Source: Candidatus Altimarinota bacterium
GTDB lineage: Bacteria; Patescibacteriota; Gracilibacteria; BD1-5; UBA2023
Length of the DNA: 64,000 nucleotides
Assembly (NCBI GenBank): GCA_028685185.1
Contig: JAQUEK010000001.1
Coordinates: 1-64,000, forward strand
Direction of reading: 5' to 3'
Numbering within the stretch: the first letter of the stretch is position 1; every line of letters starts with the position of its first letter. The notes under the pieces were generated by a model that was given only the letters and a program-made list of their open reading frames with translations, had not been told where the DNA came from and ran no database searches. The position numbers and the translations under genes were made by a program. Below, piece after piece: positions 1-64,000 of the stretch.

Positions 1-113
1 GACAATTATCTATTTTTCAGATGATAATTATATTATGATATTTTCAAAATCTTAAGCTTTCAAAAATTCACTAAATTTATACATCTGAGTAGAAAGTTGC
101 CTGAGTCATTATA

Positions 114-755
114 TTGGACCCTGTCAAAAGTTATAATACTCTTGTGAAAGATATAAACAAAGCATCGGATAATCTAAGATGAGAAATTCTTGCTAGTACT
201 ATTCCTTGAAAACTTTTAAAAGAAGAAGAAAAAGAAATAAATGAGTTCACAAAACAAATGTGGCAAGAATTATTCCCAGAAACTTCAGTTTCAAAATTCG
301 TCAAAAAAAATAGCAATAAGACTGAATTAGAAGATTATCAAAAAATATTAATAGCACCCTGAGAATGAATTGAAATCGCTCTAAGATGATTAGCTTCTAT
401 TATAAATCCAGAAACATACAAAGAATTTTGAAGTGCCTTAACAACAATAAATCAAATTGATAAAAATGATATGAGAGATATGACAAGATTCTTAAAACAA
501 TCATTTATAGAACTTAGTAATACTGATAAAGTACATCATGCTCTTGTTTTACTAGCAAGTATATTATTTATCTTTTGATGATATTCCAAAATATCCAGTA
601 TGATTAATGGATTCAAATGATCCGCAAGAGTAAAAAATATAATGCAATCAATGATAACTCTAAAAAATGCTCATTATACATCAAATGGTGCTACTATGTT
701 ACCAATATTTGCTGTATCCTGAATGCATTTAAGATATATTAATGAGATTAAATAA
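114..755 (+). CDS. Hypothetical membrane-type protein, possibly 5'-truncated
   Basis: An open frame of about 213 residues that uses TGA as Gly several times and ends in TAA. No ATG lies near its beginning. A TAG at 90-92 closes the frame upstream, so the start is either the TTG at 114 or an internal ATG near 258, or the 5' end has been lost. The N-terminal half is charged (a KEEEKEINEF stretch). A hydrophobic segment near residues 140-155 (ALVLLASILFIFGGY) could be a membrane helix. I do not recognise a family. The 12 bases around the putative start recur at 1706-1717, which may mean that the upstream part was removed by rearrangement. Confidence 0.5.
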
Positions 756-1038
756 TTATTAGATCCCAATTTCATCTAAATTATAAATAACCTCAGTTCT
801 AACTTCCTCCAACACTTGGAGCCAATTAAAAAAAAGTAAAAAAATATTACCGGAAACGGTAATATTTTTTTTGGTTTTAACTTTTAATAAAGTTATTCTG
901 ATTTATGATTGGTTAATCCAGATCTCTACTAGAGACATATAATTTTCAGTAATTTTTCATAATTTAAGATTTTGAAAAACTACTAATATAATTATATTAT
1001 AAAAAATAGTTAATTATCTAAAATCATTATTTACCTAT
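756..1038. other. Intergenic region with terminator
   Basis: AT-rich spacer between the first ORF and the CYTH gene. It contains one clear terminator hairpin (836-874). I see no open frame of useful length on either strand. The promoter of the CYTH gene probably lies at 950-1030, but no convincing -35/-10 pair stands out. Confidence 0.5.
836..874 (+). terminator. Intrinsic terminator
   Basis: Perfect stem of AAATATTACCG and its complement closed by a GAAA tetraloop and followed by a run of eight T. An A-run precedes it, so it could also work on the minus strand. It lies 80 bases after the first ORF. Confidence 0.85.
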
Positions 1039-1524
1039 ATGATAGAAAAAGAAGTCAATTTGAAAATCAATGATTATAATTGATTGGTAAATTATCTTAA
1101 TAATTTATGAGTAGCTAATAAAACAAGAGTTGCATTTCATTATTTTAACAAAAAGGATTCTGGATTTTTTACTAGAATTGAAGAAAAACAGGATTGATTA
1201 TTCATTACACTAAAATCTCTTATTAATAAAGATGAGCCAGTGAAAATCAGAAAAGAGATTACAACACAAATCTATGATCTGGAAGCTTTCATAGATATAT
1301 TTCAATCTATGTGAATGATGTATTCATGAAGGAAATCCAAAATTAGGACCGAATATATTATAGATGATCTGATAATAGATTTAGATGATTGGTATACTGA
1401 GAAATTTGATGAATTCATTGAAAGTAGACTGGAGATAGAATGAACCAATGTTGAGAAAATATTATGATTCGCGGATAAAATAAAGGGGTTTGCTTCTATA
1501 ACAACAGAAGACTTAAAGAAATAA
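1039..1524 (+). CDS. CYTH domain protein (class IV adenylate cyclase / triphosphatase type)
   Basis: 161 residues from ATG to TAA with several TGA-Gly codons. The N-terminus MIEKEVNLKI resembles the ExExK start of CYTH proteins. The middle carries a basic strand (KTRVAFHYF). The C-terminal half, IDDLIIDLDDWYTEKFDEFIESRLEIEG, follows the family pattern of an acidic strand that binds metal and then an E-x-E-G strand. Known CYTH enzymes are class IV adenylate cyclases, thiamine triphosphatases and inorganic triphosphatases, with a tunnel fold binding a triphosphate and divalent metal. The substrate here cannot be told from sequence. The gene stands alone between a terminator and a long intergenic region. 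Confidence 0.72.
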
Positions 1525-1801
1525 TATATTAAATATATGAATTTTAAATTAATACAAATTTCCACTATAATCTCTGGAATCATCTATTAAATCAGCCTGG
1601 TATTTAAAAATTCATGACTCAATTCAATCAATAAATAGAGTAATCATTGCAGTTTTCTCCTGAATATTAAAAATATAAGTAAAATAAGGAACAAGCCAGG
1701 AGAAGTGGACCCTGTCACAACGGAGTGAGTCAAAAAAATAAAACAAAAAAAATCATCAAAAAATCTATCTAAAATAATAAAGTATATGTGAAAAAGATCA
1801 T

Positions 1802-1830
1802 AATTAACACGAACTGTTAATTATTTTTTT
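1802..1830 (+). terminator. Hairpin terminator
   Basis: AATTAACA and its exact complement separated by CGAAC, followed by a run of T. Orientation fits the plus strand, although the nearest plus gene ends about 280 bases upstream. Confidence 0.7.
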
Positions 1831-1861
1831 TGCAAAAAATTAAGAATTAGAATTAATAATA

Positions 1862-1977
1862 AGGATTCGTTCTTCCCCGTTCGCTATCGCTCACTGCCAG
1901 AGACGGGTCAGGGCCGGAAGCCAAATCTTTGGCTTCCTAAAATCACTGCCATGATTTTACCCTTCTATTCGAATCCG
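1862..1977. repeat. Nested inverted-repeat element, GC-rich
   Basis: The block is bounded by GGATTCG (1862-1868) and CGAATCC (1970-1976). Inside are a 22-base near-perfect palindrome (GGAAGCCAAA/TTTGGCTTCC) and a second hairpin (AAAATCA/TGATTTT). GC content is clearly above the surrounding sequence. It could be a structured RNA or a small palindromic repeat element. I cannot assign it to a known family. Confidence 0.55.
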
Positions 1978-1981
1978 TATA

Positions 1982-2012
1982 AAAAAGATTCCTTTTTCAA
2001 GGAATCTTTCTG
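1982..2012 (-). terminator. Terminator of tRNA-Gln
   Basis: Inverted repeat AAAGATTCC/GGAATCTTT with a short loop. Read on the minus strand it ends in a run of six T directly downstream of the tRNA 3' end. Confidence 0.8.
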
Positions 2013-2028
2013 TTTTTTCTAGCAAAAT

Positions 2029-2102
2029 TGGCTGGGGATGAGGGATTCGAACCCCCGATAGCGGATTCAGAGTCCACTGCCTTACCACTTGGCGAATCCC
2101 CA
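2029..2102 (-). tRNA. tRNA-Gln (anticodon CUG)
   Basis: A complete cloverleaf on the minus strand. The acceptor TGGGGAT pairs with ATCCCCA, the unusual U1-A72 pair typical of bacterial tRNA-Gln. The D arm contains GCCAAGTGGTAAGGC, the anticodon stem is GTGGA/TCCGC around loop CTCTGAA, and the T loop is TTCGAAT. The discriminator is G and CCA is encoded. Anticodon CTG reads CAG. Confidence 0.95.
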
Positions 2103-2230
2103 ATAAGATTTGCCTTAGTATTTTATAAAAAAATTTTAAAATGCAAATTGATTTGATTTTAATTTTAGATAGGTAAAATATATTGCAGATTTGAAACGAA
2201 TCTTAAGCTTAATTCTTAAAACGGGTCTTT

Positions 2231-2539
2231 ATGGTGATTATTGTTAAGATCATCTATATGTTATGCCTTGCTGCATCTTGAATCCTTGTCATAAAATACA
2301 GGAAAATAGTATATGAATGGACTTGAAGGATCGTCTGGGCGGAAAAATTCCTATGAAGCTGATGAACCATCATATTCATAATCCTGATGTGACTTCTTCT
2401 TATATTCCTAAGTGTCACTTACCCATTCTGAGTATTCGATGACCTTCTGAAAAAGGACGGTTCATGAATCTCTACGATAGAAAACAGCTACAACTCAGAT
2501 TCTTCTGAGACCGACAGTTCAGCTCAGGTTGGAAATTAA
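2231..2539 (+). CDS. Small membrane protein, unknown
   Basis: 102 residues, ATG to TAA. Two hydrophobic segments can be seen: residues 1-17 (MVIIVKIIYMLCLAASG) and about 37-58 (GTIIFIILMGLLLIFLSVTYPF). They are followed by a Ser/Asp-rich tail (NSYNSDSSETDSSAQVGN). It sits 22 bases ahead of the S41 protease gene on the same strand and is probably co-transcribed with it. No family recognised; an envelope-associated role is only inferred from the helices and the neighbour. Confidence 0.6.
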
Positions 2540-2561
2540 TTTATTTGATTATAAGAGAAAA

Positions 2562-4121
2562 ATGAAAAGAAATATAAAATTGGTACTTATTATAGTGATA
2601 TCATTGTTTTTTGTGAATCTAGGACAAGTCGACGCAAGCTCATGAGATTATCTCGATAGAGCAAGATATTCTAAAAACCAGATCAACAGCGCACTGACTG
2701 TAAAGTGACTTTTTCAGCTTTACTATAATATCATCTGAGAATGAATATCTCCAGGATATAAGTATATAAAGCTTAATTACAAGAATGTAGAGAAATGAAC
2801 AAACTTATATGATGCATTGCAGAAATGAGTTTATCTTGATCTTATAAAAAATAAGGATGTCACTATCAATCTTGATGCAAATGCCACTGAAGATATCTTC
2901 AATAAGATGCTTAATGTGAATTTCAATGAAACTTTCAAAGCTATACCTAAAAAGATATTGACCCTTTGAAAATTTCTTGATATCATGCAGGAATTGAAGG
3001 ATATAAGCCAAACTGAAGATAAAGTATCTTCAGACTCAAGTGTTTATCCTATAGAGAACGTTTCCAATTTTCCTATTTTAAACGATGTCTATCTTAAGCT
3101 TAAGGCAAACCATTATGACAGCGAGAGCTTCAAAGACGAGGATCTTATGAACTGAGCGATAAAATGAATGGCTGAAGCCACCTGAGACAAATATACGACT
3201 TATTTCCCTCCTATCGATTCCAAAGATTTCCAAGATCAGCTTTCTGGAAGTTTCGAATGAATATGAGCTCAAGTCGATATGGAAAAACCATGAATACTTA
3301 CAATAATCGCGCCGCTTCCATGATCCCCTGCTGAAGCTGCATGATTGAAATGATGAGATCGTGTCATAAAGATAGATTGAGTTGAAATAACTGAAAAGAC
3401 AACATTGCAGAATGCAATAGCGAAAATAAAATGAGTGAAATGAACTACTGTGACACTTACTGTCATAAGAAATTCCATTACCATGGATATAAAGATAGTA
3501 AGAGACAAGATCATACTTAATTATGTCAATTACAAAAAGCTTGATAATTGAGATAATTACATTCAGATTACCTTATTCTGAGTAGGTACACTCAAGGCAT
3601 TCTCATGAGTTGTCGACAGGATATCAAAGGAGAATCCTAATGGAAAAACAATAATAGATCTGAGGAATAATCCTGGATGAAGTCTTGATGAAGTTGCATG
3701 AATCTTGAATTATTTCGTTCCGAAATGACTTAGTGCAGTAAATATAAAGTATAAGAATTTTTCAACAGACATAATCTCGGTTTGAAGTAATTTCAGTTTC
3801 CTTGATAAGAAGGTTGTTGTGATGATAAATTCATGAAGTGCTTCAGCATCTGAAATCATGGCAGCTACGATTAAAGATTATATGCCGAATATGAAGATAA
3901 TCTGAGAGAAGTCATACTGAAAATGATCAGTTCAGAATCTTGACTGATATGCTGATTGATCAAGCTTCAAATATACGATCGCAAAATGGTTCAGCGGAAA
4001 AACCAAAACCTGAATAGATTGAGTCTGAATATCCCCAGATGAGATATTGAAGCTTGATGAAGCACAGTTCAAGAGCTGAACCGATAACCAGCTTAACTAT
4101 GCTAAAAACCTTTCATTTTAG
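2562..4121 (+). CDS. ctpA: Carboxyl-terminal processing protease (S41, PDZ)
   Basis: 519 residues. A signal or anchor sequence is visible at residues 1-24 (KLVLIIVISLFFVNLG). A PDZ domain follows at roughly 215-310 (GIGAQVDMEKPGILTIIAPLPGSPAEAAGLKGGDRVI). The S41 catalytic region has the Ser in INSGSASASEI near residue 427 and the Lys in GEKSYGKGSVQ near 452, the expected Ser/Lys dyad spacing. The strand IDLRNNPGGSLDE is also typical. Family members cleave exported or periplasmic proteins near their C-termini. The long N-terminal part before the PDZ is larger than in short CtpA proteins. The gene is followed after 8 bases by recX. Confidence 0.93.
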
Positions 4122-4129
4122 ATAAACCC

Positions 4130-4714
4130 ATGAAATATATCCCGAATTATACCGATCCTAAAATCCTTAAAAACTATGCGATTTGGTATTATAACCGTTA
4201 TTTCCCTTCCATATCAAAAATCAGGAAAAAGCTTATTTCAAAAAACTGAGATGGTGATCTGGTTGACAGAATCATGAATGAATTAGGAAACATCTTCAAG
4301 GAAGAGGATATAATAACAGATATAATCAAGAATCAAATATATAGATGAAAAACCATCAGATATATGAGACAGAACCTGCTTGCAAAAGAATTCAGCAAGG
4401 AACTTATAGACAAACTGATAAAGGAATATTCAGATTCAGATGAGATAGATGCGAATCAATCAAGGACAATAAGGAATAAGATAGAATTCCTTAAAGATAC
4501 GAAATCAAAAAGGATAATACTTCAGAATCTCATGAATTCATGATATTCCAAAGATCTTATAGAAGATATCATGAATGAAATCGAATTCAATGAAGAGAAT
4601 CTTCTAGGAAAAGAAATCGAAAAAATAAGGAAAACCTGAGTTTCAAAAGAAAAAATGATCAAAAAGTTATTAGGTAAATGATTCAAGTATGAAGATATAA
4701 GAAATGATATCTAA
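4130..4714 (+). CDS. recX: RecX-family regulator of RecA
   Basis: 194 residues made of short helical repeats. The N-terminus has the RecX signature order: LKNYAIWYYNRYFPSISKIRKKLISKNG corresponds to the family pattern in which an A-x-x-Y-L-helix is followed by S-x-x-E-L-x-x-K-L. A second related module ends in KKLLGKGFKYEDIRNDI. RecX binds RecA filaments and limits recombinase activity. There is no recA nearby. The gene begins 8 bases after ctpA and is followed by a weak terminator. The assignment rests on repeat pattern, so distant homologues cannot be excluded. Confidence 0.72.
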
Positions 4715-4734
4715 CCAATTTAAATCAATATAAT

Positions 4735-4768
4735 AAAAGCCCGAAAATAAAACATTTGGGCTTATTAT
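4735..4768 (+). terminator. Probable terminator after recX
   Basis: AAGCCC pairs with GGGCTT, extended imperfectly by GAAAAT/ATTT, and is followed by TATTATTAAGTTTTC. The stem is short and the T-run is broken, so it is only a moderate candidate. Confidence 0.5.
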
Positions 4769-4853
4769 TAAGTTTTCTGATACTGTTTTTATAATTACAT
4801 TGACATAATGTAAAAAAAGTTTATATATAAATTATACCAATAAGAAATCGAAA

Positions 4854-5624
4854 ATGACTAAACTTGATGAGATAAGGGAAAGAATAGCAGCAGAAAATAG
4901 TCAGATCCCTGATTTGAGCCAAAATAAGAATATTCCGACCCATTCAAAAGATGAGATAGAAGGGATAATGGACGATATTTCAAGAGCGGTTTCCGGGCAT
5001 ACCGAATGTAAGGATATCAGAATACTGGATAAAAAAGCTTCGGATAGGCTCATATCATTGAAAATAAAAGAGAACAAAAGTGACAGATATCCTGAAAACA
5101 AGAAAATTGAAGCATTATCAGTGCTATTTCTAGTCTTGATTGAGGAATCTTATGCTATCACAGAAGAAATCAAAAATTCGATACTCAATCAACTATGATT
5201 CAGCATTGCTTTACAGAACGAGATTCTAGAACAGGTGAAAAAAGATCTTCTTAATCAAGAGCTGACATGAATCCCTATACTTGAAGAGATGCCTAAGGAA
5301 TTGGAATTGGAACTAAAGGAAGATTTCATTGATATATCTGTAATTACGGATGAGAGGAGAATATTGAAGAAAAGCCACATAGAGATAAAAAGAGATAAGC
5401 TGAAAGCTGAGAAGATAAGAAAAAGAATTGCAGCTGTTTCAGAGAAGATAGATATCTTGCTTTCCAAAAAACAATCTCAGGAAGCTTTATCATTAGTGCA
5501 ATGACTTAAAGATGATTGTCCTGAAGATAGTGATGTGCTTGCATTATTAAGCAAAGTCAAAAAAGCAGTCAGAAAATCAAATCCTAAAAAAACCATAATC
5601 AAGCAGAAATATGCACAAGCTTAA
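4854..5624 (+). CDS. Unknown charged helical protein
   Basis: 256 residues with a few TGA-Gly codons, rich in Lys, Glu and Ile. No signal peptide or membrane segment. The C-terminal third (ERRILKKSHIEIKRDKLKAEKIRKRIAAVSEKIDILLSKK) looks like a long helix or coiled coil and may include a tetratricopeptide-like stretch (SQEALSLVQGLKDDCPEDSDVLALLSKV). It overlaps the next gene by 14 bases, so the two are translationally coupled. No function assigned. Confidence 0.65.
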
Positions 5625-7575
5625 TATAGATGACAAGGACATGACCGAAGAGTCCATAGGATGATCAAATAATGAACCATACGAAAACAGTCAAGAAAAA
5701 TTCAGGAGCACAAGGCCCTTGAAGCAATATTTGATATTGAAAGAGCTGATGGGCTCAGAAAATAATTCCAAAATGCTTTTATCTTCATTGATATGATATA
5801 TAGAAAATTGAGAAAAACTTGATACCTGTGTCAGGAATTTTATTACAAAAACTTTCGATATTAATTGAAGAAGTCTTTTTGATATGCTTTCAAACATAAA
5901 GGATGAATTTTCAAAGACATGCATAAATCCTCAACAAGAAGAAGAAAAGGTCCCGTATAACTGAATAAGGATGGAACAGCATATATGCTGAGTAAGGCTG
6001 AATATATCAAAAACGTGAATCGAACTTACTGATAAAGCGCGTGTAAGTAAGGTGTTTAATAATCCTGCATTGATAGAGCCTGGGATATTAGATAATCTCA
6101 TAAATCACAGATGTAAGGTTTTGGATTGTCAAAGCCTTGAAAGTGTTGATTGATGTTCCCTTCTAAATGAGCTTATTAAAAGAATATCCGATTGAACCAT
6201 CGCAAAAGTATATGAATGTATGAAAAAATGAAAAAAACCGAAAAATTTCAGAAGCATCAAAGAGCCGATAGTATTAGACCTGCCTAAACCGAAACAAACA
6301 ATAAAAGCTCCGGATTTTTCAGAATACAAAAATTGATTATGAGATGCTGAATTGACACAACAGGAGCATTTCGATAATTTCCTACAAGAAACATTAGGAC
6401 TAAAAAAGGATATTCCGAAAAAACCTATAGTTACAGTAGAATCATTAAGAAGGATTACAAAAGAAAAAGAAGCTGTAAAACCAGTTAAGAAACCAAAGAA
6501 AACTTCCTGAAATACTAAAAAACCGGAATCAAAGAAAAAACCAGTAACCCCTACTTATAATATAAGAAATTTTTTTAAATCTTGAATAGCAGAGACTTGA
6601 ATTTCAAAAAAGGTGAATATCCAGAAATTCATATCTGAAAATTACGAGAAGCTATGACTTAAAGAAAGGAAGCTTATTGAGATAAAACAGCTAATAAAGG
6701 ATTGAGTGGTTTATATTGACTGAAAAAAGGCTGCAATCTGAGATTTTATCGATTCTAAAATAGATATAAATACGGTTTCCATTGATTTTGAGGAATTCGA
6801 ACTGATAAAGAAAAACAAAGAGGAAGAGAGATTATTGAAAGAGAAAGAATCAGAGAATGACAAAAAAACAAAAATTCTCAGAAGATTCAGAAAAAAGCTT
6901 GAAAAGCTCATATCATCAAGAATACCAGTTCCCGCAGAACCTAAAAGGAAGAAAAATAAGGAGAAAAAAATCACTGTAACAGAAGATGTGAGAAATCCTG
7001 ATTCCAGAATCAAGAAAAATGAAGACGGAAAAATCCGAATACCTAGAAAGAAAAAAAGGCTATTAAAAAGAAGTGAAACAGAAAAAAAGGATCCTATCAT
7101 TGCAAAATCTCCAAAAAAAGGATTATCAAAAACTCCTAAAACAACCAGCTTCAAAGCAAAGAAATCATTAATTCAATCAAACACGGCACTACAGGGCAGT
7201 ATCGATGATATTAAATATGATAAGACTGTAGAGAAGATAAGATGATTGATAAGACAGCTTCTGGAAAAGGATAGTGAGATTGAGTGATTCTACAGAGATG
7301 AGATATTACAGAGAGCAGAGAAACTGGATTTCCTATCTCAAAACAAGGAAAATACAGATACCATAGAAAATTATGTCAAAAGCAAAAGAAAAGAGGTTGA
7401 TAATCTGATAAAAAGACCTGGAGTATTTATCAGGTTAAAGGAAAAAAGAGCAAGAGAAAGCCTTAAAAGGGAAAAAGAACAGAAAGATGCTGATGATAAA
7501 GCTAAGAGACTGATATGAAAAAAGTGACAGAAGCTATGAAAGAAGAAAAAGAGATTATTGTTCGGTGAGATCTAA
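5611..7575 (+). CDS. Large Lys-rich unknown protein
   Basis: 654 residues, starting at an ATG inside the 3' end of the preceding gene. The first 250 residues look folded and contain several Cys (KTCINPQQ, EQHICG, CKVLDCQS, GCSLLN). After that come low-complexity Lys/Pro segments (KPVKKPKKTSGNTKKPESKKKPVTP) linking a compact block near residues 320-400 (IRNFFKSGIAETGISKKVNIQKFISENYEKLGLKERKLIE) to a basic tail ending KKGQKLGKKKKRLLFGEI. Such tails often bind nucleic acid or ribosomes, but that is inference. No family recognised. Coupled expression with the upstream gene suggests a shared role. Confidence 0.65.
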
Positions 7576-7579
7576 TCTG

Positions 7580-8290
7580 TTATCGGAATAATCTATTCAT
7601 AATTCATATTGCTAGATCCTGATCTATGAAATAAGGGCTTGTTGAAATGGTTATCAAGCTGGCATTTTTCGCAAAATCAAGAATCTTGTTCCTCTTTAAC
7701 TCAAAATCGATATAATCAAGCTCCGGAGAGAAAAAATCAAGATCGAGATTAAGGATATAGTTTCCTTTGATACCAGAAACTGTGCAATTTATAAGATCAG
7801 TCTCTCATGTAATGCTGAAAACCTCGCTTATCAGTCCTGATCTGACAGCTGGTATTATATAATTTCAAACATTGAGTGTAAAATTCGTATATTCGAATAT
7901 TTTCATAAGATCTGCGTCATTTCCCGATTCAAGATATTGGGGCGGTTCTCTGGTATCATGATGCTCATCTATATGGACTAAACTCAGCGGTTCGGATATT
8001 TTTCGCTCATGGGCGAATTCATACCAAAAATAAAAGGCATGATTATGATTATCGAAAACATAGACAGGAATATCACACCAGGATATTTTCACAAAATTCT
8101 TCAATCCGAAAAATATCTTCTCATTTCAATCCTCATCAAATTCAATGAATGCTGGCTTGTCTCAAATTTCCACATCGATGAAATCCCCTTCTATGATAGA
8201 TGGGACATATATTTCCCTGTTTGCTCTCTTTCCGAAGGAAAAAGAATTGTTTCATATGGGCTTATCTATGATAAATGGATTATCGTACAT
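7580..8290 (-). CDS. UPF0489 family protein (arginase-like fold)
   Basis: 236 residues, ATG at 8290. Visible motifs are DNHNHAFYFWYE, then LVHIDEHHDTR near residue 105, then LNLDLDFFSPE. His/Asp clusters in this order are the metal-binding pattern of UPF0489 proteins, which share the ureohydrolase (arginase) fold. A characterised member, the peptide arginase OspR, converts Arg to ornithine in ribosomal peptides, but most members are uncharacterised and no precursor peptide is seen here. It overlaps guanylate kinase by 11 bases and ends just before the convergent plus-strand unknown. Likely the last gene of the alpha-macroglobulin operon. Confidence 0.78.
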
Positions 8291-8849
8291 TTTTGATTAT
8301 ATTAATTGTATCCAAAATGGCTTGCTCCAAAACATCATTTACAATGATATGGTCATAGAAATCCATATATTTCATCTCATTCTTTGCAGTTAAAATCCTT
8401 CTTTCTATAGATTCTTCCGATTCTGTTCATCGGGATTTCAACCTTTCTAAAAGCGTATCTAAAGAAGGTGGAGATATGAATATGGTCCTTATGAGAAACC
8501 TATCATCAAGTTTCTTCTTTATCTTTATTGCTCAAGCGACATCTAGCTCATATAGGATATGCTTTCATTTATCCAATATCCTGTTGAATTCCTCGAATGT
8601 CGCTCAATAATGATTATCGTGAACCAATTCATGCTCTATGAATTTTCACTCATTTATTCAGGATTCAAATTCATCCTTTGATATATGGTAATATTTCGCT
8701 CAATCGATTTCACTATTCCTGAGACTTCTGGAAGTCGTTGTTACGATTTTTTCAAAATCCAAAGTCTCATCATTAGTCAATCATGATATTATACTATCCT
8801 TTCAGACTCATGATGGTCAGGAAATTATAATCAGCAACGGTTTGTTCAT
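8280..8849 (-). CDS. gmk: Guanylate kinase
   Basis: 189 residues. Walker A is GPSGVGKDSI near residues 10-19; its two loop glycines are written as TGA. The GMP-binding region follows the family order: VTTTSRSLRNSEIDGAKYYHISKDEFE (T-x-T-x-R-x-x-R and Y-x-F-like element), then FIEHELVHDNHYGATFEEF. The lid and base-binding helices end in SRGTESEESIERRI. It phosphorylates GMP to GDP with ATP in the cytoplasm. Asp in GKDS replaces the usual Ser/Thr after Lys (GKST/GKTT), a small oddity of the P-loop. Lies 6 bases after the alpha-macroglobulin gene. Confidence 0.92.
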
Positions 8850-8855
8850 ATGTTT

Positions 8856-11800
8856 TTATTGTTTAATTTCAAATATCCTTCACTCATTCTTTCAGAAAAC
8901 CTCAGGATTGTAGAATTCAAAAATGTTTGATGGTTTGATGTTGAATTTTCAATTATGAGTAAGCCTTAGAACATAATTGAAATCATAAATTCATGAATCA
9001 AGAGATTTCACATAAGCAAAAAATCTATCATCCCTGAATTCCTGTCTTTCGAAAAAGTTTGTAAAACCTGCAGATTTGTTTTCTGTGGAAAGATTCGTAT
9101 TGACCAATTCTGATCAAGCAGGTATGAATCATTCAAAAGCCACCTTATCTCTGGATTCTGGCGTAATTATCTTATTATAGGCGATAACTAGCTGTCAAAC
9201 CTTTCATGATGCTATAGGGACAAGATAATTCACTATTTCTTTAGGATATTTCAGCTTATCATATTCTATCGATCAGCTGAGATATTCCTCGAATTCCTTA
9301 TTTTTCAAGGCTTCGATCTTCCTATATTCAGCGTAATCGAAGTATCTCTGATCAAGATAGAATCATTCATCTCTTGCTTCTACCTTATCGGTCGAAACGA
9401 AATATGAAAATGTCATATCATAATATATCTTTCAGTTTCAGACCTTGCTGAAATCCAAAGTGTTGCTTTTCTGAAGCTTATCTCAAGTCAAATTTTTGGA
9501 GAATACCTCAAGCTTATTGCTGTTATCAATCTTTTTACTTAAAAACTGTTCTGTATTTAGCGATATCTTGAAATCCATGTTGGTATCCTTAAGTTCTCAA
9601 GTGGCTTCAATGAATGATATTATGGATTTTATTACGATAATATTGTCTTGTGTCGATCAGAAGCTTCAATCTTTCTTCTCACTCATTGTCCAACTTATCA
9701 GATTTTGTGTTATCGGAGCTATCTTCAGAAGATCCTTATATCAGAATAAATGGATTGCCTCTATGAATTTTGAAGTATTCTGAAGTCTTGAGCTTGAACT
9801 GTCTTTTGAGATGAAGGCTCATCTTGGATTATATGAAAGGCTGTTATTCAATATATTATCGATGATATCATTTCATTGCTTTACGAGATTTTCCTTATCA
9901 ATCTGTGTTAGGCTGGATATCTTAATGATCTTGGATATAGCTATAAGCTTTTCAATCTTAGTGCTTATCTCAGTGTCTTTCATATCTATCAGTTTCCACA
10001 TCTTGAAGGCTTCATAATCATCCTTATTATAGGAAAGAATCGAATTTATAGCTTTAAGCCTGTATGATTCAGGATATCTGCAATCTTCATTTCTTGTTAT
10101 CCTGCATCACTCCACATGATTCTCATAGAATTTATTCTTAAGGTAAGATATCGCATTTATCATGATTTTCTCATCTGATTTGAATCCGATGTTCCTTATA
10201 TGGGAAACACTATCAACAATATAGCTTGTAAGATAGAAATTCGCATCAGAATAAGTGGAATCCTGCCAATATGAGAATCATCAGTTCAGAAGCTGGAATT
10301 TTTTCATGCTGATCAGATAATCCTTTATCATGTTGCTTATACTCACATCTGCATATCAATCTTCATTATCTATCCATTTCTTCACAAATACCTTATCAAG
10401 ATCCGACTTGATGGATGATCTGTCATATAATTCTTTCAGATAGACCGATGGCATTATAGAGGAAGTTATCTGTTCTATGCATCAGTATGGATAATCCTTT
10501 AGGTAGCCTATGGAAGAGAATAACGATGAGATAAGGGTTGAGGAGAAGATTATATTCATTTTCGTATCCTTTATATTATCTCATAGATCAAATTTTTCAG
10601 TTGCTGATCCTCAGCTGATGCTTCAGTTTATAGCAACCGTTTCCTTGATTGAGGTTTCCTTTATAGGAATTATCCTTTCAACTTCATCCGAATCACCTGT
10701 TGCGATCGAAACAGATTTAAGGTTAACTTTTGATGCGAAATCAGACTCGCTTCATGAGATTCAGATATCGTTTATCCTGATTTTAAAATAAGCGGTTTTC
10801 TGTTCTCAATTCTTTATGAAAATCTTCTTATTATCCTCTCATGTAAGATTATCAGCTTTCAATGTCATATTGAAATCAGAATCTTTTCATGTCTTGTTGA
10901 AAATGACAGGAGAAAGGATTATCTCATCTTTAGAACCGAAAAATCTAGGAAGATTATCGTTCAGTATCACCTTTTTTGTAGTGACTATCGTATTCTCTCA
11001 GATTCATACCTTATTATCATCAGGAGTTGAAACCAAAGCTTCTATATTCCAAGTAGTAAGGTTATCTGGAAGTGCATCTGTTGTGACATTGAATTCTCAA
11101 TTCTTATCCGTCTTGAAATCAGCAAGCCAGAAAGCCGTATCTTTGAAAACTCATCTTTTCTTTTTCGATAATCATCATTTCTCTCATTCTCAGGCTCATC
11201 ATTTCTCTCAATCAGCAATATTTTTAACCTCCAGCTTTTCTATAAGATTCATAAGTGAAACGAATGTCTCGACTCATAGGAATCTTTTCATCTCATAGAA
11301 GAAGCTGTATGGGAATTTCTTAGGATTTCACTTTAAGGCAAGCAAACTCTCATCTACGATAGAAATGCTTCAATTTGCCTCCTGTATAGGTTTCTTATTT
11401 TCATCTGTGACCTTTATCTTGAGGCTGACCTTTTCTCATGGCAAATATCTGTTTTTCTTAGGAATAATAGTTACCTTAAGATTTTTATAATCAGTATTGA
11501 CCTTTATCAGAGAAAGAGCTCTCTTATATATGGGCAATGGATTTCATGAATCTTTTCAGATAAGATATACCTTCACATAGAAATTCGGATAATAGGAATC
11601 TTTCACAGGAACAAGTATCCTCTCTCAATTTGATTTGATATCCTGAGTGAAATAATCGAGGATTCAATCATCCTTTTCAATCGTTATGAAAGCCTTTCCT
11701 GACTTTACAGGAGATTTCAATGTGAATCATGCCGTATCTCAGACTTTCAGAAGATTTTTATCTGCAACAAGATCCGTAACCGTATTGTTTCAAGAATTCC

Positions 11801-14800
11801 AGTAGACAAACGAATCTCATGAGACATAAGTGGAAACCGATGACGTATACGAGTTTCAGTCTTTTCATGTATAAGTGGCTTTTATAAGATATTCTCAATC
11901 CCCTTTCGTTATTACGGTCTTACTGAATTCTCACTTGGAATCCGATTTTATATTGAATTCGTCTTCTTTCTTCTCTTCAACCTGATAATCATTATAGAAG
12001 ATTCAGTCGACTCATTCCTTCTTTACTATCTTTCAATCCTCTTTTATTATCTCGATTTTGACATTTTTTCAAGGCAGCGGTTTCGCGTTATGATCAAGGG
12101 TGACTCAATCCAATTTTATTCAATCTTTTTTGGTATTCCAATATGATGCGCTTATTCAGACATATCAATCTGTATCATGAAGGATAATGCTCTGAACTTT
12201 TGAAATCTGCTTTTTGGTATCAGGATCCTCTACTGTTACATTGAAATTATAGATTTTCTCTCATAGGTCTGTCTTATTATCATCGAATTGGCTCGCAGGA
12301 AGATCATATGACCATTTATCATTTCAGCTAGGTCAAATCATTCATTCTCCGGATTCCAGTATATTATCAGCATAATCGCAATATCACCAGTAAAGGCATT
12401 CCATATTAGAATATCCGTTTCAGAAATTATAAGAGCTGTAATCTTTGGCATCGAAAAAATAATTCTGAACCAAAAGGGTCTTGAAATATTTGGCATTCAC
12501 CATTTTTCACCCGAAGTAGTATTCAGGGCTTATGTTTAACTCGACCTTATCCTTGAAAGCATAATTTGAATTATCTCAGGCATCCAGATTCACCTTAAAT
12601 ACAGGTTTCTTATATTCCTCAATATAGAAATCTCAATTTACAAGCGCCATATAATCCGGCTTTGCATCTTTCGGCTTGAATGAGAAGCTGTATTTTCAAA
12701 GCGGCATATCATCAGGAATCCTGAAATTTCAATTGAAGTTGGAATTCTTATCGAAGGTTATCTGGATATTCCTTACGAGATTTCAATTCTCATCGGTGAT
12801 TTCCAATTCTCATGAGCTTATGTCTGATTTATGATATCAGTTAGGCGAAAATGTCCTTAATAGTCATTTGTAATAGATGATATCCTTTGGCTTGTATAGT
12901 GGCCTATCGGTATACACATAAAGATAATCCTTTGTTGATGAGCTGACTCATGATACATATTTGAAATCATAGTTTGATGTCTGATCGTAATTCTTGTTTA
13001 TCAATCAGAAATAGCTTCAATTTTTTGCCAAAATCAGATTTCATACGTTTTCAACTTCATAAACTTTTTTCTGCTTGTTGAAAACAGCTTTTGTCTGGAG
13101 CTTATTGAAATTATCATCATACGATTCGAAAGTCAGATCAGATGGAATCACTTTTCAATCGAAGCTTGATGCAAATATCAGATCCTTTCATGAGGATTTT
13201 TCCAAAGTCAAAGAAAGGTTTTCTCGAATGAATACATTCAAGAATTCCTTTTGAGAATCCCTATATCAGAGATTTCAGCCTCAATTGTCATTGTTTCACA
13301 TATTGAATCTGTCAACCGTTGCTCTTATGAGGATTATGCTTGATGTCAATTTTGCTCCTGCGATATCCTTTTCGATATCGAACTTATTGTTTGAGAGCGA
13401 CCAGTTCTTATTCTTCATATCAAGATCCTTATCTATCGTATTTATGCATTTCGGTTCATAATTCTGGTTGTATGAGAATCTCATATAATCATGATATCAT
13501 GAAAGATCCATTTCACATATCTGAACCTTTGCCTTGCTAAGGTTTATGGATTGCAGATTTACTATTATCGGGAGATCCGATGGTATGACATTAAGATCCT
13601 TACTCAAGGAAGAATAAAGATATTTGTCCTTCATTGGTATATCTCAGGTCGTAACATTGAATATGAAATCCTTTCATAGTTCATTTCAATATTTATCTTT
13701 CAGGGATTTATCTATCTTTATGGCATATTTGGTAAACGGATTGAATCTGGTATTGAATACATGAGCCACAGATCAGGTAAAAGCAGGACAGATTCAATCT
13801 TTATCCGAATATATTCATTTATTCTTTGCTGAAGGCAGTGTCGTTATGGTTCAGCTGTTATAATCGGCATTGTTGAATATATATGAATAATCGTCAGACG
13901 AATATAGATCATTAGTAAAATACACGCAAGATTGCGTATTATTCAAAAATTTGAAATCAAGAAGCTTTAATTCTTTTGTAGTTTTCAATCCTTTTCTTAT
14001 ATCTTTGTCTATTGAGCTTAATATTCACTTTTTTATGACAAGATCATATTTCAGATCATATTTCAGCGAATCAAGTATGGTGAATCTTATCTTTTTCCTG
14101 TTATCTTCCATTTTCGGCGGAAGGTTAGGATTTGCAGCGTCATATACCTGATCCTTTATATATGCGATAAGGAAATTTGCCTCCTTTCAATCTTGTCATA
14201 TAAGAGCGAAATTATTCTTGTTCAGAAGAACATCTTCTCATAATTCCAGATTGATGAACATGTTTTTAGTAGGGATATTCGCTCATATATTGTAGTTTGT
14301 ATAGAATGATTTCGTATCTATAACTGCTCATGAGGCATCCAATATATTCTGATTAACATCTATTGATACTATGAAATCTATTGAAGTCATATTCACTATC
14401 TGATCCTTCCTTAAAGGGATATTTCAATATTTCGGCTTAAGTCAGCTACTGATTTTCAAACTGTAGCTTTTTGAATATTCGAATGCACCATTTGCTGGAA
14501 AAACAGCGAAAATCCTTTCACTGTCATTTTTATTATCGACTTTCAATGGTATCTTGACAGAACCTAGGGTTAATTCCATGTTTTTCTGCAGCTCTTCAGA
14601 TGTTATCGGAAAATTTGAACTTATGGTGATTCAATCTTTTGGAGAAAAGGTGTCTGATATGATGAATTCAAGCTCACTTGTTTTCACTTTTTCAATAAAT
14701 GGTTTGCTTATAGGGAATAGCAGCCCAGAAACATCTGCCACCTTGATGGTATACTGAGTGGCTCACTCCCAATGGTTTTTCGGTTCGAATTCAAGCACAT

Positions 14801-15410
14801 TGGGTCTTGTCCACTTGCACTTTCATTCGATTGAAGGGGTTATGACAAGCGGACAAGGCAATTTATCCCTGCTTGAAAGGTCAGTCAATGATACAACAGG
14901 AATATTGAAAAGCACAACTAAATTCTGTGAGATGTTGCTAAGTTCTCCTGATGGGATGATTTTTGTAACCTCCGCTCAAGAAATTGCTTCAAAAGTTATA
15001 AGTACATCGTTTTTGATATTCACTCAATTTGCAGATTTCAGGTCTTTCTTTATATAAATGGTGTATTGCTCTCATATCTTCAATTTCGAATCAAGCACAT
15101 AACTTATGGTATTTCAATTCTTAAGCTCTGCTTTTCATGGAATAAGAGGACTTAATGTGACATTTTTTTCAATAGAGCCATTATCCAATGAAACATTGAA
15201 ATCTATATCTATGCTTTTTACATCGAAAGGGATTTTCCTATATTCCAGAGAAAAATTAGCTCATGAAACCTGAGGTATCATCCTGATTCATGAATACCAT
15301 CTGAATCAGAGATATGATCAGGCGATAATAGATAAAAATAAAACACCTCATAATATATAGTAAAGGTGTTTTTTTGAGATATCCTTAAATAAATTTTTTT
15401 TATTATCCAT
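8856..15410 (-). CDS. Bacterial alpha-2-macroglobulin family protein
   Basis: 2184 residues, the largest gene in the window. It starts at the ATG of MDNKKNLFKD and has one N-terminal membrane anchor (YYILGGVLFLSIIAGSYLGF). An N-terminal Ig-like region (KIPFDVKSIDIDFNVSLDNGSIEKNVTLSPLIPW) is followed by many beta-rich macroglobulin-type modules. The decisive motif is YPYGCIEQITSS around Cys-1644: the thioester Cys-x-x-Gln, with the Gly before Cys written as TGA. The all-helical thioester domain follows, ending near the stop. Known relatives sit in the periplasm or on the surface and trap proteases covalently. It heads a minus-strand operon with gmk and the UPF0489 gene and is close to a divergent PBP1C gene, the classic partner. 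Confidence 0.93.
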
Positions 15411-15490
15411 AAATAAATATAAGAAAATAAACTGATACTTATTATATGTTTTTGCCCATATTTGCAAGAAAAAAGGACCGATGTAATGCT

Positions 15491-15826
15491 TTATTTCTTT
15501 TTTCTGTCAGCATACATCGATTCAAGCTGTTCAGGAGTCATTCATCATTTGAAAACCTTTGGTTCCTCCTTTATCTTTTCTCTCGGTTTTACTATAATTT
15601 TTTGAACTTGAGATGCAACTTGATTGATTTTTCTGTTTCTTTCATCATCAATTGTATTTCCTGAAATTTCTTTTATTGTTTTCTTATTGCTTCCGGAAAT
15701 TGCTGTTACTGGCCTTCCTTCGATTATCGATATTACACTAATGGCAAACAGTGCCGAGATCGCACCTGAAACTGCATTTGCATTACTATTAACAATTGGC
15801 ATTAAGAAATCTAAAAACTCATTCAT
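15491..15826 (-). CDS. Small membrane protein, unknown
   Basis: 111 residues. The N-terminal half is hydrophobic (MNEFLDFLMPIVNSNANAVSGAISALFAISVISIIEG), compatible with one or two membrane segments. The C-terminal half is strongly basic (NRKINQVASQVQKIIVKPREKIKEEPK) and ends EQLESMYADRKKK. Glycines near the end are written TGA-TGA. It lies between the alpha-macroglobulin gene and another small membrane gene on the same strand. No family recognised. Confidence 0.6.
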
Positions 15827-15882
15827 ATTTTTGTTTTTATCTTATAAAATTTGGAAATTTTATTATTCTATGATTTTTACAG

Positions 15883-15917
15883 TTAAATCAAGATTTTTTA
15901 AAAAAATCTTGATTTAA
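15883..15917. terminator. Long A/T-rich inverted repeat
   Basis: TTAAATCAAGATTTTTT pairs with its complement with almost no loop. It stands upstream of the 15826 start and downstream of the 15961-16245 gene, so it could terminate minus-strand transcription coming from 16245 as the second of two tandem hairpins. Confidence 0.65.
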
Positions 15918-15927
15918 CCAGATATAT

Positions 15928-15959
15928 AAAAAGACAAAGCTGGGCTTTGTCTTTTTATG
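15928..15959 (-). terminator. Terminator of the 15961-16245 gene
   Basis: AAAAAGACAAAGC and GCTTTGTCTTTTT flank a TGG-type loop. Both strands end in T-runs, so it can act in either direction. It lies immediately after the stop codon of the small membrane gene. Confidence 0.85.
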
Positions 15960-15960
15960 A

Positions 15961-16245
15961 CTAATCATCAATACCTTTTAGAAATTGTTCTTTAAGATCA
16001 ACTTTTTTAGGTCTTCTGCTTGTTTCAGGCACTTTTTCTGATTTTTCACTTTTTCTTTTTCCAGGTTTCTTGAATATTTCAGAGAATAAAATGATAAGAA
16101 ACCATCCTGCAAAAAAAACATAGTTTTTTTCATCATAGAAATTTATCAGATTTATAGGAAAATCACTGTTCTTTGATTCTGGTTGAGAAAAGAAATAAAT
16201 CACGAAAAGCAATGTAACAACTGCAAAAGATTTTATTATAGCCAT
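15961..16245 (-). CDS. Small two-helix membrane protein
   Basis: 94 residues, preceded by a good Shine-Dalgarno site (AAGGAGATATAT before ATG). Segment 1 at residues 3-19 (IIKSFAVVTLLFVIYFF) and segment 2 at about 42-58 (YVFFAGWFLIILFSEIF) are membrane helices. The tail is basic and ends in EQFLKGIDD before a TAG stop. It lies divergent to pbpC, which starts about 150 bases away. No family recognised; a link to envelope synthesis is guessed from position only. Confidence 0.65.
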   Translation of the reverse strand: MAIIKSFAVVTLLFVIYFFSQPESKNSDFPINLINFYDEKNYVFFAGWFLIILFSEIFKKPGKRKSEKSEKVPETSRRPKKVDLKEQFLKGIDD

Positions 16246-16397
16246 ATATATCTCCTTTTTACCTGTTTTATATTGGTTTTTGTTGGATTATTCTATGATT
16301 TTGAAAAAAAATGCAACATAATTAACTTAAAAAAATGAATAATAATGTTTTTGAATTTATGATTCTTAAATATACTTTCAGAAAATAATAACAAAGG

Positions 16398-18440
16398 ATG
16401 AAAAAAATATTAAGAACATGAGGTTATGCGATTCTGCTTTTATCTGCATCATATATATATGTCAGTTATTTTCTCAATCTATCCTTAAAAGAACTTCCTT
16501 CTTCAAATGTTGTCTATGATACGAATTCTGTCGAAATCTGAGAAATCATACATGACAATAAGATAAGGCATAGGAAAATAAGCTATGAGGAGATTCCTGA
16601 ATTCTACAAGAAAGCCTTGATCCAGATAGAGGATAAATCCTTCTATGATAATAATTGAATCGATTTGAGATGACTTCTGAGAAGTGCCGTAAATAACATA
16701 AAAGCAGGAAAAATAGTCGAGTGAGGTTCTACTATATCTTCTCAATATATAAGAAATAATCTCTGGCTTAACGATAGCCGATGAGTAGTGAAGAAATCCA
16801 TGGAATTCCTTTATGCCATCAGACTAAATGAAATTTACACGAAAGATGAGATTTTGGAGAAATATGCTAATCAGATATATTTCTGATATCTGAACTATTG
16901 ATTGAAATCAGCCAGCATATATTTCTTCGGCAAAGATCCTGAAAACCTGACAAAGGCAGAACAGATAGCACTTCTGGTTATCCCAAAAAACATACAGAAA
17001 TACGATCCATATAAGAATATATCGAATTTTTCAAAAAGATTCAAATTACTGACCGGTTATCTTGAAAAGAACAATATAATCACATCAAAAGAGAAAATAT
17101 CCATAGAATCAGAAAAGTTGGCATTCTCTACTCAGCATAGAAATAAGCTTCCATATTTCATCGATTTCCTGAGAGATAAAATCAGCTCTGAATCTGAGAT
17201 TGATATAAAAGTCACGATCGATTACGATCTTACTTCAAAGATAGAGGAGATATGAAAGAACACAATATATGATTTGGCCTGGAAAAACGTAAGGGATTAT
17301 TGAGTGCTGATTGTCGATAGGAAAAGTCATGAGCTCAAAGTGATGATCTGATGAATGAATTATTATAAAAAGGAATGACAGGTCAATTCGACTCTTGCAT
17401 TAAGGCAACCCTGATCAGCGATAAAGCCATTCACATATCTTCTTGCATTTGAAAAATTTTCCATAAAGCCGAATGATACGATATTAGATTTGCCTGTAAA
17501 TTATAAGACAAGCGAATGATATAGCTATGAGCCGAAGAACTATTCCAATGAATTCAAAGCGGAAGTCACTTTTGCCGAAGCATTGGCTCAAAGCATAAAT
17601 ATTCCAGCTGTGAAGCTTATGGAAAAGGTATGAGTAAGAAATCTCTTAGATTTCTTGAAAAAGCTTAAAGTGACATCATTAAACAAAGACGAGGACCATT
17701 ATTGATTGGCATTGACATTATGAGACTGAGAGATGAGCCTGTATGAATTGCTTCAAGCTTATACCATCTTTCCCAATGATTGAGAATTCTGCGAATTCAG
17801 CTATATAAGAGATAAATATTCGCCTTGCAAGAAAATCACCGATAAGAAATATACGGGTTCGATAAATGAAATACTTACCAATAGATGATTCAAGCTGCCA
17901 TGATATCCTGTAAATTCGGCTCTTGATTTTGCTGATAGGAAGATTTTCGTAAAGACATGAACGTCGAGGAATTTCAGGGATAACTGGTCTATCTGATACA
18001 GTGATAATTATATGATCTGAGTATGGACATGAAATAAGGATTGAGCTAATATGAAATGAGTCAGCTGAGCCACTTGAGCATGAGAGCTTTTTTCAAGGAT
18101 AGTGAATTATCTTGAAGTTCCGAAAAGTGTTGTCTCATCGGTATCGATCGGATGAAAAGATATCCAAGATTTCAAGATATCGAAAGAATACCTTGAAATA
18201 ACGAATCCTATAGATTCCGAAAAGTTCCAGATTGATGAATTCAGACCGACAGACAAGCAAAAGATAAGATTGCAGTTCTCAACCAACATCAGCTATGATA
18301 AGTCATTTTGGTTCATGGACGACAAAAAAGTAGAGGAAACATTCATTCCTCTACTTAGATGAAAACATAAATTAGAACTGAAGCTTCTTAAGGATTGACA
18401 GATAATAAAATCTGATCAGATCCATTTCGAAGTTCAATAG
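16398..18440 (+). CDS. pbpC: Penicillin-binding protein 1C (bifunctional)
   Basis: 680 residues. N-terminal membrane anchor (AILLLSASYIYVSYFLNLSL). Glycosyltransferase (GT51) domain with IEDKSFYDNNGIDLRGLLRSAV and EGGSTISQ near residue 112. Transpeptidase domain with QPGSAIKPFTY (catalytic Ser near 340), a SIN motif in LAQSINIPAVKL and KTGTSRNFRDNWSIG near 519. A C-terminal beta domain follows, as in PBP1C. It polymerises glycan strands and cross-links peptides outside the membrane. The first Gly of EGGSTISQ and the Gly of KTGT are written TGA, direct support for the code. The gene runs up against the convergent ArsR-type gene with no gap. Its neighbourhood with an alpha-macroglobulin matches the known pbpC/A2M pairing. 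Confidence 0.93.
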
Positions 18441-18761
18441 TTATTTTATATCCCTGAAGAAATCATTCATTCAATCGACGAATTTCTTATAGAATATCTT
18501 ATTTATGGAATAGAATATCTGCTTACCTGATCTTTTTCATTCAAGTATTCAAACCTTTTTCAATTCTCATAAGTGATGAGAGACAAGATTTTGCCTCAAT
18601 CCTAATTTTTCCACGATATCATTGACCGGCATTGTCGGTGTTTCTTTAAGGAGACAGATTATCTGAATCCTATTTATTTGTGAAATCGAAGTGAAAGTCT
18701 TGATGAAATCCGCATATTCTCCGCAACATATACACTCAATTTCGGTTTTTTTCCTAGCCAT
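18441..18761 (-). CDS. ArsR-type winged-helix regulator
   Basis: 106 residues from the ATG of MARKKTEIECICCGEY. The helix-turn-helix region follows the ArsR pattern: FIKTFTSISQINRIQIICLLKETPTMPVNDIVEKLGLRQNLVSHHLGELKKVGILEGKRSGKQIFYSINK. Within it, LRQNLVSHHLGEL is the recognition helix and the R-S-G-K-x-x-F-Y strand is the wing. Three Cys near the N-terminus (CICC) could bind a metal or thiol-reactive signal. An in-frame ATG at 18797 would lengthen it by 12 residues, but a TATAAT element just beyond that makes the shorter start more likely. Convergent with pbpC. Confidence 0.82.
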
Positions 18762-18909
18762 ACTTATCATATTACTTATTAAACTATAATTTATCATTTC
18801 CAATAAATTATATCAATATAATAAACATATATCTAAAATCAAACTTAAATTTATTTTTTAAATATAAACAAAATTTGATATAAATAATATGAATATGGCC
18901 GGAAAAATA

Positions 18910-19431
18910 TTATCTTGATGATAGATCTTCAAGAATCCTGAAATCTTCTTCTGAATGTATGAAATATCTTATTGGGTTTTTCATTTTTGAATAGATCTCC
19001 TTAAGGTCATCAGTGGATATCCTTATGCTTTTTTCCGGATTTCATGGATTGAACATGAAGAATTCACTATCGAATATTTCAGCATCCACGAAAACAGGGA
19101 TTGTTTCATTTTCAAATCAAAACGGAGGAATCGATCATATCTTTCAGGAAATCTCATCAAAAATCTCATCCTGAGATGCGAATCTTATATCTTTTGTCCC
19201 GAATTCATGTTTGAAGTTTCTGGCTTTTATCTGTTTATCTCAATATGTGGTTAAGATATAGAACCTTCATTTTGCATGAAAGACTATATTCTTGCTTCAA
19301 AGTCAATCCAATCCTGCTTCATCCCTGAATTTTTTTGATTGTTCGCAGCTATGACTTTCCTCATGGTTGATCTCTTGATATTTGATGCCAAGACCTTTAA
19401 GGATGTCTATTATATTATCGTATAGGCTCAT
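18910..19431 (-). CDS. YbaK/ProX-type aminoacyl-tRNA deacylase domain protein
   Basis: 173 residues. The order of elements matches YbaK/EbsC proteins: NHEESHSCEQSKKFR near the N-terminus, KNIVFHAKWRFYILTTYGDKQIKARNFKHEFGTKDIRFASQDEIFDEISGKIGSIPPFGF in the middle, then VFVDAEIF and FNPGNPEKSIRISTDDLKEIY. The SIPPFGF segment corresponds to the G-s-v-x-P-f-g motif of the family. Members hydrolyse mischarged tRNAs in the cytoplasm. The Lys of the usual active site cannot be placed with certainty. It starts 1 base after the stop of galU, so the two form an operon. Confidence 0.8.
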
Positions 19432-19432
19432 A

Positions 19433-20296
19433 TTAATTCATTCTGCTTTTTAAGAATTCCAAAAGTTGAGGTCCTAGATCTTCCCTATCCAAAGCATAAT
19501 CTATTGTTGCTTTAAGGAATCAGAACTTGTCTCATGTATCATATCTCTTTCATTCCATCTCCAATCAATATATATCTTTATCCTTTATCATCAATGCAAA
19601 AGCATCTGCAAGCCTTATTTCTCAGCTTGATGAAGGCTGTCTTTCAAGATATTCGAATATGTCAGGGGTAAGGACATATTTTCATATGACTCAAAGCCTT
19701 GAATTTGTCTCTTCTGGTGATGGCTTTTCCAGGAATTTTGAAACAAGATGAACCTTATCCTCCGACCAATTCGATTCTATTATTCAATAGCTTGAAACCC
19801 TTTTGTCAGATACTTTTTCCAGAGCTATTATCGGTGCGTTTTTTCTATAGAAAGCTTCTATTAGTTGTGCTGCTCAAGGCTTTTCTCATTTTATCAGATC
19901 ATCTCAGAACAATACAAGAAACGGTTCGTTTCAGATAAAATGGCGTGCTCTTAAGATAGCATCTCAATCTCATTTTGGTACTGGTTGCCTAACATATGCT
20001 ATATTTGCCATAGTTGAAATCTTCTCCACTTCTGCAAGCTCTTTGGTTTTTCATTTTTCAACCAAAGTATATTCAAGTTCAAATGAAGTGTCGAAATGAT
20101 CCTCAAGACTTCTTTTTCATCTACCTGTGATTATTACGATATCCTCTATTCCTGAAGCTACAGCTTCTTCAACAAGATATTGTATCACTGGCTTATCTAC
20201 AATCGGAAGCATCTCTTTCGGCTGAGCTTTTGTTGCAGGAAGGAAACGTGTTCCGAAACCAGCTGCTGGGATTATACATTTTGTTATCTTTTTCAT
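19433..20296 (-). CDS. galU: UTP-glucose-1-phosphate uridylyltransferase
   Basis: 287 residues. The N-terminus [53 protein letters not shown] is the nucleotidyltransferase signature of GalU: G-x-G-T-R-x-L-P, the K-E-M-L-P segment and the V-x-E-A helix. It makes UDP-glucose from UTP and glucose-1-phosphate in the cytoplasm for glycan synthesis. Two glycosyltransferase genes in this window could use such sugars. It is directly followed by the YbaK-like gene. Confidence 0.93.
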
Positions 20297-20344
20297 TATT
20301 TTTGAATTACATTTTAAAAATGCTCATATATTATTAAAAATAAT

Positions 20345-21040
20345 TTAAAAGCAAATAAAATCGTTGCATTTTATCCATAAAAGCGCATCTAGATGAATAA
20401 GCGGAATATTCACCTCTTTTGATATATGTCGCCAGAAATCTAAAGTATCCAGTCATGTATCATTATAGATCTTTGTTATCTTCAATATCCTAGAATCCAC
20501 AGGAATATCAATCTCAAAAGGGACAGATATGAATTTTCAGAATTTCATCCTGGCTCAATAATGGAACATCTTTATGGAAAAAACTATCGTCTTATCATCT
20601 TTCTTTTGTTTCATAGCTTTGGACAAATCCTCTCTGAAGACTATCAGATTCTCATAATAATATCCCTGTTTTCCAATAAATCCATAGAGAAAAAGCATTA
20701 TCTTTTCAATTCTTGGAATCTTCATATTCAAAAGTCTTTTGTTTCACTTTGACTTTGGCAGAAAATCAAGGAAAAAATCTCTAATCTTATCTAAAATGAG
20801 CTCATCTCAAAAATCATATCTCATCGCAGATTCAGAGAATTCTTCCCAATAATCCTCTCAGACTGAACTTAGTTGATAAGACAGAAGTGAATTTGCGATT
20901 ATCAGAGGCAGAAAAAATTCTTTATTATCCATATTTTCAAACATTTTTTTCAAAGCTTTGAATTGTCTGTCGGATTCCTCTATTTCCACTATATCATCCA
21001 GTGAATATCTTTTCAGTATTTCAATCAATTTTTCGCTCAT
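20345..21040 (-). CDS. AGOG-type 8-oxoguanine N-glycosylase/DNA lyase
   Basis: 231 residues. It matches the AGOG family along its length: LIIANSLLSYQLSSVGEDYWEEFSE, then GNKRLLNMKIPRIEK, then DKTIVFSIKMFHYGARM (with the catalytic-type Lys of KTIVFSIKM), then IPVDSRILKITKIYNDTG, and IPLIHLDALLW near the C-terminus. AGOG proteins are helix-hairpin-helix-type enzymes that excise 8-oxoguanine and cut the strand. They are best known from archaea, with scattered bacterial members. It lies upstream of galU on the same strand and divergent to a lytic transglycosylase. Confidence 0.8.
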
Positions 21041-21142
21041 TTTAGAGAAGAATTAATAATTTCACCCATTATATAAATTTTTGCTAAATCCTGAAATTTA
21101 TGATAAGATTTTTTCAATAGAATTAAACCCGAACAAACTAAA

Positions 21143-22219
21143 ATGTGAATAGAAAATAATTGAACCCACAAGCAACCTGAGCATGCAAAAAAAAATGTAC
21201 GTCTTTCAAAAAATCCTAAAATGGCTGAAAAGCAATCAAAAGAACTTGAAAAATTAGGAAAAAAGAGGAAATTATTGAAATGAGTCGAAAAAGCTAAAAC
21301 TATCTGAAGGAAATCCCCTCTTAAGCAACAGATAAAGCAGATGGCTTCAAATAACATCAAAACATGAGATATCGATAATGCGAAATTCGATAAGATGAAT
21401 TCAGACAAGGAATATTTCAACAGGAATTATTCAAAATACAATAAATGAGTCTGTGCTTGGGTGTGACTTAATAATAATCTATCTGTCAGTCTCATAGAAA
21501 GAGAATCTACATATGACATAAAAGCCAAATCTGAGACGCTTGCCGACGGATATATGCAGTTGACCAATGATCCATTCGAAGATATGTACATCTGAAAATT
21601 CACAAAAAGAACATGAAAATGAAAGATCAGGAAATTGGAGTGAAGATGAACCGATTATGTGACATATTTCAAGACTTTGCCCGAAAATCTGATAGCACCG
21701 ATAAGCAACAAATTCGTGCAAAAGACTCTTAGGAGAATGAAGGAGATGGCCTTAGATGAAAAAAAGATGAATGTATCAGAGTGGAACAAGGGCATCGAAT
21801 TCCTTGAAAAAAATAGGAAAGAGCCTCATCTTAACCTGATAATCTGAAATACATATCTGTCTTATCTTAAGAATCAGGAAGCTAGCGATAAAAGGATAGA
21901 TGCTCAGGTAGAGAAATTGGAAAAGCTTATAAAAAAGATATGAGGAAAGAATAAAGTCTCAAAAGAAAAAATAGAAAAAAGATTTAAAAGTCTTCTTAGT
22001 GAAAAATGAATCAATGTTTCAAACTGAGTATGAGAATTGGAGGAATTCCTTAGAAAACTGAAAAATCCTAACAATAAGGACTTGAGGTCAAGCTTTTATG
22101 CATTATCAAGATATAATTGACAATGATATAATGCAGAGGACATGACCGAACATAAAATAATCTATGCCGTTGCCGTATTGACTGCAAAAAAATGAAGGGA
22201 TATACGAAATATAGCCTAA
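21143..22219 (+). CDS. Lytic transglycosylase-like protein (SLT fold)
   Basis: 358 residues without an obvious signal peptide. After a basic N-terminal region comes an SLT-like core: SLIERESTYDIKAKSETLADGYMQLTNDPFEDM (catalytic Glu in ERES, then the GYMQL loop), then LNLIIGNTYLSYLKNQ (N-x-x-x-G-x-x-Y-L), and FYALSRYNGQGYN near the end, corresponding to the A-Y-N-x-G motif. Between them lies an inserted charged region of about 80 residues. Such enzymes cleave glycan strands of peptidoglycan. Its stop codon overlaps that of the convergent acyltransferase. Lack of a signal peptide makes export uncertain. Confidence 0.65.
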
Positions 22220-22926
22220 TATCTTATCGGGAAAAACAAGCTCAATATCAAGAAAATTATAGGAGCATGGATGACATAGATCAACAAAGATTTCCTTCAT
22301 AAAAATCAGATGATTCGCAGATATTTTATCTCACCTGAAAAAACCTTATCAATAAGGTTTTTTTCTATAAGGAAAACTCAAATGGAATAACCTATGATCA
22401 TAACTCAAAACCAAGGAATAACAGGATAATAATCAGCCGAATAAAATCAATCATATTTAAATCATAGCCAAAACAAAAACTTGCTTCATACCAAAATACT
22501 TCATATTGCATTTCAAATAATTATCAAAGCTATTCCTATAATAAAGTTAAGATAACGGAATTTCCTGAAAAACAAGATAAGTGAAAATCATAATGTGAAG
22601 AAGTGTAATATTCAAAACACTATGAATTGTGATCTTATTGAAAGATAGGTTATAAGACTTATAGATAACGATAAGAATGCCAAAATGACGATCTTATTGA
22701 AGTAATTTCGAATAATCCCTTTTCCGTGCTTTTTTTCAGAAATCGCAAAACAAAAACCTGATATTCATATAAAAAGGCTTCATCATATCAATTGTACATT
22801 TTTCAGAAAAAATGGAGATATATCGAAATATATTCAGAAAACATTGGATAAGATATAATTGAAGTGAAAAAGAATCATCACAATGACCAAAAATCACTTC
22901 AAATAATCTATTTTCTCATATCTCAT
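22216..22926 (-). CDS. Multi-helix acyltransferase-like membrane protein (DUF1624 type)
   Basis: 236 residues, nearly all hydrophobic helices. The N-terminus YEKIDYLKGFLVIVMILFHFNYIL matches the R-x-x-x-I-D-x-l-R-G-x-x-i-x-x-M-x-x-x-H-f start of the heparan-alpha-glucosaminide acetyltransferase/DUF1624 group. The conserved His in LFHF is present and the protein ends FLGRKSLLIYVIHAPIIFLILSLFF. Family members transfer acyl groups to sugars across the membrane. It lies 24 bases downstream of the PKD-like surface protein on the same strand. The exact substrate cannot be seen. Confidence 0.68.
22338..22364 (+). terminator. Terminator hairpin inside a convergent gene
   Basis: AAAAACCTTAT and ATAAGGTTTTT with loop CA, followed by more T. 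It lies about 120 bases after the transglycosylase stop but within the coding sequence of the opposite-strand acyltransferase, where it encodes EKNLIDKVF. It could stop plus-strand transcripts. Confidence 0.6.
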
Positions 22927-22950
22927 AATTTTCAATTTAAATCAGGGATA

Positions 22951-25650
22951 TTATATTTTTATTCGTTTCCTAATCAAAAGATAAACTAAAATCATAGCTA
23001 TGAAACTTGTCAGTATCATATATATTCCGTAATCGACATGTTTTTTTTGGATGCTTTTTTTGATTTTCATATCTTTTATATCTATCTCTTTATCTGATTT
23101 CGGCTTTGCTTTTGTTTTCACTTTTGGCTTTGATGAAGCTTTTGTATTTAAATCTGGTTTATATACAACGAGCTTCATTTTGCTTGTACCTATGACCTGA
23201 TCAAATTGATTTAGAACAACCAATTTCGCTTCATATTTTCATGTGCTGTATTTAAGTGGCTTAGGTGCGAATCAAAGATATTTTTGTCAATTTCACATAT
23301 CCCATACATAGGAAAGCTCATTTATCTTTTTTGAGTTTATTCAAAAATCGACAGAGCATATCTTATCCGTTTCACAATAAAGAGTATTCCCTATTATCTT
23401 TTTGCTTTTTGGTAATTTTCATTGTATCTTTATCTTAAAATTATCGCTAGAAATCAAAGATCCAGTTTTAGCTAGCATAGGTTTAATCTTATCTGTACTT
23501 CATGAGAATGAAGAAGTCCTATCGATTACAATATCGTCCATTATTCTCATATTCCATGACAGGGTATCAACAAGTCCGGTTCAACATGTTAGATTAACGG
23601 TTCAAGCAGTATTATTTAAACTCAGCTTTGTGATATTCTTATATAGCTTTAAAGATGAACCAGGATTTAAGACTAGATCATTCTTTATCTTATAATATTT
23701 TGAAGATTTAAGGGTTTTCGCTTCGATCTTGCAGGATCTTATATTCATTTCCTTCTGTCATATATTCTGAAGTTCAATCCATTCAAGATTATCATTTCAT
23801 TTCGGATTTGGCATGATAGAAGAAAGTCTTATATATCTAAAGATGGAATCCATATCAATATTGATTTCTTCTTCTTTTATATCTTTCTTTTTATCAGCTT
23901 CATCCTTTTCCGATCATAAGACCTTTATGATTATATAATCCTGACTTTCGGTTCAGTAGTGATCTATCGCTTTCATATTCACGACATATTCTCACTTTGT
24001 GTATCTGATGCTCTTGGGATTTTTTCACTCGAAAATCGTTCAGTTTCAGAAATTCCAAAGATATCTTATATTCCTTAAGGCCCTATCTATTGCTCATTCC
24101 AGATTCACACTACATTCATCCTGATGGCAGAACAGGGTTTTTGATTCCATATATCTTATCTTGCCATCAATGGCTCATTGCACATTTATCTTTGAATTGA
24201 ATCAGATATGAACATTATCTGCAGTAATATTATCCGTGTTGTTCAGAAATACGGTTTTCGTGAAGATATTTCTTATCATGATAGTTTTTTCCTTGAAATT
24301 TGAGATATCGTGCTTATCGGAAATCCTTAATGTTACACTATAGCTTCATGGCGGATAATGGATATATCATGGATTGCAAGAATCAGTAATTCAAGAAGAA
24401 TAATCGGCTCATGGAAAATTCCAGCTGCATAAATATCCCGATTCTGATATTCATGAAAAACTCCCTTCTCAATTGAAATTGACGCTGCAATCTTCTTTAT
24501 TGCAGGATAATTCAGAATCAAGTCAGCTTTGTATTTCGATTATAGGGTCAGGGATTTCATTTTTCTGAAAAGACATATCAGTTTTTGGCAAATTATCTAC
24601 ATAAAATGATTTTTCCTTGAAATCAGAAATATCATCTATATTTGAAATCCTGAGCCTTACTTGAAAATATCAGGTTCAGAAAGTCACAATATTAGGATTG
24701 CATTTGTTTTCCTCTCATGTCTGAAATCCGAAATCTATCGAACATGAATAATCAGACATCTTATATCAGGAAAATGAATTTTCCATATTCAGGTTCATCT
24801 TACATTCTGCTTTGGATCAGTCGCAAATATATATACCGGTTCAAGATTGCTGCAGATATGTAGGTGATTGGAAAACATAGCTTATTTCAGGAATAGTAAA
24901 GCCTGGATTCACTACATCTTCTTGGCTTCAAGAAGATATCACTAATCCGGATCAAACCTCTATGGTATTTCATGATCATAAGTCCCCTTCATCGATCATT
25001 CATGTTCAATTTGTAGTTCAAGTGAATCAGATGCTTATAGATTCTCATGTTTGTGACAAACTTCAGGTATCCGTAGTTCAAGTCATGACAAGCTCTCATG
25101 TTCATATTATGCTTCAGGTATTATCTATATTCTGTTCTATGGGAGTATAAGGTTCCTGAGAAATGAAAGGATTTTCAAATGTCCTATTGAATACATATGA
25201 GCTTCTATAATTTCAAAATGAGCTTGTCAAACTGAGTTTAGTCATTTCCACTCATGAGATATCGGTTATTCATACTCACTCCAAAGTCTTCAGTCTCAGA
25301 TCGCTTGATGTAGAATTATTTATCATCAGGTCCTTCTTCAGATTATCCTGTTCAATGATATCCAGATACATGAAACTGCCTGAAATGGAGAAATTCGAAA
25401 ACAATCAAGGCTCAGAATTGATTTTCCTCAATGCCAATCATCATGTATTCGAATAGATCTGAATCTTTGAAAAATCAGGAACTCCGGATATCTGTGAATC
25501 GAATTCTATTCAAAGCCTATCAACCTTAGAGTTGAAATCAAGATCCCAATAATAAAGATTTACAGCACTGAGTGAATATGCGACTTTTATGAAAATGAAG
25601 AACAATCAGGCTAAAAATGCTGACCTTAAGATAATTTTACGCTTATCCAT
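22951..25650 (-). CDS. Large surface protein with PKD-like repeats
   Basis: 899 residues. N-terminal hydrophobic segment after a basic start (MDKRKIILRSAFLAGLFFIFIKVAYS) and a C-terminal membrane helix followed by a basic tail (YGIYMILTSFIAMILVYLLIRKRIKI), so it is probably anchored at the cell surface. The middle has Ser/Thr/Gly-rich linkers. At least three related modules follow, each with a Cys pair, a conserved W/F-x-F-G-like strand and a Y-x-V-x-L-R/K-x strand. Examples are CSVNFNGEGSFSG...YSVTLRISDKHDI, CKMNLNMENSFSG...FQVRLRISNIDDI and CSVNLEWAIDRALR...YVVNMKAIDHY. The layout resembles PKD domains used in adhesion. No enzyme motif seen. Confidence 0.72.
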
Positions 25651-25845
25651 ATGTTATTTTAATGATAAAACATACGGATAGTAAAGATGCATTAAAAGAA
25701 AAATATTGAAAAAGCTTAGAAAAATAATTTGGATTGAAAATCCATAAGATGTTGATTTTTTAAAAAAGTGATATAAAATAACCTAAATAGTCAAAAATTG
25801 AATATATATTCCAGCTATATAAATATATTTCTTAATTCATAGCAT

Positions 25846-26877
25846 ATGAAAACAAGATTATTAAAATATGTTTGAATATCTATATCATCCATAATAGCAG
25901 TTTCATGAGTGATATATGCAGCATCAAATATTACAACATTTTCTCAAACTGTAATTGGTTGAGATACTATAAGTGAGCAGTGGTATAGTCTAGTGAATTC
26001 TTCATTATCTAAAATTTTTGATGACACCTGAAATCTTAAGGATTGAAGTATACCTGCAAATAAGATATGAAGGATACCTGCAGATCAGATTGATTGATTA
26101 CCTGCAGCAACCACACCTGTTGTGGCAGATCCTAATTATGAATATATGTTAGTTCCGCCATCAACAAATAATACCATCGCTTGTTATTATAAACCAACAA
26201 ATCAAATTGTTGCAGATAGCTTCTGTGCAAAGGACCTTCTATGATGAGAACATAGCAGTCAAGAATGTTGATTATTATGATGATCTGTCGAATTCAATGC
26301 TGACTGAAAAATATGTGTATTCAATGAAATACCATCATGATCGACAACATTAGCATACTATTACGGTCCGACTATAAATGTCAATTCTGTAGTAAACTGA
26401 TATAGAAGAGATGCTGCCTGATATTATTATTCAAGTGCCTCATGCAAATTATATACAAAACAGATGGATCCATATTCCACTGCAGTTTCAGCGTATTTCA
26501 AATATGCATGAAAATCATGAACATTACCAACTAAAATCGCTGCAAGCAACACTTCAACTTCATGTACCACATGATCACATCCCTATTGAGTTTATGAATC
26601 AGCTAATAGTAGCATACCTAATCTAAAATACTCTGTATATTCAGCATCAGTGACAACATATTATTCTGTAACAATGTATTATTTCGATGATAGAATAAAA
26701 TTCGGTTGGTTCTATGGTACATCTGTCAGTCCTATAGATTTATCAACAAAGCTATCATCAGAATATTGCTTACGAACTTCAGCTGCCTGAGAATATAATA
26801 TTCCCCCAAGCACGATAGATAACGTTGCATGAAATCTTTTGGGCGCAGCTTACAGACAATCAATAGCCTGCAAATAA
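25846..26877 (+). CDS. Secreted protein, unknown
   Basis: 343 residues. Signal-like N-terminus MKTRLLKYVGISISSIIAVSGVIYAASNITTFSQTVI. Then comes a stretch of short repeats of the form G-x-I-P-A-x-x-I (GSIPANKIGRIPADQIDGLPA). The rest is rich in Tyr, Ser and Cys, for example CYYKPTNQIVADSFCAKDLLGGEHSSQECG. The N-terminus is somewhat like a pilin signal but no clear prepilin cleavage motif is visible. It lies just upstream of a lipoprotein gene on the same strand. Likely an exported surface protein; no function assigned. Confidence 0.65.
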
Positions 26878-26903
26878 AAAGTATACTTTAATATTTCACA
26901 AAA

Positions 26904-27464
26904 ATGAACTTAAAAAAAATTTATGTAGCACTTATTTTTTCCTTTATAATATTTTTAACTTCTTGCTGAGAAAAAAATAGTAATATATGAAATATAAAAA
27001 ACCTGAATAATTCTGATAAGTTACCTGTAAATGAAAACATAAACGAATTCAATGATCTTACTCTAAAAGAAAAAGAGAAGTCTGATTGTTTGAAATTTGA
27101 AAATAACACAACAAAACAATATTGCAATGCTTATAAAAATAAATTAAAAACAGATAAACTTATCTTTTCATCAGATATTACAAAATCAATCAAAAACTGT
27201 GATGATTTTGTAAAAACAAACAAAGATATATTTTTATCCCCTACAAAATGTAGGTTGAAGATTGTTATAACTAACTATTTATCAAATTTAAATAACCCTT
27301 TATATAAAAGCGATAAACCTATTAATTGCAAACTCTTAGAGTCATATAATGAAAAAGATGTCTGCGAACAAAGTCTGAATGATATATTTAAATATATGGA
27401 GTCGAAAAGAATTGAAAAAACAGTGGATGAATACAAGGATATAATTCCGGCATTAATAAACTAA
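26904..27464 (+). CDS. Putative lipoprotein, unknown
   Basis: 186 residues. The N-terminus MNLKKIYVALIFSFIIFLTSCGEKNS is a lipoprotein signal with the lipobox LTSC. The mature part is hydrophilic, Lys/Asn-rich, and has several Cys (SDCLKFE, QYCNAY, NCDDF, TKCRL, NCKLLE, DVCEQ), which suggests disulfide pairing outside the cell. It starts 26 bases after the preceding secreted protein gene and is probably co-expressed with it. Confidence 0.75.
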
Positions 27465-27477
27465 TATTATAAAAAAT

Positions 27478-28656
27478 CTATCATATTCAAACTTCATCTT
27501 TTATCATCTGTGCGAACGTATCAAGACTGAATATCTTTGCTTGTTTGACACAATCTTCTTTCATGGATAAGCTTTTTTCCATATCAAGATCGCAAACAGC
27601 TTTCCTGATATCTTCGATTCTGGCATCCTTATCTATAAGTATTCAGGTCTTTGAGTCTATTATCATCTCCTTGAGTCATCAGTCGTCCACTCATATCACA
27701 GGAACTCAACAGGCCATGGATTCAACAGGGCTCATTCAGAAATCCTCATCGACAGGAATATAGATTGTCGCTATAGATTCTCATATGAGCTTTCTGAGAT
27801 TCTCATCATCAGGCGATTCAATCGTAGATATATTATCATATCATTTTACCATTTTTAATATCCTGACCTTATCCGGATCATTTTTTCAATACGATATGAT
27901 AAGCTTCTTGTCAGGCATCTGTATAAATGCTTCAGCTATCTTATCAACTCTCTTTATCTCAGTCAATCTTGCCCAAGAGAAATAATATTCAGACCTGGTT
28001 TCTGATGGTTTGAAGAAAGATATATCTACTGGAGGATAGATGATTACAGATTCCCTTCATAGGAATTTCTTTATCCTCTGCTGAACATTTTTAGAATTCG
28101 TTATTATCTTATCAAGCTTTGCAAAATCCTTCCTGTACATTTTCTCGAAAACATAGCATGCTATCCTATATGGAATCCTTAAAATTGTCGGAACCTTAGA
28201 ATAATAAACCTCTTTCTGATCATATAGATATCTTGGCGGAGTATGGCAATAATAGATTTTCTTAGCATCTTTCCTACAATTTCTGATAGCTCAGATTCAA
28301 TCTCAGCTGAAGATGACTATATCATAATCCTTCAATATCTGTGTCTGAAACAATATTGCCAATTTAAGCGCAAAATGGCGGAATCATTTCATAAGTATGA
28401 AAGATGCTCACTTCAATAAGCTCCTATCTTTTATCTTCTCAACCTGATAGCTTTTCTTATCGAAAAAAGCAAATCATGGCTTAGTTATCTCTATGATCTT
28501 TCAATTGAATCAGACTTCTCTCGGATCAAGACTTCATTCATCGAAAAAACCTGAGATAAGATCAGCATCAAGCGATTTTGCAAGAAGCGTTATAAGCCTC
28601 TCTCATCCTCATCTGTACATGAAATGATCATGGAAAACTCAAATTTTTTTAGACAT
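27478..28656 (-). CDS. GT4-type glycosyltransferase
   Basis: 392 residues. The N-terminus KKIGVFHDHFMYRGGGERL is the typical GT-B start with a Gly-rich loop, here with glycines written TGA. The middle contains YDIVIFSGDC and IYYCHTPPRYLYD. The C-terminal half has YFSGARLTEIKRVDKIAEAF, then LIISYGKNDPDKVRI and the E-x7-E region DEDFGMSPVESMACGVPVIG. It transfers a nucleotide sugar to a glycan or lipid acceptor at the inner membrane face. The closest general type is the mannosyltransferase group of O-antigen pathways. It follows ftsH on the same strand but a strong inverted repeat separates the two. Confidence 0.87.
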
Positions 28657-28680
28657 AATTGATTTTATATTATTTCAAAT

Positions 28681-28716
28681 AATCATAAAGATGTCACAAG
28701 TGACATCTTTATGATT
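28681..28716. terminator. Perfect inverted repeat between ftsH and the glycosyltransferase
   Basis: AATCATAAAGATGTCAC and its complement are separated by only two bases. It lies just after the ftsH stop on the minus strand. The T-run on either side is weak, so it may be an attenuating or processing structure rather than a strict terminator. Confidence 0.6.
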
Positions 28717-28729
28717 TCAGATTTAAATA

Positions 28730-30676
<1,947 letters not shown>

Positions 30677-30831
30677 AGTTAAAATTGTTAAATAAAAGCT
30701 AGTAGATAGTATTAAAAAATGCCGAAAAATCAAATCCAGATTCTCTATATTTCACAATATATGAAATAGAGATAAATTCAAGCTCTGTATTGATTTATTT
30801 GCTCATTTCCTTAAAATAAATATAATATGAT

Positions 30832-30861
30832 TTGACAAAAATAAATATAAAGTTATATATA
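30832..30861 (+). promoter_or_regulatory. Promoter of the Tyr/Cys-repeat protein gene
   Basis: TTGACA at 30832-30837 and a TATATA-type -10 about 17-18 bases later, upstream of the ATG at 30926. The spacer is pure A/T. Confidence 0.6.
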
Positions 30862-30925
30862 AGAATATAAAAACAAAAACAAATCTCACTTATACAAACA
30901 TTAAATATAACTTATCAATATTATT

Positions 30926-32020
30926 ATGAAAAAAATATTTAGCTTTATTATAATCCTTTCTGCGTTTTTTTCAATAAAAATCGCATTCTGATACAGTGAT
31001 TATGATTCATGCAGCACTTATTATAGCCATAAGAATGATTCATTCTGCTACAATAAATACAAATCTGATTCAAATTCCAGATACAGCAATTCAAATTATT
31101 ACTATGATAGAAGCTATGATAATTCCTATTATCCATATGTGAATAACTGATATGACAGGACTGTAAATGATGCATATGATGATTATGATTCATGCAGAAG
31201 CTATTATAATTATTGAAACGACTCATTCTGCAACAATTATTTCCATTGAAGCTCTTACCAGAAATCAAACTCTTATTATGACTATAATTCATGCAGGAAA
31301 TTCTATAATTACAGCAATGACGCTTTTTGCATAAGCAGGTTTAATAATGTCATATATACGAATTCTGATAGAAGCAATAACAGTTTCTATGACTATGATT
31401 CATGCAGAAGATACTATAATTATAACAATGATGCGCTTTGCAACAGCTACTACTATTGAATAGCGAACACATACTATACAGATTACAGCTCTTGCAGCAA
31501 ATATTACAAATACAACAATGATTCATTCTGTTCAAACAGATATAACTGAAACTACAACAGCTACTGACAGACAAGGACGGGTGAAGAGAATTATTGGAAT
31601 CTGATATATATGAACGGTCTTGAAGACAGATATTCCAATTCTTCAAAGTCCGATTTCTTCACCAGAAATGTCATATGAACAAGTGTTGAGATGGATAAGT
31701 TCGACAGTGCTCAAATGATAAATTTCTGACTTACAAACTCAGTAAATAAGACAAAGTACAGTGACGCAACCAGATTCGTGAATGCCCTCAGATCAGAGAT
31801 ATCTACCAGATATCAAAATTGAACCATAACATATGACAAGATGAACGATATAATAAATGATTTCTCATACTACATCTATTACACCAATTTATACTTCGAG
31901 AATCTCAGGAATATAGAGAAATGAAAAAATATATCCATGAACCAAAAATCCTCAATCGAGAATCTTACAAAAGTAAAGACATTCTTCAATAAACTGAAAT
32001 TCACGCTTAGTAAGATTTAA
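30926..32020 (+). CDS. Secreted Tyr/Cys-rich repeat protein
   Basis: 364 residues. Signal peptide MKKIFSFIIILSAFFSIKIAFG. The next 190 residues hold five copies of a motif with consensus Y-D-x-S-C-x-x-Y-Y-x-x-x-N-D-S-F-C: YDSCSTYYSHKNDSFC, YDSCRSYYNYGNDSFC, YNSCRKFYNYSNDAFC, YDSCRRYYNYNNDALC and YSSCSKYYKYNNDSFC. Each has two Cys with ten residues between, separated by Asn/Tyr/Ser linkers. The C-terminal 150 residues form a different, helical domain (EMDKFDSAQMINFGLTNSVNKTKYSDATRF). Such paired Cys suggest small disulfide-closed modules on the cell surface. No family recognised. A strong terminator follows. Confidence 0.78.
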
Positions 32021-32074
32021 TCTGGACAATAAAAATATACAAGTCAGAATAGTTTATTTGAAGATTCCTAGATA

Positions 32075-32113
32075 AAAAACAGAGACGCGATTAATCGCGT
32101 CTCTGTTTTTTTA
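32075..32113. terminator. Bidirectional terminator (perfect palindrome)
   Basis: Arms AAAAACAGAGACGCGATT and its exact complement meet without a loop, so both strands end in T-runs. It separates the convergent repeat-protein and der genes. The outer 13 bases are the same as in the palindrome at 52081. Confidence 0.93.
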
Positions 32114-32119
32114 ATGTTT

Positions 32120-33520
32120 TTAATATACCCTTACCTTATCATTCTTCGGTTTGCTCTTATCTCTCTTGTATATGCTTTCCCTTCATTTCAGCTCAACTAT
32201 TATCGGTGTTCCCCAGAATCCGAAATATTCCCTTATCTGATTCTCCAGATATCTCTTGTAAGAGAAATGGAAATGAGCCTGATTGTTCACGCTTATAAGA
32301 AATTTAGGAGGATTGACATCAACCTGTGATCCATAATAGATCTTAGGCTTATGAGATTTCTTATTTCCGGTAGGAGCATGCTTATATGTAACTTGTTCGA
32401 TGAAATTGTTGAATACTCAAGTCTTAACCCTTTTTCATCTCTCTTCCTTTATCTTTGAAGCTTCTGAAAGTATCTCATCAACTCTTTTTCAATCTATGGC
32501 AGAAGTGAATAACGGTGATGCAAATGGCAAGAAATCGAATTTCTTCTTAAGATAATTCATATATTCAGCCTTTATAGATTCCTTATCAATTCCTGGTTTA
32601 GCCAAAACCTTATCCCATTTATTCACAACAAGTATTATTCATTTTGATTCTTCCAATGCTTTGCTTACTATATGAAGATCTCATGCTGTGATTCAATCGA
32701 ATCAATCGATTACCAATGCGACAACATCAGCTCTGACTATGGATCTTTCACTTCTCATTACGCTCCATTCTTCGATATCCTTGTATCATATCTTTCAAGC
32801 TCTTCTGATTCAAGCGGTATCAATCAGTACGAATTTCTGGTCATGCCATTCGAAAACAGTATCGACAGCATCTCTTGTAGTACCTGGCATATCCTTAACC
32901 ATTACTCTATTCTCTCAAGTGATAGCATTTATTATGCTTGATTTTCAAACATTAGGTCTTCAGATTATTGCAACCTTTACGAACTTATCATCATAATTCT
33001 CTTCGATGATCTCCAATCATTTTGATTTCAATGTTTTAGCTATGATATCCTTCAATTCGAAAATTCACTTATTCTGAGCGACACTCGTGAATAATACATT
33101 TTCAAATCATAATGAATAAAGCTCATAAGCGTCATTTATCCTGGTTTGGCTATCAGCTTTGTTTCAGATTACTATTATCTCTTTTCATGATTTTCTCAAG
33201 ACTTTTGCGATTTCCAAGTCCAAATCGGAAATCCTGTCACATTCAAGGACAAATAATATTATATCAGATTTATCTATTGAATTTTCAGCTCTCTTTCTGA
33301 CATCCTTCAGAATCTCATCCTTAGTTCATGAATTAAGACCTCCGCTATCCGCCAAAACATAGCTTATCGCATTTTCCTGGTCATTTACCTGATAATCCAA
33401 TATGTCACGCGTGGTATTTTCAATATCTGATACTATCGCGATCCTATATCAGCACAAGAAATTAAAAAGGCTTGATTTACCAACATTCGGTCTTCAAACT
33501 ATAGTTACTCTTCATATCAT
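32120..33520 (-). CDS. der: Ribosome assembly GTPase Der (EngA)
   Basis: 466 residues with two G domains in tandem, as only Der has. First domain: VGRPNVGKSSLFNFL near residue 9, then DIENTTRDILDY and ADSGGL. Second domain: IGRPNVGKSSIINAITG near residue 185, then MPGTTRDAVDT, IDTAGIRR and VVNKWDKV. The C-terminal KH-like domain ends with LENQIREYFGFGGTPIIVELKGRE. It acts in 50S subunit maturation. The start ATG is set by the V-T-I-V-G-R-P start, only four codons upstream. Confidence 0.95.
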
Positions 33521-33589
33521 ATTTTATGATTTTAATTTTAAACAATTGAGAAATCATATTGTCATTCTTATATCGCAGACAGGAGAATA

Positions 33590-33662
33590 ATCCCTTTAAA
33601 CAGATGATCTATTTATTTAAGGGATCCTTCGGCTTTATTACTCTTCGCTCAGGATAACACAT
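33590..33662. repeat. Palindromic repeat element with ATCCTGAGCGAAG core
   Basis: Between der and the CNNM gene lies a sequence that on the minus strand reads TTATCCTGAGCGAAGAGTAA, then CCGAAGGATCC. ATCCTGAGC...CGAAGGAT is the pattern of a short palindromic intergenic repeat that I recall from many unrelated bacterial genomes. A second inverted repeat (ATCCCTTTAAA/TTTAAGGGAT) is wrapped around it. Confidence 0.6.
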
Positions 33663-33721
33663 CTTTAATTTCAATTAAGATGATTGTATAAGAAATAGAC
33701 AATTTTGCAAGTTTAAAAGCT

Positions 33722-35011
33722 TTATTCCTTTTCCAATATGATTTGCCCTATCTTTCAATTAAGTATGCTTTTTACACATATCCTCAGGCTTTTATCTTTT
33801 CATGATAATTCTATGCACTCATCATTTTCAGGAAATCTTTCAAGTATCGAAGTTATTATATAGCTCAGATTCTCTCAAGCGAATTCCTGATCAAGTCAAA
33901 TCTCTGACAGATCGTTGATATCAAGCTCTTCGATAACATCATCTATAAGAGTGTTTCAACATGCTATGATACTTCAGTTCTCCAGACTTTTCATATATAT
34001 CTCTTCTTTATCCGTCTCGTCCTTGATATCTCAGAACACTTCCTCTATTATATCCTCCAAAGTGATTATTCATTCAACACCTCAGTGCTCATCTAAAACA
34101 AGCGCTATGTGCTTTCTGGATTTCTGCAATATCTCGAATACCTTATCGATTGGCTGAGTCAGTGGTATCTTTATGATCTTATCCAAAGTAAGGTCTCTTA
34201 GTTTTTTCGGTCATCTTCATGATTCCTTAAGTTTGAAAGCTTGTTTGAATGTTATGACGAAATCTATATTATCCACTGTTCAGTCATAAATAGGAATCCT
34301 AGAATGAGAATGAATCAGCAGATATTCGCAAAGCATATCAACTGTTGTATCTATACTGACGGCATCCATCTGCACCCTTGGTGTCATAACCGATTCCGCA
34401 ACTGTATCTCAAAGGTCAAGGATGGATTTTATCTTCTTATGCTCTTCCTCCTCAACTGCACCATTATCCTTTGACATATCTATGAAAGCCTCAAATTCCT
34501 CGCTGGACATTTTTGTAGAAATATTATTACTATTGAATAATCTTGATATAATCTTTACGAAAAATTCAATGATATAAGTTATCGGCAATAATATTATCAT
34601 TAAAAAATGGTAAAATCCTGCGACTAATAAAGATGTTTTTTCTGCATATTTTGAACAAATTGACTTTGGTGTTATTTCTCAAAACAAAAGCAATATAATA
34701 GTAACCATTCAGGTTGCTATTCATATTCAATAGCTTCATGGTAAATTTAGGCTTTCAACCAATTGAACTGCATTTACAGTTGCAAGCGCTGATGCTCAAA
34801 CATTTACCAGATTATTACCTATCAAAATTGTTATAAGAAGTCTATCGTTGTTTTTTTTAATTTTTTTAAGATATTTTGCTCAAGCTTTTTTTTCTTTTAT
34901 AAGTGAGGTGATCTTATGTTGTGATATGCTCATTAATGCTATTTCAGTTCAAGAAAAAAATGCAGAAAGTGCAACCAATAAGATAAACAGAAATAAAGAT
35001 GAGGGGTCCAT
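33722..35011 (-). CDS. CNNM/CorC-family transporter-type protein with CBS domains
   Basis: 429 residues. The N-terminal DUF21/CNNM domain starts MDPSSLFLFILLVALSAFFSGTEIALMSIS and includes LIGNNLVNVGASALAT and LFGEITPKSICSKYAEK, all family signatures. A linker helix leads to two CBS domains (VMTPRVQMDAVSIDTTVD and LDKIIKIPLTQPIDKVFEILQKSRKHIALVLDEHGGVEGIITLEDIIEEVFGDIKDE). A C-terminal CorC/HlyC domain follows. Members are implicated in Mg2+ or Co2+ efflux. It starts about 100 bases from the repeat that bounds the ATP-grasp cassette. Confidence 0.92.
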
Positions 35012-35110
35012 AAGACAATATGTAATTAAGAATAATTGATTTATATATATAAAATATTGAAAATAATACAAAAAGCAAGATTAATTATGTTTTGCTGCCA
35101 TAACATAAAA

Positions 35111-35190
35111 TCATTTATATAAATTTATCCTCAGCAAAAAATAACATCAGAAAAACTTCTATTAGCATATTCCAACACTTAAAAAATACA
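35111..35190 (+). repeat. Direct repeat copy A flanking the ATP-grasp cassette
   Basis: Begins TCATTTATATAAATTT and ends CCAACACTTAAAAAATAC. It shares most positions with 40635-40709, in the same orientation. Shared blocks include ATCCTCAGCAAAA and TAACATCAGAAAAA. It lies between the CNNM start and the 7TM gene stop. Confidence 0.85.
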
Positions 35191-35286
35191 CCTTCTCAGA
35201 TTTTATAATTTCATAAATCAATAAAATATAGTCAAACTATATTATTGTAATTTTTAGTTATTTCCATGTGATTACTTTATAAAGCA

Positions 35287-36831
35287 TTATTCCTCGCTAT
35301 CTATACTTTTGAATAAGGAATAGAATCTGAAATATTCAAATAATTGAAGTCAAGTGAATCTTCATATCAAAATATTTAATAATGCTATTATGAATAATAA
35401 ATCAGGGTAGGATAGAAGTGTATACTGAATTCATAATGAATTAATGATATAAAATGAAGCTATTGATATGATTAAGAATTGCAAAAATAAAATAGATCCT
35501 GATTTGCTGAATATATTTATATCCTCATGAAAAATCTTATCTGCAATAAGTATTATAAATAAGAATGGGAATATCATAAAAATATTTGAAAATAAAGAAT
35601 AGTCTATAATATTGAAGTTAAAGTAGTTGTCAGTTCAAAAAAAGATGATTGTCATAATAAGATACATTGTTATAAGTAACGACCTTTTAGCATTATATAA
35701 AAGATAAATCTTTTTTAATAGAAGATTTACAATATTTGTAGATATGAATGCTAACAAAATTAATATAATAAATAATTTGAATTCCATTATTGAAAGGCAT
35801 ATTGAAAGGAAAATAGGATTATATATTCCAAATGAATATATTCATACAACATGTTTTAAGAAATTCAGTAAAAGTATAGCAATAGAAAGACTTAGTATAA
35901 ATCATAGTATTGATGCTGGAAATCATCAGTAAATCATATTATATACAAGATTGTTCAATGATAAGAATCAAGGTGTTCTATCATATCATATCTTATTAAA
36001 TCATTCGTCATTAAGAGTATACTTATTCTCTCATAGTTTAAAAAGCAAATTCAAAAGTAGCCTATTTTGCAGAACATATATATCTTGTACTCAGATAGAT
36101 TTGATATGTTGAGCAAGTAGCTTTCATGCTAGATTCTTCCCCATATCAGAAACAATATATATTTTTTTCTTTTCAAGTGAGATATTAGTATTTGGATTTG
36201 ATATTATTTTAAGGAAAATAGAGAAAATAGAGTTTGGATCATTTGTATTCATTATAATGATATCACTTTCCTTAATATTGTCTATGTTTCAATAAATAAT
36301 ATCTGTAATCCCTTCATTTGCTTTGATTAGCCTAATATCATCATTTAAGATGATTTTCTTAAATAATACAAGCTTATTCTCATAAAGATAATCTATATCT
36401 GCGCTTATATCATTTGTTTCGCTTCAAATATAAACAATTTCAGATTTATATATCTTAATATCCTTTTCTAATTTTATCTCACATCATTTTAAAGAAATGA
36501 AATTAGCTGATAGTTTTACTTTTCATTCTTTTGTGAAATATCTCAAATATTTTTCTCATTTTGCAGTATCAATTATTATTCAATCTCTATTAAGTTCGAA
36601 ACTGACATCATGATATTTGATATCGGATTTTGATTTAATAACATATTCTTGAGATGTTCAGATTTTTACTTTATCTAAACCGATAATTTCAAAATCGTCG
36701 TTTTTACATACTACTTTATTTATAGTATTACCTAACACAGATTCTTCTTTAATATCTCATGAATTAGCAATTACAATCTCAAAAATCGAGAAATTAAGAC
36801 ATAAGGCCAGAAATATAACTAATTTTTTCAT
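35287..36831 (-). CDS. Secreted-domain plus multi-helix (7TM-transglutaminase type) membrane protein
   Basis: 514 residues. N-terminal signal peptide (MKKLVIFLALCLNFSIFEIVIANS). About 270 extracytoplasmic residues follow, including beta-rich segments and a region near 170-270 (IYIVSDMGKNLAGKLLAQHIKSIG). From about residue 300 there are six to seven hydrophobic helices. The stretch FLKHVVGIYSFGIYNPIFLSICLSIMEFKLFIILILLAFISTNIVNLLLKK resembles the conserved h-V-V-G-I-x-T-F-G-t-F-x-P core of the 7TM domain usually fused to an inactive transglutaminase. That family is known to be encoded beside RimK-like ATP-grasp ligases, and this gene follows two of them. The transglutaminase-like part itself is too divergent for me to verify. 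Confidence 0.62.
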
Positions 36832-36837
36832 ATGAAA

Positions 36838-37893
36838 TTATTTAATATAAATTTTAGAAACCGAATCCAACCATTCTTTTAAGAAAGGTATTTCTATCTC
36901 AGTATCAAGATATCAAGTAAGAACATTATTTTCTGTAAAATAGAAATTCCCATTCTTTGCCATTACAATATCAAGTCATCCATGATTATCAACAAGCTTT
37001 GAACAAAACATCTTAACTTCTTCAATTAGATTTTTCGGATATTCAGATTCAAGTATCGGCTTAACCATATTTCATTGAGAGATATTATGTAATATCTGTC
37101 ATTCCAATCTTTCTTTCTTGTACATGGAAACTATATTCACCTCATTATCCTTTTTATACCATAATAGCCTTATTTCAAAATCAAGAGTATCCAGAAGCTC
37201 AGAAATCACTATTTTTGATTTTCAAGATTCTTTCATTGATTCAATAATTCAATTTATATTATTCCTATCCTTGGGATCAGCAACATCTATAATATAGATA
37301 TTCTTTCATCAAGACGATTCATCGCTTTTTATAATTATCCTATCTCATAGGTTTTTATAGAAAGAAAGAAATCTCAAAAGAATCTTAGAGTTGAAAACTT
37401 TAGAAATCATTGGAACAACTGAATTCGGTATATGCGATTGAGTGGAAGAAATATATCCCCAATACATTCAGAATCTTTTTGTTCATATATGGTTATTATC
37501 ATAATCATATGAATAGTGGAAATTTATATCAAATGCTTCTTTTGAATATAATTTCAAAAATGCCAAATATTCCTTATCAAGCATTTGTGTTCTCCAAAGG
37601 TATACATCGCTTCAGTTTTCAAATTTTGCAAAATCGTTAATACTTTCATTGAAATAGTAGATTCAATCTTTAGTTGCAAATATATTAGGCGAACATACTC
37701 CTCAAAATTCTCATCAAGATTCAAGGGTTTTAGCAAAAAGATAAATCAAATCAACAGAACTGAATCATAGTAAATTATACATTTCAAGATTCATCTTTAT
37801 ATCGAGCATCAAATCAATATTCCAGTTTCAGTAGTAATTCCTAATCTTACTTATCTCGCTATCCGAGAATAATGTGACTAAATATTTTTTCAT
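36838..37893 (-). CDS. ATP-grasp-like ligase
   Basis: 351 residues. The C-terminal half shows an ATP-grasp layout: DRIIIKSDESSGGKNIYIID near residue 195 (Lys and Ser/Gly loop), then KIVISELLDTLDFEIRLLWYKKDNEVNIVSMYKKE, LHNISQGNMVKP near 270, and GGLDIVMAKNGNFYFTENNVLTGY near 310 (metal-binding E-N-N). The NISQG segment matches the R-N-i-S-x-G motif of RimK-type enzymes. The N-terminal half, Tyr/Trp/Asn-rich, is unfamiliar. It probably forms an amide bond using ATP. It starts 24 bases after the fused gene and ends 7 bases before the 7TM gene, so all three form one operon. Confidence 0.65.
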
Positions 37894-37917
37894 ATAAAAA
37901 TGGTTAATAAATAATTA

Positions 37918-40326
37918 TTAGTTGATGATTTCTATATCTTCCACCTTAATCTTTCAAAAGTACATTGAATTTTCATTTCATGATTTTTCTACCCAATCCT
38001 TAATTTTAAGATAACCGCTAAGGTAAGATTTATCTTTCTCATAGACAGTTCAGATTCAGGTTATTGCTGTGTCTTTAAGTCATTTTTTAAGTCTGAGAAC
38101 TTCATTGAATATTCTATGAGGCGATTTATCAAAATTAAATCATTGAACAAGGTTTCAAAGAGCTTTAAAATCATAATTTATAGCTTCTATTGTTAAGAAA
38201 TACTTTTTAAAGATTCAATCATTATAGTAATCTTCAGGTAAATATTTCATAGAATTATATATAGCAAGTCATTCCTCATCTCTAAGATAAAAACCAGTTC
38301 AATTCTTAAAAAGATTCAATCATGTATCTTCTCAATTCAAATGTCTTTTTAGATGAACAAGAATTTCATGTGCCAGAATTGAATCTAATTGTTTCTCATA
38401 AAATAATGCACTGGTAGAAATCATTATCTTTGGACTATTCCTATAATTAATTGAAATTCTAGATGTATTTGAATTGGAAAATTCTATCTTTATATCTTCC
38501 ATTCAATTTTGACTAAGGAATTTTTTTGTTTTATTGATAACTTCTTTTATAGACAATACATTTCATAGAGATTTTATATCATTTATTCTTGACAACATGA
38601 AAAATTTATTCTTTGCCTCACTATATAATTTCTCATCAGTTAAACCATATAAAAGATCATTGTGTAATTTAATATCTTGATAATCTTGTTTTATATATGC
38701 AATAACAAGTCCTGATTTAATTATAAGCTCATCAATTTTTTCTGAATAAAGAATGAATATCTTGCTTTTATATAATTCAGGGTCATAGGTTTTCTTTAAA
38801 ATCTTTAATCTATTTATTATAGTAGACATCTTCTCAATTGAAGGAAAATTATATGTAAAAATAGGGTTGTAATTTCATTTGAAATTTGCAAATTTATCCA
38901 GTTCTTCTGCATAATTAGTAGGCTTTAATATTTTTGACAGATTTAAAGATAATCAAATCTCATGCAGTTCGAAATCCAGGGTTAAAATATTTTTGATTTC
39001 ACTATATATTATACCTTTGATTTCAATATTTTTCTTTTCTTGTTTATTTATTGGCTTTATATAGAAATCCTTTATGATTTTTCTTCATAAGATTATTTTT
39101 CATTCTTCATTTTTTTTTGAACATTGGAGTTCTAAATTTTCAAATATTATATCAGAATCACTGAAAAATATTGAATACCCCTTTGAACCTTGAATGGAAT
39201 CGAATATATCTTTAGATGCAATATTGTTATTGGAATTCATACTTACATCTACACTGATTTTTTTGATTGATTCTCAAGTATTACCTATTATCTTAAGATT
39301 TCAAGTTTGAGATTTATATAGTACTTTTGAGTCTATAAAGGAACTTGATATATTTTTACTGAAAAGACTTTTTGCAATCTCAACTCATTTCTCAGGATCG
39401 GATATGTTCAGATTCGAGAGCTTATCAAGCCTATTTCTGAGAGGCAATCTGCATGCATTCTGCACTTCAAGTCAAGCTCTTGCATTAATCTCAAGAAGTT
39501 TAGGTCAAGATTCAGTTATAACCCAATCTAATGCAAGATATCAAAGATTAACAAAGAATTGTATCTTTGATGAATAAAGCAATATATTATCCCAATACTG
39601 TATTTTTTTTCAAAAAAAATGTTCATATCACTCAGGGAATTTATATGAATATGTCTTTCAATTTAAAATCATCGATTTAATTATTCAGGTTGCTACATCA
39701 ACTCATAATCATATTCATCATTGCTTTAAATTGGCTTTTCAATTTGAATTTCGAGTAGGAACTCTTACCATGGCTGCAACTGGAACTAATTTGAATACAA
39801 TAATCCTAATATCTGCTAATCAATATTTACAAAATTCTCAGAAAGACAAGTTTGGAGAAAGTTTTTCTTCGATAAGAATAGAATCTGTTCATCAGGAAAT
39901 GGAATATTTTCAATCCAATATATCAAATAATCTTCTTTTTAAATCACTGTATTCTAAAATTTCGTCTCATACCTTGAAATGGTTTTCAGTTGAATCTGTA
40001 ATATTTCAAACTCATTCATTATTATTTAATTTTTTTAGAGGGTTTCGTCATCATAAAAACTCCGATATAATTATTCATTCACCCCGGCTTCATTTATTTG
40101 GTTTAAACACTATAAACCTTGAACCTAATTTATTGAAATCAAAATTATTTAACTGCTCTTTTGTATGAATCATAGCAAAAGTATCTCCAACAGGAATTCA
40201 TCTCTCAGAAAGAAAGGATTTCGTATTGTATTTATTATCTGCTAATCTTATGGATTTTTTATTGTTGAACTTCTTTATATATAGGAGATTCCTGGCATTA
40301 ATTCACAGTATTCCAAAACTAAACAT
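37918..40326 (-). CDS. Fusion: ATP-grasp (alpha-L-glutamate ligase-like) plus DUF1704/MATCAP-like metallopeptidase
   Basis: 802 residues. N-terminal part: GINARNLLYIKKFNNKKSIRLADNKYNTKSFLSERGIPVGDTFAM, then RFIVFKPNKWSRGWGIIIS (ATP-binding Lys), VRVPTRNSNGKANLKQGGIGLGVDV, and ITESGPKLLEINARAGLEVQ near residue 285 (metal-binding E-x-N). This is the alpha-L-glutamate-ligase-like subgroup. C-terminal part from about residue 400: LDSILAHEILVHLKRHLNG (HExxH near 650) and LRDEEGLAIYNS (near 685). This is the H-E-x-x-x-H...E-E-G-L-A layout of DUF1704, the QEGLA or MATCAP-type peptidase group. One enzyme may thus build and another half trim a peptide bond. First gene of the three-gene operon. Confidence 0.8.
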
Positions 40327-40466
40327 CAATTCAATTAATTATTAATTACAAACCATAGTAGTGATTTTTACTGTAAAATCAAACTTTTAAAATGAAGATA
40401 TTGATTAATTTTATATATATTTTATAATTATCCAGATATATAAGCTATCATTAGTTATAATAAATA

Positions 40467-40646
40467 ATGAGTTATTTTTCATCTTTTTATATAGTTGTAG
40501 TATATATCCTTATATACATTTCAAGTATATTGTTGATGTAATAGTATTCATTTCTATGCAAAAAATGTAGAATCGGACAGAAATTAAACTACATAGTTAA
40601 TTTAATTGATGGATATTTATACATTTTAATAAACTCATTTATATAA
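40467..40646 (+). pseudogene. Degenerate ORF, weakly like a prepilin peptidase N-terminus
   Basis: ATG starts a hydrophobic stretch (MSYFSSFYIVVVYILIYISSILLM) that is broken by TAA-TAG. It then continues in the same frame as YSFLCKKCRIGQKLNYIVNLIDG before TAA. A hydrophobic helix followed by C-x-x-C-x7-N-Y-I-x-x-L is reminiscent of the start of type IV prepilin peptidases. The resemblance is weak and the fragment is short. Confidence 0.25.
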
Positions 40647-40709
40647 ATTTTATCCTCAGCAAAAGTTAACATCAGAAAAATTTATATATACCAACACTTA
40701 AAAAATACA
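40635..40709 (+). repeat. Direct repeat copy B flanking the ATP-grasp cassette
   Basis: Same orientation and same blocks as 35111-35190, with a four-base deletion and a few substitutions. It lies about 300 bases upstream of the fused ATP-grasp gene and 225 bases from tRNA-Arg. Confidence 0.85.
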
Positions 40710-40874
40710 AATAGATAAAAAAATAACAACTGAGATAATCTGCACAGTTTATATTGCTGAATCGAGACAACATCAGAAGAGATGTCGAGAACTTATGATC
40801 ATTTAGAAGAAAAGATATTAAAATCTAAAGATAGACTAGAAAAGGTGATGAGATTTTTCCCATAAAAATAATTT

Positions 40875-40921
40875 AAATAAAAAAATAGCATCGATAATTT
40901 CTATTGATGCTATTTTTTTTA
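40875..40921 (-). terminator. Terminator of tRNA-Arg
   Basis: AAAAAATAGCATC and GATGCTATTTTTT with an AT-rich loop. Both strands end in T-runs. On the minus strand it lies directly downstream of the tRNA. Confidence 0.8.
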
Positions 40922-40933
40922 TTTAAATCCCAT

Positions 40934-41008
40934 TGGTATCCGCGACAGGAATCGGACCTGTGTCTAAGTCTTAGGAGGACCTTGTTCTATCCACTGAACT
41001 ACGCGGAC
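40934..41008 (-). tRNA. tRNA-Arg (anticodon CCU)
   Basis: Cloverleaf on the minus strand with acceptor GTCCGCG paired to CGCGGAT (G1 opposite U72), D arm GTTCAGTGGATAGAAC, anticodon loop CTCCTAA giving CCT, T stem ACAGG/CCTGT with loop TCCGATT, and encoded CCA. The anticodon reads AGG. Confidence 0.9.
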
Positions 41009-41010
41009 TA

Positions 41011-41050
41011 AATATAAATATCTTGGACCGGTCCAAGATATTTATATTTT
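41011..41050. repeat. 40-base perfect palindrome
   Basis: AAATATAAATATCTTGGACC is followed at once by its reverse complement, centred on ACCGGT. It lies between the tRNA-Arg 5' end and the convergent-facing end of the 41065-41463 gene, so it may end transcription of that minus-strand gene. Confidence 0.8.
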
Positions 41051-41064
41051 CATTTTTATCAAGT

Positions 41065-41463
41065 TTATTTTAACTCAAGATTTGAATTGTACTTAATATC
41101 AGAAAGAATATTAGATACGATCTTTGAAAATCTCATCTCTTCCTTCTTTGTTATGAAGTGTCTGATATAGAAGGAATTCTGGAAATGAAGCACTTTATCG
41201 ATGTGCACATAAGATATTCTGCTTCATGAGAAATCAGAATCTATATAATTCTTCACCCTTGATATTCAATATGTTCCAGAAATCACATAACTTCTTTTTT
41301 CATAAGTTATCTTTATTGAAAACCTGTCATTTAATATGGAGCTCGCCTCCTTATGGTAAACAGGATGATTCAGGCTCGAAAGTCTCGGATAATATTCTGT
41401 TTTAGAGTTCATGTTCGCCGTGAAATCTATATATGTCTGGTTTTCATTTTTTGTGTTTTGCAT
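41065..41463 (-). CDS. Small protein, unknown
   Basis: 132 residues from the ATG of MQNTKNENQTYIDF to TAA, with a few TGA-Gly codons. It has no signal peptide or membrane segment. The middle (RFSIKITYEKRSYVISGTYGISRVKNYIDSDFSGSRISYVHIDKVLHFQNSFYIRHFITKKEE) alternates polar and hydrophobic residues as in a beta sheet, followed by a C-terminal helix. No family recognised. It lies alone between a palindrome and a divergent three-gene operon. Confidence 0.6.
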
Positions 41464-41621
41464 ATTGGTTTGATTATTCCTAAAATATTTTTTAAATTTT
41501 AGAATAAAAAATTATGTTTGTCAATAGAAAATCAAAATATATCATATTTCTATTGAAACTTGATTGTTATTATATATCCTAGTCTTAAATTAAACCATAT
41601 TCAGAGGATTCTTATGTTTTT

Positions 41622-41650
41622 TTGACAAAAATGAAAAAATGTGAGATTAT
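41622..41650 (+). promoter_or_regulatory. Promoter of the 41682 operon
   Basis: TTGACA (41622-41627), 17-base spacer and GATTAT (41645-41650), 32 bases before the ATG at 41682. Confidence 0.72.
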
Positions 41651-41681
41651 ATGTGTAGATTAAAAGATAATTTAAAAAAGT

Positions 41682-42071
41682 ATGCTTTACTCTATTCCAG
41701 AAAATGAAATCAATAATTTATCACTAGAGATGATAATCTATTATATGTTTAAGGATTATCCAGAGATAATTCACTGATATAATAATGAAATGATATCTAT
41801 TTTAAGAGAAATTAATAATCTTGAACCAATAGAAGATCTCAAAGAAAAATTAATAGCTGTAAACAAAGATTTGCTTGATAGCTGACATAGTGAAACTGAA
41901 AATGAATTTATAGAATCAATGAAAGAAATAAGTGATTCCTATATAAAAGAATGAGAGCAAATTGATAGAGAAAATAGAATGAAAGAAAGAATAGATAATT
42001 TAAAAATCAAAGAAACACAAGAAAAGAAGGAAGAGATAGAAATAGTCAATAATTTTATAAATAATTTTTAA
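41682..42071 (+). CDS. Unknown acidic helical protein
   Basis: 129 residues, first gene of a three-gene plus-strand operon. Glu- and Asn-rich and almost entirely predicted helix by composition (EDLKEKLIAVNKDLLDSGHSETENEFIESMKEISDSYIKEGEQIDRENRMKERIDNLKIKE), ending IVNNFINNF. No membrane segment. The next ATG follows after 20 bases. No family recognised. Confidence 0.6.
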
Positions 42072-42091
42072 TTTTTTAATTTTAATATATT

Positions 42092-42481
42092 ATGGCAAAT
42101 ACAGATAAACAAAGAAATGAACCAAAACAAGATTGGAGTAAATGATGGGAAAACCCATGAAAAGATATAAGTAGATTAATGCAACTTGAAAAAGTTTATG
42201 CGGCATGAGTAATTCCAAAAAAGCTTTTTGAAAGTTTACCAAAAAGAATTCAAGATAGGCAAATTGCAGAAATTCAAAAAGGAAGTGAAGGTAATCCTAT
42301 TATAGATTCAACAAAAACTCCATATCTAAGAGATATTTCTTATTTAAATACTATTCAGACAGAAAAGTCTGCAAGAGATTTATTAGCAGCTTCAATTGCT
42401 GCAAGAAATAAACCACAAACAGCACAAAGACATACTACAATGTGAAATCAACATAAAGAAATTGAAAGACTATGATTGTAA
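42092..42481 (+). CDS. Unknown small basic protein
   Basis: 129 residues starting MANTDKQRNEPKQDWSKWWENPGKDISRLMQLEKVYAAGVIPKKLFESLPKRIQDRQIAEIQKGSEG. It is basic and Gln-rich, with a helical C-terminal half (TEKSARDLLAASIAARNKPQTAQRHTTMGNQHKEIERLGL). No signal or membrane segment. Middle gene of the three-gene operon; no family recognised. Confidence 0.6.
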
Positions 42482-42493
42482 AATAATATAAAA

Positions 42494-43063
42494 ATGACAT
42501 CAAAAAATCAAGACATTATTATGGTTCCAGATTATGAAACTTGAATAACTGAGGAATACAAGGTTTGAAGTTTTAATAAAGAGGAATCAAGAAGAGAGGC
42601 TCAGAAAATATATGAGCTTCTCTTAGAGAAGGAGAGGGTTCTTACTCAGCTTGATTTATTAAAAGAAAAGATATCTTTAATTAGAGAAAAAACTAAAATT
42701 TTACCAGAAGATGAAAAAGAAGTTGAAAACATATATTGAACTATAAATCATAGTGATGATGCGAATTTTGAATTGGCACTTTATTGTTTTGAAAATAATA
42801 AACCGATTAAATGAATAGAATATCTCAAAAAAAGTTTAAATATTTCTTCAAAACATAAATCTTTTGTCATTGATTATATTAATAATTCTATATTGCTTGA
42901 TGTAAAAAATTGATTGAATTATAAGGAGAATGAGATTTTTGTGCTTTTTGTTAAAACTTTCAAAACAGAAGTATTAGATTGATTAAATCAAGAAATAAAA
43001 ACTGTTTCTTGAACTGAAAAAAATGAGTTAAATGAATTTTTGGAATATTTGAAAAATTTATAA
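42494..43063 (+). CDS. Unknown coiled-coil protein
   Basis: 189 residues. A long helix at residues 30-75 (ESRREAQKIYELLLEKERVLTQLDLLKEKISLIREKTKIL) is a likely coiled coil. A helical region with TPR-like character follows (DANFELALYCFENNKPIKGIEYLKKSLNISSKHKSFVIDYI). Several Gly are TGA. Third gene of the operon; a terminator follows after about 130 bases. No function assigned. Confidence 0.6.
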
Positions 43064-43196
43064 GATTCACAAATAAAGATTAATTAATTGTAAGATTGAA
43101 ATCACTCATTATTGGTCTTCAAGTTGAAAAATAAGAGATGCCATGACATATATTAAAAATGCTAAATAAGGAGTTAGAAAAAATTATTTGGATGAA

Positions 43197-43226
43197 TAAA
43201 AAAACCGCCACATGGCGGTTTTTATT
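43197..43226. terminator. Bidirectional terminator
   Basis: AAAAACCGCCA and TGGCGGTTTTT around CA. It separates the three-gene operon from the convergent methyltransferase gene. Confidence 0.9.
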
Positions 43227-43239
43227 ATAGCTTATTTTA

Positions 43240-44430
43240 TTAGAAATATCTCTTCAATTTGAATATCTCCCTTCCTACTTGCTGATCTTCCCTCTTATAT
43301 AGGATACTTCAGCTTTTTGTAGTTTTGAATTCTATATTTTCCGGAAGCAGTTTCTGAGGTTTGAATCAATATCTTTCCATTATTCCATAAACTTCTGTGA
43401 AATAATAGAATTTTCATTTGAATTCCCAAAACGGAAATGATATTACGATATTTCAAGAGAAATCAGTCTTTCTGAGTCATGAGAAGAATCCTTCGTAGAG
43501 AATAGCTAAATTTTTGCATTGGATATCTATTCTTTCGAGCGTGACATGTCATTTTGTCATTATATCACCTAGATATCATTCTGTAACGATATTCAGTCAA
43601 TCAAGCTTTTTATTGGTTTTTCAGATGTCCATGACATCCATCTCGAAAATGCTGTAATCGATTGAAGAATCACCGAACCTTATGAAGCTCTCAAGATTCT
43701 TCTCAGATATATCAACAAGATCCTGCCTTATATCGCTTCAATATATTTTCCTGTATCAAGCATTTGCAGCTTCTATCAGGACAGTTCATAATCAGCAGAA
43801 CGGGTCATAGATTCATGTGTTTGATCATGAGATGTTTATCATCATCTGAGCAAGCTTTACTGGCAGCATTCATACCTGCATATCTCTAGATTTTCAAAGA
43901 TCTCTCTTCGAATATTCATCGACATCCTGGAAAATTATAGTGTTTCCTGCTAATATATTCAGTCATATCATCACTATATTAAGTTCAGTTCAATTTTCCC
44001 CTCAGAGTTTCTCGTTCTTATAGACAGCACTATTTATGTTTCTGTTCTCCTTATTCACGAACCTTATCGATCAGATCTTTGATTTGACCAGTTCTTTCTT
44101 TATCTGGATTCCGGAGGTGAAGAGATCTGACTTGATCTCTCCATATTTTGCCAAACCGAAATTATATTTTCATGATTCGTTTTTCTTGTTTTCCTCTATG
44201 TATTCTATTGAGAATTTCAAGAAATCCTTTTCAGAATCAAGCTCATCTTGAACTTCGATGACTTTTATGATTCATCATATTCTCTTGAATTTCTCAGTTA
44301 TCTCATCTTTTGAAATATTGTCTACGATCAGGAATTCCTGAGTAGCATCAACATATTCCGCTTTCGGAAACAGACTATATATTTCAGCTATCGATAGCTT
44401 AAACTCTCTTCAGAGTATGAAAATGAACAT
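43240..44430 (-). CDS. Trm11-like RNA/DNA methyltransferase
   Basis: 396 residues. A THUMP-like N-terminal half is followed by a Rossmann methyltransferase: QVGMLPVKLAQMMINISGSNTGIYDPFCGLGTVLIEAANAGYRKIYGSDIRQDLVDISEKNL. The D-P-F-C-G-x-G-T motif binds S-adenosylmethionine and the preceding M-x-P-x-x-A-x-x-M-x-N-I helix is typical of the Trm11/TrmG10 group, as is LNIVTEGYLG. Those enzymes make N2-methylguanosine at tRNA position 10. The usual catalytic D-P-P-Y is replaced here by TEGYLG, so activity on another site is possible. It is encoded directly upstream of the convergent terminator and 26 bases downstream of pnp. Confidence 0.78.
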
Positions 44431-44456
44431 TATTCTAATATATTTTTAATAATTAA

Positions 44457-46613
44457 TTAGTCCTTTATCACTCTTTCAAGTCATATTTTCCCCTTTTCCT
44501 TATCTACAGTTATAACCTTATATTCGACAATATCTCAATCCTTAAGGTAATCGGATATGTTATTAACCCTTTCTTTTGCGATCTTTGATATATGTATCAT
44601 TCAAGATTTATTCGCTCAAAGATCAATGATAGCTCAGATTCAATCAAGAATCTTAACGACCTTTCAAGATCCTGAATCTCCAACTTCAACTTCCTTTATC
44701 ATATTTGTGATATGATCAATGGTTTTCTTTCATTGCTCCTGATTCTTAGCTGTAACAGAAACCAATCAATCATCATTTATATTAATCTCAACTTCGAAAT
44801 CTTTTATCATTTTTTGGATTGTTTCTCATCCTTTTCAGATTATTTCCCTTATCTTATCAACAGGAACTTTCATACTCAGGATAAATGGAGCATATTGTGA
44901 AAGCTCTTTTCTAGGTTCACTCAATTCCTTTATCATTTCAGTTTGGATATAATCAAGTGCGCTTTTTGATTGTGCTATGACCTTTGCTATTACTTCCATC
45001 GATAATCATTTGATTTTACAATCCATCTGAAGAGCTGTGATTCATTTTACAGATCAAGCTATCTTGAAATCCATATCTCATAAGAAATCCTCTTGAGCCT
45101 GAATATCTGATAAAATCTCATAGTTTCCTGTCTCGTCATCATAAATCATTCACATAGCAACTCATGAAACAATGTTTTTTATTGGAACTCAAGCATCCAT
45201 AAGTGCCATGCTTGATCCGCATATGGCTCACATTGAACTTGATCCATTACAAGTCAAAGTCTCTGAAACGCAACGTATGAAATATGGGAAATCCTCAAGA
45301 TTCGGCAATATAGGCTCTATAGCTTTTTCAGCTAATCTTCCGTGTCAGATTTCTCTTCTTCCAGGTCATCTTAACGGTCTTACTTCTCAAACTGAAAATG
45401 GAGGGAAATTATAATGATGGATATATCTTTTCTCTGATTGTTCGAACATATCATCTATAAGCTGGATATCTCAAGGTCAACCAAGCGTTGCAATAGTAAG
45501 TGCTTGGGTTATTCATCTCTGGAAAAGTGCACTTCCATGCGCTCTTGGAAGAATTCAGAATTCTCATCTAACTGGTCTTACTTCATCTGTTTTTCTTCCA
45601 TCAAGCCTTAATTTATTTCAAAGCACATTTTTTCTCATATGTTTCTTAATGACTTTGTATACACATTCCTCGATTTCTCATAAAGTCATTTCTTCCGTAT
45701 CTTCTGAATAACCTAACCATAATCTTGTTTCTTCACCTAACTTATGCATCTCATCATGAAATTCCATTTTAGAGACATGATATAGCGGAGACATCTTCTC
45801 TAAAGTTATATAGCTTTCTATTTTTTGATATAATTCCTTGCTTAGGCTTTTTGATACGATCTTTGATTTCGGAAGAGAATGGATTTTGGAATATTCAGCA
45901 ACAAAATCAGTTTGAGCAGCGCATATTTCCTTAACTATAGCATGAGCGAAATCAAATGCTTTCAATACTGTCTTATCATCAACCTCCTGTCATTGGGATT
46001 CAACCATAGTGATGGCATCGACCGTACCGGCAATGGTAAGATCAAGCTTACATATAAGCAGATCTTCGAAAGTTGGATCGAATTTAAGATTATCATCCTT
46101 ATCAACTATAACCCTGCATCCTGAAACCGGTCATTCGAACTCTGTGCTTCATGAAAGCATAAGAGCAAGGCTAGCACCTGTAACTCCATAGAATCAATAA
46201 TCTGAGATTCCTGATGAAGACATTATTGAAGATATTATCTGAACTTCATTTACGGTTCATTTAGGAAACATCGGTCTTATTGGCCTGTCAATTAGCCTTG
46301 AATTTAAAACAGCAACCTCTGAAGGCCTGGATTCTCTTTTCATGAATCTGTTTCATCCTATCTTACCTGTTGCATAGAATTTTTCCTGATATTCTACAGT
46401 CATAGGAAAGAAATCTATCCCCTTTTTTATATTTTCGCTGATTCAAGCTGTAGTAAGAAGATAATTACCTTCTTCATCGCTTATTACAACACTTCAGTCA
46501 GCAAGCAAAGCTAATTTTCCGCTTTCAAAAGTAAGATTCTTACCTGCTATCTTATATGTCTTAGAAAAGGATTTGTGACTCAAAATCTGCTTATCACTTA
46601 ATCAAATTATCAT
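44457..46613 (-). CDS. pnp: Polyribonucleotide nucleotidyltransferase (PNPase)
   Basis: 718 residues. First RNase PH domain: [38 protein letters not shown], with [45 protein letters not shown] as the family core. A helical linker and the second RNase PH domain follow. Then come KH and S1 domains, the latter ending near VGDSGSGKVVKILDGIGAI...RVIKD. It degrades RNA 3' to 5' with phosphate. Gly codons in the core are often TGA. The methyltransferase gene lies downstream. Confidence 0.95.
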
Positions 46614-47052
46614 AATTCAGAATATTAATAATAAATTCCTGTTTGATAAAGCTCTTAGTTGACAGTTAACAAGCAATAATATTATTGATTCTTAGCTACC
46701 AGCTACAAGCTTTAGATTACCAAACAAGACTGGAAAATTATATGGAAAATTTTAAAAAAACAAAATTAAAAAAGTACAGACTTTCCATAAGGATAATCTG
46801 TACAGGTTTTATTTCAAATTCGCATTTGCCTTAAGGTTATGCTCGATTTTTTGTATTCCTTGATGTAAAATTTCATATATGAGTTTGTATTCGACTTATA
46901 TATGATATGGTCATGCCAATAGAAATTAATCTATCTCTGAGCTATAACCGCAAGAATACTACTTGTAAGGAAAAAAATTGGAGCAGTCTCTCCAGAAAGG
47001 AAAATGCATGACCATTATAATGATTTTTCATGGATTTCAATTTTTTTGCATA
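46614..47052. other. Intergenic region without a supported gene
   Basis: No gene supported. A hairpin is seen at 46785-46815 (GTACAGA/TCTGTAC) with a T-rich tail. Short frames on the minus strand (for example MKFYIKEYKKSSITLRQMRIG) have no recognisable family. The pnp promoter should lie at 46620-46720. Confidence 0.45.
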
Positions 47053-47085
47053 AGAAAAAAACCCGGCCATTTCTGGCCGGGCATA
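47053..47085 (-). terminator. GC-rich terminator of the foreign-type transglycosylase
   Basis: CCCGGCCA TTTC TGGCCGGG, followed on the minus strand by a run of seven T. It lies about 30 bases past the TGA stop of the upstream gene, and reading that TGA as Gly would carry translation through it. Confidence 0.95.
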
Positions 47086-47113
47086 TATGTAAAGGATAGG
47101 ACAAGCATTGACA

Positions 47114-47794
47114 TCAAGCCGTCTCTATCTCGTTTACGAGTTTCTGGATTTTATCCGGATACCAATCTGATCCTCCGGAATATCTCCATAATCCTCCTTT
47201 TTTCTTGAACATCCTACCTTTTGCTTCTTGGGTATGGATATTCAAGATTCTTTTGGCATACCTTAAATTTGTTCTAGGATCGAATAACGAACCTTTTATC
47301 TTAAGGATGCTCTGCCAAAAAGGCATTATCTGCCATGGCCCCTTAGCCCCCTTACAGCTTACTGCATTCGGATCTCCTCCTGATTCTGGAACCAGAAGAG
47401 ATGCGAACACTTTTTGATCGTGCCAATCCTTCACCTCCTCGAAAATGATGTGAGTGTACATCTCTGGAGACCTGACCTTTTTCCTCTGAAGGAAAGCTAA
47501 GATCTTTTTCCGTTTTGTACATTCGCGTAACACATCCTTCGTGATACTATCGGACAATTCAGAAAAAAATCTTTCTGAATCATCTTCAATAGTGGCCGGG
47601 TAGGTTTTTTCGATTTCAGTGTAGGAATCCGGGTTTAAATCGGTTTTACTGTCAAATGTCAACTCTCTATCAAGAATATCATTTTGTTTTGCTTCTGCAA
47701 TGGTGCCAGTGTCATTTTTAATGTTTGCATGACAGACTGACGTAGATAAAACTACAAATAAGATTACAACAATTTTCGATATGATTTTGAGCAT
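47114..47794 (-). CDS. Lytic transglycosylase (SLT), standard-code type
   Basis: 226 residues. Signal peptide MLKIISKIVVILFVVLSTSVCHA. SLT motifs: FASLLVPESGGDPNAVS (catalytic Glu in PESGGD), GAKGPWQIMPFW (G-x-x-Q-x-M-P), DPRTNLRYAKRIL and GLWRYSGGSDWYP. All 11 Gly use GGN and none uses TGA, while the stop is TGA. In table 25 it would run on for about 33 residues through the terminator. A strong Shine-Dalgarno (AAAAGGAG) precedes the ATG and a TTGACA/TAATAC promoter lies at 47913-47941. It looks like a recent transfer from a standard-code bacterium. Whether it is made correctly here depends on the host release factors. Confidence 0.88.
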   Translation of the reverse strand: MLKIISKIVVILFVVLSTSVCHANIKNDTGTIAEAKQNDILDRELTFDSKTDLNPDSYTEIEKTYPATIEDDSERFFSELSDSITKDVLRECTKRKKILAFLQRKKVRSPEMYTHIIFEEVKDWHDQKVFASLLVPESGGDPNAVSCKGAKGPWQIMPFWQSILKIKGSLFDPRTNLRYAKRILNIHTQEAKGRMFKKKGGLWRYSGGSDWYPDKIQKLVNEIETA

Positions 47795-47912
47795 TGCTCC
47801 AAATCTCCTTTTTTGTTTTTTAATATTATCCTTCGCTTTTGATTCTTTATTTTTCTTTTTATATTTATATTAATATAGACCGGCCAAGTCTATAAGTTTT
47901 TTAGGGGTTAGA

Positions 47913-47941
47913 GTATTATATAAAATAATTTCTGTTGTCAA
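47913..47941 (-). promoter_or_regulatory. Promoter of the 47794 gene
   Basis: Minus strand: TTGACA (47936-47941) with a 17-base spacer to TAATAC (47913-47918). The leader is 120 bases long and includes GGCCGGTC before the Shine-Dalgarno site. Confidence 0.65.
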
Positions 47942-47984
47942 TTTTTATTTAGTTTTTTTATTGACAACGAACCATTATAGTCAA

Positions 47985-48017
47985 AAAAATCCAGTAATCA
48001 AATTATCTGGATTTTTA
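47985..48017 (-). terminator. Terminator of gatA
   Basis: AAAATCCAG and CTGGATTTT with an AT-rich loop. On the minus strand it is followed by TTT and lies about 20 bases after the gatA stop. Confidence 0.8.
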
Positions 48018-48034
48018 ATTATATTTATGTGAAA

Positions 48035-49489
48035 TTAAAAGATTTCAGGTTTTCTGGAATTTATATATTCCTTCAATGAATTTTCCAGAACATGTCATAC
48101 TTCAAAAACCTTCTCTTCTCAGAATTTCGGTCATAATATCTGAATTCATACAGGAAGCTCTATGTCTTCTCAAGTCTCTGGTTTTGCATATCAGACCGGG
48201 ATAGAAAGTCAAGGAAGCTGAGCAAGACTACCATTTACAGTAAATATATCAGACAGATACATCTTCAATGGATCATCCACCTTCTCTCATGTTTTCCATG
48301 CTACGCTTGGTGCTGTTGGAGTTATTATTATATCGACATTCTTGAATGCATCGTCAAAATCCTTATTTATAAGTCATCTGACCAAAGAAGCCTTCTTATA
48401 GTATGCATCATAAAAACCTGAACTCAGGACAAAGCTTCCAAGCATTATCCTTCTTTGTGATTCTTTTCAGAATCATTCTGCCCTGTTCTTTTTCATCATA
48501 TCGTTTATCTCCAATCCTACATCATTTGCATGTCAATATCGGATTCCATCATATCTTGCAAGATTTGTTGAGACTTCAGCTGGCATTATTATGTAATATA
48601 CAGCTAATCAATACTCCGAATGAGGAAGGCTTATATCTATGATTTCAGCTCAAAGTTCCTTTAATTTAGAGATAGCTTTTTCAATTTCAGATTTCACTCA
48701 AGAATCGATTCAGTCTATGAAATACTCTTTCGGGACTCAGATTTTGATTCATTTAAGGTCTTTTTTATCCCAAATCTCAGGATTTATCTTGTTTCAGGCA
48801 TCGATGCTTGTGGAATCAAGCGGATCATGTCCGGACATTATCTCATAAAGCAGTCATGCATCTTCAACCGTTTTAGTGAATGTTCCAGGAGTATCAAGGC
48901 TTGATGCCATAGCTATTATTCACCATCTCGAATTTCTTCCGTATGTAGGCTTGAATCATACGACTCAGCACATTGAAGCAGGCTGACGTATACTTCATCC
49001 TGTATCTGTTCAAAGAGCAGCAGGAACCATTCATGATGCGACTGACGCGGCAGAACCAGAACTTGATCAACCAGGAATCCTTGAAATATCCCATGGATTT
49101 TTTGTTATCCTTAATGCTGAATTCTCTCAGCTTCATCACATCGCGAATTCATCGAGATTAAGCTTTCAGATGCTTGAAAATCATGCATCTTTCAAATTCT
49201 TTATTATACTTGAATCATAAGGAGGTATGAAGTCCTTGAGCATAATAGATGACGCTGTGGTTCTGATTCATTTCTCGCAAAAAAGATCCTTGACTCAAAT
49301 AGGCACTCACGCAAGGATGGAATTACTGTCTTTTTCCTGAAAATCCTCATTCACAAAATTGAAGGCTTCGATCTGGGGATCGAATTTTCTTATCCTGTCC
49401 AAAAAATAATCATATACTTCCTTTTGGGATATTTTTCCTGACTTTATTTCGCTTATAATCTGTTTTAGGCTCAAATCTTTTAATTCCAT
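48035..49489 (-). CDS. gatA: Glutamyl-tRNA(Gln) amidotransferase subunit A
   Basis: 484 residues. Amidase signature: GVPIGVKDLF with the catalytic Lys, then [48 protein letters not shown], in which the Ser-cis-Ser-Lys residues are recognisable. In that segment GG of GGSSSG, the G before MVP and the GG of TGGS include TGA codons. GatA releases ammonia from Gln for transamidation of Glu-tRNA(Gln) with GatB and GatC, which are not in the window. A tRNA-Gln gene is present at 2029. Starts with [18 protein letters not shown]. Confidence 0.95.
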
Positions 49490-49569
49490 AAAAAAATCTT
49501 ACTGATAAATTATTGAGATGATTATATGGAAAATTTTTAAAATTCTAGTTTTTTTGAGAATTGGCATTT

Positions 49570-50892
49570 TTATGCTTCATCCTTTTTATCAGACAATACA
49601 TCGACCTTATTCAATCTGCTCAATAATTTGATCTTATCATTTACCAAATCCAAGAATCATCTGATTTTCTGTTTTATCTTTATCGGAGATATCAGCAGCA
49701 CTTCATTTCATAACAGCACAGAAACCAATATCAGATCCGAAAGGCTGAAATTTATAAGAAGATCTCTGAATTGGCTTACTACCCTATGTATCTTTCAGTT
49801 TTTAGTCTTTGTATTATACATATTGAAATCAGCAAGGAAAGCTCTTTTATCATAGCTTACAGATTCATCGTAAATCTCATATCATATTGAGAGCGTATAT
49901 TTCATATCCTCATTTGGCTGATTCTGATTTTTCAGATCGACAGCATCTATTATACTCTTCCTTATCCTATCTAGAACAGCCTTATCTGTAGAATCAACAA
50001 ATACAAGGAATTCATCTCATCAATTTCTGCATGGCTTGTCATCATTTTCAGCTCTTACACAATCCTTAAGGATACCTCAGAATTCGATCAGCACATCATC
50101 TCATTTAGCATGTCAGCATGTGTCATTAAGTTTTTTAAAATCATTTATGTCTATAGATATAAGCGAATATCTTCATCATTTTATCAGATTGATATATCTT
50201 TTATTATACAATCATGTAAGTTCATCGATATTTTCCTTGATCATATTAAGCTTTGCTCTTACAAGCTGTGAGATTGAGCTTTCATTGAATAATGATTCGA
50301 TTTTCCTTATGGATTTTTCCTCTCATGTAAACATGAAAACGACCTTTTCATTTTCTCATTCGAAAATCGAGTATTCGAACCTTACAGATGATTTTATTAT
50401 ATCTCACTTCTTTTCATATGAAAATCACTCGTTCAATAATGCTTTTTCTTCAAGGCTAGTATCAGTATCCTTAAAACATGCTATATTAGCATATTTCTGA
50501 CTACCTCTTCTTTTTATCGGTTTAAGCATCTTTTCCTGAATTCAAGTTTTGCTATCATTCTTTTCCGTATATCTGTAAATATCAGTCTTGACTCAATAAT
50601 TAGCAGTGAAAAACAATCCTAATTCATCGAATATATCATTCGGTTCAGTAAAATTCTTGTCTCATATCCTCATATTCAAATTGTTTATCTCATGGACATG
50701 TCAGATATTTCACATCACAGTCTCTCTGATTCCAGTAATATTCAGCAATTCCTCAACAGCATCTTTCTTTAATAGCAGCAGTCTTACTATCCTTTTCACA
50801 TCTTCCTTGGATTTATCATTTCAATTAAACAAGGCATCTACCCTGGAGTAGATATTCTTTATCTCATGATACGCCATCCTCTTGTCTATCAT
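49570..50892 (-). CDS. GGDEF-domain protein (putative diguanylate cyclase)
   Basis: 440 residues. An N-terminal region of about 230 residues of mixed helices precedes the GGDEF domain: DELTGLYNKRYIN, SIDINDFKKLNDTCGHAKGDDVLIEFGGIL, then the active-site loop RNGGDEFLVFVDS near residue 290, and LSIGYEIYD. The metal-binding Asp residues and the GGDEF loop are intact, so cyclic di-GMP synthesis is plausible. C-terminal to the domain is a short hydrophobic segment (LSDLILVSVLLWNEVLLI), which may be a membrane helix, and a basic tail. No partner phosphodiesterase or receptor seen nearby. Confidence 0.87.
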
Positions 50893-50908
50893 ATTTAAAT
50901 TCAACTAA

Positions 50909-50954
50909 AAAAACTAGTAAATCAATTTTTTTTAGTTTACTAGTTTTTTAATAA
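50909..50954. terminator. Hairpin terminator near the GGDEF gene start
   Basis: AAAAACTAGTAAA and TTTACTAGTTTTT flank a T-rich loop. It lies just upstream of the GGDEF gene and downstream of the 50987-51163 gene, and both flanks are T-rich. Confidence 0.65.
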
Positions 50955-50986
50955 AATGTCAAGTGTAATATATCTCCTTTTCGATA

Positions 50987-51163
50987 TTAATGGTAAGTCG
51001 GTTGTTTTTCTTTGTTTCAATTTCATTCCAAAAGATCAAGAACTATACCTATCTTCATTCTGACTTCATCCTTATATTCCGAATGTTCCATTCTATTCAA
51101 AGAACATAGTTCTCTGCTTAATTCAGCAGATGACATACCTGAGACTACTCTTTGGTAATTCAT
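50987..51163 (-). CDS. Small protein, unknown
   Basis: 58 residues, MNYQRVVSGMSSAELSRELCSLNRMEHSEYKDEVRMKIGIVLDLLEGNGNKEKQPTYH. The N-terminal two thirds look helical. It uses TGA twice in LLEGNGN. Possible small regulator; no family recognised. A hairpin separates it from the downstream GGDEF gene. Confidence 0.5.
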
Positions 51164-51275
51164 AATACATAGATTAGAATTTATTGATTAAATTAAAACA
51201 TAAATGAATTAATTTGTCAAAAATATTAATATTAATTCAGCTTGAATTTTTATAATATTCATTAATCTATATTAA

Positions 51276-52064
51276 ATGAATAACTTAACTAAAACTAAAA
51301 TGAAGCTAATAAGTTGGAATGTTAATGGTATAAGGGCAGCATCCTCAAAATGATTCATGGATTATATCACCAAAGAACTGCCTGACATAATATGACTGCA
51401 GGAAGTGAAAGCAATGGAAAATGAGCTTCCGATAAAGATAGAGCTTCTCTCTCTTTGATATGAGATCTATTGGAATAGTGCAAACAGAAAATGATATTCA
51501 TGAACGGCTGTACTCACCAAAATAAAACCTTTATCGGTCTCATATTGACTTTGATTTCCTGAGCATGATGAGGAATGAAGAGTGATAACATTGGAATTTG
51601 ATGATTTTTATTTCATAACTGTATATACCCCTAATGCTAAAAGAGAATTAGAGAGGCTTTGATATAGGCAAGTCTGGGATTCGATTTTTCTGGATCATAT
51701 GAAGAACCTTGAAAAGATAAAACCTGTAATCGCGTGTTGAGATCTGAATGTAGCACATAGGGAAATAGATCTGACGAATCCCAAAACAAACAGATGAAAT
51801 GCAGGATTCACAGATGAAGAGAGAGAATGATTCCAGAAATTCGTAGATGCAGGATTCATAGATACATTCAGACATTTCTATCCTGAGTTAAAAGAGCAAT
51901 ATTCATGGTGGAGCAATTTCGCGAATTCAAGAGAAAGGAATATCTGATGGCGTATAGATTATTTCCTGACATCATCATCATTGGAAAGCAGATTGAAAAA
52001 TGCCTTCATCCGACCAGAAATCAGATGATCAGATCATTGTCCTGTCGGAATTGAGATAGAATAA
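51276..52064 (+). CDS. xth: Exodeoxyribonuclease III / AP endonuclease
   Basis: 262 residues; the first eight precede the typical start [14 protein letters not shown]. Catalytic elements in order: GLQEVKA (metal-binding Glu), [15 protein letters not shown] (Tyr), ACGDLNVAH (D-x-N), TFRHFYP and [21 protein letters not shown] (the W-R-I-D motif), then [10 protein letters not shown] (catalytic D-H). It cleaves abasic sites in base-excision repair, complementing the AGOG glycosylase. Two starts are possible; a spaced M at codon 9 may be the real one. Confidence 0.95.
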
Positions 52065-52079
52065 TGAATCAACATATAA

Positions 52080-52117
52080 TAAAAACAGAGACGTTGCATG
52101 CAACGTCTCTGTTTTTA
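52080..52117. terminator. Bidirectional terminator (perfect palindrome)
   Basis: AAAAACAGAGACGTTGCA joins its reverse complement without a loop. It separates convergent xth and clpB and slightly overlaps the clpB stop codon. The outer arm is the same as at 32075. Confidence 0.93.
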
Positions 52118-54751
52118 TTTATTTTTCATCACGGTCAGATTATCACCTTTTATATCCAGTTCAACCTTATCTCATTCAATTATTTCTCATGATAATATCT
52201 TTGATGACAATTCATTCACAATATATTTTGTGATTGCCCTTTTAAGTGGCCTTGCTCAATATTCAGGATTATATCAGATTTTTATTATATGGTTCTTTAA
52301 TTTTTCGCTGAAACCTGCAGTAATATTCTTCTCTTCCAATTTTTCCCTGATTTCCTTCAGGAGAAGGTCAACAATTCATATGAGAATCTTCTGATCCAAT
52401 GCATTGAAAACAATTATATCATCGATCCTGTTTATGAATTCTGGCATGAAATGTTTAGTGAGCTGACCTATGACCCTTTCTTTGATTTCGTTGAAATCCC
52501 TCATGATCTTAGGTTTCTTGCTGTCAGAATCGACCTGAAATCAGATATGTGCTCCTGCATCTGAAAATTCCTTGCTTCAGATATTTGAAGTCATTATGAT
52601 TATGGTATTCTTAAAATTCACAGTCCTTCATTTTCAATCAGTAAGCCTTCAGTCATCCAGAATCTGCAGAAATATATTGAATACATCTCTGGATGCTTTT
52701 TCGATCTCATCGAAAAGTATTACAGAATAAGGTTTTCTTCTTACGGCTTCGGTCAACTGTCATCATTCCTCATATCAGACATATCACGGAGGAGATCAGA
52801 TCAGTCTCGATATGGAATGGGATTCCATATATTCACTCATATCAACCCTTATGAAAGCACTCTTGTCATTGAAAAGTTCCAAAGCCAGTGCTTTTGCGGT
52901 TTCAGTCTTTCATACTCATGTAGGCCCCAGGAAAAGAAAGCTTCAAATAGGTTTTTTCTCATCACTCAATCAAGCCTTATTTCTCTGTATAGCCTCTGAA
53001 ACCAATTTCAGAGCCTCATCCTGTCATATGACATTCTTATTGAGCCTATTGAAAAGATGCAGGTATTTCTCCTGTTCTTTCTCAACAAGCTTTCAAACAG
53101 GTATTCATGTCCATTTGGAGATTATCTCTGCGATATCCTCGAGATCCACATGATCCCTTAGGTATGATTCTCATTTTCTTTTTATGGAAATAAGTTCAGA
53201 TTCCATGTTCTCATTTTCCTTTTCAATCTCAGGAATCTCTCAATATCTGATTTTTGCGACTGCCTGATAATCGAACTTTCTCTCGAAATCATCAGCTCTG
53301 ACTTTAAGATCATCGACTTTCTGCTTATTTTCCTTTATTTTTGAAATAATATCCTTTTCCTGCTGCCATTTTGAAAGCTTTGCTCTTGAATTTTCCTGTT
53401 TATCTGCCAATTTTCTCTCTATCTCTACTAATCTTTCCTCACTTTTGAAATCATTCTCATTTTTCAATGCTTCCTTCTCTATCTCAAGCGATCTTATCTC
53501 TTTTTCCAAAGTATCCAGCTCTACAGGCTTGCTTGTTGAACTTATCTTTACACTTGATGCAGCCTCGTCTATAAGATCTATGGCCTTATCAGGGAGTTTT
53601 CTGTCATTTATATATTTGACGCTGAGCTCAACCGCTCAAACAATTGCCCTGTCAGAAATCTTGATTCAATGGAATGTCTCATATTTATCCTTTATTCATC
53701 TCAATATTGCTATCGCGTCATCCTCGGTCGGCTCATCTATCATTACTGGCTGGAATCTTCTTTCAAGTGCCTGATCCTTTTCGATATATTTCCTGTATTC
53801 ATTTATTGTTGTAGCTCCGATCACCTTTATCTGTCACCTCGCTAAAGCTGGCTTCAACAGATTTCATGCATCAGTGGATCATTCCATGCTTCATGTTCAG
53901 ACTATCATATGTATCTCATCGATGAAAAGTATAACTCATCAGTTTGATTTTTCCACCTCCTTCAAGACAGCTTTAAGCCTTTCCTCGAACTCTCATCTGT
54001 ACTTGGTTCAGGCAATGAGAGCTCCCATATCAAGTGAGACTATCTTCTTATTCTTAAGATTGTCAGGTATATCATTTTCTATAATCTTTCTTGCGATTCA
54101 CTCTACAATGGCAGTCTTACCGACTCAAGGATCTCAGATGATCACGGGATTATTCTTCATCCTACGCGAAAGTATCTGAATCGTCCTTCTTGTCTCTTCT
54201 TCCCTTCATATGACAGGATCAATCTTTCATTGCTTGGCAAGATCCACTAAATCTATGGTGTATTTCTTCAATACCTCATACATGTTTTCAGCATCGTTTG
54301 AAGTTACCTTCTCTCAATTCCTCATATTCTCTATCTCCTTCTTATAGGAAATGAAAGTGATCAGAAAATCCTCAAATATATCCTTGAGGCTCGTTGATTT
54401 TTCGATCATGCTCAAAAACAGATGCTCTTCCGTGATATATGAATCCTGCATCGTATTGGCAAGATGATCAGCGAAAAACAGGACTTGATTAAGCTCTTGT
54501 GAAATGGTCAGAGCAAAGTTCGATCAGCTTATCTTCGGCAATGAGTTCATCCTGTCTTCAACCCTTTTGAACAATGCATCGATATTTATCTTAAGCCTGT
54601 TCAATATCTCGATATTTATGCTGTCATTCGATTCCAAGACAGAGTAAAGCAGATGAATCGAATCAAACACTGAAGAGGAATTTGAAACGGCAAGATTCTG
54701 TCATTCCTGGATTCTCTTAGAGGCTGATATCGTAAATCTATTCAATTCCAT
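52115..54751 (-). CDS. clpB: ClpB-type disaggregase
   Basis: 878 residues. N-terminal double helix-repeat domain ([26 protein letters not shown]). NBD1 has [15 protein letters not shown] near residue 207 and ILFIDEIH. The long middle coiled coil ([44 protein letters not shown]) separates ClpB from ClpA/C. NBD2 has [14 protein letters not shown] near residue 607, [14 protein letters not shown] and [12 protein letters not shown]. It works with DnaK to resolve aggregates. No dnaK in the window. P-loop Gly codons are partly TGA. Confidence 0.95.
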
Positions 54752-55055
54752 ATGCGTTTATTTAAGATATAATGATTTCTCATATAATCCGATTCATAAT
54801 TATATTCCAAAATCATGAAATTACGAATTATGCGATATTTTATTGTTGTTTGTTGCCGAATGATCAAATATTGAAATATTCTAGCACCTAATATTATATG
54901 GTGCCAGAAATAAAAGTCAAAAGTTTTTTATACAAATTTTCAAAATGTTTGGAATTTAATTGACAAATAAATATATTTTATTATAAGTAAAATACAAAAC
55001 AAAAATAGGCCGGTATCTTAACTATAACCCTTAAATAAAAGAAAGGAGCAATATT
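54752..55055. other. Intergenic region with promoter
   Basis: The AT-rich half next to clpB shows nothing definite. The half before 55056 contains a good promoter (54960-54987) and a leader with GGCCGGTAT and AAAGGAG. No gene seen. Confidence 0.5.
54960..54987 (+). promoter_or_regulatory. Promoter of the zinc-finger protein gene
   Basis: TTGACA (54960-54965), 16-base spacer, TATAAG (54982-54987). A Shine-Dalgarno (AAAGGAG) stands 8-9 bases before the ATG at 55056. Confidence 0.75.
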
Positions 55056-55325
55056 ATGTTTGACAAACCTAAAACAAAAGTGGAAACCGAAACTTGTGAA
55101 GAATGTGGTGGTAATGGTGAATATCAACATAGTGGAGATGAACATCATTGGTCAGGTAAATATGGCTGTCAAAGTTGTGGAGGTAGTGGCAATATTCATG
55201 AATATTGCGGGCGCCGAAATGATAATTTTAAAAAAGGTAGTGGAAAACAAAAAGTTACATATGAACTTCAAGACAACGGTAGCTGGCGTGAAATAAAAAG
55301 AGAACCAAAAACTGGTTGGTTCTAA
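55056..55325 (+). CDS. Small zinc-finger protein (DnaJ-type CxxCxGxG), standard-code type
   Basis: 89 residues. Two C-x-x-C-G-G-x-G elements (CEECGGNGEYQHSG and CQSCGGSGNIHEYC) form a zinc site similar to the central domain of DnaJ. Basic tail: NFKKGSGKQKVTYELQDNGSWREIKREPKTGWF. All 14 Gly use GGN and none uses TGA, unlike nearly every neighbour. This and the strong Shine-Dalgarno suggest recent transfer. Ends in TAA. Its job may be chaperone-related or nucleic-acid binding; that is not decided by the sequence. Confidence 0.82.
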   Translation: MFDKPKTKVETETCEECGGNGEYQHSGDEHHWSGKYGCQSCGGSGNIHEYCGRRNDNFKKGSGKQKVTYELQDNGSWREIKREPKTGWF

Positions 55326-55525
55326 ATTTTAAAACAAATATTTAAAGATTAGGAATATTGTAATTGATTAAATTATTAATGTTTCAATTTAATTAAAGGC
55401 TCCTTAAAAAAGAGTCTTTCTTTTAATAAATCAAATATATATACAAATTTTCAAATATATTTCAATATTTTGCATTTATGCTTAAAATATGGTAAATTTT
55501 AAAGGAATATTTTTAATTTTCAAAT

Positions 55526-58500
55526 ATGGTGAACAATTCCAACAACGCCCAGAATCAGCAAAGAGAAGACAATAATCAAACCAGTCCTCAGGATAAGGAA
55601 AAAAAGATCGAAAAAGCCATAAAGAAATATAGCGATTGAAGGCTTAATTCAAGCAAATGAATCGATTTCTATAATTCAGCGTCAGCAAACCTGGACTGAT
55701 TTTTCAATGATGGACTTAAGAATGATTTCAAAAAATTCATCGAGGAGAATGATGAATTCAAAAGCATAAAGCTTGAGGATATCTCAGAAAAGAAAGATTC
55801 ATTCACGAAACATATCCTTTCTTTTTGAGTGGCTTATGAATCAAAAAGGACCGCAATAAGAGAAGTTATCAAAAGAGAATATTGAGAGCTGAACATCGAT
55901 TGAAACAATGCATTGAATTATAAGATAAGCGGTTTATCCTTATCTGGACTTGATGATGTGCTGGAAAATTGAGAGAAGAGAGATTCATTCATACAAGGCA
56001 CACTAAAAGATAAAGCTCCGAAAAAGAAAGAGTTCCTGAATTTTCTTGATAATTTGAATATAAATCCATCTTCAATAACAAAAGAACAGACTAAAGCGAT
56101 AATATCAATAAGAAACTGAAACCTTATAAATGATGAGCAACTTAAAGATGTCTTGGATCTATTTAAGAATAATCCTGAAGCACAGAAGAATATCATAAAG
56201 GCATTCCTCCCATCCGTAAGCATAAAAAAGCTTATAGACATGGATATCCTGACCGAAGAGAAAGCAAATTCATATATCAAGGAGCTGATAAATAATAATG
56301 ATAACCTGAAGAAGCTTAAACCGCATTTCGAAAGCAATCATTGATATCTGAATGATGATATCTATGAAAAAGTTATAATCCCTACTTATCTTTTTCCTGA
56401 CGATGTCGTGAAAAAGATATTATGAGAGCAATGAGTTCCACTTCTAGTCAAGGAATACAATTCGCTTGTTGATGAGAATAATAGGAACGGGTCCTTTTCT
56501 CATCTGTTCGAACTTGATGAAAATGGGAATGTCACTCCTGATTTCATAAAGAAGGTTTCAAGCGATTCTAGTCTTAGAGATAAAATCAAATGAATAGATA
56601 AGCTGAAGGAATGAGTAATATTGAAAACACGAAAGAAGACTGAAAAAGATGATAGCTGAAATCAATGAGAAGATGTCTGATATTTCAGGATAGATAAGCT
56701 TGACATATGAACCGTTCTTGAAACTAAACTTCTGCAGGTCACAAATCTGACAGGTCCTAATTGAATCAAAAGAAATCCATGAGAACCGGAAAATCTCAGA
56801 TATAATACGTTTCTAGAATTTCTGAAAAGCATCGACTGAGGTGAATTCATAGACAATGATGTTTTCGAGGCAGAAAAAAAGGATTGAAAGATTAAGGAAT
56901 CCATAGAAGTATGAGAGATAAACTCAATAAGTGATCTGAACAAGAAATTGGATGAGGAAGCGGATTCCAAATGATCCATATACAAAGTTGAAGACTGAAT
57001 GAGCTTTGAGACCTTCAAAGATGACAAGTCCAAATACTGAGTATTTTCGATATCGATAAACAAAGCGAAAAATGAGATTACCGTAACAAATTGAAATGCA
57101 GAATTCTGACCTCTATCATACAAGAAATTCTATGAGGATTTTCTGCATAACCAATCAAGCAGGATATCAAATCTAAGAACTCCAGAAGCTATGCTTTCTA
57201 CGATCAAAATAAACTGAGACAGCAAAGTTGCCGATTGATTCAAGGAAATCGTATTTGAAGACGGTAAATTCATGCCACAGGATAGAAAAGCAGACAAGAA
57301 TTTCGAATGAATAAGATATTTCACTTGAAAAGATGGTGCTGCGATCCGTATCGATGAGATCAAAAACTGAAAAGTCAAACTGTCAGAATGAAAATACAAA
57401 GAGAATATAAAAGCATGAGAAAGTGATGAATTCAAATGATCAAGATCAAGTTGGTACTGAATAGAGATAATGTACTATATGCTTCAGAAGAATGGTCTGA
57501 CCCCGAAAATCCCTAAAAAACCGGTAGAGCATGTAGATGCTAAAAAACCACCGAAGCTTCAATGATGACTATTCAAATCATGGCTTCAATGATACAGTAT
57601 AAACGATCTTGTGAAATGATCTAAGCAATTCACAGATTTCGTGAAGCACAAGCTGGAACAATGATCCAAAGTCAATTCATCAAGATTTGCTGTTAAGATC
57701 TGAAAGATTCTTCATCTTCCTGATGATGTCATGCTTGATCTTAATTCTGTTGTAAGATCCGCCGATAAGAAGAATATGGATGAGATAGTATGAGAAATGT
57801 GAAACTTATCTCCTCTTGAAAGGATCCAAAGGATAGGTAAGATAGTAAAGAATGCATGATCTCCTACTTACGAGCTTCAAGCAGCCATGCTGGTCGCACT
57901 TTCGAAATTCGGGCATCTATATCCATGAATGGTGGAAAATGAATGAACATATCTATGGTATAGAAGATTCGGATGAGTGCCAAATGATACTTTCTTTAAA
58001 CAAACAAAAGGTGATTTGGAAAAAGAATGAAAGCAATTCACTGAAGAAGCGCTTATTATATTATGGCTTAAGAAAGATTCGACATGGCAGAAATATAATA
58101 TGAGTTCATCTTTCTGGTGAGAACTTAAGAAATCATGGAAGGAATGAAGGGAATGATGACAGAAAGCTTGATGAGAAGATACCGAATCTATGAAGAGTGT
58201 GGATGCTAGGATAAATTTTGCTATAGATGAGCTCAGAAAATGAAAGAAATACAATACTTTCTGAATATTGAAGCCGATATGGTGAAAGTGATGAACTGCA
58301 CAAGAAATGAATAAGGTTCCATTCATACTTCTCATGTCTTGAACAACAAAAAAATTCAATGAGGCAGAAATAAGGGCTATGAATAATTTCTATTGGGAAT
58401 GATATCCTTTTCCTGCATTATGGTTCTGAAAGGATGATGATAGTATTAATCTTTTCCAAGATGTAATAGTTAAACTATCAAAATCAATATGAGCTGAGAA

Positions 58501-59326
58501 AGAAGCTGAAAAAATAGTATCAATGCAAAGAAAATTTGAAAAAAATTGATATAAATTAGATGAAAACAACAAAACAGATGAATTTCAAGAATTTGTTAAG
58601 GAAATTTCATCTTTCTGGGATAAGCATTGAAGCAAACTATCCCCAAAACTTACGATATCATGAGATCCTGAGATATTCCTGAAGAAAGATGAGCCGAATA
58701 ATGCTGAATATGCGAAATATTACAACACGCTGAAATCAAGGATGGAATCTTCTGATTACAAGCTTAATGAAGGATGATTCGCAGAATGATTCTATAGTCA
58801 TGATCATTCTTCCCAAGCGCTGCAATGAGTTGAGACATTCTTGTCAAAAAAAGTCAGATTCACATCTGATGCGACTGTTGTGGATAAAGCATGAAAGGAT
58901 ATATTTGATGCTGTTGTAGATGGAATCAGGGATATAAAGAACAAGCAGCACGACTCGGATCCAGTCAAAAACAGAGAATATCAGATAAAGCTATATCAGG
59001 AATACTATAGATGAACTTATGCTTTCATCAAATCGCAGATCACGACAATCGAAAAATTCCAGAAATCCGATTATTGAAAGAAGCTTGCGAAATTGTGATT
59101 CAATTTCAGTGAGGATTTGGATTATGAATGAGTGAAAGCTGGAAATTATAATGATAAGATAAGATGATACTTCGATTCCTATATGGTTCATTGAACCGAT
59201 GCTGTAAAGGTTAACTCAGCGATACAGACCAGAAATGTCTTCGAAGGAAAGATAACTGATCTCATACCTGCTGAATGAGTGGCAGATAGCCATCATAATG
59301 ATAGTCAAAACAGAAGAGCAGCCTAA
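55526..59326 (+). CDS. Giant unknown cytoplasmic-type protein
   Basis: 1266 residues from MVNNSNNAQNQQRED to TAA, with many TGA-Gly codons. No signal peptide. The first 60 residues are polar and disordered. Charged helical regions follow, with a beta-rich block near residues 520-640 (KYGVFSISINKAKNEITVTNGNAEFG and GIRYFTGKDGAAIRIDEIKNGKVKLSEG). A more ordered region lies near 750-1000 (AAMLVALSKFGHLYPGMVENEGTYLWYRRFGGVPNDTF). No catalytic motif is recognised. Its stop overlaps the convergent DUF167 stop. Size and lack of homology by eye make it one of the largest lineage-specific proteins here. Confidence 0.7.
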
Positions 59327-59589
59327 TTGCTTATCCTCAATAATTTGATGCTATCGGCAGCTCAGCTTATTATCTCAATGCTATCCTTGGATACTCATAA
59401 TTCCTTAGCGATAAAGCCAACCAGTTCCTGGTTGGCTTTTCATTTTTCCGGAACCGCTTTAAGCCTTATCTTTATGGTTCAGTCATCCATTATTCAGAAA
59501 ACCTCTGTTTTGGGCTGGCGCGGAGAAACCTTTATTCTGAAATAATTTTTGGTATCTTTATCTAATTTGACATAAGTTGCTAAATCCAT
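59323..59589 (-). CDS. DUF167 (UPF0235/YggU) family protein
   Basis: 88 residues. The layout FRIKVSPRQPKTEVFGIMDDGTIKIRLKAVPEKGKANQELVGFIAKELGVSKDSIEIISGAADSIKLLRI matches the family: R-x-K-V-x-P-x-a-k-t at the start, the P-x-K-G-K-A-N loop in the centre and i-x-i-x-S-G-x-x-S-x-x-K near the end. Function of the family is unknown, with a small alpha/beta fold. Its 3' end overlaps that of the giant protein by 4 bases. Confidence 0.88.
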
Positions 59590-59645
59590 ATATTTTCATT
59601 AATGATCACTTAGATGATATTTAATTTAAATTATTTGCAAATAAT

Positions 59646-60761
59646 ATGAAAATTTGAATTGATTGCAGAATGTATTCGATACATTTCACATGAATATGAA
59701 GGTATGTTTATGAGCTTGTTTCTTACCTTGAAAAAAATGATCTGGAAAATGAATATGTCCTTTTCTTCAATGAACCGAATTTTTCAGATTATATTCCCCC
59801 GAATGAAAGATTCAAGAAGGTTCTTGTGAATGCCAGACATTATTCATATAAGGAACAGTTCGTTTTCTTATATAAATTATACAAGGAAAATCTTGATCTT
59901 ATGCATTTCACACATTTCAATGCTCCGATATTCTATAAAAGGCCTTCAGTTGTAACTATCCATGACCTTACCATTTCATTCTACCCTTGAAAGAAGCTGA
60001 CAAAACCTCATCATAGGCTAGCATATAACCTCACAGTGAAGAACATAACAAAAAGGGCAGAAAAGATAATCGCCGTCACAAAACATACGAAAAAGGATCT
60101 CATAGAGGTTCTGAATGTTCCAGAAGATAAGATAGAAGTCATATATGAAGGATTGAACAAGAATGATTTCTTCATCGCATGAAAAGAGGATATCGAAAAA
60201 TTGAAGATGAAGTTTGACCTAAAAAAGGATTATATCTTCTACGTATGAGTATTAAGGGAACACAAGAATCTTTTAAGGCTAATAACCGCTTATAATGAAC
60301 TTCTGAAAGAATGAGTAATAGATCTTGATCTAGTCATAGCCTGAAAGGAAGATGTATATTTCGAAATAAGGAACACGATAATAAATGAGTGACTTCAGAA
60401 AAATGTAAGGCTTCTATGATTCGTGCAGGAACAGGATCTGAATATCCTGTATTCTTGAGCGAAAGCTGTTGCATATCCTTCATTGTATGAATGATTCTGA
60501 CTTCCTATACTTGAAGCTATGGCACATAAGGTTCCTCTTGCCTGTTCGAATTTCTCATGTTTGCCAGAAATAGCATGAAAGGATTGAGCGATATTCTTCA
60601 ATCCGCTAAGTATAGAAAGCATAAAGAACTCCCTTAAGGAAGTCCTTACAAATGAGGAACTCAGAGAAAAGCTTATAGAAAACTGATTAAAGAGAGTTGA
60701 TGATTTCAGCTGGGAAAAGATGTGAGGTGAAATATTAGCCTTGTATAATAGTCTCAAATAG
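59646..60761 (+). CDS. GT4-type glycosyltransferase
   Basis: 371 residues. N-terminus MKIGIDCRMYSIHFTGIGRYVYELV, typical of GT4 mannosyl-type enzymes. VVTIHDLTISFYP and KIIAVTKHTKKDLIEVLNVPEDKIEVIYEGLN mark the N-domain end. YVGVLREHKNLLRLITAYNEL and [37 protein letters not shown] follow, the latter with the E-G-F-G-L-P-x-x-E-A-M motif. It probably adds a hexose during surface glycan synthesis with UDP- or GDP-sugars. Its 3' end overlaps the convergent membrane protein gene by 27 bases. Confidence 0.92.
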
Positions 60762-61448
60762 ATTTTTGCCGTTCTGGTTTTCAGATAATTCCCAAACAGG
60801 GATGCTAAGATAATCTCAGATCAGCTTAGCATCTTTTTTTATCATATCAAGATTTCAATGATCAATCACATTGATTCTTCTCAGATCATTCAATACCAGA
60901 TTAATCTCATAGCTGTAGAATGAAGTCTTGTTTCATCTGACATATTCAGAGATGACCTGTACGGCATGTATGCTTTTTATCTCTATGAATTTATCATTGC
61001 TTATGAAATTGAAATTCGTTCGGATTTTTCATCTGTAATGATAACCTGCGATATTATCGAAGATTATTGGAATCGAATAATAATAGAGTAGCCAAGCTCA
61101 AATTCAGATGAAGATAAAGGATATGATTCAGAACATCATAAAGGATTCATAGCCTTTTGAAGTTATGGTTATGAGCAATATGAATAATCAGACAATAGTG
61201 AATATGGATGCTGTTATCTTCATCCATATCGATGATGAGAATATCAGCCTTCAATTCTCCTCTTTCAATATATAAGTATAAACACTTGCTCATCATCTTT
61301 TCAAAGGTGTCCACTCTATCTTCTCTGCAATCGGATCATTGAAAACCGATGCCCTTTTCTGCAATTCTTCCTGTGATGCATTCATCTTATTGGAAAGATT
61401 CTCCATTGTAGCTTTCAGTGATTCTATAAATCAGGCCATAGATATCAT
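60735..61448 (-). CDS. Two-helix membrane protein, unknown
   Basis: 237 residues. The N-terminal 75 are helical and polar. Two adjacent membrane helices follow (TASIFTIVGLFILLITITS and FMMFGIISFIFIGIGAWLLYYYSI). A cytoplasmic beta-rich domain (YHYRGKIRTNFNFISNDKFIEIKSIHAVQVISEYVRGNKTSFYSYEINLVLNDLRRINVIDHG) resembles a PH-like fold in layout. No family certain. It lies between the trpS operon lipoprotein and the convergent glycosyltransferase. Confidence 0.6.
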
Positions 61449-61461
61449 GTTAATGAAATAA

Positions 61462-61638
61462 TTATTTAGGTTTCAATCAGAAAGCGTTGAACAGATCAAG
61501 TGTCTCATCAACTGAATCTTTAGTGCTTGTGACTATTTCATAGGTTCAGGAAAATGAGTCTTGCTTGATCATATTCTTCTGGCAAGCTCATAATCATAAC
61601 ATCATAGCAGTTCAGGCAAAAACCTTTCTAAAGTTCAT
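61462..61638 (-). CDS. Small putative lipoprotein
   Basis: 58 residues. The signal MNFRKVFAGTAMMLGLGACQKN contains the lipobox LGAC. The mature peptide is short (QKNMIKQDSFSGTYEIVTSTKDSVDETLDLFNAFGLKPK). It starts 18 bases after the trpS stop on the same strand and leads to the membrane protein. Function unknown. Confidence 0.65.
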
Positions 61639-61655
61639 AAGAATATTAAATTTAA

Positions 61656-62819
61656 TTATAATCCGACAACTTCTTTTACTTGTTTCATCTTCTCATCTAT
61701 CCTTTCATTCATGATCATAGCTCATTCTGCCAATTTCTGTTCGATCAGTCCATAATCCTTAGACAATTCTTCCCTTCTTGATCTGAAAGCTCATATATAA
61801 TCATTCATGATTTCAAAAAGTTCAGTTTTCGCATTTCAATATCAATATCATCCGGAAAGATATTTCTTCCTTATATCCTCAACTCTTTTCAGATCTCAAA
61901 ATTGCTTTATCAATGCGAATACATTGCAGGTTTCCGGATCTTTCGGCTCATCGACTCATTTTGAATCGGTGGTGATCGACATGATTTTTTTCTTCAATGA
62001 TTTCTCATCTTCAAAAACTCATATGAAGTTATTGTATGATTTGCTCATCTTTCTTCCATCAAGGCCAGAAATCATAGCAACATCCTTTTCTATATGTTCT
62101 TTCGGAATCTTGAAGATATCACATTTATAAGTCTTATTGAAAGCTTTTGCAATATCACGAGTCATCTCAAGATGCTGTTTTTGATCTTCTCAAACTGGAA
62201 CTAAGTCAATGTCATAAGCTAGAATATCAGCTGCCATTAGGATTGGGTAGTTGAAGACTCACATGTTCATTCTATTTTCAAAATTTTCAACAATTTCTTT
62301 AAGTGCAATCAATGCATTTTTATCTTTTTCTTCTGCTTCTTTTATTAAGTTAGCTAAAAGTAAAGAAAATTCAGGCATAGACTTTTGTTTATCTAAAATA
62401 TTTTTAAATCTATTGTATGCATCGTTTACTCACTTGTTAAAATAGATATCGTTTAACATTTTTTCTTTCTTCTGCTGAAAATCCTTAAAACTATGTGCCC
62501 TCAACATCAAAGAATAAGGAGTCACATTATTTAAAACCCAGTTGAGTTTTGGGATAAGTACGATATCTGATTGTTTAAAAATCTTAACTGGCGTATCAAG
62601 TCAGAAAATCGTATAGTAAGTGAGTGCGAGATTTCTGGTGTTTTCTTGAAGGATTTTTCCATCCTTTATGGAAGTGAGCGCATGCATGTCAGCTATGAAA
62701 AGGCTTGCATCGACATCGTTTTGCTCTGATAATCTCTTAAATGGAAGAATGGCTCATGTGAGATTCCCTATATGCGGCATCTCTCAAGTAGGCTTTACTC
62801 ATGTTATTATTTTTTTCAT
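61656..62819 (-). CDS. trpS: Tryptophanyl-tRNA synthetase
   Basis: 387 residues. Class I signature: TGVKPTGEMPHIGNLTGAILPFKRL has the H-I-G-N motif, with several Gly encoded TGA. The second signature, GLDGRKMSKSYNNF (K-M-S-K-S), lies near residue 253. [34 protein letters not shown] matches the adenylate-binding core. The charged insert (NKWVNDAYNRFKNILDKQKSMPEF) is longer than in typical TrpRS. It charges tRNA-Trp. Its leader carries a candidate Trp attenuator (62945-63118). In a TGA-recoded organism Trp is encoded only by TGG. Confidence 0.95.
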
Positions 62820-62944
62820 CGGTTTTTAGGTTATTTGTAAGATTATATTTAATTTTTTAAAATCTATATATTTTTTTAAATTTTGCATGTGGCGCCAATA
62901 TCTGAAATAGAAAGAGTTCATATGTTTGTGTTTTTAAAGATTAA

Positions 62945-62975
62945 AAAGACTGTCATCTTCACGATGACAGTCTTT
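62945..62975 (-). terminator. Attenuator terminator of trpS
   Basis: Minus strand: AAAGACTGTCATC GTGAA GATGACAGTCTTT, followed by TT. It lies between the leader peptide and trpS, so it can only act as a conditional terminator of that gene. Confidence 0.87.
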
Positions 62976-63016
62976 ATTTGTATTCATTATATGCTTTAAC
63001 GGAATCAATAAAAACT
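62969..63016 (-). promoter_or_regulatory. Candidate antiterminator of trpS
   Basis: Minus strand AGTTTTTATT (63007-63016) can pair with AATAAAGACT (62969-62978) over 10 bases with one G-U pair. The second arm includes seven bases of the terminator 5' stem, so the two structures exclude each other. The first arm begins two bases after the leader stop codon, where a terminating ribosome would cover it. Confidence 0.55.
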
Positions 63017-63017
63017 C

Positions 63018-63065
63018 TTATCGAGAAGAGGATATTATCTTTGTCCACCAAAGTCTTTTGTTCAT
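63018..63065 (-). CDS. trpS leader peptide
   Basis: 15 codons, MNKRLWWTKIISSSR then TAA, with two adjacent TGG codons. Position and content fit an attenuation leader: it begins just after the promoter and is followed by the terminator and then trpS. No clear Shine-Dalgarno site is visible. Under low charged tRNA-Trp, a stalled ribosome would leave the antiterminator arm free. Too short to be certain by itself. Confidence 0.6.
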   Translation of the reverse strand: MNKRLWWTKIISSSR

Positions 63066-63090
63066 ATGAATGTTTTAATTAACTGATGAC

Positions 63091-63118
63091 AGTATATCAG
63101 AAATTGGATTTGTGTCAA
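63091..63118 (-). promoter_or_regulatory. Promoter of the trpS leader
   Basis: TTGACA (63113-63118), 16-base spacer, TATACT (63091-63096) on the minus strand. Expected start is near 63084, giving a leader of about 265 bases before the trpS ATG. Confidence 0.75.
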
Positions 63119-63213
63119 AAAAATTTAGAAATGACTTAAATATTTTGACAAAGCGTAATATTTCCATATAAACATGTTAATATTTTATCCGTTTTTTAAA
63201 GATTTTGGAAAAT

Positions 63214-63549
63214 ATGTTTCTAGACAAACAAGCACAGTACTGATGAGAATATCAGGATATTTTTGGTTTGGATCTTTTCAGTTCAAAACCATCAGAATGA
63301 GATTATCTAGCTATGTTTTCTTGAGATAAAGTTAGTCTTGAATATGAATACAGAATCAGATGAGAAATTGACAGGATTCTTGAAAAGGTTTCGAATAAGC
63401 AATTTTTGGAAACAAGGGAACTTCAGATATATTCGTTGCACACAACCATAGAGATGCTATCGTCCGATCAAGAACCTCAAAAGATAAAATATAAGTCACT
63501 GATAAGAGAGATTCTGGATTTCAGATGAATCGAATGAAATTTGGATTAG
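63214..63549 (+). CDS. Small unknown protein
   Basis: 111 residues from MFLDKQAQYGGEYQDIFGLDLFSSKPSEGDYLAMFSGDKVSLEYEYRIRGEIDRILEK to TAG, with several TGA-Gly. The second half is helical (VSNKQFLETRELQIYSLHTTIEMLSSDQEPQKIKYKSLIREILDFRGIEG). Divergent to the trpS leader. No family recognised. Confidence 0.6.
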
Positions 63550-63704
63550 ATCCATAAGATCGGTTCAAAGAACTTATCTGGTTTCTCAATGAAAATCAAA
63601 ATAAAACCTGTACCCCAGCTATTGCCGCCTGTAGGCAGAGAAAAATCTCTGCTGAGTTTATCAACCGCCCTTATATGGGTCAAATATACGATAGGAGGAA
63701 TACC

Positions 63705-64000
63705 ATGCCAAACCAGAAAGATCAGCATGCTGGAAAAAAGATATCAGTAAAGGACCTGCTCAAAGGTACCGGGCTTTTTGACAAAAACGGATACATAGAT
63801 TTTATGTACGTCGCCAGCTTTCCCTGTAAAACAAACGGACAGATGGTCTATCTGAAAAGAGAGCTTAAGAAATGGATTACCGAAGTATTGAAATCTGGCG
63901 CCATAATCGAAGAAAATGTTCCATTTGAAAAAGAAGCAAACGGCGTAAAAGCCATCTTCAATTTCAGGATCAAGGGCGGGATGAAGGATGGAGTCTGGAA
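63705..64000 (+). CDS. Standard-code-type small protein, cut by the window edge
   Basis: Begins MPNQKDQHAGKKISVKDLLKGTGLFDKNGYIDFMYVASFPC after a perfect AGGAGG site 7 bases upstream, and runs off the window with no stop. Ten Gly are visible in the part shown, all GGN; none is TGA, unlike the gene directly upstream. It continues VYLKRELKKWITEVLKSGAIIEENVPFEKEANGVKAIFNFRIKGGMKDGVW. No family recognised. The preceding spacer has a hairpin (GCAGAGA/TCTCTGC). Looks foreign, or the contig joins two sources here. Confidence 0.6.
   Translation, partial: MPNQKDQHAGKKISVKDLLKGTGLFDKNGYIDFMYVASFPCKTNGQMVYLKRELKKWITEVLKSGAIIEENVPFEKEANGVKAIFNFRIKGGMKDGVW

Follow-up and report, generated by a model that had tools for sequence, protein, structure and literature searches.

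The tryptophanyl-tRNA synthetase gene, trpS, is found on the minus strand near one end of the window, that is, the whole 64,000-nucleotide stretch of DNA that was analyzed. Its predicted product scores 243 bits against TIGR00233, whose cut-off is 177. An earlier note had placed a Trp attenuator upstream, with trpS as the next gene. The features of the locus are as follows.

61656 to 62819, minus strand: trpS, tryptophanyl-tRNA synthetase, 387 amino acids in code 25 (TIGR00233, PF00579)
62945 to 62975, minus strand: intrinsic terminator with a 13-bp stem, AAAGACTGTCATC/GATGACAGTCTTT, a 5-nucleotide loop and a T-run (terminator scan and a separate terminator search)
62969 to 62978, minus strand: antiterminator 3' arm, AATAAAGACT, seven bases of which are common to the terminator 5' arm (folding)
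63007 to 63016, minus strand: antiterminator 5' arm, AGTTTTTATT, whose first base is one after the leader stop codon (pairing and folding)
63015 to 63030, minus strand: small 1:2-type hairpin, CTCTT (63030-63026) with AAGAG (63019-63015), spanning the stop codon (lowest-energy fold of the nascent leader)
63018 to 63065, minus strand: leader peptide ORF, MNKRLWWTKIISSSR, 15 codons plus TAA (translation table 25)
63045 to 63050, minus strand: TGG TGG, adjacent Trp codons 6 and 7, the putative sensor (sequence)
63091 to 63118, minus strand: promoter, TTGACA (63118-63113), a 16-nucleotide spacer and a TG-extended TATACT (63096-63091) (promoter scan)
63205 to 63549, plus strand: divergent ORF of 114 amino acids, with seven TGA codons read as glycine (ORF list)

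The promoter agrees with the consensus at 11 of 12 bases and is the top site of the region in the promoter scan, although promoter-like sites are not enriched in the region as a whole (five against 4.2 expected). Transcription is predicted to start near 63084, which leaves 19 untranslated nucleotides before the leader ATG, and no clear Shine-Dalgarno sequence was found at this ATG. The leader ORF reads ATG AAC AAA AGA CTT TGG TGG ACA AAG ATA ATA TCC TCT TCT CGA TAA, with the stop codon at 63020-63018 on the minus strand. Besides the Trp pair, the peptide contains Ile-Ile and Ser-Ser-Ser runs. The parts that an attenuator requires, namely a promoter, a leader ORF with repeated Trp codons and trpS as the next gene, are all present. 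A further ORF of 31 codons, MNSFYFRYWRHMQNLKKYIDFKKLNIILQIT, occupies 62826-62921 (minus strand) in the interval between the terminator and trpS and ends 6 bases before the trpS start; it may be due to chance or to coupling.

The two antiterminator arms, AGTTTTTATT and AATAAAGACT, form 10 pairs, one of them G-U, and are 28 bases apart. The terminator reads AAAGACTGTCATC GTGAA GATGACAGTCTTT TT and lies 42 bases beyond the end of the leader ORF. The terminator scan lists two terminator-like sites (one palindrome, counted once per strand), where shuffles give an expectation of 0.1. Because the sequence AAAGACT (62975-62969) is common to both structures, antiterminator and terminator exclude each other. 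On a leader free of ribosomes, the small hairpin across the stop codon can sequester the antiterminator arm, with only partial protection in the ensemble. The promoter, the 15-codon peptide with TGG TGG and the stop codon directly before the arm were all confirmed from the sequence and the promoter scan, and the earlier note is correct base for base in its coordinates and in the 10 pairs of the antiterminator and 13 of the terminator.

Folding of the leader under alternative constraints, as the earlier note had proposed, reveals a switch that depends on ribosome position. The nascent RNA was folded up to the end of the terminator 5' arm with a ribosome masking varied positions. When the A-site is at Trp codons 6-7, the first eight bases of the terminator arm pair with upstream sequence at a mean probability of about 0.88, and with the ribosome at the leader stop codon this pairing falls to about 0.02. 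For A-sites from codon 2 to about codons 11-12, the most favorable structure is the 10-pair antiterminator (about -10.7 kcal/mol), whose pairing collapses for A-sites at codons 14-15. A ribosome mask of 12 or 15 bases gives a similar switch, displaced by one codon. Without a ribosome, the minimum-energy fold (-15.5 kcal/mol) hides the antiterminator arm in the upstream hairpin, but in the ensemble the states are mixed (P 0.64). This might suggest, in the fold model, a ribosome-free default state that favors termination. Folds of the complete leader contain the terminator in every case; the antiterminator, rich in A and U, is the thermodynamically weaker of the two. The antiterminator must therefore win kinetically, by forming first, as the antiterminator of the E. 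coli trp leader likewise has to do.

These arrangements are rarely produced by chance. Considering both strands of the 64-kb window, from which alone this base rate is derived, there are 1,317 ORFs of 8-40 codons that start with ATG, and adjacent Trp codons occur in one of them, which is the trpS leader; when ATG, GTG and TTG starts are allowed, it is again the only case (1 of 2,757 short ORFs). Trp accounts for 88 of 16,494 residues (0.53%) in ORFs of at least 250 amino acids, and a Trp pair is expected in one given 15-codon peptide with a probability of about 4e-4. We also made 3,000 dinucleotide shuffles of the sequence that separates the Trp codons from the terminator. The pattern of arm pairing (at least 11 nucleotides paired when stalled, none at the stop codon) recurs in 0.4% of them, and all criteria together, energies included, are satisfied by none of the 3,000.

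We consider the leader element to be real, well formed and very probably functional, and assign a probability of about 0.78 to the reading in which it is a ribosome-mediated transcription attenuator that controls trpS. In the proposed mechanism, transcription would begin near 63084 and a ribosome would translate MNKRLWWTKIISSSR. When charged tRNA-Trp is plentiful, the ribosome would proceed to the UAA, and its footprint would lie over the antiterminator arm just behind the stop codon. With this arm covered, the 13-bp terminator would form, and transcription would end before trpS. When charged tRNA-Trp is scarce, the ribosome would stall at UGG UGG, which would allow the antiterminator arm to pair with the 5' half of the terminator, so that RNA polymerase could enter trpS and the level of TrpRS would rise. 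The Trp attenuator proposed by the earlier note is thus well supported by anatomy, folding states and chance estimates. Weighing against this reading are the failure to find such an element before trpS in the relatives scanned, the lack of a clear Shine-Dalgarno sequence before the leader and the thermodynamic weakness of the antiterminator.

An alternative is that the hairpin is an ordinary terminator that shields trpS from upstream transcription, that trpS has its own promoter and that the Trp-Trp ORF is coincidental. A TATAAT is indeed found about 30 nucleotides before trpS, in an AT-rich stretch and with a poor -35 element, and this counts against the attenuator. It sits at a place similar to that of the -10-like boxes found 25-37 nucleotides before the trpS start in the closest genus, g11, and in other relatives of the family. 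Also, terminators before trpS in family f2 sit right behind the stop codon of the upstream gene. However, the window has no minus-strand gene just upstream that would need to be terminated. The neighbors beyond the promoter (63205-63549, which has no family match, and 63675-64000) are both on the plus strand of the ORF list and run divergently, and so the hairpin is not the terminator of another operon. Moreover, the best promoter is upstream of the hairpin, and the scan lists no minus-strand site between the hairpin and trpS. Coincidence is further disfavored by the rarity of Trp pairs in short ORFs and of a ribosome-dependent fold switch in shuffled sequences. We regard this alternative as unlikely, and the TATAAT could be a second, unattenuated promoter.

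Perhaps the attenuator senses general translation or starvation of another kind, for example by its Ser or Ile codons or by the absence of a ribosome, instead of Trp specifically. Any ribosome position between codon 2 and about codon 12 leaves the antiterminator able to form in the fold model, the Ile and Ser runs are available as sensors, and the ribosome-free ensemble is the mixed one noted above. However, no rare amino acid apart from Trp is repeated in the peptide, Trp being as scarce in this organism as the residue count indicates, and the gene controlled is trpS. Sensing of something other than Trp is accordingly quite improbable.

T-box-like leaders are found elsewhere in the same genome. 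The T-box motif GGTGGNACC occurs at three sites, which are a leader upstream of glyS, a leader upstream of ileS and one apparent tRNA-Cys gene. The two leaders are as follows.

L233, about 797-945 (contig C5), plus strand: T-box-like leader upstream of glyS, antiterminator with bulge TGGAACC, and terminator
L223, about 1000-1148 (contig C4), reverse strand: T-box-like leader upstream of a small ORF and ileS, TGGTACC bulge and terminator

The bulge of the glyS leader fits the TCCA end of tRNA-Gly, and that of the ileS leader fits the ACCA of tRNA-Ile. The ileS leader also carries ATC in the loop of an upstream hairpin (CCTG ATATCA CAGG). The glyS leader scores 25 bits against the Rfam T-box model, so far below its gathering score of 93 that standard annotation would miss it. 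This leader is conserved across the order that uses UGA as glycine: 10 glyS-linked loci, including that of the window's genome, pass an automatic check (the relatives are L334, L336-L340, L346, L347 and L352), and in further glyS-linked loci of the same listing the leader is visible by eye. Paired changes occur in both helices (ACTTGGG/CCCAAGA and ATTTGGG/CCCGAAA; GTCC/GGAC, GTTCT/AGAAC and GCCGG/CCGGT). Where a short upstream hairpin was detected, its loop contains GGA or GGC, never UGA. Because glyS and ileS have such leaders, control of synthetases by tRNA charging is in character for this genome. That a T-box, or another RNA that binds tRNA or Trp, controls trpS as well is nevertheless exceedingly improbable, because a search of the trpS region against Rfam up to E = 10 gave no match, including to the Trp leader (RF00513) and the T-box (RF00230), and none of the three GGTGGNACC sites is at trpS.

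The attenuator would operate in an organism that is probably a Trp auxotroph, because trpB was not found in the genome by a search that was positive in 14 of 14 control genomes; the cell probably imports Trp. Homologues of trpS were found in 96 of 99 relatives. The TrpRS of the window species and of some family members has about 65 extra residues, at about positions 119-180, that most relatives in the order lack, and matches to relatives split into residues 1-118 and 183-387.

The claim that TGA encodes glycine in this organism is supported. The trpS gene contains 15 in-frame TGA codons, of which nine (positions 7, 12, 22, 187, 210, 324, 326, 328 and 366) align with columns in which Gly is present in at least 20 of 23 standard-code TrpRS sequences. 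A tRNA with anticodon UCA is found at L385 2046-2124 (C6:31911-31986). ARAGORN labels it as SeC, but it has a Gly-type acceptor stem and its discriminator base is U (U73), as in the tRNA-Gly(UCC) of this genome, so it is most likely a tRNA-Gly that reads UGA. The anticodon stem of tRNA-Trp(CCA) has the normal 5 bp, as expected in stop-to-glycine organisms (PMC13092985). The further argument of the earlier note, that recoding makes the sensor codon unambiguous, is empty and adds nothing, because the standard code, too, has UGG as its sole Trp codon. Wobble of the UCA anticodon onto UGG might even make the sensor codon less clear-cut. In a more speculative proposal, which we consider unlikely, an independently evolved, lineage-specific trpS attenuator guards the boundary between Trp and Gly in the code, because UGG shares its codon box with tRNA-Gly(UCA). 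Under low Trp-tRNA, a ribosome would either stall at UGG or misread it as Gly, and TrpRS would be raised before such misreading starts.

Counterparts of the trpS leader were sought in relatives. No second case of a Trp-Trp leader with a terminator upstream of trpS was found in the family, order or class (111 loci parsed and four more), nor among 83 loci from other CPR bacteria (of 90; in seven, left out, the start could not be located). The conserved Trp-Trp leaders that the earlier note suggested looking for in relatives were thus not found, whether in the roughly 110 loci from the class or in the 83 from other CPR bacteria, and neither conservation nor covariation of leader and hairpins was found there. 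A terminator kept where the leader is lost, which the earlier note had named as evidence against attenuation, was not seen either; the whole element is absent elsewhere. A search of the relatives' trpS loci against Rfam gave no matches. A contig scan for close TrpRS relatives returned one locus from the Gracilibacteria and no sequence from the same genus. The organism is alone in its genus among the genomes compared. In the closest genus, g11, TrpRS is 61-66% identical over its full length, and trpS is mostly preceded either by a nearby gene or by a -10-like box no more than 40 bases from the start codon. The terminators before trpS in family f2 were rejected as counterparts, being ordinary ones directly behind the upstream gene. 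Judged by the sequences compared, the putative attenuator is specific to this lineage, and either a recent gain or fast turnover would account for it. The case for attenuation is one of anatomy.

A leader of a different sort is present in one genome of the same family (G012, L127). About 250-100 bases upstream of trpS, this genome has a promoter (TTGCAA-17-TATAAT) and a leader ORF, MIKVYFIKTLSSGYLSLRKEFGW, that ends in Gly-Trp-stop and spans a long hairpin. It was rejected as a second attenuator because it has a single Trp codon and no T-run directly after the hairpin. The G012 sequence GGGTGGTA was likewise rejected as a T-box: ACC is missing, and the tRNA-Trp end GCCA, which is seen in the window's genome, would need UGGC. 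The G012 leader is possibly another kind of Trp leader.

If the proposed attenuator operates at trpS, a reduced CPR bacterium that probably cannot synthesize Trp couples translation to transcription closely enough for a classical attenuator, and the gene that this attenuator serves encodes a synthetase and is not part of a biosynthetic operon. An uncultured, recoded lineage would also then sense tRNA charging at several synthetase genes, by the attenuator at trpS and by T-box-like leaders at glyS and ileS. In a library of open-licence papers, none was found on attenuation or T-boxes in CPR, Patescibacteria or Gracilibacteria.

In E. coli, the trpL leader has a peptide ORF some 15 codons long in which Trp codons are adjacent, and the stop codon of this ORF is next to the second segment; the antiterminator and terminator of trpL are mutually exclusive. 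The present leader shares with this enterobacterial trp attenuator (trpL, RF00513) the length of the peptide, the adjacent Trp codons, the position of the stop codon and the exclusive structures. In contrast to E. coli trpL, it would control a synthetase gene and not biosynthesis, is AU-rich and without a match to RF00513, and resides in a recoded host without detectable trpB. We class the element with ribosome-mediated attenuators in general and not with the family of trp operon leaders. The pheST attenuator senses Phe, and in Firmicutes trpS is under the control of T-boxes, which bind tRNA directly and have no leader peptide. With pheST, other synthetase attenuators and T-boxes, the present leader shares the principle that low charging raises the synthetase; it differs from pheST in the amino acid sensed and from T-boxes in the absence of the T-box motif at trpS. 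The nearest precedent found for the gene controlled is in Streptomyces, where candidate attenuators of trpS were predicted by sequence analysis and likewise consist of a ribosome-type attenuator and leader peptide before a TrpRS gene (PMC1262725). In contrast to the present case, the host of Streptomyces trpS2 is an actinobacterium of high GC content that attenuates its trp operon as well, and the likeness implies no claim of homology between the leaders. The attenuator of the auxiliary TrpRS gene of S. coelicolor was reportedly verified later by experiment. The type of switch is already known; this case stands out by its organism, by the gene it precedes and by the T-box-like leaders that accompany it in the genome.
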